Shown one piece after another: positions 1-64,000 of a stretch of DNA of 64,000 bases. Location: positions 62,001 to 126,000 of the forward strand of contig JANQSG010000019.1 in NCBI GenBank assembly GCA_028284185.1. The letters run 5' to 3'. Position numbers and translations under genes: made by a program. The DNA comes from Kangiella sp. Lineage in GTDB: Bacteria; Pseudomonadota; Gammaproteobacteria; Enterobacterales; Kangiellaceae. Each line of letters opens with the position of its first letter. Within the stretch, counting starts at the first letter, position 1. Below the pieces are notes generated by a model that was not told the origin of the DNA, searched no databases, and worked only from the letters and a program-made list of their open reading frames with translations.

Positions 1-34
1 ATTTATCGAGGCTACTAAATCATTGCTGCTTCAA

Positions 35-139
35 TCTGGGTAAGCTAGTGCAAGGCAAATAGGTCGATAAGGAATCGTAGTTTGCTACAGCAAATGAGCT
101 GACGCATCGACCTATTTAACGCTGCAATAGACAGCCAGA
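35..139 (+). repeat. Nested-hairpin intergenic repeat, copy A
   Basis: This is the first of four copies of one architecture in the window. An outer stem pairs TCTGG (35-39) with CCAGA (135-139), with partial pairing inside it. A 5' internal-loop AGGC and a 3' AAC flank a perfect 12-bp second stem, AAATAGGTCGAT (57-68) with ATCGACCTATTT (106-117). An inner hairpin, TTTGCT-AC-AGCAAA (81-94), is followed by TGAGCTGACG. The second stem differs completely from the other copies, yet its two halves pair. The copy abuts copy B. A REP-like or structured-RNA element is inferred; no transcript is proven. Confidence 0.65.
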
Positions 140-243
140 TTATTCGTTTCAGTACCAGGCAAAGCGTTTCAAGGCGAGACGTCGTTTGCTCTAGCAAATG
201 AGTTAAGGCTTGGAATGCTTTAACACAGTAATGAAGCGAATAA
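140..243 (+). repeat. Nested-hairpin intergenic repeat, copy B
   Basis: It starts at the base after copy A and ends one base before the gcvH stop codon. The outer stem pairs TTATTCGTTTCA (140-151) with TGAAGCGAATAA (232-243), with one T-G pair. The second stem pairs AAAGCGTTTCAAG (161-173) with CTTGGAATGCTTT (209-221), all 13 positions including two G-T pairs. The inner hairpin TTTGCT-CT-AGCAAA (185-198) has the same stem as copy A and is followed by TGAG. The internal-loop bases AGGC and AAC recur. Variable stems held together partly by wobble pairs suggest RNA-level folding. Confidence 0.65.
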
Positions 244-244
244 A

Positions 245-634
245 TTAGTCGTCGGCAATTTCTTCTGCGTACTGCTCTGCCGATAAAAGTCCGCCTAAAT
301 CACCAGCATCCGCCAGCTGCATCTTGAACATCCAACCATCGCCATAAGGATCACTGTTGACCAGTTCAGGTGAATCTTCCAGTTCTTCATTCACTTCCAG
401 AATAGTACCGGCCAATGGTGCATAAATATCTGAAGCTGCTTTTACCGACTCAACCACGGCAATTTCATCATCCGCCTCAACCTCTTCATCCAGATCCGGC
501 GCTTCCACAAAAACCACATCGCCCAGCAATTCCTGCGCATGATCGGTAATACCAACGGTTACCACGCCATCACCCTCATCACGGATCCATTCATGGCTTG
601 CTACATATTTTAATTCTGATGGAATTTGGCTCAT
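245..634 (-). CDS. gcvH: Glycine cleavage system H protein
   Basis: GcvH is the small lipoylated shuttle of the glycine cleavage complex. It carries the aminomethyl group from the P-protein to GcvT and the electrons on to the L-protein. The 129 residues match the usual length. The lipoyl-lysine lies in [16 protein letters not shown] (Lys65), the hallmark of the family. The ATG follows an AGGGG ribosome-binding site about nine bases upstream. The gene follows gcvT on the same strand with 124 bp between them, which suggests an operon. The gcvP gene would be expected beyond the left edge and is not seen. Two repeat copies fill the space after its stop codon. Confidence 0.97.
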
Positions 635-758
635 CGTTATTTATCCCCTATTGCCCCAAAAACAACCCAAAACAGAGTTCAAATTAATGGACATATTCTA
701 TCTGAAACTGCTGCCTGACCCAAGTAAAACTAGTGTTTCAAGGCCAGGTAACATGAAA

Positions 759-1847
759 TTAAACCAGTGACTCACCTTTACGCACAAAACAAGGCTTCAC
801 AACTACTGCTTTCAGTTGCTTTTTACGCACTTGTACCAAAACTTCCTCAGCTTGTACACTACGATTAACTCGCGCCATAGCAATGGATTTGCCCACCGTT
901 GGCGACATAGTACCAGAAGTAATTACACCCACCACTTGCTCATCGATCACCACTTCCTGGCCTTCACGCATCACACCTTTGTCTTGTAACACCAGACCTA
1001 TAAGCTTACGCGGAATACCTTGTTCTTTTTGCGCTGCCAAAGCCTTGCGCCCCACAAAATCACGTTCAGCGGGCTCCCAGGCAATGGTCCAGCCCATATT
1101 GGCTTCCAATGGCGAAACCGTCTCATCCATATCATGACCATACAGATTCATACCAGCCTCAAGGCGTAAAGTATCACGGGCGGCTAAACCTGCTGGCTTA
1201 ACACCGGCGGCTTGCAAGCGCTTCCAAACCTCAATACCTTGTTCATCGGGTACCATAATTTCATAACCATCTTCGCCAGTATAGCCAGTACGCGCCACAA
1301 ACCAAGAACCCGCCTGAACCGCCACAAAAGGCTTTAAACCTTCAACCACGGCCTGTTGCTCAGCATCCATTATCGAATTGGCTTTTTCAATGGCATTCGG
1401 GCCTTGCACTGCAATCATGGCCACATCGGATTTTTCTTCTATCGCCACAGCAAACTGCTGCGCCACATTTTCCATCCAGGCCAGATCTTTGTCGCGAGTG
1501 GATGCGTTGACTACCACACGATAATGGTTGTCCGTTAGATAATAGACAATTAAATCATCGATCACGCCGCCTTCTTCATTCAGCATGCCGCTATACAAGG
1601 CTTTACCAGAAACTTGCAGTTTATCCACATCATTGGCTAATAAATACTGCAAATAGGGTTTGGCTTCAGAACCAGTAACTTCCACTACTGTCATGTGAGA
1701 CACGTCGAACATACCCGCATCCTGACGCACCGCATGATGCTCATCAATTTGCGAGCCATAATTGAGCGGCATATCCCAACCGCCAAAATCCACAATGCGC
1801 GCGTCCGCATCCAGATGTGCTTGATATAAAGGAGTTTTATTAGCCAT
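759..1847 (-). CDS. gcvT: Glycine cleavage system aminomethyltransferase (T protein)
   Basis: GcvT releases ammonia from the aminomethyl-lipoyl arm of GcvH and passes the one-carbon unit to tetrahydrofolate. The 362 residues are full length for the bacterial family. The N-terminal folate-binding fold shows [13 protein letters not shown] and FDVSHM, the middle shows [10 protein letters not shown], and the C-terminal barrel is complete. The ATG follows a weak GGATAAAAT ribosome-binding site. Only 89 bp separate it from the upstream iron-permease gene on the same strand, and no glycine riboswitch fold is evident there, so its regulation is unclear from the sequence. Confidence 0.97.
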
Positions 1848-1936
1848 TTATTTTATCCAAATTAGCCATAAGAAATTGGGGAAAGATTATACCGTTGAAA
1901 TTATAGAAGTAGAAGCAAAGTTGCCTTTCTTCTTGT

Positions 1937-3592
1937 CTAAGATTCACTTTTCTTAATCAAATAAATCACAGGCAGAACACCAATCGTTACTAGCATCACT
2001 GCTGGTAGTGCGGCCAGTTGCCATTCACCTTCGGAGGTTAGCTCATAAATTCGTACTGACAGGGTATCCCAGCCAAATGGTCTTAGTAACAGTGTTGCTG
2101 GCATTTCCTTCATCACCTCCACAAACACCAATAACATGGCGGTAAATACCCCTGGTCTTAATAGTGGAATATAAACTCTGAATAAACGCTCTTTTTTATC
2201 GGCGCCTAAACTCATGGAGGCTTCTATAATACTAGGCTTGATTTGGGCCATTGAGCTGCTTATTGGCCCCTGAGCAATTCTTAAGAATCGCACCACATAG
2301 GCAAATATTAATGCGAAAACTCCACCCGCCAACCACTGGTTACTTGAGAAGTTTAAGGATGACTCAATCCAGTTAAAACTTAATACCACACCAACTGCTA
2401 ATACAGTACCTGGCAGCGCATAGCCAATTGCTGCTATTTCAGAAACGAGTTGCCATTTTCTGGAAAAAGCCTGCTTTAACTCCAGAACTCTTTGCGCAAA
2501 CACCGCGACTATAGCAACGATTAATGTTGCTATAGTCGCTAATAGTGCCAATTGCACCGTATTCATTAGCAACTCAACAATCGTCTGGCCATAACCTGTG
2601 GTGGTAATGGCCCAATAAACCAGTTGCACTAAGGGCAATATAAAAGCAATCACAAACACCAACCAGGCAACAGCCTGCACCAAGAAGCCTTTAAAACCAG
2701 TAAGTTTTTTCCGAAATTGCTGATGTTGGGCGTCAGTTTGAGTATAACGACTATGGCCTCTGGCCCAACGCTCGGTAAACAGAGCAAGCAAAACAATCAA
2801 CAGCAATATGGACGCTAATTGAGCGGCGGTCTGCAAACTGAATAAACTAAACCAGGATTTATAAATTGCCGTAGTAAAAGTATCGAAATTAAAAATCGCT
2901 ACTGCACCAAAATCTGCTAACGTTTCCATTAAAACCAGCGCTAAACCCGCAATCCAGGCAGGGCGTGTCATGGGCACCACCAATCGCCAAAAAGCGCTAA
3001 ATTTTGTATAGCCTAAAGTTCTGGCACTTTCATAGTTGCTTTGCCCTCTGCGCAATAATGCTGTGCGCATTAATAAATAAATATAAGGGTAAAGGCTTAG
3101 AATAAAAACCAGAGCCACCCCAGTAGGGTGACGCAAATCGGGAATTAATTTGCTGCTTATACCAAAAGTATTAAACAGGCTATACAAAGGCCCACCAAAA
3201 TCACTAAAGCCTAAAAATACAAAAGCCAAAATATAAGGCGGGATAGCCAAAGGCAGCATCAAACCCCATTGCAGGATTTTTCGTCCAGGAAAATCATAAA
3301 TAACAATAATCCAGGCCAATGAAACCCCTAAAATAAAAGCTCCCAACCCCACTAAGAGACTGAGCAACAAGGTGTTTTTTAACAGACTCCAGAGCTGGGT
3401 TTGCCATAAATGTTGCCATAAACTCAGGTCCAGTTTAAGCCAGGAAATGAGTAGCGGAATAATCGGCAATAGTACCAATAAGCCAATCAAAAAAATCGCT
3501 ACTTTTTCTATAACTAATGAGCTAAATATAAAAAAGCCACGTCCAGAATTTTGGACATGGCTTTCTTGTAAAATTGGCTCTTTCTGGTTCAA
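1937..3592 (-). CDS. Ferric-iron ABC transporter permease, double-domain (FbpB-like)
   Basis: This inner-membrane permease has two fused BPD_transp_1 domains, the arrangement of FbpB/SfuB and ThiP. The 551 residues contain about twelve hydrophobic segments. An ESARTLGYTKFSAFWRLVVP stretch in the first half and EASMSLGADKKERLFRVYIP in the second are the EAA-like loops that contact the ATPase. The start is TTG, three bases after the stop of the binding-protein gene, so translational coupling is likely; no ATG lies nearby. Pairing with an iron-type binding protein behind a Fur box favours iron over thiamine. No ATPase (fbpC) gene is adjacent. Confidence 0.85.
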   Translation of the reverse strand: MNQKEPILQESHVQNSGRGFFIFSSLVIEKVAIFLIGLLVLLPIIPLLISWLKLDLSLWQHLWQTQLWSLLKNTLLLSLLVGLGAFILGVSLAWIIVIYDFPGRKILQWGLMLPLAIPPYILAFVFLGFSDFGGPLYSLFNTFGISSKLIPDLRHPTGVALVFILSLYPYIYLLMRTALLRRGQSNYESARTLGYTKFSAFWRLVVPMTRPAWIAGLALVLMETLADFGAVAIFNFDTFTTAIYKSWFSLFSLQTAAQLASILLLIVLLALFTERWARGHSRYTQTDAQHQQFRKKLTGFKGFLVQAVAWLVFVIAFILPLVQLVYWAITTTGYGQTIVELLMNTVQLALLATIATLIVAIVAVFAQRVLELKQAFSRKWQLVSEIAAIGYALPGTVLAVGVVLSFNWIESSLNFSSNQWLAGGVFALIFAYVVRFLRIAQGPISSSMAQIKPSIIEASMSLGADKKERLFRVYIPLLRPGVFTAMLLVFVEVMKEMPATLLLRPFGWDTLSVRIYELTSEGEWQLAALPAVMLVTIGVLPVIYLIKKSES

Positions 3593-3595
3593 GAT

Positions 3596-4654
3596 TTATT
3601 TATAACCTGCGCGATCCATTAACTGTACAGCCTGTGGTTGCAACTCACCAGCTTTAGACAAGTTCATGGTATCCGCTTTCAATTCGCCCCAGGCCTCAAC
3701 CTGTTCAACTGGCTCAATATTAGGGTTTGCCGGATACTCCATATTAAGGCCCGCATACATTTTTTGCGCCGCTTCAGAAGACAACCATTCAAGCAATTTT
3801 TGTGCATCTTTTACGTTATCTGCATATTTAGTGATACCTGCTCCAGAAATGTTCACATGAATACCTTTTGCAGAACTCTGCGGTAAATACAGAGCTAAAC
3901 CAATTTTAGGATTTTCTTTTTGTAAACGACCAAAATAATAGCTATTTACAATACCAACTTCACACTGACCAGCCTCAATCGCTTTCATCACTTTAGTATC
4001 ATTGGAAAAAGGATCGGTTGCCAGGTTTGCCACCCAACCTTTGACAATTTCTTCAGCTTTTGCCACGCCATGCCGCGCAATCAGCATAGCCACCAGCGAT
4101 TGATTATAAACCTTCTTGGAAGTCCGTAAACACAAACGCCCTTTCCACTTCGGATCAGCCAGGTCTTCATAGCTACTTAAATCTTCCGGCTTAATTTTGT
4201 TAGTGTCATAAACCATAGTTCGCGCACGCACCGTTAGACCATACCAGTGGTTTTCAGGATCCTGTAGATGTTCCGGAATATTGGTTTCTAAAGTTGCAGA
4301 TCCTATAGGTTGTAAAACACCTTCACGCTTGGCGAGCCATAAGTTACCCGCATCCACCGTCATAAAAATATCCGCTTCGGTACGCTCAGCCTCAGCTTTC
4401 AAGCGAGTGACCAATGGACCCGCTTTGTCGGTAATATACTTGATTGAAATACCGGTTTTAGCAGTAAATTCCTCGAAGAATGGCTTAATTAAGTGCTCCT
4501 TACGCGAAGAATACACCACTATCTCATGATTTTCTTTTTGAGCAACCGCTTCTGCTGCCTCTTTTTTTGTTGTTTCAACCTGACTAGATTCGTTGGAACA
4601 CGCTGACAATAGAAAAAGCCCTGTGAGCGACAACAGTATGATAGGTTTTTGCAT
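3596..4654 (-). CDS. Ferric-iron ABC transporter substrate-binding lipoprotein (FbpA/FutA-like)
   Basis: This is a periplasmic iron-binding protein of the FbpA/IdiA/FutA group. The N-terminus MQKPIILLSLTGLFLLSAC is a lipoprotein signal with the lipobox Cys; an earlier TTG would add eight residues, so the ATG is preferred. The opening motif VVYSSRKEHLIKPFFEEF and the pair SYYFGR near the C-terminal half match the Tyr-rich iron site of the family. A perfect Fur palindrome lies 34 bases upstream of the ATG. The permease gene follows after three bases. Iron-repressed uptake is inferred from that operator and from family membership. Confidence 0.87.
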   Translation of the reverse strand: MQKPIILLSLTGLFLLSACSNESSQVETTKKEAAEAVAQKENHEIVVYSSRKEHLIKPFFEEFTAKTGISIKYITDKAGPLVTRLKAEAERTEADIFMTVDAGNLWLAKREGVLQPIGSATLETNIPEHLQDPENHWYGLTVRARTMVYDTNKIKPEDLSSYEDLADPKWKGRLCLRTSKKVYNQSLVAMLIARHGVAKAEEIVKGWVANLATDPFSNDTKVMKAIEAGQCEVGIVNSYYFGRLQKENPKIGLALYLPQSSAKGIHVNISGAGITKYADNVKDAQKLLEWLSSEAAQKMYAGLNMEYPANPNIEPVEQVEAWGELKADTMNLSKAGELQPQAVQLMDRAGYK

Positions 4655-4687
4655 AATTTTTAATTTAAAGGTATCCAAATAATGTGA

Positions 4688-4708
4688 AAATGATAATAGT
4701 TATCATTT
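4688..4708. promoter_or_regulatory. Fur box
   Basis: The 21 bases are a perfect inverted repeat, AAATGATAA-TAG-TTATCATTT. They match the GATAATnATTATC-type Fur operator and lie just upstream of the ferric-iron binding-protein gene. Fe-Fur repression of the downstream pair is inferred. Confidence 0.85.
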
Positions 4709-4752
4709 ATAATTACAACCGCTAAGTGAACCATTATTGATTTACATCAAGC

Positions 4753-4779
4753 ACAAAAAAGCCCTCTAAAAAGAGGGCT
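4753..4779 (-). terminator. Rho-independent terminator of the lipoprotein gene
   Basis: AGCCCTC and GAGGGCT (4760-4766 and 4773-4779) form a 7-bp stem around a 6-base loop. On the minus strand it is followed by a T run. It lies just after the stop of the gene ending at 4796. Confidence 0.8.
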
Positions 4780-4795
4780 CTGTAAAACAGCTTAT

Positions 4796-5134
4796 CTATT
4801 TTACATATTGAGATAAGACTTCTTTTTGGCTGGTTTTATACAAAGTGGAGGTATTTTCCTGCATCAAATAGCCCGCTTTATTGAAGAACCACACCTGCTT
4901 TTCACCATTGATATCCATTTCAATTTTATATTCAAACAATGGCATCAATTTTTCTAAAGCCCGTTCTTTGGCTTTCCAGGCAGCAACCACTTCATCCAAA
5001 GCCTTTTGATCATCAATCGTCGCGATTAATTCAGACTTTTCAGTATAAATGATTGCCTTATCGGCAGAGTTTTTACAACCAACCACTAAAATTACCAGGA
5101 TTATTGCTGCAGTTAAGGATAATAATTTTATCAT
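4796..5134 (-). CDS. Small lipoprotein of unknown function
   Basis: This 112-residue protein begins with MIKLLSLTAAIILVILVVGC, a lipoprotein signal ending in a VVGC lipobox, so the mature protein should be about 93 residues anchored to a membrane. The mature part is charged and ends in a region rich in K, Q and aromatic residues (KQVWFFNKAGYLMQ). I do not recognise the family. It starts 11 bases after the secreted-protease gene on the same strand and has its own terminator, so the two may be co-transcribed. Confidence 0.7.
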   Translation of the reverse strand: MIKLLSLTAAIILVILVVGCKNSADKAIIYTEKSELIATIDDQKALDEVVAAWKAKERALEKLMPLFEYKIEMDINGEKQVWFFNKAGYLMQENTSTLYKTSQKEVLSQYVK

Positions 5135-5145
5135 CTGATACTCCT

Positions 5146-7443
5146 TTACTTTTGGATGCGACGTCTGCGAACCAGCATTAAGCCCAATAAGCCTAATAGT
5201 CCCAGGCTAGCAGAACCACCGCCACCGCTGTCACCACCACTTGGTGGTGCTGGTACATCATTAACGGTAACACTAACGGAAGCTTTTGCTGACTCACCAG
5301 AAGGATCAGTTACCGTAACTTCAAACCCTAAAGTAGTAGCTGAACTGACCTGTGGTGCAGTAAATGATGCGGTACTGCTTGAGGCGTTATTAATCGATAC
5401 TGAAGGCCCTGAAGTCTGGCTCCAGGCAAAAGTCAAAGTATCACCATCAGGATCGCTGCTGGAACTGGCATCAAGGCTCACACTGGTTCCTTCATTTACC
5501 GTCAAGCTGGAACTCGCAACAGCTGCCGCCGGTGCAGTATTTACGGATACATTAACTGTTACCGTTGCTTTTGATGACAAGCCATCAGGATCGCTAACTG
5601 TAACTTCAAAGCCTAGACTCGTTGCTGATGTGATATCCGGCGCAGTAAAAGTGGCTTGTACCATTGAAGCACCACTAAGAGTTACATTTGGTCCAGAAGT
5701 TTGGCTCCAAACATAAGTTAGAGTGTCACCATCAGGATCGCTACTAGGACTAGCATCTAAAGTCACACTGGTATTTTCATTAGTATTGATAGTACCACTG
5801 GCAACTGCTGCGCTAGGAGCTCGATTTGGCTGTTCCACAACGATTGATGCCACTGTATTTTTTGTACAGGAAGCTGAGTCCGTCACGCTTAAAGATACGT
5901 TACCTGTATAAGGAACACTATAGGTGTGGCTTGGATTAGCCTGGGTACTATCGGTACTACCATTACCATCAAAATCCCATTTGTAACTATAACCAGAACC
6001 AGAACCACCGCTAACAGTCGAAGTAAAGCTTACCGACTGACCTACTTCAGCAGGATTAGGATTGATAGTTGTAATGGCTGCATCTGGTGCCGTACAAGCA
6101 TCAGTACCATCTAATGTTGTAGCACCAGTATTATTGGGGTCAAGCCATGCTTTAAGTTGACTGGCCGCAGTACCGCCACCTTCCCACTGTCTGGATAAAC
6201 GGCCATACCAGTCAGGATCATTTGGTGCCTGACAGGAAGCTAAACCGCCATGAAGCGTACCTACCACGTGGTGATTAGGATTCCAAAGACCTGAACCAGA
6301 TGAACCACCTTCTGTTGTACCCTGATCCCAGGCTCCAATTCTGATATGGCTACCATTAGCATCTTCAACATTACTTGAGTAATTGGTTAAAGTTGCCGCA
6401 TCATTATCAAAACTAATACGCTTTTCATGTCCAGCGGGGTGGTGAATAGCAACCGATTTCGTTGGCGCTGGATCCGTATTGTCCCAACCAGCCCAGTGAA
6501 CATTAAAGGTAGTGCTAGGAGCAGAGTTTAGCTCTAACAAAGTTAAATCAGAACCAGACCAGGTTGCTCTTAAAGTAGTACCTGATTGCGACTGGTTACG
6601 ACTACCCGTTCTTTGACCATCACAAGCAATCGCCTCATAATTCCAGTAAACAACAACTGTACTAGCCACTGTTTGAGTTGAAACGCAATGATTTGCTGTT
6701 AAAAAATAAGGTTTTCTATCAGCTTCAACATTGTTGACTAAAGTACCCGTACAAACAAAACTTCCTTGACTGGTCGTAAACTGATAATGACCAACCGAAC
6801 GAATTTCATTTCGCCAGGGATCGGCCACCGGACACACCACATCAATATTACAACTGCCAGATTTAGCGATGGAAATCTTGTCAATACCACGGTAACCCTG
6901 ATTAACATTAACTAAATCAAAACTGATATAAGGCTTCATTCGCTCAGGAACGGAAATTTCAATGGTCGCTTTACCACCTGCTAAAGTAGGAGTCCATAAC
7001 TCTTGAAAACCATTGTTATCTTTTTCCGTAAATGGCCCAATAACTTCACTATAATCAGAATTATAGATAAAAACTTGAGCGCCCTGTGGTAAGAAGACAT
7101 TTTTAAAGCCGAAACTTAAAGAATAAGTATCTTTAGCATTCACACTTAAACGCCAAATATGATCGTCTCCTGACTTCACCCACTGTCCTAAATTGGTATA
7201 GCTTTCTCTAGCTTGATAGGGTATTGCAAAACGATAAGTTTTCTCGAAAGCATTAAAGCTCTTATCTTGTTGGTTCACCTGTTTCATATCCAAAGCAGGG
7301 ATTTCCAATACAGGCGATGCAGGCAAACTTTTTAAGTTTTGACTTAAAGGTTGTTTCTGCACAAAACTTTCATTCGCACTGCTGGTATAGCTTAACGCTA
7401 CTAACAAACCAAGGCTCGCTAGTTTTAAAATATTACTCTTCAT
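5146..7443 (-). CDS. Secreted Lys-C-like serine protease with PKD and Ig-like repeats and GlyGly-CTERM tail
   Basis: This 765-residue protein has a Sec signal (to about ANES), a prodomain, and a chymotrypsin-fold domain resembling Achromobacter lysyl endopeptidase. The triad is visible as FLTANHC (His252), GSDLTLLEL (Asp299) and TEGGSSGSG (Ser382). A PKD domain follows (about 452-535), then two similar Ig/cadherin-like repeats (about 545-635 and 640-730), each with a DGDTLT-(Y/F)-(V/A)-WSQTSGP core. The end, GGGSASLGLLGLLGLMLV then RRRR, is a GlyGly-CTERM signal. In known systems this is cut by rhombosortase after type II secretion. No rhombosortase is in the window. Lys specificity is inference. 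Confidence 0.88.
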   Translation of the reverse strand: MKSNILKLASLGLLVALSYTSSANESFVQKQPLSQNLKSLPASPVLEIPALDMKQVNQQDKSFNAFEKTYRFAIPYQARESYTNLGQWVKSGDDHIWRLSVNAKDTYSLSFGFKNVFLPQGAQVFIYNSDYSEVIGPFTEKDNNGFQELWTPTLAGGKATIEISVPERMKPYISFDLVNVNQGYRGIDKISIAKSGSCNIDVVCPVADPWRNEIRSVGHYQFTTSQGSFVCTGTLVNNVEADRKPYFLTANHCVSTQTVASTVVVYWNYEAIACDGQRTGSRNQSQSGTTLRATWSGSDLTLLELNSAPSTTFNVHWAGWDNTDPAPTKSVAIHHPAGHEKRISFDNDAATLTNYSSNVEDANGSHIRIGAWDQGTTEGGSSGSGLWNPNHHVVGTLHGGLASCQAPNDPDWYGRLSRQWEGGGTAASQLKAWLDPNNTGATTLDGTDACTAPDAAITTINPNPAEVGQSVSFTSTVSGGSGSGYSYKWDFDGNGSTDSTQANPSHTYSVPYTGNVSLSVTDSASCTKNTVASIVVEQPNRAPSAAVASGTINTNENTSVTLDASPSSDPDGDTLTYVWSQTSGPNVTLSGASMVQATFTAPDITSATSLGFEVTVSDPDGLSSKATVTVNVSVNTAPAAAVASSSLTVNEGTSVSLDASSSSDPDGDTLTFAWSQTSGPSVSINNASSSTASFTAPQVSSATTLGFEVTVTDPSGESAKASVSVTVNDVPAPPSGGDSGGGGSASLGLLGLLGLMLVRRRRIQK

Positions 7444-7588
7444 TGATTACACCCACTAGTTCTAACTTATCACTCAGTATAGCCTGATAAAACTGAATGA
7501 AAAGTGAAGTTATATTTTTAGCTACTAAAAATGTGATCTTTGATACATTCCGATACAAAATCAATAAATTAGCACTAAAAATTAGAAG

Positions 7589-8770
7589 CTATAGACCCAT
7601 AGCCTGCTTAATGATTTGCTGTTTTAGCATAGGAAGACCATCGATTAACTTCAGGCCGCTAACCCGAATCATCTGAGGAATAGGGCTCGTTTGCTCGAAT
7701 AGCTTCTTAAAGGCCAGCATGGATTGCTGCATTAATAAAACCTCTCCCTTACGGCTGCGCTGATAAGATCTTAAACTCTGCTGTAAACCAATATCTTTAT
7801 TTTTGGCACTATTTTGCAAAATATTTTTAGCCAATACTTCAGCATCCGCAAAGCCTAAATTCACACCCTGTCCAGCCAAAGGATGAATGGTGTGTGCCGC
7901 ATCACCAATTAAAGCTAAACGTGGTTTGATACAGGTTTCAGCCGTACGTTCATATAAGGGAAATGCCAGTCTTTTGCTAATTAGTTGTAAATCGCCCAAA
8001 TGATATTCAAAGTTTTGCATTAAACGCTGAGAAAAGTTTTCATCCGATAGTTGCATTAATTCATCAGCCAAATCTTCTTTCAATGACCAGACAATAGAGC
8101 AATAATTCGGATCGGGCAAAGGTAAAAAAGCCAAAGGGCCATTATGATCAAATCTTTGGTAAGCAGTATCTTTATGTGGTTTTTCTGTTTTTATCGTCGC
8201 TACTATGGCCTTATGTCCATAGGGTTTTTGTTGTAATCCAATACCGGATTTTTCCCTTAGCCAGGAAAAAGCACCATCGGCCGCCACTAAAAGCCTGGCT
8301 TTTAAAGTCTTTCCAGAATCAAGCTCTATTTGTGCATAATCTTCCGAGTAAGAAACCGCTTGGCACCGTTGCTTAAAAATAGCATCAACATCTTTGGCGT
8401 TTTCAACCGATTGATACAAAGCTCTTCTTAAAACACGATTCTCAATAATATGTCCGAGATTTTCCTGCGCCATTGAGTGAGCATCAAAATTAATCCAGCC
8501 ATTAGTCGATTCGCCATCCCAAACTGACATTTTGTTGTATGCCAGTTTTTCAGTTTCTGCTACATAATTCCAGGCATTAACTTGTTTGAATAAGTTCTCA
8601 CTAGCTCTGGTAATGGCGCTCACTCTTAAATCATATTCGCCACTCTCCCATTGCTTTTCTATAGGCTTGGGATCAAGCACCGCAATAGTTAAATCGCTGT
8701 TTTTTAGCTTGGCAGCCAGGGCCAAACCCACCATACCACCGCCAACAATAATCACATCATAATGGTTCAT
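7589..8770 (-). CDS. ubiI: FAD-dependent ubiquinone-pathway hydroxylase, UbiI/VisC-like
   Basis: This is a flavoprotein monooxygenase of the UbiH/UbiF/UbiI family. It opens with the FAD-binding Rossmann motif YDVIIVGGGMVGLALA, and ALIGDAAHTIHPLAGQGVNLG near residue 290 is the second FAD motif. The start is placed at the ATG ten bases after the ubiH stop. A longer frame would overlap ubiH by about 30 bases and add 14 residues before the Rossmann fold. As second of the pair after pepP it matches E. coli ubiI (C5 hydroxylation of the ubiquinone ring), but paralogues are hard to separate by eye. Confidence 0.82.
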   Translation of the reverse strand: MNHYDVIIVGGGMVGLALAAKLKNSDLTIAVLDPKPIEKQWESGEYDLRVSAITRASENLFKQVNAWNYVAETEKLAYNKMSVWDGESTNGWINFDAHSMAQENLGHIIENRVLRRALYQSVENAKDVDAIFKQRCQAVSYSEDYAQIELDSGKTLKARLLVAADGAFSWLREKSGIGLQQKPYGHKAIVATIKTEKPHKDTAYQRFDHNGPLAFLPLPDPNYCSIVWSLKEDLADELMQLSDENFSQRLMQNFEYHLGDLQLISKRLAFPLYERTAETCIKPRLALIGDAAHTIHPLAGQGVNLGFADAEVLAKNILQNSAKNKDIGLQQSLRSYQRSRKGEVLLMQQSMLAFKKLFEQTSPIPQMIRVSGLKLIDGLPMLKQQIIKQAMGL

Positions 8771-8780
8771 AACTGAAATC

Positions 8781-9986
8781 TCATGATTTAAACCCCATAG
8801 CTTGACTGGCAAAGGTTTCTTTCAGTACCGGGGTAACGTCCATAATTTTTAACATTAAATTTCTGCTTATGGAAAGCGGCGCCCACTGATTACTAAATAA
8901 GCGCGCCAAAGTTTCTGTGATATTAATGGTTTGTTGGCGATCTTTTACCCTTCGTTTTTGATACTCACTTAAAGCTGTATAATTACCTGGATCAAACACT
9001 TGCTTCTCAGATAGTTTTTCATTAAAGAACGACTGCAAGGCACTAATATCCCTTAAAGCCAGGTTCAAACCCTGCCCTGCGATGGGGTGCAATGATTGCG
9101 CGGAATTACCCATTAGTAAGCAACGGCCTTTAATGGTATTGCCACTGACCAACTGTATTAAAGGGAATTTTTTTCGTTGTCCGACTTGTACAATTTTGCC
9201 CAGCCGACTGCCAAAAGTTTGTTCCAGTTTTTTTGCAAAGACTTGCTTATCCAAATTTAATAGTTCATCTGCTTCTTTATTTTTTCGCGACCAGACCACT
9301 GAAATTCGATTGTGGTTTAAGGGTAACAAAGCTAACGGCCCCTGATCAGTGAAGCGCTCAAAAGCCCAGTCATTGTGCGCCTGTTGGGTTTTAATATTGC
9401 AAACAATCGCGCTGGTTTGATAATCGGTTATTTCGGCATCAAAATGTAATTGTCTGCGCAAAGGCGAACGGGCACCATCCGCCAGCATAATCAAGCCTGC
9501 TGCAATCTTTTTACTTTCTCCATTTTGTTTGACTTCTAAAAAGGTTTGCTCAGTATTTTGCTCAATAGCTACCACCTCGGCAGGACAACAATAATCAATA
9601 TCAAGCTGCTGTAACCTGCTCAATAATACCTGTCCCAGACGCCAGTTTTCTACCACCGATCCCAAAGCCTCAAAACCATAATCCTGTGCATCGATTCGAG
9701 CAAAACCATAGTGCCCCTGATCAGAAACATGGATTTTTTTAATCGGCTGATGCCAATCACTGACCAGATCGTATAATCCTAGTTTATGCAAAAACTGCAA
9801 AGAAGCTTGAGACAAGGCCACCGTTCTATCATCAAAACTGGGCTGTTGTTGTGACTTGACTGCAAAAGCCTCAATCACTAGAACTTCTAGATGAATTTGT
9901 TTTAACGCTATGGCTAAGGTAGCACCCACTAAACCGCCGCCGACAATAACAATCGGGTATTTCGATTTGATTTCAGACAAATCCAT
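8781..9986 (-). CDS. ubiH: FAD-dependent ubiquinone-pathway hydroxylase, UbiH-like
   Basis: This is a paralogue of the next gene in the operon, with YPIVIVGGGLVGATLAIAL at the N-terminus, DGARSPLRRQL in the middle and LLMGNSAQSLHPIAGQGLNLA as the second FAD motif. The usual GD of that motif reads GN here. UbiH hydroxylates the 2-octaprenyl-6-methoxyphenol intermediate in ubiquinone synthesis. The symbol rests on position directly after pepP, as in E. coli. ATG at 9986 is preferred over a TTG two codons earlier. It follows the pepP stop by 13 bases in an apparent ygfB-pepP-ubiH-ubiI operon. Confidence 0.83.
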   Translation of the reverse strand: MDLSEIKSKYPIVIVGGGLVGATLAIALKQIHLEVLVIEAFAVKSQQQPSFDDRTVALSQASLQFLHKLGLYDLVSDWHQPIKKIHVSDQGHYGFARIDAQDYGFEALGSVVENWRLGQVLLSRLQQLDIDYCCPAEVVAIEQNTEQTFLEVKQNGESKKIAAGLIMLADGARSPLRRQLHFDAEITDYQTSAIVCNIKTQQAHNDWAFERFTDQGPLALLPLNHNRISVVWSRKNKEADELLNLDKQVFAKKLEQTFGSRLGKIVQVGQRKKFPLIQLVSGNTIKGRCLLMGNSAQSLHPIAGQGLNLALRDISALQSFFNEKLSEKQVFDPGNYTALSEYQKRRVKDRQQTINITETLARLFSNQWAPLSISRNLMLKIMDVTPVLKETFASQAMGFKS

Positions 9987-9999
9987 CACCAAGCCACCA

Positions 10000-11307
10000 T
10001 TAGCCTTTCATCAGTTTTTCAATATCGTGGCGACTTTTTGGCACTGCTTTTGATAACACATCACAACCCTTCTTAGTCACCAACACATCATCTTCGATAC
10101 GAATACCAATGCCACGCCATTTTTTAGCTACTTTTTTGCTCGCCTGCGGAATATAAATGCCAGGTTCTACCGTCAACACCATACCCACTTCCAATAAGCG
10201 CGGCTCGCCATGCACCTGATAATCACCAACATCATGCACATCAAGGCCAAGCCAATGACCAGTTTTGTGCATATAAAATTCTTTGTAGGTTTCGTTCTTT
10301 AAATTGTCTTGCAAAGAACCTTTTAGGATTTTCAAATCAATTAAACCCTGCGTGATTAGATGCACCGCTTTATCATGAATATCATTCCAGTGATTACCCG
10401 GTTTAACCATCTTAATGGCTGCCAATTGCGCACTTAACACCAAGTCATAAAGCAGTGCCTGTGGCTTGGAAAATTTACCATTAATCGGAATGGTTCGGGA
10501 AATATCAGAAGCATAATATTCAAATTCACAACCAGCATCCGTTAATAACAAATCACCATCACAAAGCTCTGATTGATTTTCAACATAGTGCAATATATTG
10601 GCATTATCACCTGCAGCAACAATTGATGGATAAGCTGCATAACGACAACCATTTTTTGCATAATGGTATTGCAGCTCGGCTTCCATATCCTGCTCAGTTT
10701 TACCAACCTCGCAGGCTTGCATCAGCGCCTTATGCGCTTTAGTCGAAGCATTGGCAGCAAAACGCATACGCTGTATTTCCGCCTGAGTTTTAATTAATCG
10801 CATCTCATGTAAATGATGCTTCAGATCGATCATTTCACCAGGTCGATTCTGTGCTTTTGTCGCAGAATTATTCAGCTGATTACGCCACTCCAGAATCTGT
10901 TGATCAAACTCAGGATTAACTCCCAACTCAAAATAGATCCGCTCTTTACCTTCCATCAAGCCAGGCAAAATATCGTCAATATCGGCAATCGGGAAAGCAT
11001 CATCAGCGCCCAGCTCAGCCATCACCCCTTCCTGGCCTAGACGCTTACCGTGCCAGGTTTCCTGTAAAGGATCTTTTTCACGATTAAAGATAATAAATTC
11101 GCCGTGTTTGCGTCCTGGAATTAATACCGCCACCGTTTCCGGTTCATCAAAACCCGTTAAATACCAGAAATCACTGTCCTGACGAAAATGGTAATGCACA
11201 TCACGGCTACGAACTTTTTCACTGGCGGCTGGCAAAATGGCAATAGAATTAGCCCCCATCCATTGCATCAGGCGTTTTCTGCGAGCGGCAAAATTAATCG
11301 GTTGCAT
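10000..11307 (-). CDS. pepP: Xaa-Pro aminopeptidase (aminopeptidase P II)
   Basis: PepP removes N-terminal residues that precede proline. The 435 residues match E. coli PepP. An N-terminal AMP_N domain (about 1-140) precedes the pita-bread catalytic fold. The dinuclear metal ligands are visible: two Asp in LLTDAGCEFEYYASDISRT, His in HKTGHWLGLDVHDVG, Glu in LTVEPGIYI and Glu in IRIEDDVLV. It sits between ygfB (14 bases away) and ubiH, the standard gammaproteobacterial order. Confidence 0.95.
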   Translation of the reverse strand: MQPINFAARRKRLMQWMGANSIAILPAASEKVRSRDVHYHFRQDSDFWYLTGFDEPETVAVLIPGRKHGEFIIFNREKDPLQETWHGKRLGQEGVMAELGADDAFPIADIDDILPGLMEGKERIYFELGVNPEFDQQILEWRNQLNNSATKAQNRPGEMIDLKHHLHEMRLIKTQAEIQRMRFAANASTKAHKALMQACEVGKTEQDMEAELQYHYAKNGCRYAAYPSIVAAGDNANILHYVENQSELCDGDLLLTDAGCEFEYYASDISRTIPINGKFSKPQALLYDLVLSAQLAAIKMVKPGNHWNDIHDKAVHLITQGLIDLKILKGSLQDNLKNETYKEFYMHKTGHWLGLDVHDVGDYQVHGEPRLLEVGMVLTVEPGIYIPQASKKVAKKWRGIGIRIEDDVLVTKKGCDVLSKAVPKSRHDIEKLMKG

Positions 11308-11321
11308 TTATTAATGCCCGC

Positions 11322-11876
11322 TTAATGGATAGCTTGCTGCTTTGCAGTATTGGGATCTGGCTCAGGCTGATTGGCCATAAAAATAATCTGGGCTGACATT
11401 TTAATGTGCTCACAAAGGGTCATATAGGCCTGTTCCAACTCCTCAGCTTCTTCAGTTTCACTATCGAGCTGAGCTATTTGTGCCAGATCTTGCATAGCCT
11501 CTTTAGCATCACCTGCTAATTCTTTTTCCTGTTTAATCAAGCCATAACCGGTTAAAAAGCCCTGTGTCCAATCAGCAAGCGCCAACAAACGTTGCGGCAA
11601 AGGGTAATCATCCTCTGGCACTATCAAATCAATACTGAAAGAATCCATCTGATAATCCTTTTGCGTAAAAGCCAGTAATTGCTCCAGGCCCTCGTAAGCC
11701 TCAGCTGGCAAAGGATCACCGGAATTTAGAAAGTTTGAAAGTTGTTGTTGCCAATGTCCATGTTCGGGCACAAAGCCGTGACTGACCAAACCGTGCAGCA
11801 TTCCTGATAACTGAGATGCTGACAGATCGGGCAAAAAATTCAGGCATAACTCATTGATTTGTGAATAATTAATCAC
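11322..11876 (-). CDS. ygfB: UPF0149 family protein YgfB
   Basis: This 184-residue acidic protein belongs to the UPF0149/YgfB family: an all-helical fold with the conserved HGLVSHG near residues 28-34 and LADWTQGFLTGYGL near 105-118. In Pseudomonas a YgfB protein is reported to modulate ampDh3 expression and beta-lactam tolerance. Whether that applies here is unknown. It is the first gene of the pepP-ubiH-ubiI operon, divergent from the zapA strip, an arrangement conserved across Gammaproteobacteria. Confidence 0.9.
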   Translation of the reverse strand: MINYSQINELCLNFLPDLSASQLSGMLHGLVSHGFVPEHGHWQQQLSNFLNSGDPLPAEAYEGLEQLLAFTQKDYQMDSFSIDLIVPEDDYPLPQRLLALADWTQGFLTGYGLIKQEKELAGDAKEAMQDLAQIAQLDSETEEAEELEQAYMTLCEHIKMSAQIIFMANQPEPDPNTAKQQAIH

Positions 11877-11937
11877 GAAAAACTATAACCTTATGGAAAC
11901 ACTAAAAGATAGATTAAGTTTACCCTTTGCCCTTTAC

Positions 11938-11981
11938 AAATCCCAGCCTAAATCTTAAAAGATCCCCTAAAACTGGGATTT
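11938..11981. promoter_or_regulatory. Inverted repeat in the ygfB/zapA divergent promoter region
   Basis: AAATCCCAG (11938-11946) and CTGGGATTT (11973-11981) are perfect 9-bp inverted arms around a 26-base spacer. They lie between two divergent operons. The dyad could bind a regulator or form a leader hairpin of the ygfB transcript; no function is known. Confidence 0.4.
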
Positions 11982-12006
11982 ATCAAAAATTAACGGTGCG
12001 CAAAGA

Positions 12007-12035
12007 TTGACCAAAAAACAGCATAACTTTATAGT
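12007..12035 (+). promoter_or_regulatory. Sigma-70 promoter of the zap operon
   Basis: TTGACC (12007-12012) and TATAGT (12030-12035) are spaced by exactly 17 bases, close to the -35/-10 consensus. Transcription would begin near 12042, about 30 bases before the first gene. Confidence 0.8.
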
Positions 12036-12070
12036 ATGCTTTAAGTAATACTTATAACTCTCTATAGAAT

Positions 12071-12274
12071 ATGGCAAATGCGCACTCAGAATTAGAACAA
12101 CTGGAAGCAAAAATTAATGTGCTGTTAGATCAGTTTGAGAAAATCAATACTGAAAACAATGCCTTACGCAATAAAGTCAGCCAAATGCACAATGAGAAAC
12201 AGCAATTGGTCCATAAAAATGAATCTGCGCGCAAGCAAATTGATCTGATGATCCAGCGCTTAAAAAGTATGTAG
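12071..12274 (+). CDS. TIGR02449-type coiled-coil protein (ZapB-like), upstream of zapA
   Basis: This 67-residue protein is almost entirely one heptad-rich coiled coil (LEQLEAKINVLLDQFEKINTE onward), without membrane or signal segments. Its size, composition and place directly before zapA match the TIGR02449 family, which resembles the division-ring factor ZapB. A role in Z-ring organisation with ZapA is inferred from context. Its promoter is the only clear one before zapA, 23 bases downstream, so the two are probably co-transcribed. Confidence 0.78.
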   Translation: MANAHSELEQLEAKINVLLDQFEKINTENNALRNKVSQMHNEKQQLVHKNESARKQIDLMIQRLKSM

Positions 12275-12297
12275 ATTTAAGCCGGTAGAATCTTACT

Positions 12298-12624
12298 ATG
12301 TCTAAATCAGAAGTTATCCCAGTCAATATTTCCATTCTTGGTAAAGAGTTTCAGGTTGCCAGTCCAGAAAGTGAGCACCAACAACTCATACAAGCAGCCA
12401 GTTTCCTGGATAAGCGTATGCGCGAAATTCGTGAATCCGGAAAAGTGGTTGGCTTAGACCGTATTGCCATTATGGCAGCATTAAACTTAAGTTACGAATT
12501 GTTAAATAAGTCCGACTCTGATCCCAAAGAAATCTCTATAATAAACAACAAGATGCAACAGCTCAGTGAAAAAATAGAACAATCACTGGAAAGCAGCAAA
12601 CAAATCGAGCTCACCAACGGCTAA
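12298..12624 (+). CDS. zapA: Cell division protein ZapA
   Basis: ZapA binds and bundles FtsZ filaments at mid-cell. The 108 residues show the conserved N-terminal head (PVNISILGKEFQVASPESE, then LIQAASFLDKRMREIR and RIAIMAALNLSYELL) and a C-terminal coiled coil. Length and order (zapA, 6S RNA, fthC) match E. coli. The stop lies about 20 bases before the predicted 6S RNA start. Confidence 0.94.
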   Translation: MSKSEVIPVNISILGKEFQVASPESEHQQLIQAASFLDKRMREIRESGKVVGLDRIAIMAALNLSYELLNKSDSDPKEISIINNKMQQLSEKIEQSLESSKQIELTNG

Positions 12625-12646
12625 TAACTTATGTTATGATAATTAT

Positions 12647-12820
12647 GCCTGGACTGTTCGTCAGTAGCGAACGTTCTTGAGCCGATAATATTTTTTTCGG
12701 GATGCCTTAGCTGGAAGTGTTGTGCAAGTCCGTTTCGACCGGAAAGCCTGATCATCCGCCTGGTTTCCCCCCTGAGCCTTTGGGTTCTAGGGCCTTTACC
12801 TACAACGGCAGTCTGGGTTT
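12647..12820 (+). ncRNA. ssrS: 6S RNA
   Basis: 6S RNA mimics an open promoter and sequesters sigma-70 RNA polymerase in stationary phase. The region lies between zapA and fthC, the standard 6S locus. The closing stem pairs GCCTGGACTG with CAGTCTGGGT (ending at 12818), with wobble pairs. CTTGAGCCGATAATAT, AAGCCTGATC and GAGCCTTTGGGTTC correspond to the conserved E. coli CUGAGCCGAUAUUU, AAGCCUUAAAA and GAACCAAGGGUUC segments. A TATGAT -10 box lies at 12635-12640. The length of about 174 nt is typical, and fthC begins four bases later, so read-through into it is likely, as in E. coli. Exact ends are estimates. Confidence 0.9.
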
Positions 12821-12823
12821 TTA

Positions 12824-13429
12824 ATGAGTTTAGCCATCGCACAAAAAAATCATTTGCGGGCGCGTATTAAGCATCAACGCAATACGTTGACTAAGCCTTT
12901 TATGGAGCGCTCTGCATTGGCTCTGATGGGCCATCTGTCTGCTGCCAAAATTATTGAGAATCATCAAAACCTGGCTTTTTATTTACCTACTAAAGGCGAA
13001 ATCAGCTGTTGGCCATTGATTGAATATGCCATGTCTCTTGGTAAAAGTTGCTTTTTACCCAAAGTGTTTCCTAACAATAAAAGAGGTATGTGGTTTTTGC
13101 CTTATGCAGGTCGCGAATCAATCAAGGCTGGAGCTTTTGGTATTGCTGAACCCACCGCCAACATCAAAGATGCCATTCGCCCCAGCCAACTCGATGTGAT
13201 TTTTATGCCACTGGTGGCTTTTGATAATTATGGCAATCGCGTCGGTATGGGTGGTGGTTATTATGATTCTGTTTTGAGTAATTTTGAGGATCAACAAAAA
13301 AGGCCTCAACTAGTAGGGCTGGCATATAATTTCCAACAGATCAATAAAGTGCCGTTGGAAAGCTGGGATATGAAAATGGATGCTGTTGCCACTCCTTCTT
13401 ATTATTTAAAATTTCCTTCTCAGGATTAA
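12824..13429 (+). CDS. fthC: 5-formyltetrahydrofolate cyclo-ligase
   Basis: This enzyme (YgfA/FAU1/MTHFS) uses ATP to convert 5-formyl-THF to 5,10-methenyl-THF and clears a folate by-product that inhibits one-carbon enzymes. The 201 residues contain the N-terminal basic segment RARIKHQRNTL and the strongly conserved DVIFMPLVAFDNYGNRVGMGGGYYD phosphate-binding region. The gene starts immediately after 6S RNA and probably shares its transcript. A one-carbon link to the gcv genes elsewhere in the window is plausible. Confidence 0.95.
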   Translation: MSLAIAQKNHLRARIKHQRNTLTKPFMERSALALMGHLSAAKIIENHQNLAFYLPTKGEISCWPLIEYAMSLGKSCFLPKVFPNNKRGMWFLPYAGRESIKAGAFGIAEPTANIKDAIRPSQLDVIFMPLVAFDNYGNRVGMGGGYYDSVLSNFEDQQKRPQLVGLAYNFQQINKVPLESWDMKMDAVATPSYYLKFPSQD

Positions 13430-13500
13430 ACCTAACAATTGGTTCCCGCTTGAATTACAATAAACACAAATAAACAGCTTAATTTTCATCAGGTAATAGT

Positions 13501-14178
13501 ATGAATCAAGATCAACTTAAGGCTTTAGTGGGCAAAGCAGCTGTTGATTATATTATAGAAGATGCCATTGTTGGAGTTGGCACTGGTTCAACGGTGAATT
13601 ACTTTATCGATGAACTGGCTAAAATAAAACATAAAATTAAAGGGGCGGTTTCCAGCTCAAAAGCCTCCACACAACGACTAGCCACTCACGGCATTGAAGT
13701 GTTTGATCTAAACCAGGTTTCTGATATACCCGTTTATGTTGATGGTGCCGATGAATCCAATCATTTATTGGCTTTAATCAAAGGCGGCGGCGGCGCCTTG
13801 ACTCGTGAGAAAATTATTGCTGCCGTTGCCAAACAATTCGTTTGTATTGTCGATGAATCTAAGTTAGTAAGGCGTTTGGGTGAATTTCCATTACCTGTTG
13901 AAGTTATTCCAATGGCACGCAGTTACGTCGCCCGCGAAATCGTCAAACTAGGTGGTGATCCGGTATATCGCAGTGGTTTTGTCACCGATAATGGTAACGT
14001 CATTCTGGATGTGCATGGCCTGGAAATTAATGAGCCAATGAAACTGGAGAACATTTTAAATGGCATCGTTGGAGTAGTTACCAATGGCCTGTTTGCCGAA
14101 CGTTCAGCCGATATTTTATTGCTAGGCAAAAATAACTCAGTAGAAACAATTAAAAGACCAAATTTAAACTTGAACTAA
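13501..14178 (+). CDS. rpiA: Ribose-5-phosphate isomerase A
   Basis: RpiA interconverts ribose 5-phosphate and ribulose 5-phosphate in the pentose phosphate pathway. The 225 residues carry the family signatures [39 protein letters not shown] (Asp and Lys of the active site) and CIVDESKLV. It follows fthC by 71 bases and overlaps the convergent lipoprotein gene by three bases at the stop codons. serA, its E. coli neighbour, is also nearby but beyond an inserted prsRK block. Confidence 0.96.
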
Positions 14179-14654
14179 TTTCGCCACCAACTGAGCATCT
14201 GGTTTTTGTGATCCCAGTAAATATGAAAAGGATCACAACCTCTATCCCCTTGTAGTAACAATCCTTCGCAATTAGCACATGATTTAAACCCTTCAGGACT
14301 AGGGTCCAGCTGATCCACTAAAGCATAATTTTGTCGCTCAAGTTGCAAACTGGCTTTGGAGCCACAAATAGCATTTTGTTGACTCGCTTTATTGATAAAA
14401 ATTTCTACAAAATCCATCTTGGTCACATCATCCTGCAAATAAACCGCAATGAATAAAGTTCGCTTACCAAAGCCGACCAATGCCCTTTCCTTTTGTCCAT
14501 CATTATTAATATCTACGTAAAGTTCTGGTTGGTTTTGCGACCAATCATGTTTTGTCCAACGCTCTGCCAAAGCTTCTGCCTCTGGATCAGAATCACAACT
14601 TAGTATTAAAAAACAAGCAACAAAAGTTATTAATGTCTTAATGTTGGATGCCAT
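14175..14654 (-). CDS. Putative lipoprotein, unknown function
   Basis: This 159-residue protein starts [20 protein letters not shown], a lipoprotein signal with lipobox Cys near residue 20. The mature part contains [21 protein letters not shown], a DxNxDGxxE Ca-binding-like (FG-GAP/VCBS-type) segment, and five further cysteines (CGSKAS, CANC, GCDPFH) that could form disulfides. I do not recognise the family. It overlaps the 3' end of prsR by 17 bases on the same strand, so it is probably translated with the PrsK/PrsR pair. Confidence 0.65.
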
Positions 14655-15990
14655 ACTTATCCATTAAGCTGTATAAAGTGGGACGGGTAACCCCTAATAA
14701 TTTCGATGCTTTAGAAATATTGCTGTTGGATAACACAATGGCTCTTTGAATAGCTCTTGATTCAGCAACCTCGCGCACCTGTCGTAGGTTCAATGGCATT
14801 TCTTCCAATTGACTTGGCTCTAACTGTAAATCAGCCACACTAATTTTGTTCGTTTCAGACATCACCACCGCAGACTTGATTTTATTTTCCAGTTCTCGAA
14901 CATTTCCTGGCCAGGAATAAGACTCCATTGCGTGCACCGCTTCCGAACTAAAGCCGCGAAAATTGCGTCCATACTGCTGATTAAACTTATCCAGTAAAGC
15001 CCGCGCAATTAATACTACATCACCATTGCGTTCAGCCAAAGATGGGATATTTAACGCCACCTCACTTAAACGATAAAACAAGTCTTCACGGAACTCACCG
15101 CTTTCCGCCAATTCAGTTAATGGCTGATGGGTTGCCGCTACAATTCTCACATCAACTTCAATCGAATCACGGCCACCAATACGTTCGATTTGCCGCTCTT
15201 GCAGAAAGCGCAACAATTTGGATTGTAATGGTAATGGCATATCACCAATTTCATCCAAAAATAAAGTGCCGCCATTAGCATGCTCAATTTTACCCAAAGT
15301 TTGTTTATTAGCACCGGTAAAAGCTCCAGCTTCATAACCAAACAATTCGCTTTCCAATAAATTCTCGGGGATCGCTGCACAGTTTATCGCCACCATTTTT
15401 TTATTACTGCGAGGACTAATATCGTGAATGGCTCTGGCTAATAATTCCTTGCCAGTGCCACTGTCGCCATACAGCATAACGCTGACATCGGTTGGCGCTA
15501 CTTTTTCAATTTTCTGACAAACCGCTAACATCTCTGGACTACTGGCGATAATGCCATGAAAGCTGTTGGTTTGACGCTTAAATAGATTACGATTATCTTC
15601 CTCCAAAGCTGCCAGTTCGAATGCCCTTTTGACAATAAGTGACAATTCCTCAGCCTGGATGGGTTTTTGATAATAATCATAAGCACCTAATTCCACCGCT
15701 TTTAAAGCTATATCTCTTTGATCATTACCAGTAACCACTATGACTTTTGTGGTTGGTGCAAGCTGTAATATCTCTTCCAGCAAAGCCAAACCAACGCTGG
15801 CATTGGCAGGATCCGGCGGCAAGCCTAAATCAAGAGTCACCACCTTGGGTTGGAATCGGCGCAGTTCAACAATGGCTGTTTGATGGCTATCTGCAAGCAC
15901 CACATTATATTCATCAAGCGACCATTTGAGTTGCTTTTGCAAACCCTGATCATCTTCAATCACCAATAAGTCCCATTTATCTTGTGTCAT
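14638..15990 (-). CDS. prsR: Sigma-54-dependent response regulator, PrsR type
   Basis: This 450-residue regulator matches PrsR of PEP-CTERM/exosortase systems. The receiver domain (1-120) has the phospho-acceptor Asp54 in VVTLDLGLP. The AAA+ domain carries Walker A GDSGTGKE, an intact GAFTGA loop that contacts sigma-54, and the GGTLFLDEIGDMPL Walker B region. The C-terminal Fis-type HTH reads NISKASKLLGVTRPTLYSLM. It follows prsK by 17 bases. In known systems the pair drives -24/-12 promoters of exopolysaccharide and PEP-CTERM genes. No exosortase gene or PEP-CTERM target was noticed here. Confidence 0.88.
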   Translation of the reverse strand: MTQDKWDLLVIEDDQGLQKQLKWSLDEYNVVLADSHQTAIVELRRFQPKVVTLDLGLPPDPANASVGLALLEEILQLAPTTKVIVVTGNDQRDIALKAVELGAYDYYQKPIQAEELSLIVKRAFELAALEEDNRNLFKRQTNSFHGIIASSPEMLAVCQKIEKVAPTDVSVMLYGDSGTGKELLARAIHDISPRSNKKMVAINCAAIPENLLESELFGYEAGAFTGANKQTLGKIEHANGGTLFLDEIGDMPLPLQSKLLRFLQERQIERIGGRDSIEVDVRIVAATHQPLTELAESGEFREDLFYRLSEVALNIPSLAERNGDVVLIARALLDKFNQQYGRNFRGFSSEAVHAMESYSWPGNVRELENKIKSAVVMSETNKISVADLQLEPSQLEEMPLNLRQVREVAESRAIQRAIVLSNSNISKASKLLGVTRPTLYSLMDKYGIQH

Positions 15991-16007
15991 GCTTATCCCC
16001 TGTTATG

Positions 16008-17450
16008 CTATCCCACAATTGTCGACATAATTACCGTACAATGAGTGCCTTCGCCCAAGCGACTGCGTATTATTAAATCACCGTCAAAGCTTTGGAGCAA
16101 ATAACGGCATTGATAAACGCCAATGCCCATTCCAGCGCTTCCTTTAGTGGTTTCAAACGGTTTAAATAAACTGTCTCGCATGAACTCTTCGCTCATGCCC
16201 ACCCCTTGATCAATGATATGCCAAAAAAGATCACCTGCCTCCAGTTCCATTTTATGTTGCACCCGTGGCTTTTGATCGAGCTTTTTTTGCAACATGGCTT
16301 CTCGAGCATTCTGATCCAGGTGTAAAATAACATTGACTAGCTGCGCTTCATCACCAACCACCTGAATATTCGGGATCTCTCCATCAATAGTAATTTCAGG
16401 ATTGTTAGCTTGAATATTTTTTACCAGTTGCTGCAAATTAGTTTGCGCCAACTCCACCTTCGGCAGTTCCTTTTTTTGCAGCTGCTCCAACATCTTATGT
16501 AAACGTTTATTGGCACTTTCCACCGTATCAAAAGCATCCTGAATAAAATCAGGATTAGAACCGAATTTATTGGCGTTTTGTGATATTAGCTGAAGTTGAG
16601 CCAAGACATTTTTAATGTCGTGCACCACAAAAGTTGAAACCCGATTAAAGGCTTCCAGCTGGCGCTGCTCATAAATTTTTGAGGTCGCTTCATATAAACC
16701 TAAATAACTGGCCATTTGCTGACCAGCAGCTTTTAATAAATCATGATCTTCCCAGTTCAAACTGTGAGTATCATCCAGACTCTTTAGTCCGACAATAGCC
16801 ACCAATTCATTTTCACGCCGCAAAGGCACAAAAATATCCACATCAGTATAATTAAAGTTATCCAAGTTAAGCTTTAAAGACTTATATAGCCGAGGATTGG
16901 TTTTAAATTCTTTAATATCAACTACCCAATTGGAGCGCTGCATAAAATCAATCAAAGCCTTCGGCAATATAAAATTTTGCTGGTTTTGCAGTGGTGAGTT
17001 CCAATGATTTGCAAAACTGAATCGATTCCCCGCCAGCGACCACAACTTTCCGCCAGAGCTATTAACCATATTAGCTAAAGCTTTAATCGCTTGCGGGTAA
17101 AAGTCCACCTGTTGGTGCGCATGGTCAAGCGCACTATTAAAACCGAGCCAGGACTCTCGATAATCGTATTTGTAGAGGGAAAAGGCTTTGGCCAATTTGA
17201 TTTTAATCTGACTACGCTTGTGTTTATCACGACTGAACCAAACAATGGATAGCAGCAGTAATACAGCCGACAGTGCCAAAGCGATGGTTACGAGCAAATT
17301 ACCGGAAACCTGATTACTGAACAGGATCAAAAAAGTTGCTATCACCATAAATAGCACAGCCAACGGCCAAAAGTAGCGGCTGCCGTGCCACCGCAAAATG
17401 ACCAAAAGCAACAACATCAGCAGCAAACTCAGTGCTGAAATCAACCCCAT
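16008..17450 (-). CDS. prsK: Membrane histidine kinase, PrsK type, short N-terminus
   Basis: This is the likely partner of the adjacent PrsR. About three hydrophobic segments occupy residues 1-75. A GAF-like region (about 120-255) precedes the phospho-acceptor His277 in RVSTFVVHDIKNVLAQLQL, and the HATPase domain ends in GMGIGVYQCRYLLQSFDG. VVHDIKN is the PrsK-type H-box. Family members usually carry a longer multi-pass N-terminus of around 300 residues, so at 480 residues this one seems short. An in-frame stop lies 15 bases upstream of the ATG, so the start is not misplaced. It probably phosphorylates PrsR. Confidence 0.85.
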   Translation of the reverse strand: MGLISALSLLLMLLLLVILRWHGSRYFWPLAVLFMVIATFLILFSNQVSGNLLVTIALALSAVLLLLSIVWFSRDKHKRSQIKIKLAKAFSLYKYDYRESWLGFNSALDHAHQQVDFYPQAIKALANMVNSSGGKLWSLAGNRFSFANHWNSPLQNQQNFILPKALIDFMQRSNWVVDIKEFKTNPRLYKSLKLNLDNFNYTDVDIFVPLRRENELVAIVGLKSLDDTHSLNWEDHDLLKAAGQQMASYLGLYEATSKIYEQRQLEAFNRVSTFVVHDIKNVLAQLQLISQNANKFGSNPDFIQDAFDTVESANKRLHKMLEQLQKKELPKVELAQTNLQQLVKNIQANNPEITIDGEIPNIQVVGDEAQLVNVILHLDQNAREAMLQKKLDQKPRVQHKMELEAGDLFWHIIDQGVGMSEEFMRDSLFKPFETTKGSAGMGIGVYQCRYLLQSFDGDLIIRSRLGEGTHCTVIMSTIVG

Positions 17451-17539
17451 TGTTATTCGATTTTAGGTGAGTTATCTCTTTGTTATAAAAGAAATTTTAG
17501 AAAATTGCCAATTTTTAGATAAGTTGTATGGTGAAAATG

Positions 17540-17803
17540 TTAAATGGCTGTAGCCGCCTGCTGAATATCGATAAACTCTAACAGGCTAGTCACCGACTCA
17601 AAAGCATCACCAGTCAGCTCATCTTCAGCAATTTCAATGGCAAAATGCTCTTCCAGTTCCATCAAAATGGAAACAATAGCCATAGAGTCAAACTCCGGAA
17701 AATTACCCAGTAATAGCGTATCTTCAGCAAATTCATCAGCATCAATAGACAGGGTTTCACTTAGAATAGCAATTAATCTGTCTAAATTAGGGTTTACAGG
17801 CAT
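17540..17803 (-). CDS. Acyl carrier protein, exosortase-cluster type
   Basis: This 87-residue protein has a four-helix ACP fold with the phosphopantetheine Ser in PEFDSMAIVSILMELEEHF (Ser40). ATG at 17803 is chosen because TGAGG (17810-17814 complement) sits six bases upstream. Its sequence is unlike housekeeping AcpP (no DSLDTVELVM). ACPs of this kind occur in exosortase-A associated loci beside acyl-CoA ligases and PLP decarboxylases, none of which is here. Its position 89 bp upstream of prsK fits that association. Its acyl substrate is unknown. Confidence 0.82.
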   Translation of the reverse strand: MPVNPNLDRLIAILSETLSIDADEFAEDTLLLGNFPEFDSMAIVSILMELEEHFAIEIAEDELTGDAFESVTSLLEFIDIQQAATAI

Positions 17804-18013
17804 TAACAACCTCAATATCAATTAAAACTATAAGCTCAATCGCTTCTATAGGTGGCGACTAACCGAGCGGCGCACATTGTATCAGGATAGGCAGCCAAGA
17901 TCGCCTAATTCCCACACTTTTTTACAGTATCAAAAATTTCCACCAGAAAGGCTTCCACCTACCAGCTTGATTTGTTTAAAATGAGCTTAATCTATCCTAA
18001 GCTTCAATGAGCC

Positions 18014-19246
18014 ATGAGCAGCGCGACTTCTTTCGACAAAAACCAACTAAAAGTGCTATTACTGGAAGGTGTCCATCCACAGGCGGAACAACTATTTCGC
18101 CAGGATGGTTATACCAATATTCAATATTCGAAAACTGCTCTTACTGGTGATGAACTTCATCAACAAATAGCTGACACCCACTTTCTGGGGATCCGCTCAC
18201 GCACTCAACTAACCGATCAGGTTTTTGCTTCTGCGCAGAAACTAGTTGCAGTGGGTTGTTTTTGTATAGGCACCAACCAAGTTAACCTCAACGCAGCTCA
18301 ACATAAAGGCGTTCCGATTTTCAATGCTCCCTATTCCAATACCCGCAGTGTAGCCGAATTGGTGCTGGGCGAAATGATCATGCTATTGCGCGGTATTCCG
18401 GCCAAGAATGCCGCTGCCCATCGTGGTGAATGGCAAAAATCGGCCATCAATTCCAACGAAGCCAGAGGTAAAACCCTAGGCATTATTGGCTATGGCCATA
18501 TTGGTACCCAGCTTGGTATTTTGGCGGAAGGAATTGGTATGAAAGTACGCTTCTATGATATTGAAACCAAGCTGACTTTAGGCAATGCCGAACAGCAAAA
18601 TAGTCTGCAACAGCTTTTATCCCAATCTGATGTGGTGTCATTACACGTCCCTGAGACCGAGCAGACAAAAGGTATGATAGGCGAAAAAGAATTGGCTCAA
18701 ATGAAACCAAGTTCTATTTTGGTCAATGCCTCGCGCGGTACGGTAGTCGATATTGATGCGCTGGCCTCAGCACTTGCTAGCAAACATATTGCGGGAGCTG
18801 CGCTGGATGTTTTTCCTACCGAACCAAAATCCAACACTGAAGAATTTATTTCACCATTAAGGCCATTTGATAATGTAATTCTAACACCACACATTGGTGG
18901 TTCCACCCTGGAAGCACAGGAAAATATTGCCATTGAAGTTACTGAAAAAATGCTTAAGTACAGCAATAATGGCTCCACGGTTTCAGCGGTCAATTTTCCT
19001 GAGGTAGCTTTGCCGATACACATGGATACCCATCGAATTTTACATATTCATAAAAACCAACCAGGCATGCTTTCGCAAATTACCAATATTTTAGCGGATA
19101 ATAATGTCAATATTTCAGGACAATACCTGCAAACCAAAGGCGATATTGGCTATGTTGTTACTGATATCGATCAAAGTTCCAGCCAAACTGCTCTCGAAAA
19201 AATGCGCCAGATAAAAGGCACCATACGCGCAAGAATTTTATATTAA
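18014..19246 (+). CDS. serA: D-3-phosphoglycerate dehydrogenase
   Basis: SerA catalyses the first step of serine synthesis, oxidising 3-phosphoglycerate with NAD. The 410 residues equal E. coli SerA. The NAD-binding motif is GIIGYGHIGTQLG, the catalytic Arg lies in NASRGTVVDIDAL, the Glu in DVFPTEPKS and the His in TPHIGGSTLEAQ. The C-terminal ACT domain (about 337-410, RILHIHKNQPGMLSQITNIL) binds serine in homologues and gives feedback inhibition. A bidirectional terminator follows. Its substrate is an intermediate of the adjacent pgk pathway. Confidence 0.96.
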   Translation: MSSATSFDKNQLKVLLLEGVHPQAEQLFRQDGYTNIQYSKTALTGDELHQQIADTHFLGIRSRTQLTDQVFASAQKLVAVGCFCIGTNQVNLNAAQHKGVPIFNAPYSNTRSVAELVLGEMIMLLRGIPAKNAAAHRGEWQKSAINSNEARGKTLGIIGYGHIGTQLGILAEGIGMKVRFYDIETKLTLGNAEQQNSLQQLLSQSDVVSLHVPETEQTKGMIGEKELAQMKPSSILVNASRGTVVDIDALASALASKHIAGAALDVFPTEPKSNTEEFISPLRPFDNVILTPHIGGSTLEAQENIAIEVTEKMLKYSNNGSTVSAVNFPEVALPIHMDTHRILHIHKNQPGMLSQITNILADNNVNISGQYLQTKGDIGYVVTDIDQSSSQTALEKMRQIKGTIRARILY

Positions 19247-19304
19247 ATTTCACTGGGTGGGTTTAACTGTATTGAATCCATCCTGTTTAAGGATCCTTAA
19301 TTAT

Positions 19305-19334
19305 AAAAAAGCCAGCTTAATCGCTGGCTTTTTT
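19305..19334. terminator. Bidirectional terminator between serA and fba
   Basis: AAAAAAGCCAGC and GCTGGCTTTTTT form a perfect 12-bp hairpin stem around TTAATC. It has a T run in both directions and serves the convergent serA and fba genes. Confidence 0.9.
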
Positions 19335-19335
19335 A

Positions 19336-20400
19336 TTAGTTAACTCTCGGATCGAGTTTTCCTGATTGATATTCTTTAGCCATTTGCTCAAGGCTGATTG
19401 GCTTGATTTTTGCAGCATTACCAGCGGTACCAAAAGCTTCATAACGTGCTTTACAAATTGCCTGCATCGCATCTTGTGCAACTCGGTTATATTTACGTGG
19501 ATCAAATTCTTTTGGGTTATACTTTAAAAATTTACGTACTGCCCCCGTTGCTGCTAAACGCAAATCCGTATCAATATTGACTTTTCGTACGCCATATTTA
19601 ATACCTTCTTGAATTTCTTCCACTGGCACGCCATAGGTTTCACCCAAATCACCACCATATTCATTAATCACCGCCAACCAATCCTGCGGCACCGAAGAAG
19701 AACCATGCATAACCAGATGCGTATCAGGAATTCGTGCATTAATTTCTTTAATCCGCTGAATCGATAACACATCACCAGTTGGTGGCCGGGTAAATTTATA
19801 AGCACCGTGTGAAGTACCAATCGCAATCGCCAAAGCATCAACGCCAGTGTCTTTTACAAATTGTGCCGCTTCTTCTGGATCAGTTAATAACTGGTCATGC
19901 GTTAAAACGCCTTCGGCACCTGAACCATCTTCTTCGCCAGCCATTCCTGTTTCTAATGAACCTAAACAGCCAAGCTCACCTTCAACAGAAACACCACAAG
20001 CGTGTGCCATATCAGTAGCTAATTTAGTAACACGAGAATTGTACTCGTAAGACGCTGGCGTTTTCATATCTTCTTCCAGCGAACCATCCATCATAACCGA
20101 AGTAAAGCCTAACTGAATAGACTGCTGACAAACCGCTGGTGAAGCACCGTGATCCTGATGCATACATACTGGAATATGCGGAAACTCTTCCGTTGCCGCC
20201 AAAATTAAATGACGTAAGAAGTTTGAACCTGCATATTTACGAGCACCCGCTGATGCTTGTACGATCACAGGAGAATCGGTTTCATCCGCAGCCTGCATTA
20301 CCGCACGCATTTGTTCTAAATTGTTTACGTTAAATGCTGGGATTCCATAGCCCTTCTCAGCAGCATGATCTAACAATTGTCTTAATGTAATTAATGCCAT
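19336..20400 (-). CDS. fba: Fructose-bisphosphate aldolase, class II
   Basis: This zinc enzyme reversibly condenses dihydroxyacetone phosphate and glyceraldehyde 3-phosphate. The 354 residues are typical of the class IIB/Calvin-type subgroup rather than the E. coli FbaA type. Conserved features are [13 protein letters not shown] at the start, VCMHQDHG (zinc His and catalytic Asp), [10 protein letters not shown] (zinc His) and [10 protein letters not shown] (phosphate binding). It is the last gene of the tkt-gap-pgk-fba block, 46 bases after pgk, and ends at the shared terminator with serA. Confidence 0.95.
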
Positions 20401-20446
20401 AATTTTACCTTTACCCTGATCCTATAAATTCTTTTACGTTAACTCT

Positions 20447-21631
20447 CTATGCGCGCTGCTCGGCTCTTTGTTGCAAGACGGCCACTGCCGGTAATTCTTT
20501 ACCTTCTAAAAACTCTAAGAAAGCACCACCACCGGTTGAGATATAAGAAATCTGATCTTTAATACCATATTTATCTACCGCAGCTACCGTATCGCCGCCG
20601 CCAGCAATGGAAAAAGCATCGCTTTGCGCAATCGCACGCGAAATCACTTCTGTGCCTTTACCAAATTGATCAAATTCAAAAACACCCACCGGGCCATTCC
20701 AAACAATAGTTTTGGCTTCTGCTAAAATTTTCGCCAAGTGGCTAGCTGATTCTTCACCAATATCAAAAATCATATCATCATCGGCAACTTCTGAAACGGC
20801 TTTTGCTTCTGCCGCTGCATTTTCGGAAAATTCTTTACCTGTAACCACATCCACAGGCACAGGAATATCGCCACCATTAGCTTGCGCCTGCTCGATTAAA
20901 CGTTTGGCTTCCGGAACTAAATCCTGCTCGTATAAAGATTTACCCACCGACTGACCCGTTGCCGCAATAAAGGTATTGGCAATACCGCCACCTACAATTA
21001 ATTGATCAACAATATTTGACAGCTTATCCAAAACCGTTAACTTGGTTGAAACTTTTGAACCACCCACAATAGCCACCATTGGGCGTGCAGGATTATCCAA
21101 AGCTTTACCCAAAGCTTCTAATTCACCCGCCAATAACAAGCCAGCGCAAGCTACAGGTGCAAATTTGGCTACACCATGAGTCGAAGCCTGCGCACGATGG
21201 GCACAACCAAAAGCATCGTGCACAAATATATCACAAAGGTCTGCATACATTTTTGCAAGGCGATCATCATTAGCTTTTTCACCCACATTACAACGAACAT
21301 TTTCGAAAATCAGTACTTCGCCTTGCTCAACATCAACACCATTTAAATACTCAGTGACCAGGCGCACTGGCACGTCCAATTGCTTATTTAAATAATCAGC
21401 AACGATTTTCATGGAATCTTTTTCAGTCAAAACACCTTCTGCTGGACGCCCGCGATGCGACATCACCATCACTTTAGCGCCTTTTTCCAAGGCTAACTTA
21501 ATGGTCGGAATCGAGGCTTGAATCCGCACATCACTGGTAATTCTTCCATCTTTAACCGGAACATTTAGATCCTCACGAATAAGCACTCGCTTACCCTGTA
21601 AATCCAAATCTGCCATTCGTAAAACATTCAT
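20447..21631 (-). CDS. pgk: Phosphoglycerate kinase
   Basis: Pgk reversibly transfers phosphate between 1,3-bisphosphoglycerate and ADP. The 394 residues are full length. The N-terminal substrate half shows [14 protein letters not shown] and VMSHRGRP, and the C-terminal nucleotide half shows [13 protein letters not shown] and [12 protein letters not shown]. Gap lies upstream and fba downstream on the same strand. A nested-hairpin repeat sits in the 206-bp space between gap and pgk, which could uncouple their expression. Confidence 0.97.
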
Positions 21632-21727
21632 GTTTTAGAACCTTTTATCAATAAATTGTTAAATCTTTAAAACGCAAAAAGACTTTCCGAAAAAAGCCTT
21701 TGTAAATCTAATCACTAATTTAACAAA

Positions 21728-21833
21728 CTATTATTGTGTTTAGACGCGGCGCAATCATTTTAGGTTAGCGAATAGTACAAAAGTACATGAGCGACGACTA
21801 AAATGATTGCAACAAAGTATCAACCAATAATAG
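21728..21833 (+). repeat. Nested-hairpin intergenic repeat, copy C
   Basis: The outer stem pairs CTATTATTG (21728-21736) with CAATAATAG (21825-21833). The 5' internal loop ends CGGC and the 3' loop begins AAC. The second stem is a perfect 13 bp, GCAATCATTTTAG (21751-21763) with CTAAAATGATTGC (21798-21810). The inner hairpin GTAC-AAAA-GTAC is followed by ATGAGCGACG. It ends four bases before the gap stop codon, the same placement as copy B behind gcvH. None of its three stems shares sequence with copies A or B. Confidence 0.65.
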
Positions 21834-21837
21834 GCAG

Positions 21838-22839
21838 TTAAACAGCCATCATTTTTATGGCTACGTCGAGCATTCTATTACTAAAACCCCACTCATTATC
21901 GTACCAAGTCACCACCTTAACCAGATTACCATTCATCACCCGAGTCTGGCCGGCATCAAAAGTAGAAGATGCTGGGCTATGGTTAAAATCAATCGAAACC
22001 AATGGCTCATCATTGTAGTAAAGCACATGGTTATCCGCTGCTTTTTTCACAATCTCATTAATTTCTTCGGCAGAGGTATCGCGACCTGCTTCAAAGGTTA
22101 AATCCACACAGGAAACATTAATCGTTGGTACGCGCATAGCAAAACCATCTAATACACCATTTAATTCTGGCAGGACTAAACCTACTGCTTTAGCAGCACC
22201 GGTTTTTGTTGGGATAATGCTTTGTGCTGCAGCACGGGCACGACGTAAATCTTTATGTTGGTTATCAATCAACTTTTGATCGTTGGTGTAAGCATGAATA
22301 GTATTTACTAAGCCAGATTTAATACCCACTGTATCGTTTAATACTTTCGCCAATGGCGCTAAACAATTAGTGGTACATGAAGCGTTAGAAACAACTCTGT
22401 GCTCAGATTTTAAAATATCATCATTTACCCCAAATACCACAGTTGCATCCACGTCCGCTGCACCTGGCGCTGAGATCAATACTTTCTTTGCGCCGCCTTT
22501 GAAGTGCTTGGAAGCACCAGCTTGATCTTTAAATACACCCGTACATTCAAACACCACATCAACATCTTGATCACCCCAGGGAATTAGTTCTGGGTTGCGC
22601 TCTGCGTACAGTTTAATTTTGTCACCATTAACCGTCATATAGTCGCCATCAGTAGCAACATCAGCGTTAAAACGACCATGCGTGGTATCGTATTTGGTTA
22701 AATGAACTGTAGTTTCTGCTGGGTGCGAAGAATTAATGGCTACCACTTGAATGCGATCTCGATAGCCATGCTCATAAATTGCGCGAAGTGCGGTACGGCC
22801 AATACGACCATAACCATTAATTGCTACTTTAACTGTCAT
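21838..22839 (-). CDS. gap: Glyceraldehyde-3-phosphate dehydrogenase, GapB-like
   Basis: The enzyme interconverts glyceraldehyde 3-phosphate and 1,3-bisphosphoglycerate. The 333 residues carry INGYGRIGR, catalytic Cys155 in [12 protein letters not shown] and [14 protein letters not shown]. After the second beta strand it reads [20 protein letters not shown], where NAD-type GapA has AIND. Serine in place of that Asp, with the following PAET, resembles Bacillus GapB (AINASYSAET), which prefers NADP and works in the gluconeogenic direction. NADP preference here is inference. It lies between tkt and pgk. Confidence 0.93.
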
Positions 22840-22889
22840 TTGAAATCTCCGAAATAACTACAGTTTTAAATTGATATTCTTAAAAAGTT

Positions 22890-24896
22890 TTAAAAAAGTT
22901 CATTGGTTTTGGCGACGACATTATCCACCGTAAAACCAAAGTGCTTAAATAATTCACCTGCTGGTGCTGACTCACCAAAACTTGTCATCCCGATGACAAC
23001 ACCATCTAAGCCCACATATTTGTACCAGTAATCGGCAATGCCTGCTTCAATAGCGACACGCTTGGTTACTGAGCTCGGCAATACAGACTCTTTATAACCA
23101 GCATCCTGTGCATCAAACACATCAGTCGATGGCATGGATACTACGCGAATATTTTTGCCCTGATCTGCTAATTGCTTAGCCGCTTCAACTGCCAGTTCTA
23201 CTTCTGAGCCAGTAGCAATGAAAATAGCATCGGGCGTATCATTAGATTGGTAGATCACATAAGCACCACGAGCAATATTAGCTAATTGCTCAGCACTACG
23301 ATCTTGATGTTTTAAATTCTGACGGGACAAACTTAAAGCTGTTGGCCCATCACTTTTTTCAATTGCTGCTTTCCAGGCCACCGCAGTTTCTACTGCATCA
23401 CAGGGACGCCATACGGAACAATTTGGTGTTAAACGCATATTGGCTAATTGCTCAATCGGTTGGTGAGTTGGGCCATCTTCACCCAAGCCAATCGAGTCGT
23501 GAGTAAAAACATAAATTGCTTGCTGTTTCATTAACGCCGCCATGCGAACGGCATTACGAGCGTATTCCATAAAGATCAGGAAAGTGCCGCCATACGGCAT
23601 CAAGCCGCCGTGTAAGGCCATACCATTCATAATGGCGCACATACCAAATTCACGAACGCCATAGTATAGATAGTTACCTGAAGCATCTTTGGCCTCAATA
23701 GCTTTAGAGTCCGCATGAATAGTTAAGTTAGAACCGGCTAAATCAGCAGAACCACCCACCATTTCAGGCAATAATGGCGCATAAGCATTTAATGCCATTT
23801 GCGAAGCTTTACGAGAAGCAACTGTCGGCCCTTCGGCTTGCAAGCCTGCTATATATTTTTGCGCTTCTGCTTGAAAATTTGCTGGTAATTCTGAATTTAA
23901 ACGTCGCTTTAACTCTACTGCTAATTCTGGATAAGCAGATTCATAAGCGGCAAATTGTTGCTTCCAAGCCTCCTCGTTTTCAGAGCCTTTGGTTTGTGCA
24001 TTCCAGGCATTCGCTATATTTTGTGGAATTTCAAAAGCTGCAGCATTCCAACCTAACTTTTCACGTACTAAAACAATCTCATCATCGCCTAATGGTGCAC
24101 CATGACAATCTTCTTTGCCTTCTTTATTCGGCGAACCAAAGCCAATAATGGTTTTACAACAAATTAATGTCGGACGACTTTGATCAGTTTTAGCTTCATC
24201 AACCGCTTGTTTAATGGCCTCCGGATTGTGACCATCAACTCCAGCAATAACCTGCCAGCCATAAGACTCAAAACGCTTAGGCGTATCGTCTGAGAACCAG
24301 CCTTCAACTTCACCATCAATGGAGATGCCATTGTCATCCCAGAATACGATTAATTTACCTAAACCAAGTGTGCCAGCTAAAGAACAGACTTCATGGGAAA
24401 TACCCTCCATCAAACAACCGTCACCCATAAACACGTAGGTGTGGTGATCGATTATTTCATGATCCGGCTGGTTAAACTGAGCAGCTAGAGTTTTTTCGGC
24501 AATGGCAAAACCAACTGCATTGGCAATGCCCTGACCTAAGGGGCCAGTGGTGGTTTCAACTCCTGGTGTGTAACCATATTCAGGATGACCAGGAGTTTTG
24601 GAATGAATTTGTCGAAAATTCTTAATGTCATCAATCGAAACGTCATAGCCAGTAAGGTGTAAGACTGAATAAACCAACATGGAGCCATGGCCATTGGACA
24701 TCACAAAGCGATCACGATTTACCCAGTGAGGGTTATTAGGATTATGTTTGAAGTAGTCGTTCCATAATACCTGGGCGATATCAGCCATGCCCATTGGGGC
24801 ACCAGGGTGACCAGATTTAGCTTTTTGCACAGCATCCATACTTAAGGCGCGAATGGCATTAGCCATCTCAAAACGGCTTGGCGGATCAATTGACAT
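22890..24896 (-). CDS. tkt: Transketolase
   Basis: This thiamine diphosphate enzyme moves two-carbon ketol units between pentose, triose, tetrose and hexose phosphates. The 668 residues match E. coli TktA/B. The N-terminal part shows [24 protein letters not shown] and the cofactor-binding [18 protein letters not shown]; the middle shows [17 protein letters not shown]. It is first in the tkt-gap-pgk-fba block, 50 bases before gap. Together with rpiA and fba it links the pentose phosphate and glycolytic pools. Confidence 0.97.
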
Positions 24897-25039
24897 TCAA
24901 TCTCCAGAAAATAGGTTATTTTTAGGCCGCTTATTGTCTCAAACCCTTAATGCCCAGGCAAATAATTTGGTTATTTTTACAGCACTTTTATCTATCTCTG
25001 GTTATATGCTTATAAGCAAGGTTTTAAAACTACCCAAAG

Positions 25040-28000
25040 CTACTCTATTTCATTCCAATCGGCCAGCGCCTTCTCTAAAGTAGCTTCACTGCTTTCCAGT
25101 AACTTTTCAACTTCGAATGCCGGCAATGGCTGGCTGAAGATAAATCCTTGAATTTCTTCACATTTCATTGCTCTTAAGGCTTCAAGCTGTTCAATAGTTT
25201 CAACTCCTTCAGCCACCACCTTTACACCTAAGTTATGGGCTAATGTAACAATTGAGGCAACTAGCTGCCGATCCCTTTTCGAATCATCCAGATCCCAAAC
25301 AAATGATCGATCAATCTTCAAGGTATCAATAGGGAAATCCTTTAAATTTCCTAAAGACGAATAGCCGACCCCAAAGTCATCCAAAGCTAATGAAACCCCC
25401 ATTTCTTTAAGGCTATTCATCTGCTGAATCGAATGGGACAGATCCTGCATGACCATTCCTTCAGTAATTTCAAATTCAATAGTGCTGGCATCCAGCTTGG
25501 ATAAATGAAGCGCATTTTTAACCGTTTGCCAAAGATTTTCGTGATAAAACTGTATGGCAGATAAATTAATCGCGATTTTCCCTTTAAAAAGCCCACGTTT
25601 TTGCCAATCTTTAACCTGAATACAGGTTTTTTCTATAACTTGCTGACTGATTGGAATAATCAAACCCGATTCTTCGGCTAACGGAATAAATTCATTTGGC
25701 GAAACCAAACCACGCTCTTCATTACGCCAGCGCACCAAAGCTTCAAAACCACTAATATCACCCGTTTCCAAGCTGACTTTTGGTTGATAAAAAACCAGGA
25801 ACTCATCTTTTTCAATGGCTTGGCGCAGATCGTTTTCCAGGCTCAGGCGTATTTTTGCCTGCTCATTCATTTGATTCGTATAGAACTGGAAGGTATTTTT
25901 GCCCTTCTTCTTGGCATAATACATCGCCGTATCAGCATTCCGTAATAGTTCTTCGGCAGTTTCACCATTTTCCGGATACATGACGATACCAATACTGGGC
26001 GAAACTATGACTTCATTAGCAGACAACTGTAATGTATGTGCAAAACGATCCAATATCTGCTGTGCTGTCCCTGCTGCCAAATTCCAGGCCTCAATATTTT
26101 GCAAAAAGACGATAAACTCATCACCACCAAAACGTGCGACCATATCTTTTTCAGTATTGACAATTTTGCCAAGTATTTCTGCGACTCTAATTAATAATTC
26201 ATCACCAACCCCATGCCCTAAGGAGTCATTAATTCTTTTAAAATTATCTAAATCAATAAATAACAAAGCATGTCGCTGGCTACTATCAGAATGACTTAAA
26301 ATCATCTCCACTTCACTATGGAACGTATTACGGTTAGGCAGATTGGTCAGTTGATCGGTAGTTGCCAAACGGCGTAATTCCTTTTCCGCTCGTTTACGAT
26401 AAGTAATATCTGAAAAAACCCCTACATAATTAATAATATTGCCATCATTATCACGTACAACATTAATGTTGATCTCTATCGGATAAACACTGCCATTACT
26501 TCTGATCGCTTCCAGCTCGCCATGCCAGGTTCCCTTTTTATCCAGAATAGCTCTTAATTTCTTATAAAAATCCTGATTCATGCCATCAATAGCATTTTCA
26601 TCCATAGTTGAGCCAATCACATCCTCTTCGCTATAACCAGTGATAGTTTCAAAGGCTTTATTGATTACCACATAATTCAAATTAGCATCTAAAATCCAGA
26701 CTGCATCAGAAATATTTTCAAAAGACTTGGCAATCACACTTAAGCGTTGTTCGGCATCTTTGATTTCAGTAATGTTTTTTAAAGTACCAGCCATCCGAAT
26801 AGGCGTTTCACCGTCAAACTCAACCACCTTGCCTTGATCCAGCACCCAGATCCAACCGTCTGCGTCATTCTGCAAGCGATAGGTGCTTTCAAAGTGTTGT
26901 GATTTACCTCTTATATGGGAGCTTAATGCCTGCTTTACATAGGCTAGGTCATTCGGATGTATATTGGAGTGAGCATCTGAATAACCACTTCTGATACCAT
27001 CACGGGGGAAGTCTATATCCCACTCATTAGATAAATGCAGTGCACCAGATCCAATATCCCAATCCCACAGTTCATCGCCACTGCCCCATAGCGATAATTT
27101 TAGTCGCTCCTCACTCTCTTCCAACTTGGTTTGCGCCGCACGCCGCTCTTTGTTACGTGACTGGAACATACTAAAAGCTATTAACAACAATGAGCTTGAG
27201 ATGGCAATATAAAATCCCAATGCCCATGTCGACAAAAATGGCGAAGGCCTTACCTTAACACTTAAATCAACCGATTGAGGATTCCAGATACCATCTTTAT
27301 TAGCGGCCATTAATCTGAATACATAGCTCCCTGACTTCAATTTAGGATAAACTGCACGGCGATGATGCGCACCGACTTCATACCACTCTTTATCGTATCC
27401 TTCTAACTTATAGCGAAAGCGATTATCTTCAGGATTAGTATATTGCAAGTTACTAAATTCAAGAATTAAAGAAGTGTCTTGGTGATGCAAGCTAATCTCA
27501 GGACTAATATTGACCGGAACCGAAACATGAGCATCTTCATCAGCTCCAATTTTTGCCAGCTTGTTATTAACTAAAATTTTGGTGATAACGGGTCTGGCCA
27601 GACTTTCGTCTTTAACATATTTTTTAGGATCAAAGCCGATAATTCCATTAATCCCACCTAAAAAAATACGCCCTTTGCGATCAATGATTTTAGAGCCTAA
27701 ATTAAAGTCGTGTATCGGCTGTCCCTGCTCTAAAGAAAAATGAGCCAAACTAAAATTGGTAGGATCCAGTCGAAATAAGCCTCCCGCCGTAGCCAACCAC
27801 AAATTGTAGTGCTTATCCTGTTGAATAGAATACACAACGTTGTTTAATGAAGAGTTTTTATTATTAATCTCCATGATTTTCTGGGTAGTAAAATCTAAAC
27901 GCAACAAACCATTACCATAAGTTGCAACCCATAAGCGTCCATGTAAATCTTTATCCAAATCAAAAATAGGCGTCATTAAAGCTATTGGCGCATTTTCTAT

Positions 28001-29596
28001 TAACTTACCAATCTCAGTAAACTGTCCATTGTTAGTATCATACTTAATCAAACCTTGTTCGGTTGCCAACCAGATTGAGTCCTTTTCAAAAAGCAAATCA
28101 TAAACATGATTCTTGGGGCTAAAACTCTGCTGATCCACCAAGATGTGCTGTTTAATGTTGCCATCTTCAAGCAACCAAAGACCTTTTGAACTGGTGATCC
28201 ATAATTTGCCTTGCCGGTAGTGCGCCGAAAAAAGTGAGGCATTATCAAAATCCAATTCTGAATATTTTTGAAAGCTATTTTTAGCTTTATCATACGACCA
28301 TAAACTATCTGCTGTCATAATCCATAAATAGCCAATAGATCCTTCAACAATACTGTTAATTGAATAACCATTATCTGCAAACTTAATGTTCGGATCGACT
28401 ATAAAATCACGTCCCTGTGGTTTTAACACTGATAAACCATTAAGCTCGCTACCTGCCCATAACCAGCCATCAGAATCTATGGTTAATGAAAAAATAGAGT
28501 CTCCAGTAAGACTATTTTCTTGTTCAGACTTTTTGTAATAGTGAGAAAACTTTAAACTATTAATATTGATACGATGTAAATTGGCATCTGTACCAACCCA
28601 TAACAAATTATCAGCATCCTGCAATAAACTATTCACATGGTTGGCACCAATGCGTTCCAGCTTAGAACCCTTGTAGCCATAATAATCACTGGTGTTTTTT
28701 TCTAAATCAATAAAATAAAGTCCGTTTTCCTCAGTGCCGATTAAAATTAACTGCGGCTCAACCACTAATACTTCACTAATTTTTATGTCGGAAGCGCTAA
28801 TACCAAAATTAGATAAGGCTAAGGGTTCTACTTGTTTGGTGCTCCATTGCAACCGATATAAGCGCTTGTCAGCAACAATTAAAAGATGGTTGTCAGCAAG
28901 CGGCAATATTTTGTTAATAGTGCCCAGGGACTGACTTAACTCTACTATTTCAAACTGACCTTTTTTATTATTAAGGATAGCAATTTTGCCTGTGGTGGTT
29001 CCTAAAATTATGGTTTCTTTTATTTGACTGAGACTGCTAATTTCTTGCATAGACTCTTTGATATCAAATGAGTTCAACAAAGGGAATTTTTTGAAGCTTT
29101 GGGTGGCTGCTTGATACAAGAAAATACCGTTAGAGGTTCCAATCCATACATTCCCATCTTTACCACTTAATAAACTGAAAATTCGATCATCAACAATAGA
29201 AAAGGGATCACCTGGATTATGGAGAAAATTTAGAAGCTCACCTTTATCCTGCAAAAATACATTCAAGCCATGCTCGGTGCCAATCCAGACATTACCCGCA
29301 GAATCGGTAGTCAAGACATTAATTTCGTCAAAGCTGAGGGCAGAATTAGCGCTAAAATACTGTTCAACCTGATAGCCATCATAGCGATTAAGACCGGCCT
29401 GGGTGCCAATCCAGATAAATCCCTGTTGATCCTGAGTCAGTGCCGTCACAACAGCCTGAGTTAATTCATTCTCAAGCTCAACTGGCTCAGGGGTAAACTC
29501 TTCAGCCTGACTAACAGGCAATACCCACAGCATAACGCCCAGTAAAATTGCTACTGTTATATTTCGCCTTTTAGCAACACCTGCTCCCAACCCCAA
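25040..29596 (-). CDS. Membrane sensor with beta-propeller, Y_Y_Y, PAS, GGDEF and EAL domains
   Basis: This 1518-residue protein has a signal peptide (to about SQAEEF). About a dozen propeller blades follow, of the form DxxGxxWIGTxxGL (QDQQGFIWIGTQAGLNRYDG and repeats), up to about residue 690. Then come a Y_Y_Y domain (YKLEGYDKEWYEVG, about 700-780), a membrane helix near 785-810, two PAS domains (about 820-1065), GGDEF (intact, near 1155) and EAL (GFEALVRW near 1284; DDFGVGYSSL near 1409). The RxxD inhibitory site before GGDEF is absent. It probably senses a periplasmic ligand and makes or degrades c-di-GMP. The start is TTG behind a GGAAGG ribosome-binding site. Confidence 0.9.
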   Translation of the reverse strand: MGLGAGVAKRRNITVAILLGVMLWVLPVSQAEEFTPEPVELENELTQAVVTALTQDQQGFIWIGTQAGLNRYDGYQVEQYFSANSALSFDEINVLTTDSAGNVWIGTEHGLNVFLQDKGELLNFLHNPGDPFSIVDDRIFSLLSGKDGNVWIGTSNGIFLYQAATQSFKKFPLLNSFDIKESMQEISSLSQIKETIILGTTTGKIAILNNKKGQFEIVELSQSLGTINKILPLADNHLLIVADKRLYRLQWSTKQVEPLALSNFGISASDIKISEVLVVEPQLILIGTEENGLYFIDLEKNTSDYYGYKGSKLERIGANHVNSLLQDADNLLWVGTDANLHRININSLKFSHYYKKSEQENSLTGDSIFSLTIDSDGWLWAGSELNGLSVLKPQGRDFIVDPNIKFADNGYSINSIVEGSIGYLWIMTADSLWSYDKAKNSFQKYSELDFDNASLFSAHYRQGKLWITSSKGLWLLEDGNIKQHILVDQQSFSPKNHVYDLLFEKDSIWLATEQGLIKYDTNNGQFTEIGKLIENAPIALMTPIFDLDKDLHGRLWVATYGNGLLRLDFTTQKIMEINNKNSSLNNVVYSIQQDKHYNLWLATAGGLFRLDPTNFSLAHFSLEQGQPIHDFNLGSKIIDRKGRIFLGGINGIIGFDPKKYVKDESLARPVITKILVNNKLAKIGADEDAHVSVPVNISPEISLHHQDTSLILEFSNLQYTNPEDNRFRYKLEGYDKEWYEVGAHHRRAVYPKLKSGSYVFRLMAANKDGIWNPQSVDLSVKVRPSPFLSTWALGFYIAISSSLLLIAFSMFQSRNKERRAAQTKLEESEERLKLSLWGSGDELWDWDIGSGALHLSNEWDIDFPRDGIRSGYSDAHSNIHPNDLAYVKQALSSHIRGKSQHFESTYRLQNDADGWIWVLDQGKVVEFDGETPIRMAGTLKNITEIKDAEQRLSVIAKSFENISDAVWILDANLNYVVINKAFETITGYSEEDVIGSTMDENAIDGMNQDFYKKLRAILDKKGTWHGELEAIRSNGSVYPIEININVVRDNDGNIINYVGVFSDITYRKRAEKELRRLATTDQLTNLPNRNTFHSEVEMILSHSDSSQRHALLFIDLDNFKRINDSLGHGVGDELLIRVAEILGKIVNTEKDMVARFGGDEFIVFLQNIEAWNLAAGTAQQILDRFAHTLQLSANEVIVSPSIGIVMYPENGETAEELLRNADTAMYYAKKKGKNTFQFYTNQMNEQAKIRLSLENDLRQAIEKDEFLVFYQPKVSLETGDISGFEALVRWRNEERGLVSPNEFIPLAEESGLIIPISQQVIEKTCIQVKDWQKRGLFKGKIAINLSAIQFYHENLWQTVKNALHLSKLDASTIEFEITEGMVMQDLSHSIQQMNSLKEMGVSLALDDFGVGYSSLGNLKDFPIDTLKIDRSFVWDLDDSKRDRQLVASIVTLAHNLGVKVVAEGVETIEQLEALRAMKCEEIQGFIFSQPLPAFEVEKLLESSEATLEKALADWNEIE

Positions 29597-29779
29597 ATTT
29601 CCTTCCTTATAAATTAGATTTTACTGCACATCATTATGATTAGTGTCGAACAATTTGTCCAAAAAATCAAAGGATTAGCTAACATCAAAGCAAAATTTTG
29701 AACAAGTTTACGCTTTAAGGTTGAATTTCAATTCGCTTCGTGGCAACTTCAAGTTACCTCTCATTTGATAACTCAAATC

Positions 29780-30511
29780 ATGAGCACTTTATCATTTTTA
29801 CCTTTGCTTGACTGGATTGCATTATTGGCCTTTTTAACCCTTTGGGTTGGCTATACCCTTTTTGCCAGTGCACAGCAAAAATCCAAGCCCACTATTGCCA
29901 ATCAGTTAGCAGCTAACCGCAAAGAATGGCTTGAGCAAATGATCGAACGTGATGCCAGAATTTCCGATATTACCAGTCTGGGCATCTTGCAAAGGAACGT
30001 AACCTTTTTCGCCTCCACCACCATTTTTATTATCGCAGGTTTATTAACAGTTTTAGGGGCTACCGAGGAAGCTGTGCGGCTATTGTCCCACCTACCCTGG
30101 ATAGAGATCGATTCAAGAGCCGCTTGGGAAATGAAAATCATGCTCTTGATTGTTAGCTTTGCTTACGCTTTCTTTAAATTCACCTGGTCCATGCGCAAAT
30201 ATAACTTTTCAATCGTGCTATTCGGTTCGGCACCTAAAGCCTCTGCCAGTAATAAAGAAAAACAGCTTTTTGTCAAACACTGCAATTGGCTATTATCCCG
30301 AGCTACCAACTCGTTTAATTTTGGATTAAGAGCCTATAGCTTTTCCTTAGCCGCTCTTTGTTGGTTTATCAATGCCTGGGTTTTTATGGCTTGCAGCGCC
30401 TTTGTAGTTTGGGTTTTGTATCGCCGCGAATTTAAATCGAATACTCTGGCTGCTTTATATAATGCCAGTCACCATAATAGTGAAAAGCCAATTAAAGATA
30501 ATTCAGACTAG
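29780..30511 (+). CDS. DUF599 family inner-membrane protein
   Basis: This membrane protein of about 243 residues matches DUF599: LASNRKEW-like LAANRKEWLEQMIERDARI, then the signature LQRNVTFFASTTIFIIAGLL and AYAFFKFTWSMRKYNFSIVLFGSAP. There are four hydrophobic segments (about 10-30, 78-98, 120-142 and 195-220). The family has no known function. ATG is preferred to a TTG five codons earlier; neither has a clear ribosome-binding site. It is convergent with the dsbA-like gene, whose stop is the next base. Confidence 0.85.
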   Translation: MSTLSFLPLLDWIALLAFLTLWVGYTLFASAQQKSKPTIANQLAANRKEWLEQMIERDARISDITSLGILQRNVTFFASTTIFIIAGLLTVLGATEEAVRLLSHLPWIEIDSRAAWEMKIMLLIVSFAYAFFKFTWSMRKYNFSIVLFGSAPKASASNKEKQLFVKHCNWLLSRATNSFNFGLRAYSFSLAALCWFINAWVFMACSAFVVWVLYRREFKSNTLAALYNASHHNSEKPIKDNSD

Positions 30512-31084
30512 TTATTTATTCTCCAGCTTTTTCAGGGTTTCTGAGAACTTTGCTACCGATTGTGTATGCCTGGCATCAGTAGCATATTTCCCTTTAACCA
30601 CAACCGTAGGTACATATTGAATTTGATACTGTTTGGCTGCGGACTCTGCCTGACTGATCTTTGTAAAAAGCTCTTTACCAGTTAAAGTTTGCTCCAGCAT
30701 TGTTTTATCCACACCTAAAGCCACCAAAGCTGTTACCATAGAATCCAGCGATTTCACATCTACTTTATTTTGCTCAATCATTGCAATAAATTGCCTACGC
30801 ACAGCAGCTTCTATCGCTAATAAATCCAGAGTCATTTGAATCTTAGCGGCAGGCCTCCAGTCCGGCCGAGCAATCAAAGGCAAAACCTCATACCCGTTCA
30901 AGTCAATATTTTGCTCTAACATATGACAAGAGAGACAACCCAACCAGGTAAAAAAGTAGTTACCATCAGAGGTTGCGAAATCAGTTGTTTGCAGCACAGT
31001 CCAATAGGTTTTATTTCCGCCTTGCGCAGCCATGCTGCTCAAAGGCAAGAAACACAAAACTAGCACTAAAATTCTTAATTTCAT
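30512..31084 (-). CDS. DsbA-like thioredoxin-fold protein with CLSC motif
   Basis: This is a periplasmic thiol-disulfide protein with a Sec signal (LCFLPLSSMAAQGG). The sequence FFTWLGCLSCHMLEQ aligns with the DsbA active site, but the CPHC pair is replaced by CLSC (Cys50, Cys53). The cis-Pro loop is kept as QYVPTVVV. ATG at 31084 has GGGA six bases upstream and is preferred to one four codons earlier. The gene sits beside cytochrome c4, the dsbA position in Pseudomonas. The altered dipeptide should change its redox potential, so it may be a specialised or weakened oxidase. That is inference. Confidence 0.82.
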   Translation of the reverse strand: MKLRILVLVLCFLPLSSMAAQGGNKTYWTVLQTTDFATSDGNYFFTWLGCLSCHMLEQNIDLNGYEVLPLIARPDWRPAAKIQMTLDLLAIEAAVRRQFIAMIEQNKVDVKSLDSMVTALVALGVDKTMLEQTLTGKELFTKISQAESAAKQYQIQYVPTVVVKGKYATDARHTQSVAKFSETLKKLENK

Positions 31085-31123
31085 TACGATTCCCATTACT
31101 CAACTTTTGTCATAAAATTTGCC

Positions 31124-31157
31124 ATAAAAAAAGGTAACCTCAGGCTACCTTTTTTAT
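31124..31157. terminator. Terminator between cytochrome c4 and the dsbA-like gene
   Basis: A GGTAACC-TCA-GGCTACC stem with one A-C mismatch is flanked by A and T runs on both sides. It terminates the minus-strand cytochrome c4 gene, which begins further right. Confidence 0.8.
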
Positions 31158-31179
31158 GATAAGTGATTTCAGCTAAGGA

Positions 31180-31809
31180 TTAATGCAAACCTAGCATAAA
31201 ATTAGCAACCGCTTCAATTTGTGCATCCGACATACGAACCGCGATATCACGCATAACACCATTGTCATCATTACTACGCTCAGCTGAAGCAAATGCCTTT
31301 AACTGCTTAATGGTATATTCCGGATATTGACCAGAAACTGCAGGATATCCAGCTGCATTTAAACCCTGGCCATTAGCCCCATGACATGCAGTACAAGCAG
31401 GAATACCTCGCTCAGCATCGCCCTGGAAATAAATTGTTTTACCTGATTTTATGAAGTCTTTTTTAACTGCACCCAGCTGAGGTTTTTGCACAGCAAAAAA
31501 TGCAGCAATGTTTTCTGCATCTTCTTCACTCACACTCCCCCAAAGACCCGCCATTTGTGCACCAGCACGCCCTTTGCCCGCTTCCTGAGCACCCAGACGG
31601 AAATCTTCAATTTGCTTTAACAAGTATTTCTCATTTTGTCCTGCTAATTTTGGCCATTGCGCCGAAACACTGTTACCGTCTTTACCATGACAAGCGGCAC
31701 ACTGAGCTGCTTTTTGTGCCCCCACTGTTGCATCACCAGCTGCTACTGAGTTAGAAATTATCAGACTTGCACCTAATAATAAGGCTAATAAAACTACTTT
31801 TTTCATCAC
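31180..31809 (-). CDS. Di-heme cytochrome c4
   Basis: This is a periplasmic electron carrier of 209 residues with a Sec signal (to about NSVAAGD). It has two heme c sites, CAACHG (37-41) and CTACHG (139-143). Each half is followed by a Met-ligand loop (AQMAGLWG and VRMSDAQ), so the protein is a tandem of two class I cytochrome domains. Cytochrome c4 usually feeds electrons to terminal oxidases such as cbb3. Its neighbours dsbA-like and engB/polA repeat the Pseudomonas order. Confidence 0.94.
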   Translation of the reverse strand: MMKKVVLLALLLGASLIISNSVAAGDATVGAQKAAQCAACHGKDGNSVSAQWPKLAGQNEKYLLKQIEDFRLGAQEAGKGRAGAQMAGLWGSVSEEDAENIAAFFAVQKPQLGAVKKDFIKSGKTIYFQGDAERGIPACTACHGANGQGLNAAGYPAVSGQYPEYTIKQLKAFASAERSNDDNGVMRDIAVRMSDAQIEAVANFMLGLH

Positions 31810-31945
31810 GCTACCTTTAACAACGCCCGCCTAGCACCAAAATCTCTGCCTGCAGTCGTAAAAACATAAAATAAATATAAAAGTCCGATGAATTATAGGG
31901 AACTAACCAGTAAAATGCCATCTTTCAGAGAAAAAATCACTCAAT

Positions 31946-32548
31946 ATGAATTACCAGCAAGCCAAATACTTATTAGGAGCTGCAAAATTACACCAACTGC
32001 CCGAAGATAAAGGTATTGAGGTGGCTTTTGCCGGGCGCTCCAATGCTGGTAAATCCAGTGCTTTAAATTGCCTCACTCAGCAAAAAAGCCTAGCTAGAAC
32101 CAGCAAAACACCGGGCCGTACTCAACTGATTAATGTCTTTACCCTGGACGATGCGAGGCGCTTAATTGACCTGCCTGGCTACGGCTATGCTAAAGTACCG
32201 CAAGCCATGAAAGAACAGTGGCAAGCAGAACTAGGGAAATACCTACAAACACGCCAATGTCTGCATGGTCTAGTGTTACTTATGGATATTCGCCATTTTC
32301 TAAAAGATACGGACGTGCAGATGCTGTCCTGGGCCTATCAAGTGGATCTGCCAGTGCATTGTTTATTGAATAAAGCCGACAAACTTAAATCCGGCGCCAA
32401 GTCAAAAGCCTTGATGCAATGTAAAAAACAACTTAAAGACCTTCATCCTGATGCCAGCGTGCAGGCTTTTTCATCACTCAAACGCCAAGGACTGGATCAA
32501 CTCTACGCCAAATTGGATCAGTGGTATGATCCACCCATGTTAAACTAA
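31946..32548 (+). CDS. engB: Ribosome biogenesis GTPase EngB (YsxC/YihA)
   Basis: EngB is an essential GTPase in large-subunit assembly. The 200 residues show all G motifs: GRSNAGKSS (G1), TPGRTQ (G2), [10 protein letters not shown] (G3), LLNKADKLK (G4) and the family end FSSLKRQGL (G5). It is divergent from cytochrome c4 and lies on the other side of the small-RNA locus from polA, as in many Gammaproteobacteria. Confidence 0.96.
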
Positions 32549-32571
32549 CTGCAACACAAACAAGCATTTTC

Positions 32572-32988
32572 ATGAATCATAAACAAGCCAAAAAATACCT
32601 GCTAAACAAACCCGAAGCAATTGAAGGTTTTCCCTTTGGTCCGGAAGTTGCAGTGTTTAAAGTTAAAAACAAAATGTTTGCCACTTTAGCGCTCGGCACT
32701 GGCAATGAAAAAGGCACTCAAGGCAAGATGGCAGGCCATTGGTGCATGAATCTTAAATGTAAACCCGAAGATGCTGATGCCCTGCGCAGTATTTTTGATG
32801 CTATTATCCCAGGTTACCATATGAGCAAAACCCACTGGAACACTATTATCCTCGACGGCTCCATTCCACAAAGCGAAATTGAAAACCTGATCGACCATTC
32901 TTACAGCTTGATCGTCAAAAGCCTAAAGAAATCCGAACGTGAATTGTTAGAACTGCACTATCCCAAAGACAGGTTATATTCTGAGTAA
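32572..32988 (+). CDS. MmcQ/YjbR family DNA-binding-fold protein
   Basis: This 138-residue protein has the MmcQ/YjbR features: LLNKPEAIEGFPFGPEVAVFKVKNKMFA near the N-terminus, LNLKC-like WCMNLKCKPEDADALR in the middle and HWNTIILDGSIPQSEIENLIDHSYSLI at the C-terminal part. The CyaY-like fold is known structurally, but the function is not. It starts 23 bases after engB and is probably co-transcribed with it. Confidence 0.88.
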   Translation: MNHKQAKKYLLNKPEAIEGFPFGPEVAVFKVKNKMFATLALGTGNEKGTQGKMAGHWCMNLKCKPEDADALRSIFDAIIPGYHMSKTHWNTIILDGSIPQSEIENLIDHSYSLIVKSLKKSERELLELHYPKDRLYSE

Positions 32989-33010
32989 GACCTAACTATC
33001 TCTAGTAAAA

Positions 33011-33134
33011 TTTTTGTCGAATAATTTTTATATAGTGCGAGACTTTCGAGATTTGAGAAGCACAGTTGGTACTAACCCATGAGCACTCGGAAAATCTCGT
33101 ATAACGAAGCAATATAAAAAATTAGTTACAAAAA
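33011..33134 (+). repeat. Nested-hairpin intergenic repeat, copy D
   Basis: The outer stem pairs TTTTTGT with ACAAAAA (33011-33017 and 33128-33134), and TAATTTTTATAT (33022-33033) with ATATAAAAAATTA (33112-33124). The second stem pairs CGAGATTT (33047-33054) with AAATCTCG (33092-33099). The inner hairpin GTTGGTACTAAC is followed by CCATGAGC, and the 3' loop contains AACGAAGC. It is longer and more AT-rich than copies A to C. Its right end overlaps the T tract of the small-RNA terminator, so it too lies directly after a minus-strand transcript. Confidence 0.55.
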
Positions 33135-33165
33135 GAATAAAAGAAGGGGCTCAAAACGAGCCCCT
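33131..33165 (-). terminator. Rho-independent terminator of the candidate small RNA
   Basis: AGGGGCTC and GAGCCCCT (33145-33152 and 33158-33165) form a perfect 8-bp GC-rich stem around a 5-base loop. On the minus strand a T-rich tract (TTCTTTTATTCTTTT) follows; on the plus strand there is no T tract. Confidence 0.88.
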
Positions 33166-33249
33166 CAAAAAACACAGTCCGACTTGGGGAGGCCAAACTG
33201 TAATACCCGCAAGAAGGAGGGAGTCGCGGGGAGGACATTCATTGTCCTC
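33131..33249 (-). ncRNA. Candidate structured small RNA downstream of polA (Spot 42/ErsA position)
   Basis: Four hairpins follow one another on the minus strand. They are GAGGACA-ATGAA-TGTCCTC (33249-33231); CCCGC/GCGGG (33230-33206) with a loop holding CTCCCTCCTT; ACAGT/ACTGT (33201-33174) enclosing TTGG-CCTCC-CCAA; and a strong terminator. Two loops expose CCUCC, complementary to Shine-Dalgarno sequences. A TATATA/ATTATA -10 region (33251-33258) lies upstream, near a TTACC-CC-GGTAA dyad (33266-33277). The strand and the place between polA and engB match Spot 42 in E. coli and ErsA in Pseudomonas, but I see no sequence match to Spot 42. Expression and ends are inferred. A 25-codon frame (33242-33165) lies inside. 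Confidence 0.7.
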
Positions 33250-33370
33250 ATATATAATGACCGTGTTACCCCGGTAAATGTTGCAAATTTTTTGTAAGCC
33301 TTTTGTAAAGACTTGTATCACAATTGTAAGATCAAGAGCTTATTCTCATTTTCATCTGTTCTTTTGGCTT

Positions 33371-36103
33371 TTAATGGGCTTGATCCCAGTTATCGCCTAC
33401 CCCAACATCGGCCATCAATGGAACCGAAAGTTTGACCACTGATGCCATGATAGCTGGGATCGCTTCTTGTGCCTGTTGCAACTTATCTTCTGCCACTTCA
33501 AACACTAATTCATCATGCACCTGCATGATCATTTTGATGCCATCTTGCTCTTGTAGCCATTCATTCACTTTTAACATTGCCAGTTTGATAATATCGGCAG
33601 CGCTACCTTGCATAGGCGCATTAATCGCAGTGCGCTCGGCCGCCTTGCGTCTTAGCCCATTCTTGGAATTAATTTCCGGCAGATACAAACGACGACCAAA
33701 TAGCGTTTCCACATAACCCAACTCAGCAGCTTTTTCCTTAGTGGATTCCATGTAAGTTTCCACTCCCGGATAGCGGGCAAAATAGGTATTGATATAATCC
33801 TGCGCGGTATTGCGATCCGTATCAATTTGCTTAGCCAGACCAAAAGCGGACATGCCATAAATCAAGCCAAAATTAATGGCTTTGGCATTACGACGTTGGT
33901 TAGCAGTCACCTCATCAAGCTCTACCTCAAATACTTCCGCTGCGGTTGCTGAATGCACATCCAAACCATGAGCAAAAGCATCCAGTAAACCTTGATCCTG
34001 GGATAGATGTGCCATGATGCGTAATTCGATTTGCGAATAGTCTGCAGCCAAGATTTTATAGCCATTGGGTGCGACAAACGCCGTTCTGATGCTGCGTCCT
34101 TCTTGAGTTTTGATAGGAATATTCTGTAAATTCGGATCTTTAGAGGACAAACGACCAGTGGCGGCTACCGCCTGATGATAAGAGGTATGCACACGTCCAG
34201 TTGACGCATGGATCATTTGCGGCAACTTGTCCGTATAGGTTGATTTTAATTTCGACAAGCTACGATGTTCTAAAATCAGTTTCGGTAATGGATAATCCAG
34301 CGCCAACTCCTGTAGCACCTCTTCAGCAGTCGAGGGCTGGCCTTTCGGTGTTTTTTTAATTATCGGCAAACCCAGCTTTTCAAAAAAGATGACTTGCAAT
34401 TGTTTTGGTGAAGCCAAGTTAAACTCTTCGCCAGCAATCTCATAAGCTTCTCGCTCCAGCTCAACCAAACGCTCACCAAACTGATGGCTTTTCTCACCCA
34501 ATAAATGACCATCCACCAAAACACCATTTCTTTCTATCTCTGATAATACGTTCAACAATGGCATCTCGATTTCTTCAAAGATTTGCTTTGGCCCTTGCGC
34601 TTCTTTTAATTGCGGCCATAATTTCTGATGCAATTTCAAAGTAATATCGGCATCTTCAGCAGCATAGGGTGAAGCTTTTTCCAATTCAATCTGATCAAAG
34701 GTCAACTGGCTTTTACCTTTACCGGCAATATCTTCGAACTTGATATTGGCATGGTTTAAATGTAACAAAGCCAGTGAGTCCATATCATGGCGTGAAGCAA
34801 CACTATTTAAACAATAAGATTCGAGCATGGTATCAAACTCGATACCGCCTAACTCAACGTCATATTTAGCTAACACACTTTTATCATATTTTAAGTTTTG
34901 TCCTACTTTTTTATGTTCATCACTTTCGAGCAGGGTTTTCATTTCTGATAAAACCCAATGCCGCTCCAATTGCTCAGGCGCACCCATATAGTTATGTGCA
35001 ACCGGCAAATAAGCTGCCTCTATTTCTCCCTTAGTATTTTCAATAGCAAATGACATGCCTACCAATTCGGCTTCAATATAATCCAGGCTGGTAGTTTCGG
35101 TATCAAAGGCAAAAAGCGCTGCCTGTTCTAATTTTTTTATCCATTTGGTGAAGGCATCTTTACTCAGGATGGTTTCATATTTTGAGCGATCGATACTTGA
35201 CGAATCTTTTTCTGTTTCAACTTCTTCACCAGCAGCTTGCAACACTTCGGTCAGCCAACGCTTAAATTCCATTTCTCCATACAGTGCTTTAAGCTGAGTT
35301 AAATCCGGTTCCTTAATACTTAATTCCTGTGGTGATTGCGCTAAATTGCAATCCAGCTTAATGGTTGCCAACTCGTAGGAAAGCGGCAACTGCTCTAAAG
35401 CCGCACGTAAATTTTCACCAATCTTGCCGCCAACTTTATCCGCATTATCCATCACTCCTTGCAGACTTTCATATTCCGCTAACCATTTAACCGCAGTTTT
35501 GGGGCCACATTTTTCCACTCCAGGAATATTATCCACCTTGTCACCCACCAGCGCTAAATAATCAATGATTTGTTCAGGATTAACTCCGAATTTTTCGACA
35601 ACCCTTTCTCGATCAGTAATTGGGTGATTCTTATCCATAGTATTAATTAAGGTCACATGCCCCGTTACCAACTGCGCCATATCCTTATCACCTGTTGAGA
35701 TTAAAGTATCAATACCTGCTTTACTGGCTTGATCGGCCAAAGTACCAATCACATCATCCGCTTCTACTCCATCAATCACCAATAATGGCAAGCCCATAGC
35801 CTTAACGATCTCATGGATCGGCTGGATCTGGTCACGTAGCTCCTCCGGCATTGGTGGGCGATTGGCTTTATAGTCAGGATAAAGATCATTACGAAAAGTC
35901 TTGCCTTTGGCATCAAATACCACCGCCATATGGGTTGGTTGATATTCATTGAGCAAACTTTTCAACATATTAATGACACCAAATACCGCCCCTGTCATCA
36001 TGCCTTTGGAGTTAGTCATGCGCTGTAATTGCGGCACATGGAAGGCTCGAAACAGATAAGAGGAACCATCAACCAGAATAAAAGGCGCTTTTTTTTCGGA
36101 CAT
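33371..36103 (-). CDS. polA: DNA polymerase I
   Basis: Pol I fills gaps and removes RNA primers in repair and Okazaki fragment maturation. The 910 residues hold all three domains. The 5' nuclease (1-290) has DGVEADDVIGTLA and GDKVDNIPGV. The 3'-5' exonuclease (about 305-500) has intact FDTETTSLD, so proofreading is expected. The polymerase has motif A AADYSQIELRI, motif B RRNAKAINFGLIYG and motif C MQVHDELVFEV. No terminator is seen between its stop and the candidate small-RNA promoter 120 bases downstream. Confidence 0.98.
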   Translation of the reverse strand: MSEKKAPFILVDGSSYLFRAFHVPQLQRMTNSKGMMTGAVFGVINMLKSLLNEYQPTHMAVVFDAKGKTFRNDLYPDYKANRPPMPEELRDQIQPIHEIVKAMGLPLLVIDGVEADDVIGTLADQASKAGIDTLISTGDKDMAQLVTGHVTLINTMDKNHPITDRERVVEKFGVNPEQIIDYLALVGDKVDNIPGVEKCGPKTAVKWLAEYESLQGVMDNADKVGGKIGENLRAALEQLPLSYELATIKLDCNLAQSPQELSIKEPDLTQLKALYGEMEFKRWLTEVLQAAGEEVETEKDSSSIDRSKYETILSKDAFTKWIKKLEQAALFAFDTETTSLDYIEAELVGMSFAIENTKGEIEAAYLPVAHNYMGAPEQLERHWVLSEMKTLLESDEHKKVGQNLKYDKSVLAKYDVELGGIEFDTMLESYCLNSVASRHDMDSLALLHLNHANIKFEDIAGKGKSQLTFDQIELEKASPYAAEDADITLKLHQKLWPQLKEAQGPKQIFEEIEMPLLNVLSEIERNGVLVDGHLLGEKSHQFGERLVELEREAYEIAGEEFNLASPKQLQVIFFEKLGLPIIKKTPKGQPSTAEEVLQELALDYPLPKLILEHRSLSKLKSTYTDKLPQMIHASTGRVHTSYHQAVAATGRLSSKDPNLQNIPIKTQEGRSIRTAFVAPNGYKILAADYSQIELRIMAHLSQDQGLLDAFAHGLDVHSATAAEVFEVELDEVTANQRRNAKAINFGLIYGMSAFGLAKQIDTDRNTAQDYINTYFARYPGVETYMESTKEKAAELGYVETLFGRRLYLPEINSKNGLRRKAAERTAINAPMQGSAADIIKLAMLKVNEWLQEQDGIKMIMQVHDELVFEVAEDKLQQAQEAIPAIMASVVKLSVPLMADVGVGDNWDQAH

Positions 36104-36356
36104 TGTAATAATTCTGACAAAAATATTTGTTAGACTAAGTTTAACTCAAGCGGAAGGCAGACAACAGAGCTGATTCTGTGCCCATTGTAGAGCTAACTAT
36201 TAGCGGAGTCTTATGGAATGAAAAAATAAATAATATTGTTTTATATAACAAAACTTCCTCTGCCAATACTTGAAATTTCTCTTTATAAATTAAAGGTTTA
36301 TAAAGAAATTCTGGTATTCTTATGCTTAGAATACGGTAACAATTGGAGATCTTATA

Positions 36357-36735
36357 GTGACTGAGGAAAATCAACAAGTGGTGCTGAATGCACTAAAAAT
36401 CGCAAGTGAAAACTGGAAGGCAGCATTTAATCTCAGGAAATGCTGCAGGCTGTGCATCACAATATGAACCCGATGCAATTATGACAGCCAAGCCATTCGG
36501 CACCTTCAAAGGTACTGAGCAAATTCAGGCATTTTGGCAAAAATTAATTGATGATGGTTTCAGCGATGTTGAATATATCAATCCGGAAATCAAAGTAATC
36601 GATGATAAAAGTGCTGTTTTATCGTCAGGATGGAAAATGAACAAAGCCAAAGGCATTATTAGCAAAGAGCTTTGGGTTTTACAGGACGATGGCTCTGCAA
36701 AATTACGTATAGATGAATTCGAAGCACAAGGATAA
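36357..36735 (+). pseudogene. NTF2-like (SnoaL/DUF4440-type) gene with a one-base frameshift
   Basis: GTG at 36357 is preceded by GGAG at eight bases and opens a frame reading VTEENQQVVLNALKIASENW then KAAFN, which is typical of the first helix of NTF2-like proteins. The frame then breaks. Removing one base within 36429-36435 (AATCTCA) joins it to SGNAAGCASQYEPDAIMTAK and the rest of the fold, up to ELWVLQDDGSAKLRIDEFEAQG. A product of about 126 residues would result. As written, the downstream frame can start only from weaker internal codons (36406). The cause is a real mutation or a sequencing error. Confidence 0.75.
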
Positions 36736-36823
36736 ATCGAGGAAATTAGTTCAAAGAGAATAAGCAAATATTTCTGCTGGTTCTATGATATTTTAACCAC
36801 CAGATGTATCGAATAGGGTAATA

Positions 36824-38464
36824 ATGATAAAACGGCTACAGACAAAACTTCTACGTTCAGAGCTTCTGCGCTCCAAACAATTCTGGGACTTTTGCATTGT
36901 AACCGTTAGCATTATTGTCCTAACTCTTATCTTAACATCCATCGATGGCTTTGAATGGCTAGTTGAGTTCACCCGTACCTACGAGGATTGGGAACTGGAT
37001 GAGCTCTTAATTGCCGCACTACTTTCTCCAGCTTTTCTGACCTGGTTTGCCTATCGCCGTTGGCAAGAAGCAAAGCTTGAGGTGGAGAAGCGTAAAACAC
37101 GAGAATTCCAACTTGCCGAAACACAAGAACAACTTTCCTATAGTAGTACTCATGATGTATTAACTGGCCTTGTTAATCGGGCATCACTTACTGAACATCT
37201 GAAAACAACCATGATCGCTTCTAGCGAAACCAAAATGTTGGCGCTGGTTTATATTGATCTGGATGGTTTTAAAAGTATTAATGATTACTATGGCCGAGAT
37301 ACAGGCGACCTGCTGCTAATCGCATTAGCGGATCGTATGAAGCGAACTCTCAGAAGTAACGATATTTTGGCACGCTTTGGTGGTGACGAATTTGTGGTCA
37401 TACTGGATTATCTAACAGATACCACAGATGCCCATGTCAGAGTCAAAAGACTCTTGCAGATCATCTCGATACCATTACATTTGGATGATCATATTTTCCA
37501 AATATCAGCTTGCATGGGGGTAACTTTTTATCCTCAAACGGATACAGACAATGCCGATCGCTTGATCCGCCAAGCCGATCAGGCTTTACACCAAGCCAAA
37601 ATAAAAGGCAAAGGACAGTACCACTGTTTTGATCTTGAACATGATCGCTACACTAGAGACTACCACGCCAATCTGGAAGATATTCACCGCGGCTTAGATA
37701 AGGAAGAGTTTCTTTTCCACTACCAGCCTAAGGTGAATATGCGCACAGGTAAAGTAATTGGTGCAGAAGCTTTAATCCGTTGGCAACATCCCGATAAAGG
37801 GTTGCTGATGCCAGGACAGTTTTTACCTTTAATAGAAGATCATCCTTTATCGATTGAACTGGGTGTTTGGGTCATTAAAGCAGCTTTAGAGCAAATGAAA
37901 AAGTGGCAAATTGCTGGGCAGGATATACCGGTAAGTATTAACATTGGTCCCGACCAGTTGATGCAACCAAACTTTATAGAACATCTACAGACATCACTGG
38001 ATGCTCGGCCAGAACTTAAACCAGAAAACCTCACTCTGGAGGTATTGGAAACCAGCACTATCAAAGATATCAATCATGTCACCAAGATAATTCATGGCTG
38101 TCAGGCGCTTGGTGTGAAATTTGCTTTGGATGACTTTGGTACTGGTTACTCATCGTTAACTTACCTGAAACGCTTACCAGTGCATCTACTGAAAATTGAT
38201 CGCAGTTTTGTCGAAGATATGATTGAGAACCCAGAAGACTTGTCCATCATCAAAGGTATTCTGGCTCTTGCTAACACTTTTGAGCGTCAAGTCATTGCCG
38301 AGGGAGTGGAAACCATAGAGCACGGTCAATATCTGCTGCAAATTGGCTGTGAATTGGCCCAAGGTTATGGTATTGCGCGACCCATGCCAGCAGAAGCTCT
38401 GCCCGACTGGATTAACAACTGGAAACCTGATCCTAGCTGGAAAGAAACTCAATGTATAATCTAA
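36824..38464 (+). CDS. Membrane GGDEF-EAL protein (c-di-GMP cyclase/phosphodiesterase)
   Basis: The protein has 546 residues. One clear membrane helix (about 22-40) and a second hydrophobic segment (about 60-75) precede a short coiled coil, GGDEF (about 105-265) and EAL (about 280-530). RFGGDEFVVIL is intact and is preceded by RSND at the correct spacing, a full RxxD inhibitory site for c-di-GMP. The EAL domain keeps GAEALIRWQ and DDFGTGYSSLTYLKRLP, so both activities are possible. It lacks a recognisable sensor domain. It lies 88 bp after the NTF2-like gene. Confidence 0.93.
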   Translation: MIKRLQTKLLRSELLRSKQFWDFCIVTVSIIVLTLILTSIDGFEWLVEFTRTYEDWELDELLIAALLSPAFLTWFAYRRWQEAKLEVEKRKTREFQLAETQEQLSYSSTHDVLTGLVNRASLTEHLKTTMIASSETKMLALVYIDLDGFKSINDYYGRDTGDLLLIALADRMKRTLRSNDILARFGGDEFVVILDYLTDTTDAHVRVKRLLQIISIPLHLDDHIFQISACMGVTFYPQTDTDNADRLIRQADQALHQAKIKGKGQYHCFDLEHDRYTRDYHANLEDIHRGLDKEEFLFHYQPKVNMRTGKVIGAEALIRWQHPDKGLLMPGQFLPLIEDHPLSIELGVWVIKAALEQMKKWQIAGQDIPVSINIGPDQLMQPNFIEHLQTSLDARPELKPENLTLEVLETSTIKDINHVTKIIHGCQALGVKFALDDFGTGYSSLTYLKRLPVHLLKIDRSFVEDMIENPEDLSIIKGILALANTFERQVIAEGVETIEHGQYLLQIGCELAQGYGIARPMPAEALPDWINNWKPDPSWKETQCII

Positions 38465-38688
38465 TATTTTTGCCTACCCTGGCTTTGAAGACAACTACAA
38501 TAGGGGCTTTTTTGAGTGGAACAGAAACAATTTGGATTATTTTAATTATAGCCGCAATTAGTATTTTATTTCTTTCTTTATATATAACAAATAGGTTAGC
38601 AAAAAAGCATAAAAGGAACTGGTATTGGGCCATCTGGATTGGGGCTTTTTTATGCACAATATATGTTGTTTTTTACATGAATTGGTAA
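38452..38688 (+). CDS. Possible small membrane protein
   Basis: This 78-residue frame overlaps the end of the GGDEF-EAL gene by 13 bases, with GGAAAG about seven bases before its ATG. It has two strongly hydrophobic segments (IWIILIIAAISILFLSLYI and WYWAIWIGAFLCTIYVVFY) joined by a basic loop (RLAKKHKRN). A positive loop between two helices suggests a genuine hairpin membrane protein rather than noise. I do not recognise a family. A shorter start near residue 22 is also possible. No gene is seen between it and selO. Confidence 0.4.
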   Translation: MYNLIFLPTLALKTTTIGAFLSGTETIWIILIIAAISILFLSLYITNRLAKKHKRNWYWAIWIGAFLCTIYVVFYMNW

Positions 38689-38842
38689 TCTATCGAATTC
38701 AAAAATTAATACCCATATTAAGATTAGTTAAACTAACAACCCCTCTCAAAACATTATATAAAATAACCAGAAAGAACGAAGATTATTACTTTAGCTACCA
38801 ATCGCTAAAGGTATGCCGCTATAATAAAGTATCGTTGATTAC

Positions 38843-40417
38843 TTGGTCACTACCTTGGCAAAATTCCATCAACTACTCACTAAGTCATTGACTGCCGACC
38901 TTGAATACCAAAATTATACTCGGCAAGTTGCAAATGCCAGCTACTCTTTTTGTGATCCAATTAAACCTTCTCAGCCTCAATCCATTAGCTATGTCAAAGA
39001 AGTTGCTGGCTTATTAGGGATCGGTGCAAAAGATGAACTCTCAAAAGAATGGCAGGCCATTTTATCCGGCTCTAAAGTTGCCAATGGCACCAAGCCTTTT
39101 GCCATGCGTTATGGTGGCCATCAGTTTGGTAACTGGGCCGGTCAGTTAGGTGATGGTCGAGCGATTAATTTAGGCAATATTGTCCATGATGGCCAATCAT
39201 TAGAGTTGCAGTTAAAAGGTGCAGGACCTACGCCTTATTCACGTGCTGGTGATGGCTTTGCAGTTTTACGGTCTTCGATTCGTGAATATTTATGTTCCGA
39301 AGCCATGCACCATCTGGGAATCGCTACCACCCGCGCCTTATCCTTAATAACCACTGGCGACTGGGTAACTCGCGATATGTTTTATGACGGTCATCCCGAA
39401 CAAGAGCCTGGCGCTGTCGTCTGCCGTGTTGCTCCTTCATTTATTCGCTTTGGTAATTTTCAAATTCACGCGGCTTATCAGGAACTGGATCTTTTAAAGC
39501 AACTAGCTGACTTTACGATTAAAAACTACTTTCCCAATCTGATCGAAAAGTCCATTGATAAGCAAACCTATATTGCCTGGTTTGATACAGTGTGTCACTT
39601 AACGGCCGATATGATCGTGCATTGGCAAAGAGTAGGCTTTGTGCACGGAGTAATGAATACGGACAATATGTCGCTCCATGGACTGACCATTGACTATGGG
39701 CCCTATGGTTTTCTGGATAATTTTGATCCCGATTGGACACCCAACACCACCGATGCTCAAGGCAAACGCTATCGCTATGCCAATCAACCTTATATCGCAC
39801 ACTGGAATCTGCTGAAATTGGCGGAAGCCATTTATCCCCTAATAGAAGATGCTAAACCGCTGGAAGCAATACTCAATCAGTTCCCCGATGATTACCAAAG
39901 CCAATGGCACACCATGATGGCTAATAAACTCGGATTTGATAGAGTTTTGCCATCCGATCAAAAACTATTTACTGACTTGGAAAAACTACTCACTTCGGTT
40001 GAAACCGATATGACAATTTTTTATCGCGAACTCGCAAAATTTGATGGACAACTGAACTCTGTTTCTACATTACTCAAAGATGCCTATTATCAGACCGAAC
40101 CATTGACTAACGAATACCAGCAAGCCAGAAATCAATGGTTTCTAGCCTATATTCAAAGATTAAAACAAAACAGTATTAGCACCTCTGAGAAAGTCAGGTT
40201 AATGAATCGTACCAACCCCAAGTATGTGCTGCGCAATTATTTGACACAAGTAGCGATTGATAAAGCACACCAAAATGACTACTCAGAAATTGATAAATTG
40301 CTGGAAATTATGCGGCAACCCTATGCTGAACAACCCGAATATCAAGATTATTATCAAAAGCGCCCGGAATGGGCGCGGCATAAAGCTGGCTGCTCCATGT
40401 TAAGCTGTAGTTCTTAG
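38843..40417 (+). CDS. selO: Protein adenylyltransferase SelO (YdiU)
   Basis: SelO is a pseudokinase-fold enzyme that transfers AMP to Ser, Thr or Tyr of proteins and is linked to oxidative stress. The 524 residues contain RYGGHQFGNWAGQLGDGRAI, LKGAGPTPYSRAGDGFAVLR, GVMNTDNMSLHGLTIDYGP and DNFDPDW, all family signatures, and the tail has CSMLSC, matching the redox Cys region. The N-terminus is uncertain. Only TTG codons are available (38843, 38855), without a clear ribosome-binding site, downstream of a TATAAT-like box near 38820. Confidence 0.9.
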   Translation: MVTTLAKFHQLLTKSLTADLEYQNYTRQVANASYSFCDPIKPSQPQSISYVKEVAGLLGIGAKDELSKEWQAILSGSKVANGTKPFAMRYGGHQFGNWAGQLGDGRAINLGNIVHDGQSLELQLKGAGPTPYSRAGDGFAVLRSSIREYLCSEAMHHLGIATTRALSLITTGDWVTRDMFYDGHPEQEPGAVVCRVAPSFIRFGNFQIHAAYQELDLLKQLADFTIKNYFPNLIEKSIDKQTYIAWFDTVCHLTADMIVHWQRVGFVHGVMNTDNMSLHGLTIDYGPYGFLDNFDPDWTPNTTDAQGKRYRYANQPYIAHWNLLKLAEAIYPLIEDAKPLEAILNQFPDDYQSQWHTMMANKLGFDRVLPSDQKLFTDLEKLLTSVETDMTIFYRELAKFDGQLNSVSTLLKDAYYQTEPLTNEYQQARNQWFLAYIQRLKQNSISTSEKVRLMNRTNPKYVLRNYLTQVAIDKAHQNDYSEIDKLLEIMRQPYAEQPEYQDYYQKRPEWARHKAGCSMLSCSS

Positions 40418-40428
40418 CTAACCAGGGA

Positions 40429-42078
40429 CTACTCCTTAATCATTACATTAGTACGGCCACCTTGAGTAATCATCAACTCTTTTTTGGACGTATCGAATTT
40501 AATTTTAATACCAGCCAAATCAAACTTAAACTCGGTTTCATTTACTGCCGTCAAAGGAAACGCAGATTGACCTGTAGCCTGAGCATACAAATCACCTTTT
40601 TTCATCATCACCTCAATATCCAAAGGAAAATCATCCGACTTATATAACCCGACATAAGATTTTAAAATATCTTCAGCCACACTAACTTTTGCTGCCACCT
40701 TTTTTATTGACTTATCAATAAAAATATCTGCGCGACCACCTTGCTTAATAACAAACTGTTTGTTCTCAGGGTCAAACTTCATCTCAATGTTGGCAGCGGC
40801 AAACTCAAAAGTATTTTCATCAATGGCAGTTAAAGGAAAGGCCCCTTGACCCGTTGCTTGCGCATAAAGTTTATCCTTCTTGACCATAACCTTAATCTCT
40901 AAAGGGTGAGTATCGCTGGCATAATCGCCTTCATAAATTTTTAATTTATCAATGGACAGTTTAATTTCTTTAAATTCTGGCAACTCAACTTCCCCACCAA
41001 AGGCTGCTTGAGTCATTGTTCTGAAAATTTTGCCTCCATCATAGGCAGTGCCATTAAACAAAGCCGTTATACCTATTTTTTGCTCAGGATAATAAATCAT
41101 ATTTGAAGTGAAATTTTCGATACGTCCATTATGCCAATAACCAAAGTATTTTTTATTGTCCAGCTCTAGCTCTCTTTTAAAAATACCATGACCAAAGTTA
41201 TCTTCTTCACTGAGCATGGTTTCCAAAGAGGTTTTAGTAATTAGTTTTCCGTCAAATAATGCTTTAAAGAAACTATTGAGATCTGCGGTGGTTGAAACTA
41301 GCGCGCCAGCTGCATCCGCTACCGACATGTTCCATTGCGGCACCTTTTTCCAACCCTCATTTTTCATATAGGAGAATACTTCATTTTTCTCAGGTTCGGT
41401 TTCCGATTCTAAATAGGTCGCTTTAAGCCCAAGCGGTTTGGCAATTTTTTCTGTCAAAACCTCACCATAATCTTTACCCGCTATTTGTTCTATAATATAA
41501 CCAAGCAATAAAAAGTTACTGTTACTGTATTCACCTTTTTTACCAGGTTCAAAATCTGCCTCAAATTGGCTGATTCGATCAAGCATCGCTTGATTGGTTT
41601 GAGCGCTATTAAAATAAGTCGCAAAATCACCTTGATCGGTATAACTATCAATTCCTGAGTGATGGTTTAACATTTGCTTAATGGTAATTTTTTTAGCATT
41701 CGCTACCTTCGGGAAAAAATTGGAAAGCTTAGTATCCAAAGTGAGCTTGCCGTCATCTATTAATTGAAAAATCAAAACCGAAGTAAAGGTTTTGGAGATA
41801 GAACCTATTTTATAGCGGTAAACTTGATCCGACTCTTTAAGCTTATCACCATCCACAATGATCACTTTTTCATATTCCAGCTGACCATCTTTATAAATAG
41901 CCATCGAACCTGCCAGGCGCTCACTTTGTTTTAAAATTTGGAAGTAGTGCTCTAAATCCTGATAGGTGGTTGCAACCGTTGTGTTAGTAACCCCTTTTGT
42001 TTTTTTCGGCTTGGCATCACAAGCGTTAATTAACAGCACTGCCGCCAATAAACTGATTAATGCTATTTTGGACTTCAT
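40429..42078 (-). CDS. Serine hydrolase lipoprotein (beta-lactamase/CubicO family) with duplicated C-terminal domain
   Basis: The start is the ATG with GGAGGAG seven bases upstream; a frame open further upstream lacks support. MKSKIALISLLAAVLLINAC is a lipoprotein signal. The class C beta-lactamase fold has SISK (SxxK nucleophile), YSNSN (YxN) and HNG near the third motif. After it come two copies of an approximately 75-residue domain, each with YAQATGQ-(G/S)-AFPLTA and I-(K/T)-QGGR. These domains resemble DUF3471 add-ons. The substrate could be a peptide, ester or peptidoglycan fragment; it need not be a beta-lactam. It converges on selO with 11 bp between the stops. Confidence 0.87.
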   Translation of the reverse strand: MKSKIALISLLAAVLLINACDAKPKKTKGVTNTTVATTYQDLEHYFQILKQSERLAGSMAIYKDGQLEYEKVIIVDGDKLKESDQVYRYKIGSISKTFTSVLIFQLIDDGKLTLDTKLSNFFPKVANAKKITIKQMLNHHSGIDSYTDQGDFATYFNSAQTNQAMLDRISQFEADFEPGKKGEYSNSNFLLLGYIIEQIAGKDYGEVLTEKIAKPLGLKATYLESETEPEKNEVFSYMKNEGWKKVPQWNMSVADAAGALVSTTADLNSFFKALFDGKLITKTSLETMLSEEDNFGHGIFKRELELDNKKYFGYWHNGRIENFTSNMIYYPEQKIGITALFNGTAYDGGKIFRTMTQAAFGGEVELPEFKEIKLSIDKLKIYEGDYASDTHPLEIKVMVKKDKLYAQATGQGAFPLTAIDENTFEFAAANIEMKFDPENKQFVIKQGGRADIFIDKSIKKVAAKVSVAEDILKSYVGLYKSDDFPLDIEVMMKKGDLYAQATGQSAFPLTAVNETEFKFDLAGIKIKFDTSKKELMITQGGRTNVMIKE

Positions 42079-42266
42079 TTGTTGCTCCTCCATATTGTCA
42101 TGACTCCTATTATAACGATTTAACACTAACAATATTCCCAACCATTTGTTGCAAAATAATTCAAACTGACAATCCACCATTATCGGCATATAAAAGTAAT
42201 TTAAACGAGGATTTATTGGATAAATGCCAGGAAATTCAGTATCTTGAGCATGGGGTTTGCTTGGAG

Positions 42267-42471
42267 TTATCCACAAAGCCACAAATTCTGTGGATAAGTC
42301 TGTTATAAAAAATAGATAAGTAGCGGTGAGACAGTTGGTTTTCGTTAAAGAATGATCAATTTATTGTAAGAAAAATGAAATAAATCCTTTTTATTCAACA
42401 ATTTATAAAAACAACTAAAAGTTTGTTGTTAGATTATATTTTGTTCACAAGGTATTAAGCGCTGTGGAAAA
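42267..42471. other. DnaA-box cluster in AT-rich intergenic region
   Basis: The 433-bp gap between the serine hydrolase and dctQ holds no recognised gene. It contains two perfect TTATCCACA boxes in opposite orientation (42267-42275 plus; 42289-42297 minus) and two one-mismatch boxes: TTGTTCACA (42441-42449) and, on the minus strand, TTTTCCACA (42463-42471). About 150 bp of very AT-rich DNA lies between the two pairs. A DnaA-binding locus is inferred; an origin is possible but the gene context is not typical of one. Confidence 0.55.
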
Positions 42472-42511
42472 GATGGATTGACTAAATCCTAAACAACAAT
42501 TTTTTGGCTAA

Positions 42512-43093
42512 ATGACAATGATAGTAAAGCTGTTAAAAGGGCTATTAGTAGCCATAGAAACCATCATAGAATGGTCGGGACGCCTAGTAGCCTGGCTAAG
42601 TCTGCTAATGGTCATGGCGGTAGTCTTGGTCTTGATTTTACGCCACGGCTTTGGACTCAGTGCAATACCCCTAAAAGAGTCAGTCACCTATATGCACGCT
42701 TTGGTTTTTATGCTCGGCGCTGCTTATACCCTAAAGCACAATGAGCATGTTCGGGTCGATGTTTTTTATCAGCACTTTTCGCCAAAAAAGAAAGCTATTG
42801 TTGAAATATGTGGCTTTGTCTTTCTAATGATCCCAATGTGCTGGTTTATTTTTCACTATTCTATCAATACGGTTGAGCTGAATTGGGCCCTTAAAACCGG
42901 CTCTAACTCACCGGGCGGTATTCCTTATTTGTATGTTCTTATGGGATTGTTAGCTCTATTGCCGGTTAGCTTATTTTTGCAAGGTCTGGCTAACAGCCTC
43001 AAAAACAGTTTGTTTTTAATGGGCGAAGGCTCAGATCCCAATCCTGATCAGGAGCAACTCCAGCAACTTGAGCAGGAGAGCCGCCATGCTTGA
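42512..43093 (+). CDS. TRAP transporter small permease (DctQ-type)
   Basis: This 193-residue membrane protein has four helices (about 22-45, 60-80, 95-115 and 140-162). The DctQ features are LRHGFGLSAIPLKESVTYMHALVFMLGAAYTLKHNEHVRVDVFY, with the conserved HVRVD. It is the small membrane subunit of a TRAP uptake system driven by ion gradients. Its 3' end overlaps the large-permease gene by eight bases, showing translational coupling. The second ATG (42518) is an equally good start. Confidence 0.92.
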   Translation: MTMIVKLLKGLLVAIETIIEWSGRLVAWLSLLMVMAVVLVLILRHGFGLSAIPLKESVTYMHALVFMLGAAYTLKHNEHVRVDVFYQHFSPKKKAIVEICGFVFLMIPMCWFIFHYSINTVELNWALKTGSNSPGGIPYLYVLMGLLALLPVSLFLQGLANSLKNSLFLMGEGSDPNPDQEQLQQLEQESRHA

Positions 43094-44474
43094 GTTATTA
43101 ATCGACTTTTTACCTTTATTGTTGTTCGCCTGTGTTTGTCTGGTTCTATTGTTTGGCTATCCAGTAGCTATTACCTTAGCTGGCGTGTCCATATTATTTG
43201 CCGGACTGGGAGTCTGGCTCGGGGTCATTGAGCCAACCCGTTTTCACTTTCTCGGTGGACGCCTGTTTAAAATCATGGAACGCGGCACCCTGATAGCAGT
43301 GCCCTTATTTATCTTTATGGGACTAATGCTAGAGCGCGCCAAGATCGCAGAAGATTTATTAGAGTCTATGGCGACCTTGTTTGGCAAGTTACGAGGAGGC
43401 ATGGGCATTGCTGTGACTTTAGTGGGCATGTTGCTCGCCGCCAGCACCGGCATTGTTGGCGCAACGGTAGTCACTATGGGTTTATTGTCCTTACCAGCCA
43501 TGTTAAAGCGCGGCTATCAATCGGAACTTTCCACTGGCGTTATTTGCGCATCAGGCACCCTAGGGCAAATCATTCCGCCTTCAATTGTGCTGGTTTTGCT
43601 GGGTGATGTACTGGCTAACGCCATGACTGAAGCCAAAGGTCAGGGCTTAAAAACCGATCAGGTAGCATCCATTGGCGATCTTTTTATGGGCGCCATTATT
43701 CCAGGAATGCTGCTGGTCATTTCATACATGGCCTATGTGGCCTTTGTCGCCTGGCGTCATCCCGAGCGCGCTCCTGCGATTGAAACGAATGAATCAATTA
43801 ATCGAAAAGAGCTTTATTTAACCGCACTGAAAAATTTAAGTATGCCACTGCTTTTAATCGTAGCGGTTTTAGGCTCTATTTTAAAAGGCTATGCTACACC
43901 AACCGAAGCAGCTGCTATTGGTGCCTTAGGCGCTATTCTTTTAGCGATCTGGCGCAAACAATTTAATCTTGAACGTCTAAAAGACGTGATGCGTTCAACA
44001 GTCAAAACCACCAGTATGGTGTTTCTGATTTTAATTGGTGCCTCAATATTCTCACTGGTCTTCCGGCTGTTGGGCGGCGATGAGATGATCCATCATTTCT
44101 TTAGCCAATTGCCTGGCGGCCTCTTTACCGCCTTGCTGATCGTTATGATAGTGATGTTTTTATTAGGCTTTATTTTAGACTTTATCGAAATTACTTTTGT
44201 AATAGTGCCAATCGTTGGCCCTGTGTTATTGCTGATGGGCGCCGATCCGATTTGGCTCGGCGTTTTGATTGCAATTAATTTACAGACTTCTTTCTTAACC
44301 CCGCCTTTTGGTTTTGCCCTCTTTTATTTACGAGGAGTGGCGCCTCCGCAAATCAAAACCCAGCATATTTATCGTGGCGTGATTCCCTTTATCGCCATTC
44401 AGATCCTGGTGTTAATGTTAATTTCCGCCTGGCCGCAACTCGCCACCTGGTTGCCAGCCATTCTGGAACAATAG
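43086..44474 (+). CDS. TRAP transporter large permease (DctM-type)
   Basis: This large TRAP subunit of about 462 residues has roughly twelve helices. Family motifs include VPLFIFMGLMLERAKIAEDL, STGIVGATVVTMGLLSLPAM and GTLGQIIPPSIVLVLLGD, the ion- and substrate-translocating re-entrant regions. ATG at 43086 has AGGAG eight bases upstream and overlaps dctQ by eight bases. murI begins at the base after its stop codon, so the three genes are one transcription unit. The binding protein is encoded about 1 kb further on the other strand. Confidence 0.94.
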   Translation: MLELLIDFLPLLLFACVCLVLLFGYPVAITLAGVSILFAGLGVWLGVIEPTRFHFLGGRLFKIMERGTLIAVPLFIFMGLMLERAKIAEDLLESMATLFGKLRGGMGIAVTLVGMLLAASTGIVGATVVTMGLLSLPAMLKRGYQSELSTGVICASGTLGQIIPPSIVLVLLGDVLANAMTEAKGQGLKTDQVASIGDLFMGAIIPGMLLVISYMAYVAFVAWRHPERAPAIETNESINRKELYLTALKNLSMPLLLIVAVLGSILKGYATPTEAAAIGALGAILLAIWRKQFNLERLKDVMRSTVKTTSMVFLILIGASIFSLVFRLLGGDEMIHHFFSQLPGGLFTALLIVMIVMFLLGFILDFIEITFVIVPIVGPVLLLMGADPIWLGVLIAINLQTSFLTPPFGFALFYLRGVAPPQIKTQHIYRGVIPFIAIQILVLMLISAWPQLATWLPAILEQ

Positions 44475-45266
44475 ATGTCACAAGCTCCCATAGGCATTTT
44501 CGACTCTGGTGTGGGCGGTCTTTCGATTTTAAAAACCATCCAACAGCACTTGCCTAATGAAAATCTACTCTATTTTGCTGACTCTAAATATGCGCCCTAT
44601 GGCCAGTTGGATGAAACCACCTTAAAACAGCGCTGTTTATTTATTGCAGATTTTTTTGTTAAGCGCAAGGCTAAAGCTATGGTCATTGCTTGCAATACCG
44701 CTACTGCTTTGATGGCTGAATGGCTCCGCACCGAATACGATATACCCATTATTGCCATTGAGCCTGCTATCAAGCCAGCCGCAGCTATGACCAAAACCAA
44801 TAGGATCGGCGTCTTTGCCACACAACATACTTTAAACAGTGAACGCTATCGTTCTCTGCTGGAACGCTTCACTGCTGACAAAGAAGTTTATGAATCTGCC
44901 TGTTTAGGATTTGTTGAACAAGTGGAAAAAGGCGAACTGGATACCTTAAAAACCATCAGCCTAATTGAAAAAAATCTATTACCCATGCTTGACCAAAATA
45001 TTGATACCCTGGTATTAGGTTGCACCCACTATCCTTTTCTATCAGACTCTATCCAGACGGTTGCCGGTAAACAAGCGTTGACCATTGTAGATAATGCCGA
45101 TGCGGTTTGTTTGCAACTCATTCGAGTTTTGGCAGAGCTCCAATTGCTTAATCTAAAACTACATCAAGCTAATTACTATTTTAATAGCGCTGAACTAGAA
45201 GACGATAATCAAGTTATGTCTAATCTTCTCGGCTACACCATTAAAATATTCAGTCTTGAAAAATAA
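44475..45266 (+). CDS. murI: Glutamate racemase
   Basis: MurI makes D-glutamate for peptidoglycan. The 263 residues show GIFDSGVGGLSIL, the first catalytic Cys73 in VIACNTATAL, the second Cys183 in VLGCTHYPFL and the substrate-site region around DNADAV. Its ATG directly follows the DctM stop codon, so expression depends on the TRAP transcript unless an internal promoter exists. It converges with the next gene, overlapping it by 17 bases. Confidence 0.95.
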   Translation: MSQAPIGIFDSGVGGLSILKTIQQHLPNENLLYFADSKYAPYGQLDETTLKQRCLFIADFFVKRKAKAMVIACNTATALMAEWLRTEYDIPIIAIEPAIKPAAAMTKTNRIGVFATQHTLNSERYRSLLERFTADKEVYESACLGFVEQVEKGELDTLKTISLIEKNLLPMLDQNIDTLVLGCTHYPFLSDSIQTVAGKQALTIVDNADAVCLQLIRVLAELQLLNLKLHQANYYFNSAELEDDNQVMSNLLGYTIKIFSLEK

Positions 45267-45525
45267 CTTGCACAATCGCTACTAACCACAAAAAGATCAG
45301 CAAGGTCTGTATTGTCTTTTCATTTTTCAAAAAGTGGTATCCAAAGCCTTTGCACTCTTCCTTTGGTAATTGTTCTAAATATCGTTCAACCTGTTGGAAC
45401 TGCTTACTAGGTAGGAACTCAGGATTTTCTCTAAGCGCAGGCAAAACTCTTTGAGAATGAAAATAAAGTCCTAAGATAATAACAATAGCAAAACAAATTA
45501 AAGTTATTAGAAATAATATAGGCAT
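45250..45525 (-). CDS. Small membrane protein, unknown
   Basis: This 91-residue protein has a helix at each end (PILFLITLICFAIVIILGLYF and TIQTLLIFLWLVAIVQVIF) and a soluble charged middle with two helices (LPSKQFQQVERYLEQL). I recognise no family. It follows the TRAP binding-protein gene on the same strand, one base after that gene's stop codon, so it is probably co-translated and may belong to the transporter locus. Confidence 0.6.
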   Translation of the reverse strand: MPILFLITLICFAIVIILGLYFHSQRVLPALRENPEFLPSKQFQQVERYLEQLPKEECKGFGYHFLKNEKTIQTLLIFLWLVAIVQVIFQD

Positions 45526-45526
45526 A

Positions 45527-46627
45527 TTAACTTCTAGCCGAGTAATAACTTTGTTCAGAGACTTTATGCCATTGACGCGCTTGATCGCGGAAGCTGATAA
45601 AGGAGTTTAAAATTCGTTTATCCAAATCACTCGAAGCTTGTTCTTCTAACATCTCATCGGAAATTTTTGCTAACTCTCGCAATACATCTTCAGGCAACTC
45701 TTTGAGCTGAACACGGTGTTTTTCCACTAGGGTTTTTAGTGCCTGATTATTACGTGCAGTAAAGTCGGCTAACATATCTGCGTTAGCTGCACGACAAGCA
45801 TTAGTTACTACCTGCTGCAAATCTTCAGGTAAAGCTTTATAGGCCTCTTTGTTAATCAAAGCTTCTAAAGTAGTTCCAGGTTCATGCCAACCCGGATAGT
45901 AATAATATTTAGCTGCCTTAAATAAGCCAAAGGCTAAATCATTATAGGGACCAACCCATTCAGCAGCATCAATGGCACCCGTTTCTAATGAGGTAAAGAC
46001 TTCACTACCAGGCATTAATACCGGAATACCACCAGCGCGTTTCCAAACTTCGCCACCAAGTCCCGGAATGCGCATTTTTAAGCCTTTAACATCATCCATT
46101 GAGTTAATTTCTTTATTAAACCAACCCGCCATTTGCACACCGGTATTACCTGCTGGTTCTGGAATCAAGCCCACTGGTTCATACAATTCACGCCAAAGAT
46201 CCAGACCACCACCATGCAATAGCCAACCATTCATTTCTTGTGCATTTAGGCCAAAAGGCACTGAAGCAAAAAATGGTGCCATTGCCAATTTGCCACGCCA
46301 ATAGTAAGCAGCGCCATGTCCCATTTGTGCAGCTCCGATAGCTACCGATTCAAAAACCTGCAACGCTGGAACTAACTCACCAGAACCATAGACCTTGACT
46401 TGCATTCGTCCACCACTAAGGTCGTTGATCAATTGAGCTAAATACTCAGCACCTTCACCAAGTCCAGCAAAATTCTTCGGCCAAGTAGTAACCATAGTCC
46501 ATTCTATCGGCTTACCACTGAAGCTGGCCGTTTTAGTTTGCTTTTGCTTGGCCTGTTTAGAACACGCGGTTAAACCAGCAACCGCGGCACCAGCCCCCAA
46601 TCCTCTAACAAGATCTCTTCTTTTCAT
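45527..46627 (-). CDS. TRAP transporter substrate-binding lipoprotein (DctP family)
   Basis: ATG at 46627 opens MKRRDLVRGLGAGAAVAGLTAC, a twin-arginine signal ending in a lipobox-like LTAC. Export in folded form and lipid anchoring are therefore likely. The mature protein shows DctP features: ATTWPKNF-like VTTWPKNFAGLGEGAEYLAQ, MRIPGLGGEVWKRAGGIPV (the conserved Arg and GxxxW region) and GAIDAAEWVGPYNDLAFGL. The subgroup with WPK and AEWVGP is often linked to 2-oxo acids or similar carboxylates. It would serve the DctQM pair encoded divergently beyond murI. Confidence 0.9.
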   Translation of the reverse strand: MKRRDLVRGLGAGAAVAGLTACSKQAKQKQTKTASFSGKPIEWTMVTTWPKNFAGLGEGAEYLAQLINDLSGGRMQVKVYGSGELVPALQVFESVAIGAAQMGHGAAYYWRGKLAMAPFFASVPFGLNAQEMNGWLLHGGGLDLWRELYEPVGLIPEPAGNTGVQMAGWFNKEINSMDDVKGLKMRIPGLGGEVWKRAGGIPVLMPGSEVFTSLETGAIDAAEWVGPYNDLAFGLFKAAKYYYYPGWHEPGTTLEALINKEAYKALPEDLQQVVTNACRAANADMLADFTARNNQALKTLVEKHRVQLKELPEDVLRELAKISDEMLEEQASSDLDKRILNSFISFRDQARQWHKVSEQSYYSARS

Positions 46628-46730
46628 GAATTCTCTGGTTTTATAAATGCTAAAAACTACTGGCAACAATGTACCTACTATAATAGGCTATGGCAACTTT
46701 ATAACAATAGTGATCATCAAGGGTAGTGAC

Positions 46731-47450
46731 ATGTCCAGCTTTATCAACATTTACGAAAATGCATTGTCGGCAGAATTTTGCCAGCATTGCATTGATAAAT
46801 TTGAACAAAGTTCCAACAAACATCAGGGCCAAACAGGGCATGGGGTCGATAAAATTAAAAAGAACAGTATTGACTTAACTTGTACTAACTATCCAGACGA
46901 ATGGACCGAGGAAATGCAGCACCTACAGAATGTGGTACTACAAGGCATGCTACATTATGTCCGCCAATACCCTTTCCTATTAGCTGGTGCCGTTTCCTTA
47001 ATGTATGAAAATCAGAAAGGTGAAATGGAACAACTCAGTTACGTAGATGTGGAAAAGATGGATGACGAGTCACTGGGTAACTTTTTACGTGCCATTTATC
47101 GTTTAGGTTCAGTGAACTTACAAAAATATGAAAAAGGCCGGGGTGGTTATTTTCATTGGCACTCAGAGCATTACCCGCACCCCACCGATCCACATCAAGA
47201 CTCATTACACCGTACTCTAGTCTGGATGTTTTATCTGAATGACGTGGAACAAGGCGGTGAAACCGAATTTTTCTATCAAAACTTAAAAAGCAAGCCGAAA
47301 CAAGGCTCATTAGTAATTTTCCCCGGTGGTTTTACTCACACTCATCGCGGCCAAAAACCCGTGTCTAATGATAAGTACATTTTTACCAGCTGGGTGCTTT
47401 ATCAAAGAGCACAAGATATGTATGGCGCGCCACCAGCTCCTAAAGAGTAA
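46731..47450 (+). CDS. 2-oxoglutarate/Fe(II) oxygenase, prolyl-hydroxylase-like
   Basis: This protein of about 239 residues has the P4Hc double-stranded beta-helix. YFHWHSEHYPH gives candidate iron ligands (His and Glu in HSE), WMFYLNDVEQGGETEF is the family core, and FTHTHRGQKPVSNDKYIFTSW provides the distal His and the basic residue that holds 2-oxoglutarate. ATG at 46731 follows AGGG; an open upstream extension lacks support. The hydroxylated substrate is unknown. It is divergent from the TRAP binding-protein gene. Confidence 0.85.
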   Translation: MSSFINIYENALSAEFCQHCIDKFEQSSNKHQGQTGHGVDKIKKNSIDLTCTNYPDEWTEEMQHLQNVVLQGMLHYVRQYPFLLAGAVSLMYENQKGEMEQLSYVDVEKMDDESLGNFLRAIYRLGSVNLQKYEKGRGGYFHWHSEHYPHPTDPHQDSLHRTLVWMFYLNDVEQGGETEFFYQNLKSKPKQGSLVIFPGGFTHTHRGQKPVSNDKYIFTSWVLYQRAQDMYGAPPAPKE

Positions 47451-47533
47451 CTCTAATTTAATAAAGTAATCTAGCTAAAAATTTATAAATCACTCCAATA
47501 GCCTTTTAATACCTTTGGTGCTCATTAAGAGTT

Positions 47534-47558
47534 CTATTTGCTTTTAAAAGACAAATAG
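47534..47558. promoter_or_regulatory. Palindrome upstream of the alpha/beta hydrolase-like gene
   Basis: CTATTTG (47534-47540) and CAAATAG (47552-47558) flank CTTTTAAAAGA, giving a nearly continuous 25-bp dyad 45 bases before the ATG. No T tract follows. It may be an operator; function unknown. Confidence 0.45.
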
Positions 47559-47602
47559 GAGTAATATAAATTTGTAGCTGAAATATATTCAAGGAGGAAA
47601 GA

Positions 47603-48415
47603 ATGAAAGAATTAGCACTAGTCACAATTCATGGAATGGGCAAACATAAGCCTTATTATTTTGCAGATCTGGAAGATAAGCTTAAAAGGATGTTAGGCAG
47701 GGAAAATTGGGATAAAATTTCTTTTCAAAATGTTCAATATGCCCCCATCCTGCAAGGACCTCAAAATAAGTTATGGAATGATATCATTAGGAATAAAGAT
47801 AATGATATCGATGCAACAAAATTAAGAAAGTTTTTTCTATTTGGTTTTGGAGACGCAGGCTCTCTAGAATACAGCGCTCATTCTAAAGATAAAAAGGAAT
47901 ATTTAGCTGTTCAGGCTGAAATACAAAGTGTTCTTTCTAAGGCTTATCTAGAATTAGGTTCAAATAAAAAGAAGCCAATCATAATTATTGCCCAATCACT
48001 TGGCTGCCAAGTTATATCAAATTATTTATGGGATGCTAGTAAAGGGATTAATATTTTTGAAAAAATGAAAGGAAACAACTCCGATAAAAATGATTTTTTA
48101 AAGCTTAAATCATTGAGAAAATTAGTTACTACTGGATGTAATATTCCCTTATTTATTTCTGGGCTAAAAACCAGAAAATGCTTTAAAAAACCTAATACTA
48201 AATTTGAGTGGGATAACTTTTATGATCCTGATGATGTGTTAGGCTGGCCATTAAGACAGCTAGATAAAACTTTTGAATTTATAAATGATTACGACATTAA
48301 TGCGGGAGGCCTTTTAACTTCATGGAACCCTCTTAGTCATGGTCAATATTGGAGTGATAATAGTGTGTTAAGACCTTTATCACAATCCATTTTGTTTTTA
48401 CTGGATCAAAAATAA
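47603..48415 (+). CDS. Alpha/beta hydrolase-like protein, AT-rich
   Basis: The protein has 270 residues with no signal peptide. VTIHGMGKHKPYY near the start resembles an oxyanion-hole HG motif, and IIIIAQSLGCQVISNYLWD looks like a nucleophile elbow with Ser in QSLG (not the canonical GxSxG). DPDDVLGWPLRQL and NPLSHGQYWSDNSVL could supply the acid and the His. An AAGGAGG ribosome-binding site lies five bases before the ATG. The gene and its flanks are clearly more AT-rich than the neighbours, with many AAA/AAT codons, which suggests recent acquisition. Its substrate is unknown. Confidence 0.72.
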   Translation: MKELALVTIHGMGKHKPYYFADLEDKLKRMLGRENWDKISFQNVQYAPILQGPQNKLWNDIIRNKDNDIDATKLRKFFLFGFGDAGSLEYSAHSKDKKEYLAVQAEIQSVLSKAYLELGSNKKKPIIIIAQSLGCQVISNYLWDASKGINIFEKMKGNNSDKNDFLKLKSLRKLVTTGCNIPLFISGLKTRKCFKKPNTKFEWDNFYDPDDVLGWPLRQLDKTFEFINDYDINAGGLLTSWNPLSHGQYWSDNSVLRPLSQSILFLLDQK

Positions 48416-48453
48416 TGATAAACGATTTTCCCCAATAACTTACCTTATGGACA

Positions 48454-48479
48454 TAAAAAAGCCCTGCAATCGCAGGGCT
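48454..48479 (-). terminator. Terminator of the subtilisin gene
   Basis: AGCCCTGC and GCAGGGCT (48460-48467 and 48472-48479) form an 8-bp stem with loop AATC. The minus strand continues into a T run, so it ends the protease transcript. It may weakly serve the convergent gene too. Confidence 0.85.
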
Positions 48480-48500
48480 TTAATTACTTGATTAAAAAAA

Positions 48501-50360
48501 TTATGGCGTAGCATTTTCTACATCTGAACATACCGTTGTAGAGTTTTGCTCACATACTTGATAAGCATAAGTAACACCAGCGGTTACATTTTTATCGTTC
48601 CATTTACCATCATTACGAGTTCTGGCAACACGAGAACCATCACGGTAAATATCAACTCTTGAACCATTAGCACCAGACCATCTTACTTTTAGGTAGCCTT
48701 TGCGCGTAGTGCCTGCAAAAGACAAATCAATTGGCGCTGGTCCTGTACCACCATCAGTTACCGTAACCGATTGAGTTGCTGTATCGGTTGCACCATCGTC
48801 ATCAGTAACAGTTAAAGTCACTGAGTAAGTACCTGCACTGCCAAATGTGTGGTTCACTATCGAGCCATTACCACCGAATGACCAACTGTAGTCGGTGATC
48901 GAACCATCTGAATCGCTAGAGCCACTACCATCAAAAGTACAAGCTAAATCAGTACAACTATAAGTAAAGCTAGCATTTGGTGCCTGATTAGTTGGAGGCG
49001 TGCCACCATCAATTGCTGCAATCGCAGCGGCAGCATCAATAATACCAGTGCCACAAATATTGGTATTACAAGTGGAGCCATTCGGAAAAGCTCGAGCCGA
49101 ATCTTTTAACGCTTGCTCAATATCATCTGGGGTAGCGTTTGGATTAGTTTCAAACATCAAGGCTGCGGTAGCCGCTACGTGTGGCGCAGCCATCGAAGTG
49201 CCCTGATAATAAACATAAATATCAGCACCTGGACCTTGAGTACCATCATTCAAAGTTGAAGCAATACCGTCTGAACCACTACCACCAGGTGCTGCCACAT
49301 CAATATTAGAACCATAATTAGAATAGGTTGCTCGCTCACCTTGACGGCCAGTTGCAGCAACATTAATCACACCCGGGCAATTACCTGGGCTATAATTGGT
49401 AGAGTCCGCATTACTATTACCAGCAGCTACCACTACTACTGTACCATTAGCCCGCGCCGTATTAATTGCACTGATTTCCGAATTAGTACATGCACCTGAA
49501 CCACCTAAACTCATGTTAATCACTTTAGCTGGATTTGGATTAGATGGAACCCCTGAAACACTACCACCAGATGCCCATACGATGCCATCGACGATATCTG
49601 AAGTATAACCACCACATTTGCCTAAAACACGTACCGGAACTACCTTAGCGTTATAAGCAACTCCCGCCACACCAGTACCATTGTTAGTTACCGCAGCAAC
49701 GGTACCAGCAACGTGTGTACCATGCCAGCTAGAGTCTTGTGCTGGGTTGAAACCGCCACACTCGTTAAAAGTTACCCAGTCACCGGGATCCAAAGCATCG
49801 CTATCACGACCATTGCCATCATTCGCTACAAAGCTGTCATTGATCATGTCATAACCGCCAATAATATTGGCCGCCAAATCCACATGAGGACGATAACCCG
49901 TATCTAAAACCGCTACATTAACACCAGCACCAGTAGCACTATCCCAAGCCGCTTCCAAGTTAATGCCTCCGGTGGCCTCATGGTAGTGCCACTGCAAGCT
50001 ATAGAATTGATCATTGGCTGTAGCAAAAGGCTTTTTAATAGCGTCAATTTCAACAAACTCTACATCTGGATCAGCTGCAATTTGCGCCATTAAGCGCTTT
50101 AATTGTTTGCGCGACTTTTTCTGATTTAACTTAACGATTTGAGCACCATTATGCATAAAACGTCGGTGCTTCATATCCTCGGCAGTACGCGCTTGTAAAC
50201 TAACCATAGCGGAATAAGCTGCCTTATTTTTTACTTTTACATGATTTTTGTATTTGATAATCAAACGATCGGAAATGTCTTCAGCTTGTGCTGATAAACC
50301 AAGACCTACAGCCACGGCAACCAAAGCTGGCGTGAAACCCTTCTTGAATGGTGATTTCAT
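48501..50360 (-). CDS. Secreted subtilisin-like (S8) protease with PKD domain
   Basis: The 619 residues include a Sec signal (to about LSAQAED), an inhibitor I9-like propeptide (about 30-110), and an S8 catalytic domain with Asp153 in AVLDTGY, His213 in SSWHGTHVAGT, Asn315 in AAGNSN and Ser389 in GTSMAAPHVA. A PKD domain (about 462-537) and a C-terminal fibronectin-like domain (RWSGANGSRVDIYRDGSRVAR) follow. There is no GlyGly-CTERM. Paired cysteines suggest disulfides. It is expected to be an extracellular broad-specificity protease. Confidence 0.93.
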   Translation of the reverse strand: MKSPFKKGFTPALVAVAVGLGLSAQAEDISDRLIIKYKNHVKVKNKAAYSAMVSLQARTAEDMKHRRFMHNGAQIVKLNQKKSRKQLKRLMAQIAADPDVEFVEIDAIKKPFATANDQFYSLQWHYHEATGGINLEAAWDSATGAGVNVAVLDTGYRPHVDLAANIIGGYDMINDSFVANDGNGRDSDALDPGDWVTFNECGGFNPAQDSSWHGTHVAGTVAAVTNNGTGVAGVAYNAKVVPVRVLGKCGGYTSDIVDGIVWASGGSVSGVPSNPNPAKVINMSLGGSGACTNSEISAINTARANGTVVVVAAGNSNADSTNYSPGNCPGVINVAATGRQGERATYSNYGSNIDVAAPGGSGSDGIASTLNDGTQGPGADIYVYYQGTSMAAPHVAATAALMFETNPNATPDDIEQALKDSARAFPNGSTCNTNICGTGIIDAAAAIAAIDGGTPPTNQAPNASFTYSCTDLACTFDGSGSSDSDGSITDYSWSFGGNGSIVNHTFGSAGTYSVTLTVTDDDGATDTATQSVTVTDGGTGPAPIDLSFAGTTRKGYLKVRWSGANGSRVDIYRDGSRVARTRNDGKWNDKNVTAGVTYAYQVCEQNSTTVCSDVENATP

Positions 50361-50808
50361 AAACTACCCCTTATAAATTTTTAGATTATAGAGAATTTAA
50401 AGAATTAAACTCCCTGCCCCTTACAGCCCAAGATTACCTTTATTTGGGCTAATACTTTTGTCTTATTTTTTAATAGAAAGTCCTCATTGCTATAAGCCAC
50501 ACAGACTTAACTACATAACAATGAGGTCTGACCAGTGTTTTTTATCACACATCGATTTAACCAATTGTATCTAAATGTGTCAATCATTATTTTTTATAAT
50601 GGGATATAATAATTTCTATAAATTTTAATTATCAATGACTTAGCAATAATCCAATGTGACAGGTAAAAAAATTATTTATTGGAAAATCAGCCATTTAAGC
50701 CATAAATCGGCCAACTGAACACTGGTCATTTAAATTTTATTTTTGTATGAAAAACAACTAGTTGGAATAGAGAATGGATTTAAAACAAGCTGCTTTGATA
50801 TGATTTGA
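50361..50808. other. AT-rich gene-free region with a spaced inverted repeat
   Basis: No gene is supported in this region. TGACCAGTGTT (50529-50539) and AACACTGGTCA (50718-50728) are perfect 11-bp inverted arms 178 bp apart. They could be termini of a miniature element, but no flanking target duplication is seen. The rest is AT-rich promoter-like DNA between the subtilisin start and the uvrD stop. No terminator of uvrD is obvious. Confidence 0.4.
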
Positions 50809-52983
50809 TTAATTTATAGCCTCTAGCTTGGCATAAGCTACCATAAGCTTTTTTAGGCCTTCATTTTCAAAGTTGATTTGTACTGAAGCCTGTGGCCCTT
50901 CGCCCTCATAATTAATAATGATTCCTTTACCGAATTTGGGGTGTTTTACCAGTTGTCCTAAGTAAAAGCCTTCGGGGCCTTTTTTACGAATAGGGGATTC
51001 TTTAACGAAAACCGGCCTTTGAACTTGGGTATTAAGCCTGACTTCACTTAATAATTCTGCAGGGATCTCACGCACAAAACGCGAAACCTGGGGATAGGTT
51101 TCACGACCAAATTGGCGGCGTTTTTCAGCATAGGTCAAATAAAGCTGCTGCATGGCTCGAGTAATGCCTACATAGGCCAAACGCCTTTCTTCTTCCAGAC
51201 CGCCTGGCTCATCAATTGACATCTGGTGTGGGAACAGCTTTTCTTCCACCCCAGCAATAAACACCAGGGGAAACTCCAAACCTTTGGCCGAATGCAGCGT
51301 CATCATTTGTACCGACTCCTGGTATTCTTCTGCCTGGGTTTCACCAGCCTCTAAAGAAGCATGGGATAAGAAAGCGGTCAACTCATCCATGTCAGGCAAT
51401 TCTTCAGGAACCATTTCATCGGGATCGAACTCGCGTGCCGCATTGACCAATTCCTGCAAGTTTTCCTTCCGCGCCTGACCTTTTTCGCCCTTTTCTTTCG
51501 AATACATTTCGAGTAAGCCCGAATGCTCGATTACAATCTCGGTTTGTTCGGCCAAGTCTAATTCTTGAGTATCAGAATCTAGCTCATTGACCAGGGCGAC
51601 AAACCCGCTCAAAGCATTTCTTGCTCTTGGTGTTAGCAACTGTTCACTGATCATTTTTTCAGAGGCTTGCCAAAGTGAAATTTGCTTACTTCTAGCCAAT
51701 TCACGAATGGCGTCAACAGATTTTTGACCCAAACCACGAGCAGGTTGATTGACCACTCGCTCAAAAGAAGCATCATCATTACGGTTAGTCATTAACCGTA
51801 GATAAGCCAAAGTATCTTTTACTTCAGCACGCTCGAAAAATCGCAGGCCGCCATAAATTCGATAGGGGATCCCTTTATAAAGCATAGCCTCTTCCAAAAC
51901 TCGCGATTGCGCATTAGAACGGTATAAAACTGCAATATCATTGTAACTATGGCCCTGCCCAATCCAATCTTCAATTCTGGCGGCGATAAAACGCGCTTCT
52001 TCCTGCTCATTAAAAGCTGCGTATAAACAAATTGGCTCACCCTGATTGCCTTGAGTCCATAAATTCTTGCCCATACGATCATTATTATTGGCAATCACCG
52101 CATTGGCCGCTTTTAAAATAGTCGAGGTAGAGCGATAATTTTGTTCAAGCCGCGAAACTTTGCAATCCGGAAAATCATTTTCAAATTGGCGGATATTTTC
52201 GATTTTGGCCCCACGCCAACCATAAATGGATTGATCATCATCACCCACAATGGTGATGCGATTATTATCACTGCATAACATTCGGATCCAGGCATATTGA
52301 ATATGATTGGTATCCTGAAACTCATCCACCAAAATATGCTGGAAGCGCTCTTGATAATGCTGTAATAATCTTGGATTCTTGGTCCAAAGCTCATAAGCAC
52401 GCAACAGCAACTCGTTGAAGTCCACCAAACCTGCGGTTTTACAAGCCTCTTCATAGGCATAATAAACCTTAATCATGGTGCTAATAAAAAAATCACCATG
52501 ATGGTGAATATCGCCCGGCCTTAATGCTTCATCTTTTTTAGCATTGATATACCATTGAGCCTGCTTTGGCGGCCATTCATTATCATCCAGATTCAGTTCT
52601 TTCATCACCCGCTTAATAACTCTAAGCTGATCTTGCGAATCCAGAATCTGGAAACCTTCAGGCAAATCTGCATCTTTGTAATGCGCCCTTAATAAACGAT
52701 GGGCAATCGAGTGAAAAGTACCGATCCACATACCTCGTGCCGGCATGGCCAGCATATCTTCAACCCTCCCGCGCATTTCATGCGCCGCTTTATTGGTAAA
52801 AGTTACCGCCAAAATGGCATGTGGTGAGATATGTTCCACTTGTACCAACCAGGCAATCCGATGCACCAAAACCCGTGTTTTACCCGAACCCGCACCAGCC
52901 AGCACCAGTAAAGCCTTGTTAGGCGCGGTAACTGCTTCTTTTTGTGGATCATTTAAGGATTCGAGTATGCTTGAGGCATCCAT
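50809..52983 (-). CDS. uvrD: DNA helicase II
   Basis: UvrD is the 3'-5' helicase of nucleotide excision and mismatch repair. The 724 residues match E. coli UvrD. Motif I is AGAGSGKTRVLVHRI, motif II VDEFQDTN, motif III VGDDDQSIYGWRGA, and motifs IV to VI include LEQNYRST, TLHSAKGLEFPLVFIAGVEE and AYVGITRAM. A C-terminal Tudor-like region (GQLVKHPKFGKGIIINYEGEG) binds RNA polymerase in homologues. In E. coli the HAD gene yigB is directly upstream; here an inserted group of genes separates them. Confidence 0.97.
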   Translation of the reverse strand: MDASSILESLNDPQKEAVTAPNKALLVLAGAGSGKTRVLVHRIAWLVQVEHISPHAILAVTFTNKAAHEMRGRVEDMLAMPARGMWIGTFHSIAHRLLRAHYKDADLPEGFQILDSQDQLRVIKRVMKELNLDDNEWPPKQAQWYINAKKDEALRPGDIHHHGDFFISTMIKVYYAYEEACKTAGLVDFNELLLRAYELWTKNPRLLQHYQERFQHILVDEFQDTNHIQYAWIRMLCSDNNRITIVGDDDQSIYGWRGAKIENIRQFENDFPDCKVSRLEQNYRSTSTILKAANAVIANNNDRMGKNLWTQGNQGEPICLYAAFNEQEEARFIAARIEDWIGQGHSYNDIAVLYRSNAQSRVLEEAMLYKGIPYRIYGGLRFFERAEVKDTLAYLRLMTNRNDDASFERVVNQPARGLGQKSVDAIRELARSKQISLWQASEKMISEQLLTPRARNALSGFVALVNELDSDTQELDLAEQTEIVIEHSGLLEMYSKEKGEKGQARKENLQELVNAAREFDPDEMVPEELPDMDELTAFLSHASLEAGETQAEEYQESVQMMTLHSAKGLEFPLVFIAGVEEKLFPHQMSIDEPGGLEEERRLAYVGITRAMQQLYLTYAEKRRQFGRETYPQVSRFVREIPAELLSEVRLNTQVQRPVFVKESPIRKKGPEGFYLGQLVKHPKFGKGIIINYEGEGPQASVQINFENEGLKKLMVAYAKLEAIN

Positions 52984-53023
52984 TTAGGTTATGCTTATTC
53001 AAAATTCAATTGGCAACCATTGT

Positions 53024-53785
53024 ATGAAAAAAGCACTGCAATTTTTACTCTTTTTCGGTTTTATTTTGCTGGCAAGCTGCAAGACCGTTGAAACCAGCCA
53101 AGATCCTGTTACCAATGCTTACCAAACTCAACATCAGCTGGTCAAAGATTCTGGGAAAGCCATCATTGGTTATAAAGCTGGGCTTACCTCGAAAGCTGGG
53201 CAAGCTAAATTGGGGGTTGCTGAGCCAGTGGCAGGGGTTTTATTTAAGGATGGCTTATCGCTTAATCGCCAAGTTTATTTGTTAGAAGACTATCAACACT
53301 TGATGCTCGAAACTGAAATTGGATTTGTGCTTAATTCAGATGTTACATTGCACCCGCCAACGGTTTTACCACCAAATTTTTTCTTAAATTATATTGAATC
53401 AGTGGTACCCGTTATCGAACTTCCAGACTTAGCCTACCCAGATATGTCAAAAGTGAATAGCTTAACTTTGATTGAAACCAATGTCGCTTCAAATCAGATT
53501 TTAGTAGGTAAAGGCATAACTTTAAAAGATATATCGCTCAATAAAATAAAAACCCAGCTCAAAAGAAATGGTGAACTGGTTATTCAAGGCCAAGCTACTG
53601 ATGCTATGGGCGATCAATTAAAGGCTCTTGAATGGCTTATGTTTACTCTCTATTCCAATGGCTACCAACTGAAAAAAGGTGATATTTTAATTACCGGTGC
53701 TTTAGGCAAAATGATCCCAGCGGAACGCGGTCAATATGATGCGGATTTTGGTCAGCTTGGCCGCTTAAGTTTTGCAATTCGATAA
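53024..53785 (+). CDS. Predicted lipoprotein with 2-keto-4-pentenoate hydratase (MhpD/FAH-like) fold
   Basis: MKKALQFLLFFGFILLASC is a lipoprotein signal; a start 11 codons upstream would spoil it. The remainder resembles MhpD-type hydratases: KAIIGYKAGLTSKAGQAKLGVAEPVAGVLF, the metal-ligand LETEIGFVLN and PVIELPDLAY, and LKKGDILITGALGKMIPAERG. Known relatives act in the cytoplasm on 2-hydroxypenta-2,4-dienoate in aromatic degradation, so an exported anchored version is unusual. No aromatic-degradation genes are near. It stands 17 bases before a hydroxyacid dehydrogenase gene, perhaps in one operon. Confidence 0.8.
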   Translation: MKKALQFLLFFGFILLASCKTVETSQDPVTNAYQTQHQLVKDSGKAIIGYKAGLTSKAGQAKLGVAEPVAGVLFKDGLSLNRQVYLLEDYQHLMLETEIGFVLNSDVTLHPPTVLPPNFFLNYIESVVPVIELPDLAYPDMSKVNSLTLIETNVASNQILVGKGITLKDISLNKIKTQLKRNGELVIQGQATDAMGDQLKALEWLMFTLYSNGYQLKKGDILITGALGKMIPAERGQYDADFGQLGRLSFAIR

Positions 53786-53802
53786 TCTTTTACGAGGAAC
53801 TT

Positions 53803-54762
53803 ATGAAAGCAGTTTTATTGGACGCCGATACCCTCGGTAATTGGCAAGGCTCTGCAAGCGATGCCGGCTTTATTGATTTATCACCGATCAAAAGTTTATT
53901 CAGCGATCTGACAGTTTATCCGTTAACCTTGCCTGAGCAACGTTTACAGTATTGTATTAACGCAGAAGTTATTATCACCAATAAAGTAATTCTTGATCGT
54001 GATTTATTAAAACAACTTCCTAAGCTAAAGCTAATCCAACTCACCGCCACTGGCATGAATAATGTAGATCTGGAGGCTTGTCATGAACTTGGCATTAAGG
54101 TTTATAACGTGGAAGACTATTCGACTTTCCCAGTAGCTCAATTGACCTTCCAGTTTATCTTAAACTTTGCCACTCGAACTATTGAACATAATGCGTTAAC
54201 TAAATCAGGTGCCTGGCAGCAAAGCCGTATTTTCACCTTAACCAACTACCCAACTATTGAAATTGCAGGTAAAAACTTATTACTTATTGGACAAGGAAAT
54301 ATCGGAAAAAAAGTCGCAGCAATGGCACAGGCTTTTGAGATGAATGTGGCCTTTGGACAATTAGCTAATCGCCCTAAAAGGGATAACCAGATTTCATTGG
54401 CTAAAGCCATTCCACAGGCAGATTTTATCAGCCTGCACTGTCCATTATCAAAAGAGACCCAGCAATTGGTTAATGCTGATTTCCTGCAAAAGATGAAACC
54501 AACAGCTTACCTGATCAATACTGCACGCGGGCCTATTATTGACGAGCAGGCTCTAGCAGAGGCATTGCACAATCGACAAATCGCTGGAGCAGCGCTCGAT
54601 GTTTTATCTCAAGAGCCGCCAATAACTGACAACCCATTACTCGCTCCATCTTTAACCAACCTGATAATTACGCCACATATTGCCTGGGCCAGTCAGGAAG
54701 CTAAAGCACGCCTGGTTACAAAAATGGCTCAGCAAATTAGAGCTTTTATTGCACAGGGCTAG
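53803..54762 (+). CDS. D-2-hydroxyacid dehydrogenase, NAD(P)-dependent
   Basis: The 319 residues belong to the D-isomer hydroxyacid dehydrogenase family, close to hydroxypyruvate/glycerate dehydrogenases. The Rossmann motif is LLLIGQGNIGKKVAAMAQ, catalytic Arg lies in NTARGPIIDEQAL, Glu in DVLSQEPP and His in TPHIAWASQEA. GAGGA precedes the ATG by four bases. It lacks an ACT domain, unlike SerA elsewhere in the window. The real substrate cannot be told from the sequence. Its 3' end overlaps the convergent YHS gene by 17 bases. Confidence 0.9.
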   Translation: MKAVLLDADTLGNWQGSASDAGFIDLSPIKSLFSDLTVYPLTLPEQRLQYCINAEVIITNKVILDRDLLKQLPKLKLIQLTATGMNNVDLEACHELGIKVYNVEDYSTFPVAQLTFQFILNFATRTIEHNALTKSGAWQQSRIFTLTNYPTIEIAGKNLLLIGQGNIGKKVAAMAQAFEMNVAFGQLANRPKRDNQISLAKAIPQADFISLHCPLSKETQQLVNADFLQKMKPTAYLINTARGPIIDEQALAEALHNRQIAGAALDVLSQEPPITDNPLLAPSLTNLIITPHIAWASQEAKARLVTKMAQQIRAFIAQG

Positions 54763-55258
54763 GCTCGAGTTCAATAGCTTCTTCTTGAACTTCCTCAGCT
54801 TTTGGCGCTGGCGCTTCGTTAAAAGTTTCAACCAGATGATTCGTCCAGAAGTTATCTGCTCTTTCAATAAGATCAGTTTGTTCTTCTCTCCAAACCACTC
54901 GGGTTTTAGGGCTGTAATTTAAATAAAGCTTATCATCAATAATGGTCCAGGCTTTCGGATCAATTTTTAAAAAACGATTGTCCGACATAGCCTTAGCACA
55001 ATAACCACCATATTGCGGTACATACTTTTCAGGATTGGCTTTGAATAAGTCTCGGTTTTCTTCAGAAGCAAAGCGCCACTTAGCACCTTTATATTTATAG
55101 GTAATTTTCTTATTACCTCGAACCGCATCTGCTTGGGTAAAATAGGCCACCGGATCATAACCACGAATGGCTCCGGAATAACGCCCTTGATAAATCCGAT
55201 CTTTTGCCAAAATTTGTATCGAAAAGACGATCAATAGCAAACCAAAAATATACTTCAT
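54746..55258 (-). CDS. Secreted YHS-domain protein, paralogue 1
   Basis: The 170 residues have a Sec signal (to about QILAKD). A YHS-like domain follows: AIRGYDPVAYFTQADAVRG, WRFASEENRDLFKANPEKYVPQYGGYCAKAMSDN. The single Cys of GGYCAKAMS is conserved in family members that may bind metal. The acidic, Pro-rich tail (EAPAPKAEEVQEEAIELEP) is absent from its neighbour. It is a diverged duplicate of the next gene. A metal or heme-trafficking role is only a guess. Confidence 0.82.
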   Translation of the reverse strand: MKYIFGLLLIVFSIQILAKDRIYQGRYSGAIRGYDPVAYFTQADAVRGNKKITYKYKGAKWRFASEENRDLFKANPEKYVPQYGGYCAKAMSDNRFLKIDPKAWTIIDDKLYLNYSPKTRVVWREEQTDLIERADNFWTNHLVETFNEAPAPKAEEVQEEAIELEPSPVQ

Positions 55259-55330
55259 TGTTTTTCTCCAACGGATACAAGTAATTATCAGAGCAGTTAC
55301 AAAAGACTTTGTTACAAGCCTTTTGTAAAT

Positions 55331-55786
55331 TTATTCTGCGCTATGTTTTTGCCAATAAGCCTGCCAATTGGCATCAGCTTCCTGGATAAACTTATCCTTT
55401 TCTTTTAACCAGTGACCCTGCACCGATTTACTATAATTTAAGTACAACTTGCCACTTTCGATATGCCAGGCTTCACCATCAATCGACACAAAGCGGTTAT
55501 CCGACATGGCATAGGCACAATAGCCGCCATATTCAGGAATATACTTTTCTGGATTTTCGATAAACAACTTTTTATTTTCTTCAGAGGCAAAACGCCATTT
55601 AGCACCTTGATATTCATAGGTAATTTTCTTGCTACCTTTAACAGCTTTAGCTTCTGTAAAATAGGCAACCGCATCATAACCATCGATGGCTCCGCCGAAG
55701 AAACTGGAATAAATTGGATCTTCTGCCGCCCATAAAGATGTTGAAAAAAACAAACTGAAAATTAAGATTAACTTTTTCATAGTCAT
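55331..55786 (-). CDS. Secreted YHS-domain protein, paralogue 2
   Basis: The 151 residues have a Sec signal (to about SLWAAED) and a YHS-like domain strongly similar to that of the neighbour: AIDGYDAVAYFTEAKAVKG and WRFASEENKKLFIENPEKYIPEYGGYCAYAMSDNRF. The tail is short and basic. Close similarity over about 110 residues, with different ends, shows a tandem duplication. Either ATG (first or third codon) may be used. Confidence 0.84.
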   Translation of the reverse strand: MTMKKLILIFSLFFSTSLWAAEDPIYSSFFGGAIDGYDAVAYFTEAKAVKGSKKITYEYQGAKWRFASEENKKLFIENPEKYIPEYGGYCAYAMSDNRFVSIDGEAWHIESGKLYLNYSKSVQGHWLKEKDKFIQEADANWQAYWQKHSAE

Positions 55787-55839
55787 AACTAATAAATTAA
55801 TAATGATTAATAGAGTTGATTAAAACTGGATTGTTACAA

Positions 55840-56496
55840 CTAGATACTTAATAGTTGATCAATTTGTCTGGTATTAAAGTGCAAAGAAGCAACCATAGCA
55901 CTGGTAGCACTCATAATATCCGTTTCATGGCTATCACCAATATGCACCAGTTCATCAATAGCTATTTGATAATCATCTAACAGCTTATTCAGCATTTCTG
56001 GTGAGGGCTTAGCGCGACCATCTATTCCAGCAATCAGGTGTCGGTCAAAATACTTATCCAAGCCTATTTTGTATAAATTGGAATTGCCATTGCTGGTAGC
56101 CACCAAAGTGTATTTTTTCTTTAAGTGCTGCAAAACCTCAATGGTGATTGCAGGAATCTGGATTTGATTACGCCAATGATAAAATATTGCAAAAGCAGGG
56201 TTAATCAGCGATAAGTCACCTTGAGTTTCCTGTAGCATTTGCCGTATAACCGCTTTGCGCAACACAGTCATATTCTCAAATACCGGATCTTTTTGTTGCT
56301 GTAGTTGATGAGCAATCCGCTCCATGCTATCTACAGTAAAGTGATTTTTTACTGGTGGATGTTGTTTGGTTAAAAAACTTAATAGCGCTTTTTGGCAGCG
56401 CTCAATAATTCCCGAGTTATCCCATAAAGTATCATCCAAATCGAAACTGATAACTTTAATCTTTGACCAGTCAATGGCATTTATATCACCAGTCAT
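55840..56496 (-). CDS. yigB: HAD-family hydrolase, YigB-like
   Basis: The 218 residues include all HAD motifs: SFDLDDTLW (nucleophile Asp), VATSNGN (motif II Ser/Thr), KPSPEML (Lys) and VHIGDSHETDI (metal Asp). E. coli YigB dephosphorylates 5-amino-6-(5-phosphoribitylamino)uracil in flavin synthesis. The assignment leans on its place in the dapF-DUF484-xerC-yigB-uvrD order. xerC, expected just upstream, is absent here. Confidence 0.85.
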   Translation of the reverse strand: MTGDINAIDWSKIKVISFDLDDTLWDNSGIIERCQKALLSFLTKQHPPVKNHFTVDSMERIAHQLQQQKDPVFENMTVLRKAVIRQMLQETQGDLSLINPAFAIFYHWRNQIQIPAITIEVLQHLKKKYTLVATSNGNSNLYKIGLDKYFDRHLIAGIDGRAKPSPEMLNKLLDDYQIAIDELVHIGDSHETDIMSATSAMVASLHFNTRQIDQLLSI

Positions 56497-56574
56497 GACT
56501 TTTTCTTTTTAACCCCTGGATGAGCAACAGCATAGATCTTGCTGCATCATTTACACAAAAAGCCAGCACAGTTT

Positions 56575-57252
56575 TTAATCAAGGCATCGCACCATGCAAG
56601 ACTGGGTTACATCACCAATCAAGCGTAAGAACAAAGTTCCCAAATCGGCGGTAAACAAATTGGCATCCCTGCTACCCAAAGCGATAACACCTAACTCGGC
56701 ACCATCGCCTAAAGGAATTAAAGCATAAGATTGGATGCTTTTTTCACCATCAAACAGCTGTACGGTACTGTCTGTGACACGGCCACAAACCGGCTCTTGA
56801 GTAATGAATTTTTGATCAGACAATTGCTGCACGGTTAAACAATCACTGTAATTTACATGATTCAGGGTGCCATTAGGATCAAACAACCAAATCTGACAAG
56901 CGTCCAATGCAAAGTCATTGATCATTTTATCTTTTAAGGTATCAACTAATTCCTGCTTGGAACGGGCATAAATTAAAGCCACCGTCATTTCGGTAGCTTT
57001 ATAAAGCAAATTACTGTTTTCAGTAGCTGTTTTCATCAGATCACTGAGCTGATTTTTAAGGTTCTTTTCGCGATCACGCAAATTTAGAATTTGTTTTTCC
57101 ACTAAAGAAACCGAACCATAAACATTATGATTCAAATCCATGCCAAGGAGCAGCTCACTATGGCGATCAAAAAAGTCAGGATTTTGTTGCAAATACTCAA
57201 CAATTTTCTGCTCGATAATTGCGCTTTTTGTTGGTTGTATTTTCGTATTCAT
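56575..57252 (-). CDS. DUF484 family protein
   Basis: The 225 residues begin with the family motif VEYLQQNPDFFDRHSELLLGM. A coiled coil (VEKQILNLRDREKNLKNQLSDLM) and a GAF-like domain (about 95-222) with PLGDGAELGVIALGSRDANLFTADLGTLFL follow. Function is unknown. The start overlaps the dapF stop by four bases (ATGA), so the two are translationally coupled. This pairing is conserved widely, usually followed by xerC, which is missing. Confidence 0.9.
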   Translation of the reverse strand: MNTKIQPTKSAIIEQKIVEYLQQNPDFFDRHSELLLGMDLNHNVYGSVSLVEKQILNLRDREKNLKNQLSDLMKTATENSNLLYKATEMTVALIYARSKQELVDTLKDKMINDFALDACQIWLFDPNGTLNHVNYSDCLTVQQLSDQKFITQEPVCGRVTDSTVQLFDGEKSIQSYALIPLGDGAELGVIALGSRDANLFTADLGTLFLRLIGDVTQSCMVRCLD

Positions 57253-58091
57253 AACTCGATTTGCCCTTCAAATACCCACTTCGCCGGTCCGGTCATGGAA
57301 ACCCGATCTTGATCCTGATTGGTTTGCCCTGACCATTCGATCCACAGACTACCACCTGGCAAAGAGACTTTCACCCGTTTTTCCGTTAGTTGCTGTAAAC
57401 GGCTCACCACCATTGCCGCACAGGCTCCGCTACCGCAGGCCAAAGTTTCACCAACACCTCGTTCAAAAACCCTTAATTTAATATGCTCACGATCTATAAT
57501 TTGCATAAAACCTACATTGGTCTGTTCCGGAAAATAACTGTGCTGACTCATGGCACGACCAATTTTATGCACTGGCGCCTTGTCAATATCATCAACCTTT
57601 ATCACACAATGAGGATTACCCATGGATAAAGCACCAACCTGATAGCGCAACCCCTCTACTTCGAGACTGTAGCTGATAGATTTCTGAGCATAGCGTAAGG
57701 GTATCTGTTCAGGTTCAAAACGTGGCATTCCCATATTGATGGTCACCAAACCATTATCCTCTAAAACCGCTTGCATGGTCGCAGTGCTGGTGGATAGTTG
57801 CAATTCCCTCTTCCAGCTCAAACCTCGTTGCCGCACATATTTAGCCACACAACGCGCACCATTACCACAATGCCCTGATTCACTGCCATCCGCGTTAAAA
57901 ATCTTAAAGTGAAAATCAGTGTTCGGATGCTGAGGTGCTTCAATCAATAAAAGCTGGTCAAAGCCTATACCAAAGTTACGGTTACTCAATCGAGCAACTT
58001 GCTCCCTGTTTAAATAAACTGACTGATTGATACCATCAAGCACCACGAAATCATTTCCCAGTCCATGCATTTTACTAAAATGTAGTAACAT
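57249..58091 (-). CDS. dapF: Diaminopimelate epimerase
   Basis: DapF converts LL- to meso-diaminopimelate for peptidoglycan and lysine. The 280 residues show KMHGLGNDFVVLDG and the catalytic pair Cys75 (GHCGNGARC) and Cys219 (LACGSGACAA). Its ATG overlaps the lptM stop codon by one base (TAATG) and its end overlaps the DUF484 start, giving a tight lptM-dapF-DUF484 operon. Confidence 0.97.
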   Translation of the reverse strand: MLLHFSKMHGLGNDFVVLDGINQSVYLNREQVARLSNRNFGIGFDQLLLIEAPQHPNTDFHFKIFNADGSESGHCGNGARCVAKYVRQRGLSWKRELQLSTSTATMQAVLEDNGLVTINMGMPRFEPEQIPLRYAQKSISYSLEVEGLRYQVGALSMGNPHCVIKVDDIDKAPVHKIGRAMSQHSYFPEQTNVGFMQIIDREHIKLRVFERGVGETLACGSGACAAMVVSRLQQLTEKRVKVSLPGGSLWIEWSGQTNQDQDRVSMTGPAKWVFEGQIEL

Positions 58092-58222
58092 TAGAGACCA
58101 CCTCGCATAGTGGCTGCTGGCTCTTGATCGGGATGACGTAATGGGCCTTTTTGTCCGCAGGCCGATAGCACCAGACCCAACGCCAAAATAGCCAATATAA
58201 GTTTTATTTTGCGTTTAAGCAT
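58091..58222 (-). CDS. lptM: LptM (YifL)-like small lipoprotein
   Basis: This 43-residue protein starts MLKRKIKLILAILALGLVLS and continues ACGQKGPLRHPD. The lipobox Cys22 and the CGQKGPL segment are the signature of LptM, which in E. coli helps the LptD-LptE lipopolysaccharide translocon to mature. Position directly before dapF is the same as in E. coli. Its TAA overlaps the dapF ATG. Only the lipidated N-terminal part is conserved in the family, so its short length is normal. Confidence 0.85.
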   Translation of the reverse strand: MLKRKIKLILAILALGLVLSACGQKGPLRHPDQEPAATMRGGL

Positions 58223-58254
58223 TAAAGACTATGATTTTCATGAAAAAGTCCCAA

Positions 58255-58288
58255 TATCTTGCATGAGCTTGGCTTTATCTGCAAGATA
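58255..58288. promoter_or_regulatory. Inverted repeat in the lptM/cyaY divergent region
   Basis: TATCTTGCA (58255-58263) and TGCAAGATA (58280-58288) are perfect 9-bp arms around 16 bases. They lie between the divergent lptM and cyaY starts. It could be an operator or a leader hairpin. Confidence 0.4.
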
Positions 58289-58354
58289 AGTTTACAATCT
58301 GAGGCAGTTAGCGAGCAGACATTAAGCGCTTCCTGATCTCAGGTCAAAAATACC

Positions 58355-58690
58355 ATGAATAACCGTGAATTTAACGACAAAATTGAACAGACTTTACTCG
58401 CCATAGAAGAGGCGATTGAGGATTTGATCCAACAAACCGATATGGACCTGGATTATGAAACCAGCGCTGGGATCTTGACCATCAGCTTAGGCACTGCTGG
58501 CAAACTGATCCTTAACCGTCAAGCGCCCGTCAAACAGTTGTGGCTGGCAGCAAAAAGCGGGGGCTACCATCTGGATTGGATCGATGGCGACTGGCAAACG
58601 GATCGGGATGGTGAAAAACTGGGGGTATTATTGAACCGAGTCTTTACCGAACAAACTGGCGTTGATGCTAACTTTCAACTCGAATACTAA
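58355..58690 (+). CDS. cyaY: Frataxin homologue CyaY
   Basis: CyaY binds iron and modulates IscS during iron-sulfur cluster assembly. The 111 residues have the acidic first helix (NDKIEQTLLAIEEAIED), the sheet with ILTISLGTAGKLILNRQAPVKQLWLAAKSGG and the HLDWIDGDWQTDRDG segment typical of bacterial frataxins. Divergence from lptM-dapF is the conserved arrangement. Confidence 0.95.
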   Translation: MNNREFNDKIEQTLLAIEEAIEDLIQQTDMDLDYETSAGILTISLGTAGKLILNRQAPVKQLWLAAKSGGYHLDWIDGDWQTDRDGEKLGVLLNRVFTEQTGVDANFQLEY

Positions 58691-58713
58691 CAATCAACAT
58701 CAAGGTCAATAAT

Positions 58714-59388
58714 ATGTCTGACAATGAATTACTGCCCTGCGTCACCATAGAACCTTCCTCAGAACACAAAGCCAGCATTATTTGGTTACACGGCCTGGGA
58801 GCCGACGGTCACGACTTTGAACCTATAGTACCAGAATTAAGATTAAATCCTGAACTGGGCGTACGTTTTATTTTCCCCCACGCTCCAGTAATGCCCGTTA
58901 CCATTAACAACGGTTATCCCATGCGCGCCTGGTATGACATTCGCAATGCCGATCTATCGCAAAGAGAGGATGAGACTGGGGTACGCCGATCAGCCGATCA
59001 AATTATGCATCTGCTCCAAGCAGAATTAGATAAAGGCATTGCCGCAGATAAGATCCTGCTAGCAGGTTTTTCACAAGGCGGTGCTGTAACCTTGCACTTG
59101 GCCACCCGCTTAAACTTTAAAATTGGCGGCATTATCGCCCTTTCAACTTACTTAACCGTTACCGAAAAGCTTAGTGCTGAAAAAACCAAGGCAAACCTGA
59201 ATACCCCGATATTTATGGCACATGGTTCGCAGGATCCCGTGGTACCCATGCAAAGAGCTCAATCCAGCGCCAAACTGCTAACCGAAAATGGTTACCAGAT
59301 TTTGTGGCAGGATTATCCGATGCCACATGCAGTTTGCCCTCCTGAAATTGCCGCCATCAGTCAATACATTCAACAGCAACTGGCCTAG
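58714..59388 (+). CDS. Carboxylesterase/phospholipase family hydrolase
   Basis: The 224 residues form a compact alpha/beta hydrolase: IIWLHGLGADGHDF (oxyanion hole), nucleophile Ser in LAGFSQGGAVTLHLA, Asp in HGSQDPVVP and His in DYPMPHAVCPPE. It matches the Pseudomonas EstB/acyl-protein thioesterase-like group. No signal peptide, so cytoplasmic. It lies 23 bases after cyaY, same strand, probably co-transcribed. Confidence 0.93.
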   Translation: MSDNELLPCVTIEPSSEHKASIIWLHGLGADGHDFEPIVPELRLNPELGVRFIFPHAPVMPVTINNGYPMRAWYDIRNADLSQREDETGVRRSADQIMHLLQAELDKGIAADKILLAGFSQGGAVTLHLATRLNFKIGGIIALSTYLTVTEKLSAEKTKANLNTPIFMAHGSQDPVVPMQRAQSSAKLLTENGYQILWQDYPMPHAVCPPEIAAISQYIQQQLA

Positions 59389-59473
59389 AATTTAGTAATC
59401 AGGAACCTTTACCCATTCCTGGCAACATTTGATTTTATTGGCTTTTTTCTTCAATTTAGGCGACTATTAGCCT

Positions 59474-60502
59474 ATGAAAAATGAAGTGCCACAAATGTCA
59501 CAGCTGCCGGATTTTTGCCGTGCCAGCATTTTATACCTGACCATTATTGCCTGTGTACTATTGGCTTTTCTAATGGCTTTTATGGCTAATAATTGGCGCT
59601 TTAATTTTTGGTATAATTTTTCCAGCTTTGCTTTATTTAATTTGTGGACCGCACTGAGCAGTATCGGCATCTTGTGCCTGATTAAAAAGCATTTTGCAAA
59701 GTTAAGCCTACAGAAATTTTCTTTACTGGCGGTTGTCATCACCACTAGTATCAGCTTGATATTTAGCTTGCTTTTGCTGCTTTATTTGGCCGAACCACTA
59801 AGCTTCTGGAACCTGTTTCGTAATGCTGCTATTGCCTTTATCGTTAGCAGTATTTTCTTTCGTTATTATTACTTGCAACAAAATAGCCTGCTACAAATAC
59901 AAGCCGAAGCCGAAGCCAGAGTACAAGCACTACAATCGAGGATCCGCCCACATTTTTTATTTAATAGCCTGAATACTTTAGCCAATTTAGCGGCTCAAGA
60001 TCCTGAAAGAACCGAAGAATCTATTCTTGATTTGGCAGATATCTTTCGCGCCAGTATGCAACGCTCAGACAAACTAATTGCTTTTGTGGAAGAAAAAAAT
60101 CTTTGTAATCAATATTTAAAGCTGGAACAACAGCGTTTAGGTGACAAACTAAAAGTCGAATGGCAAACCGATACCATTAACGAGCAGCTGCCCTTTCCAC
60201 CATTGTTATTACAGCCAATTATCGAAAATGCAGTTTATCACGGTGTACAAAATCGTAAAGACGGTGGCACTATTCTAATAAAAGGCATTAGCACCAGAAA
60301 CCACATTCAATTAGAGATCACCAATCCCTTACCGCATACAACAACCTCGATGCACAAGGGCAATTCTTTGGCTTTAAATAATATTCGCCAACGTCTGGAA
60401 GTGTTGTATCAGGATCGAGCTAAATTGAACTATCATAGTTCTGGTGATACCTTTTACTGTATCTTAAAGATCCCCAAACGACTTGCCATTGAGTTTGAAT
60501 AG
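59474..60502 (+). CDS. algZ: LytS/AlgZ-type sensor histidine kinase
   Basis: The 342 residues have four N-terminal helices (about 18-38, 48-70, 83-105 and 115-135) and no separate sensor domain. The His_kinase region has His160 in RIRPHFLFNSLNTLANLA, and the ATPase region has LLLQPIIENAVYHGVQN. Gene order algZ-algR-hemC-hemD matches Pseudomonas, where AlgZ (FimS) controls twitching and alginate through AlgR. It is followed by the regulator after five bases. Confidence 0.9.
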   Translation: MKNEVPQMSQLPDFCRASILYLTIIACVLLAFLMAFMANNWRFNFWYNFSSFALFNLWTALSSIGILCLIKKHFAKLSLQKFSLLAVVITTSISLIFSLLLLLYLAEPLSFWNLFRNAAIAFIVSSIFFRYYYLQQNSLLQIQAEAEARVQALQSRIRPHFLFNSLNTLANLAAQDPERTEESILDLADIFRASMQRSDKLIAFVEEKNLCNQYLKLEQQRLGDKLKVEWQTDTINEQLPFPPLLLQPIIENAVYHGVQNRKDGGTILIKGISTRNHIQLEITNPLPHTTTSMHKGNSLALNNIRQRLEVLYQDRAKLNYHSSGDTFYCILKIPKRLAIEFE

Positions 60503-60507
60503 TCAAG

Positions 60508-61212
60508 ATGGAAAATCAATTAAAACTGACTGCTTTAATCGTGGATGATGAAAAACCCGCAAGGGATCGCTTAAAGCGTTTGCTTGCATCGATCAATGTG
60601 ATTGAATTGATTGGGCAAGCTGAAAATGCTGAAGAGGCAATGGAGCTCATCAAGAATTATCAGCCCGCATTAGTTTTTTTGGACATCTCGATGCCCGCCA
60701 TGAATGGTATTCAACTGGCCAATTGGCTACAACAGCAGAACTTTAGCAGTCAGGTGATCTTTACCACTGCTTATGACGAATATGCTTTAGAAGCTTTTGA
60801 AGTTAACGCCAAAGATTATTTATTAAAACCCATTCGCAGTGAGCGTCTGGTTGCTGCTATTAAAAAATTCCTGCCCAAGCAAAACCAGCAACCATTTATT
60901 GTATTAAAAGACGCTTCCAGCACCCATAAAGTTGCTCTTGCTGATATCATTTATCTGCATGCTGATCATAAATACACAGAGGTGCATTTAACTAATAAAA
61001 AATATTTAACCACTGATAGCCTGAAAGAATTTGAGCAGAAATACCCGAACCTTTTTATGCGGATCCACCGCTCAACCCTAATTAATAAACACTTTTTATT
61101 GGGTATTGAAAACAAACAAGATGCGATGCACGTCATTTTAAAAGAGATTGATGCCAAACCGAAAGTCAGCCGCCGCCACCAGTCCGAGTTACGAAAACAC
61201 CTTAAAACCTGA
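60508..61212 (+). CDS. algR: LytTR-type response regulator, AlgR-like
   Basis: The 234 residues have a receiver domain with Asp59 in LVFLDISMPAMNG and Lys in DYLLKPIRSERL, then a LytTR DNA-binding domain (about 130-234) with IIYLHADHKYTEVHL and FMRIHRSTLINKHFL. It is the partner of the preceding kinase. In Pseudomonas AlgR is a global regulator of type IV pili and alginate; its targets here are unknown. A 98-bp gap separates it from hemC. Confidence 0.92.
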   Translation: MENQLKLTALIVDDEKPARDRLKRLLASINVIELIGQAENAEEAMELIKNYQPALVFLDISMPAMNGIQLANWLQQQNFSSQVIFTTAYDEYALEAFEVNAKDYLLKPIRSERLVAAIKKFLPKQNQQPFIVLKDASSTHKVALADIIYLHADHKYTEVHLTNKKYLTTDSLKEFEQKYPNLFMRIHRSTLINKHFLLGIENKQDAMHVILKEIDAKPKVSRRHQSELRKHLKT

Positions 61213-61310
61213 ATCAAATAAGCAGCCATACAGTTTTAGCGACTTGCTGACTTCTATGATAAAATTGCCACACTAAAAGTGATTATAAATATTTTAACAA
61301 CAATCTATTC

Positions 61311-62264
61311 ATGAGTATTTCTACTTTGCGTATTGCCACTCGCCAAAGCCCTTTAGCCCTTTGGCAAGCCGAATACGTTCAATCTCGGTTACAGCAACTT
61401 TATCCTGAGCTGGTTGTTGAACTGGTTCCCATGACTACTCAGGGTGATAAGATTCTGGGCACGCCTTTAACTAAAATTGGTGGTAAAGGTTTGTTTGTCA
61501 AAGAATTGGAACAGGCCATGCTTGATGGCCGCGCCGATATTGCAGTTCATTCCATGAAAGATGTGCCTTATCGCTTTCCTGACGGGCTGGCATTGAAAGT
61601 CATTTGTGAGCGCGAAGATCCCACCGATGCTTTTGTCTCCAACCGTTATCATGATCTCGATGCTCTACCTGTAGGCGCTATCGTCGGTACTTCCAGTATG
61701 CGCCGTAAAATTCAGTTGCTCACATTAAGGCCCGATCTAAAAATTAAGGATCTCAGAGGCAATGTAGGTACCCGTTTGTCTAAACTTGACAATGGCGATT
61801 ATGATGCCATTATTCTGGCTTCCGCTGGACTTAAACGACTTGCATTAACAGGCCGTATCGCCAGTCAAATCACACCCGAACAAATGCTGCCAGCCCCAGG
61901 CCAGGGCGCAGTAGGCATCGAAGCACGTGCAAATGATCCGGAGCTGGATATTTTGTTAGCGCCACTTTGCGATCCCGACAGCCAATTAAGAGTGCTGGCA
62001 GAAAGACGTATTACCGAAACGCTGGAAGCTTCTTGCCAGGTACCGGTAGCGGCTTTTGCCACTATCGATCAGGAGCAATTAACCCTTAAAGCTCTGGTCG
62101 GTTCGCAACAAACCATAATCACTGCCAATGCTGAAGGCCATAAAAAAGATGCCATTGCCATTGGCAACCGGGTGGCCGAACAACTTATAAAACAAGGCGC
62201 GCTAGAATTGATACAAACGGCTATGGTAGCAAACGGCTCTGTAGATAAATCGCTAAATGGCTAA
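61311..62264 (+). CDS. hemC: Porphobilinogen deaminase (hydroxymethylbilane synthase)
   Basis: HemC joins four porphobilinogens into hydroxymethylbilane for heme. The 317 residues show [31 protein letters not shown], and the dipyrromethane cofactor Cys242 in [13 protein letters not shown], the same number as in E. coli. The 3' end overlaps the hemD start by eight bases, so translation is coupled with the fused HemD-HemX gene. Confidence 0.97.
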
Positions 62265-64000
62265 ACAAGGCTTTTTAACCATTATTACCAGGCCTCAGCC
62301 CTACGCTGAGAAATTAGCACAGCTATTAAACAAGCACGACTTTAAAACGATCAGCAAGCCACTGATCGATTTTACCGCCAATGCTCACTTTTCTTCAGCA
62401 ACGATCACAAAAAATCTGGAGCAGTTCGATGGCCTTATTTTTATCAGCCAGCAAGCGGTTCTTTTTTTTATTACGCAGCTCTCAGAGTCACAAAAAGCCA
62501 ATTTATCCAATAAAATCCTGATTGCCGTTGGCCGGGCCACTCAAAAGCTACTGTCAGAATATGGCTTTGAATCACTGCTGCCGGAAACCTTTGATAGTGA
62601 AGGGATTTTGGCTTTAATTCATGAACTTGATGGGCAGTCAGCAATACAAAAACTGTTACTGGTTCGAGGCAATAAAGGCCGTAAGTTATTAGAGCAAAAA
62701 CTCAGCCAAAGCTACTCATTGCATATCGCTGAAGTCTACCAGCGTATTGGTATAGCTCAGCAGTTCCCACCGCTGGATAACAACGAACCCATGGCCATTA
62801 TTGTGACCAGCGAACAATTGCTGAACCTGAGCCTGCATCAAATTGACTTGCAAGAGACCAAATCTTTGCAAACTTCTGCAAAATCTTTACGCCAGCAGAT
62901 TGCCTTTATTTGTGCAAGTCGCAGAATTAGTGACAAGGCTGCACAATTAGGGCTGACAAATTGCTATACTGCTAACAGTGCTGGCGATGAGGATCTATTG
63001 GAAGCCTGCCTTGACTGGCGTCAACAACATGATCATCAACATAAATTTGCAGTAACACCCATTGAACAGAGTAAAACAATGAGCGAACAGGAAAATCACG
63101 ACAACGAATTAATCGAAGCTTTAGAGCTGGAAGACGATCAGCCATCAAACCAACATGGTGATGCCAAACCAAAAAAGAAATCCCTTTTACCCAAATTGAT
63201 TTTATGGCTGATCATTTTAACAGCTCTGGGCTATGGCGCTTATTGGCTTTGGCAAAATTTTGCTGCCAGTGAAACCGAACCAACTAGTGGTGAAATCGAT
63301 CGCTTAGTAATCCTGGAAAAAACCATTAAGCAGCAAAATCAGCAAATTGAACAGCTTTTGGCCATTCAATCGAAACAATCAAACCAGGCTCAACAATTAG
63401 AAAAAGAATTCCATCAACAAGTAACAGCCTTACAGCAACAGCTAATCACCAGCCAACGCAAGTTTCAATCCTTAAGTGCCGATGCAGCTACTCAGGCCAA
63501 AGACTGGCAAATTGCTGAGGCCGAATACCTAATTCGACAAGCCGCACAAAAACTCCATTATTCCGATGATATTGGCTCCATAGTGGCTTTGTTGGAAACC
63601 GCTGATCAACAAATTCTAGCCACAGGCGATTCCAACTTTTTGGCTTTAAGACGCGCTATTAGCAATGATATTAGCCAGATTAAATCCGTCGGCTCTCTGG
63701 ATATTGATGGGATCTTGGTAAAACTGGATAGTGCGCAAGAACTGGTTCCTCAACTGGAACTGGCCAGCGTAAAACTGGATAGCCCCGTTATTGAAAGCAC
63801 TGAAGAGATAGAAACCGATCCCAGCGCCTGGCAAACTTTTAAAAACAATATCCGCAATACCTTTAGTGATTACTATAAAATTCATCACTATGAACAAGCG
63901 GTTAAACCTTTTATTAATCCACAACAAGCCAGCTTATTGGAACAAAACCTTTTGCTGAATTTAAAAATGGCACAACTGGCAGCTTTGCGCCATCAACAAT
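62257..64000 (+). CDS. HemD-HemX fusion: uroporphyrinogen III synthase plus membrane HemX, partial at right edge
   Basis: One reading frame with no stop runs from the ATG at 62257 to the window end (581 residues seen). Residues 1 to about 255 are a HemD fold ([19 protein letters not shown], the central ISQQAVLFF and the C-terminal [13 protein letters not shown]). A charged linker follows to about 308. One membrane helix lies near 314-332 ([19 protein letters not shown]). The part beyond is a periplasmic HemX region with a coiled coil (about 345-410) and a helical domain. Met275 (ATG 63079) begins [15 protein letters not shown], like the start of a stand-alone HemX. Such fusions are annotated in other genomes. 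Confidence 0.87.

Follow-up and report, generated by a model that had tools for sequence, protein, structure and literature searches.

Several described small RNAs (sRNAs) are encoded next to polA, the gene of DNA polymerase I. Spot 42 is under cAMP-CRP control. It occupies the slot downstream of polA (PMC3771888), while ErsA, described as strictly sigma22-dependent (PMC7565897), resides between polA and engB (PMC8575079). sX13 uses C-rich loops to repress mRNAs with G-rich motifs near their translation starts, and polA-linked sRNAs with such loops were discussed by the sX13 authors in 2013 (PMC3771888). Repression of mRNAs with G-rich motifs by sX13 is Hfq-independent. In the cuckoo/ar14 group, the motif CCUCCUCCC is found in every hairpin (PMC10746234, PMC3927594), and one such RNA, NfeR1, silences ntrB via loops that resemble the anti-Shine-Dalgarno (anti-SD) sequence (PMC10746234). 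A link between sX13 and ErsA was not found in print in the open-licence papers searched, and none of the papers listed by our literature search on sRNAs of Kangiella names this genus.

Here, we analysed a stretch of 64,000 nt from a Kangiella sp. genome of 2.5 Mb (hereafter 'the window'), in which a preliminary description had pointed to a hairpin cluster downstream of polA. The features it described are all present, so the observation is confirmed, while its interpretation is partly supported. We propose that the cluster encodes a candidate trans-acting, highly structured, envelope-stress-induced anti-SD repressor with its own sigmaE-type promoter (probability roughly 0.7). It apparently represents one branch of an old RNA family that is found widely and that envelope stress would induce.

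A structured RNA between polA and engB

The gene polA (33371..36103, Pfam DNA_pol_A) is encoded on the minus strand and ends at 33371; as described earlier, the hairpin cluster follows downstream on the same strand, with 143 nt between the end of the polA match and the model core of the sRNA. The RNA had also been placed before engB. It does lie in the polA-engB interval, but a YjbR-family gene (32572..32988, plus strand), convergent with the sRNA, intervenes before the engB-type gene for a ribosome-binding GTPase (MMR_HSR1; 31946..32548, plus strand). Two GGDEF-EAL proteins are encoded on either side of the polA region (25040-29596, minus strand; 36824-38464, plus strand). The window's only above-threshold Rfam match is 6S RNA (RF00013, 94.6 bits) at 12643-12823 on the plus strand.

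On the minus strand, the predicted fold consists of four hairpins in a row and has an energy of -49 kcal/mol, compared to -27.9 ± 3.2 in 200 dinucleotide-shuffled sequences (z -6.6), none of which was equally stable. The predicted sRNA of ~110 nt (33139..33250, minus strand), supported by fold z score and conservation and with an inferred 5' end (± ~5 nt), gives a z score of -6.3 when folded alone. Hairpin SL1 (33231..33249) is followed by SL2 (33206..33230), whose loop CUCCCUCCUU at 33223-33214 occurs as a single copy in the whole window and includes CCUCCUU, a portion of the 16S rRNA anti-SD sequence. SL3 (33173..33202) exposes the loop CUCCCCAA inside CCUCCCC (33192-33186). The last hairpin and its T tract (33131..33166) fit the pattern of an intrinsic terminator, as does SL3 at the level of this simple pattern (two matches vs 0.5 ± 0.9 in shuffles). 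Four hairpins ending in a terminator and two CUCC/CCUCC loops, as previously proposed, are thus borne out. These two loops are the C-rich loops of the window RNA, while 13 of 20 genus-level sequences have three if the terminator loop is counted, which is C-rich in them (GUUCCCUCAGG). In the clade of the window, the terminator loop is short and rich in U.

A DNA search matched 20 of 41 genomes, namely 19/20 of the genus, 1/5 from the rest of the family and 0/16 from the rest of the order; the sole genus genome without a match is 55% complete. All 20 fully matched loci (19 from the genus and one from a sister genus) adjoin polA, and a 21st, short match (L021) was dropped from the genus-level set. 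Exact matches to SL2 among named genomes comprised 12 stretches, all of them from Kangiella or Kangiellaceae and one from K. aquimarina DSM 16071. The hairpin loops are strongly conserved in close relatives: CUCCCUCCUU is identical in 20/20 genus-level sequences, across which SL3 keeps CCCCAAG. Compensatory changes occur in SL1, SL3 and the terminator stem of the 20 sequences, with two-sided changes in 3/6 pairs of SL1 and in 6/11 pairs of SL3, rising to 11/11 for SL3 in the class; the stem of SL2 shows no variation at genus level and covaries class-wide. In the genus covariation alignment (19 sequences, 17 distinct), 97.0% of cells are paired under the SL2 and SL3 structure given here, compared to 21-39.0% with slid partners, and two-sided changes affect 6/16 pairs. 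Because the stems covary across relatives, the cluster is more than a chance arrangement, and, judged from sequence, it is very likely an unannotated sRNA gene of ~110 nt.

An additional coding capacity had been suggested for the RNA on the basis of a 25-codon frame at 33242-33165. This frame is indeed open in the window, but its start and length vary among the 20 sequences: an ATG at the homologous place is found in just six, window included, and in the others the frame begins differently or lacks a start, is shifted, or ends at varying points. A dual function is not supported because the frame is not conserved. We thus rejected the peptide; an RNA that also encodes 25 residues appears exceedingly improbable, and the frame is best read as open by chance.

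Spread through the class and linkage to polA

Beyond the genus, covariance model R1 matched 35/40 genomes of the family at E <= 0.1. Among the family matches outside the genus, 5/16 lie within 0.5 kb of polA and one (G054) about 4 kb away, while no polA is found within ~5-8 kb upstream in 10/16, so that linkage to polA is not universal in the family. The RNA is located away from polA in the Kangiellaceae genera g3 and g4 (L081-L083, L085, L086, L095, L097-L099); the five of these nine for which the locus was read (L043, L045, L046, L049, L050) keep the hairpins and the promoter-like motif.

In the class, R1 matched 29/369 genomes. A second covariance model, R2, was derived from 40 chosen members and matched 103/369 class genomes at E <= 0.05 (112 matches in all), 20 of the 369 having supplied training sequences. 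Five presumed chance matches with odd folds and no polA or engB within reach were left out of the training set (L072, L074, L075, L076, L079), as were L059, L065, L067 and L069 (near-duplicates or at a contig edge) and nine loci of the genus that are almost identical to others. Ten members were retained for their hairpins although polA is not nearby (L043, L045-L047, L049, L050, L055, L062, L068, L070). The composition of R2 consequently reflects a selection of members in which linkage to polA played some part. In the R2 alignment, which is fitted to the model, two-sided changes affect 16/16 pairs and 94.6% of cells are paired compared to at most 43.2% in slid controls. With 103/369 class genomes matched, the earlier suggestion of a lineage-specific regulator is not supported.

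A polA gene was listed for 74 R2 matches, of which 39 lie up to 1.5 kb downstream of polA on its strand, two are adjacent and convergent, and 33 lie elsewhere; after removal of the training genomes, the respective numbers are 31, 1 and 28 (n=60). The 33 matches elsewhere include a locus with two tandem copies (L170 of G391, 238-624, minus strand) situated ~2.1-2.4 kb downstream of polA. For the 38 R2 matches without a listed polA, the gene was found upstream, on the same strand and within 1 kb in 10 fetched loci. We also fetched 60 polA-downstream stretches, two of them shortened by contig ends, from class genomes without a linked R2 match. R2 gave 15 matches in 14 of these stretches (E <= 0.1 for 95 kb), all on the polA strand and including the two G391 copies already found; the remaining 46/60 had no R2 match at E <= 0.1. 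A phylum-wide sample contained 2/374 matches at E <= 0.01, one being the window's own genome and the other L149, and a plasmid collection contained no match.

Could the cluster simply belong to polA, as its 3' UTR and terminator, rather than form a separate gene? The strand common to both and the distance of 143 nt from the end of the polA match would fit such an arrangement. However, the 10 extra-genus family matches without polA in the upstream region, the two class genomes in which the RNA is convergent to polA and a promoter-like motif conserved upstream of SL1 all argue against it, which makes this explanation very improbable compared to an sRNA gene of its own.

Some polA loci hold further RNA elements. 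In L105 (G225, 1499-2237) and L110 (G332, 1499-2417), both on the minus strand, four matches of the anti-hemB type each are found between polA and engB, and these tandem sRNA arrays are also matched by R2. In L163 (G186), a c-di-GMP-I riboswitch (77.9 bits; 1073-1157, minus strand) lies between polA and the RNA.

Promoter-like elements of the sigmaE type

Upstream of SL1, the window contains a -35-like GCAACAT (33278..33284), a degenerate form of GAACTT, and a sigmaE-type, -10-like GTCATTA (33255..33261) that reads GTCTTA or GTCTAT in many relatives, both on the minus strand and together giving GCAACAT-N16-GTCATTA. The GTC (33261-33259) is present in 20/20 genus-level sequences. The preliminary description had instead proposed a TATATA as -10. 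This hexamer is found in the window, in its close clade (L001-L006) and in scattered relatives, but it is absent from the rest of the genus, and GTC is what is conserved at that place; TATATA was hence rejected as a conserved -10. The TTACC-CC-GGTAA dyad noted previously is also in the sequence, at 33266-33277, but it sits between the -35-like and -10-like elements and is not kept in relatives, and we rejected it as a conserved operator. A generic sigma70 scan found no promoter.

Promoter motifs were counted in 21 of the 35 Kangiellaceae matches and, outside the family, in 30 loci; the presumed chance matches named above were again excluded. AAC-N17/18-GTC occurs in 21/21 of the Kangiellaceae loci (shuffles mean 0.55) and in 19/30 of the others (shuffles mean 0.6), leaving 11/30 without it. 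GAACTT-N15/17-GTC, which is close to the sigmaE consensus, occurs outside the family in 15/30 loci as an exact match and in 18/30 with at most one mismatch, where mononucleotide shuffles gave means of 0.0 and 0.5 (max 4), respectively. In Kangiellaceae, the exact form was found in 0/21 loci and a form with one mismatch in 4/21, some of these off the promoter place. At the level of sequence motifs, many class members thus carry a sigmaE-type promoter, of which the Kangiellaceae form is degenerate. The genome also encodes an RpoE that scores above the curated cut-off, and a GAACTT-N16-GTC precedes this match by ~250 nt. As the form in the window is degenerate, use of sigmaE at its promoter is no more than likely.

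A direct repeat, TTTAC-N6-CTTAC (33294..33309, minus strand), lies upstream of the -35 and is a possible activator box of the OmpR/CpxR type, given that the TTTAC repeat presumably resembles the boxes of these regulators. TTTAC-N5/6-TTTAC with at most one mismatch was found in 19 of 31 sequences (30 from Kangiellaceae and L136, related to one another), compared to a mean of 0.7 and a maximum of 3 in dinucleotide shuffles. In those 19 sequences, the repeat ends 11-13 or 21-22 nt before AAC, which corresponds to about one or two helical turns.

Relatives and predicted mode of action

No Rfam family exceeded its threshold at the RNA locus, and with lax settings the best match was sX14 (22 bits vs a threshold of 80). 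Several models nevertheless match some relatives, mostly below threshold (sX13, anti-hemB, ar14, ErsA). The model of sX13, an RNA of Xanthomonadaceae (RF02232, threshold 50 bits), has no match at threshold in the window, none at E up to 5 in 32900-33500 and none at E up to 1 in 17 genus-level loci; in the class, it matches 15/369 genomes at E <= 0.001, and the three above threshold are all polA-linked. These three real sX13 loci (L101-L103) are adjacent to polA like the window RNA, and sX13 shares with it hairpins with C-rich loops, one loop of sX13 being CUCCUCCCCAAG. R1 and RF02232 match the same place in G192, and R2 overlaps sub-threshold RF02232 matches in L104-L108 and L110. On the other hand, R2 gives the real sX13 loci just 11.5-14.4 bits (E 0.14-0.6), and these lack a GTC-type promoter motif; the sigmaE-type motif is absent from all three.

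Hairpins with CCUCC-type anti-SD loops are also found in anti-hemB, ar14, NfeR1 and the cuckoo RNAs, although the window loops CUCCCUCCUU and CCUCCCC are similar and not identical to the motif of the latter. The ar14 (RF02344) and anti-hemB (RF02837) models, with thresholds of 58.8 and 49.5 bits, do not match the window RNA, and among 17 genus-level loci they match L019 alone, below threshold (31.3 and 24.9 bits). RF02837 matches 13/20 (E <= 0.1) and 19/20 (E <= 0.05) loci in two sets found by R1 or R2, compared to 3/20 (E <= 0.05) in a set without an R2 match at E <= 0.1, and it exceeds its threshold at three polA-downstream loci (L163, L180, L183).

The model of ErsA, also named Pseudomon-1 (RF01719, threshold 50 bits), does not reach its threshold in the window, in 32900-33500 or in 17 genus-level loci, and its matches to the group members L064, L105 and L184 are below threshold. 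The two RNAs share the polA-engB slot, with a YjbR gene in between in the window, and an ErsA-type locus (L165, 121.3 bits, above threshold) has TGAACTT-N15-GTCATAG upstream. For the window, a sigmaE-class promoter is a candidate at the level of motifs, with a degenerate -35. They differ in that R2 scores L165 with 15.4 bits (E 0.0056 for 3.2 kb), over its terminator hairpin, and in that the predicted L165 fold is one hairpin plus a C-rich terminator loop.

Weak overlapping matches, position and loop chemistry link these RNAs into a group, for which we propose common descent, most tentatively in the case of ErsA. Convergent evolution of C-rich loops would be the alternative, though it leaves the shared position unexplained. 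We place the window RNA among the polA-linked C-rich-loop sRNAs, to whose described members it is related through intermediates. The 'third regulator' of the preliminary description hence stands as a structured sRNA in the polA slot and needs rewording with regard to its affiliation.

Could the window RNA be a carbon regulator of the Spot 42 type that, in this shared slot, has drifted too far to be recognised? In 23 genomes, Spot 42 (RF00021, threshold 80 bits) matches six (three above threshold), none of which has an R2 match, as if one RNA had replaced the other; yet 10/23 have neither. The new RNA family is present and Spot 42 absent in the six Kangiellaceae genomes and in G037. Apart from the slot downstream of polA, there is no match in sequence or structure to the window RNA: RF00021 stays below threshold in the window and matches 0/6 Kangiellaceae genomes, R2 reaches no more than 11.9 bits (E 0.49, not significant) on the six loci of Spot 42, the folded Spot 42-type loci L129 and L131 lack comparable C-rich loops, and intermediates matched by both models at one place were not found in the sample. 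Identity with Spot 42 was rejected on the absence of RF00021 and the R2 scores, as the preliminary description had anticipated, and hidden divergence from it is very unlikely. The window thus has no above-threshold match to Spot 42 or ErsA, the two models suggested at the outset.

A possible novelty is the wide spread of polA-linked C-rich-loop sRNAs in the class, often with a sigmaE-type promoter in common. We tentatively suggest, as a scenario that is possible but rather doubtful in its entirety, that throughout the class this slot originally belonged to one polA-linked anti-SD sRNA driven by sigmaE, that sX13, ErsA and the anti-hemB-like RNAs branched off from it and diverged, that Spot 42 took its place in some members of one order, and that Kangiellaceae added a response-regulator box, so that two envelope-stress systems would meet on one RNA. 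The results bear on a good part of the class and provide a searchable model and a testable regulatory logic.

In the proposed mechanism, envelope stress would activate transcription from the RNA's own promoter of the sigmaE (RpoE/AlgU) type, possibly with the assistance of a response regulator that binds the TTTAC repeat, and the terminator would end it. The rigid hairpins would expose unpaired CCUCC motifs, mimicking the anti-SD end of 16S rRNA. Through these motifs, the RNA could base-pair with several mRNAs at their G-rich ribosome-binding sites and thereby block translation. That the loops block ribosome-binding sites is a likely prediction by analogy with sX13 and NfeR1. Target prediction in the window led nowhere, as starts had been picked to favour pairing and a control was lacking. 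Apart from the RNA gene, the window holds a single AAGGAGG (47591-47597); the ORF behind it has no Pfam match, which is too weak a basis for naming a target. The 10-nt complement of the SL2 loop, AAGGAGGGAG, followed by ATG within 10 nt is absent from the window's genome and found in 2/20 genus genomes compared to one for the reversed control, so no perfect target is obvious.

Such near-absence of a perfect target in a genus in which the SL2 loop is fixed would also be expected of a sponge or decoy, whose CCUCC loops would sequester a protein or some other RNA instead of blocking ribosome-binding sites. The usual client of RNA sponges is CsrA, which binds GGA and not CCUCC. In addition, sX13, ErsA and NfeR1 all act on mRNAs, and we regard a sponge as unlikely, if less so than the other alternatives. 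For the preferred repressor, lack of a perfect 10-nt target implies that pairing would be shorter, like the eight nucleotides predicted for NfeR1 and ntrB.
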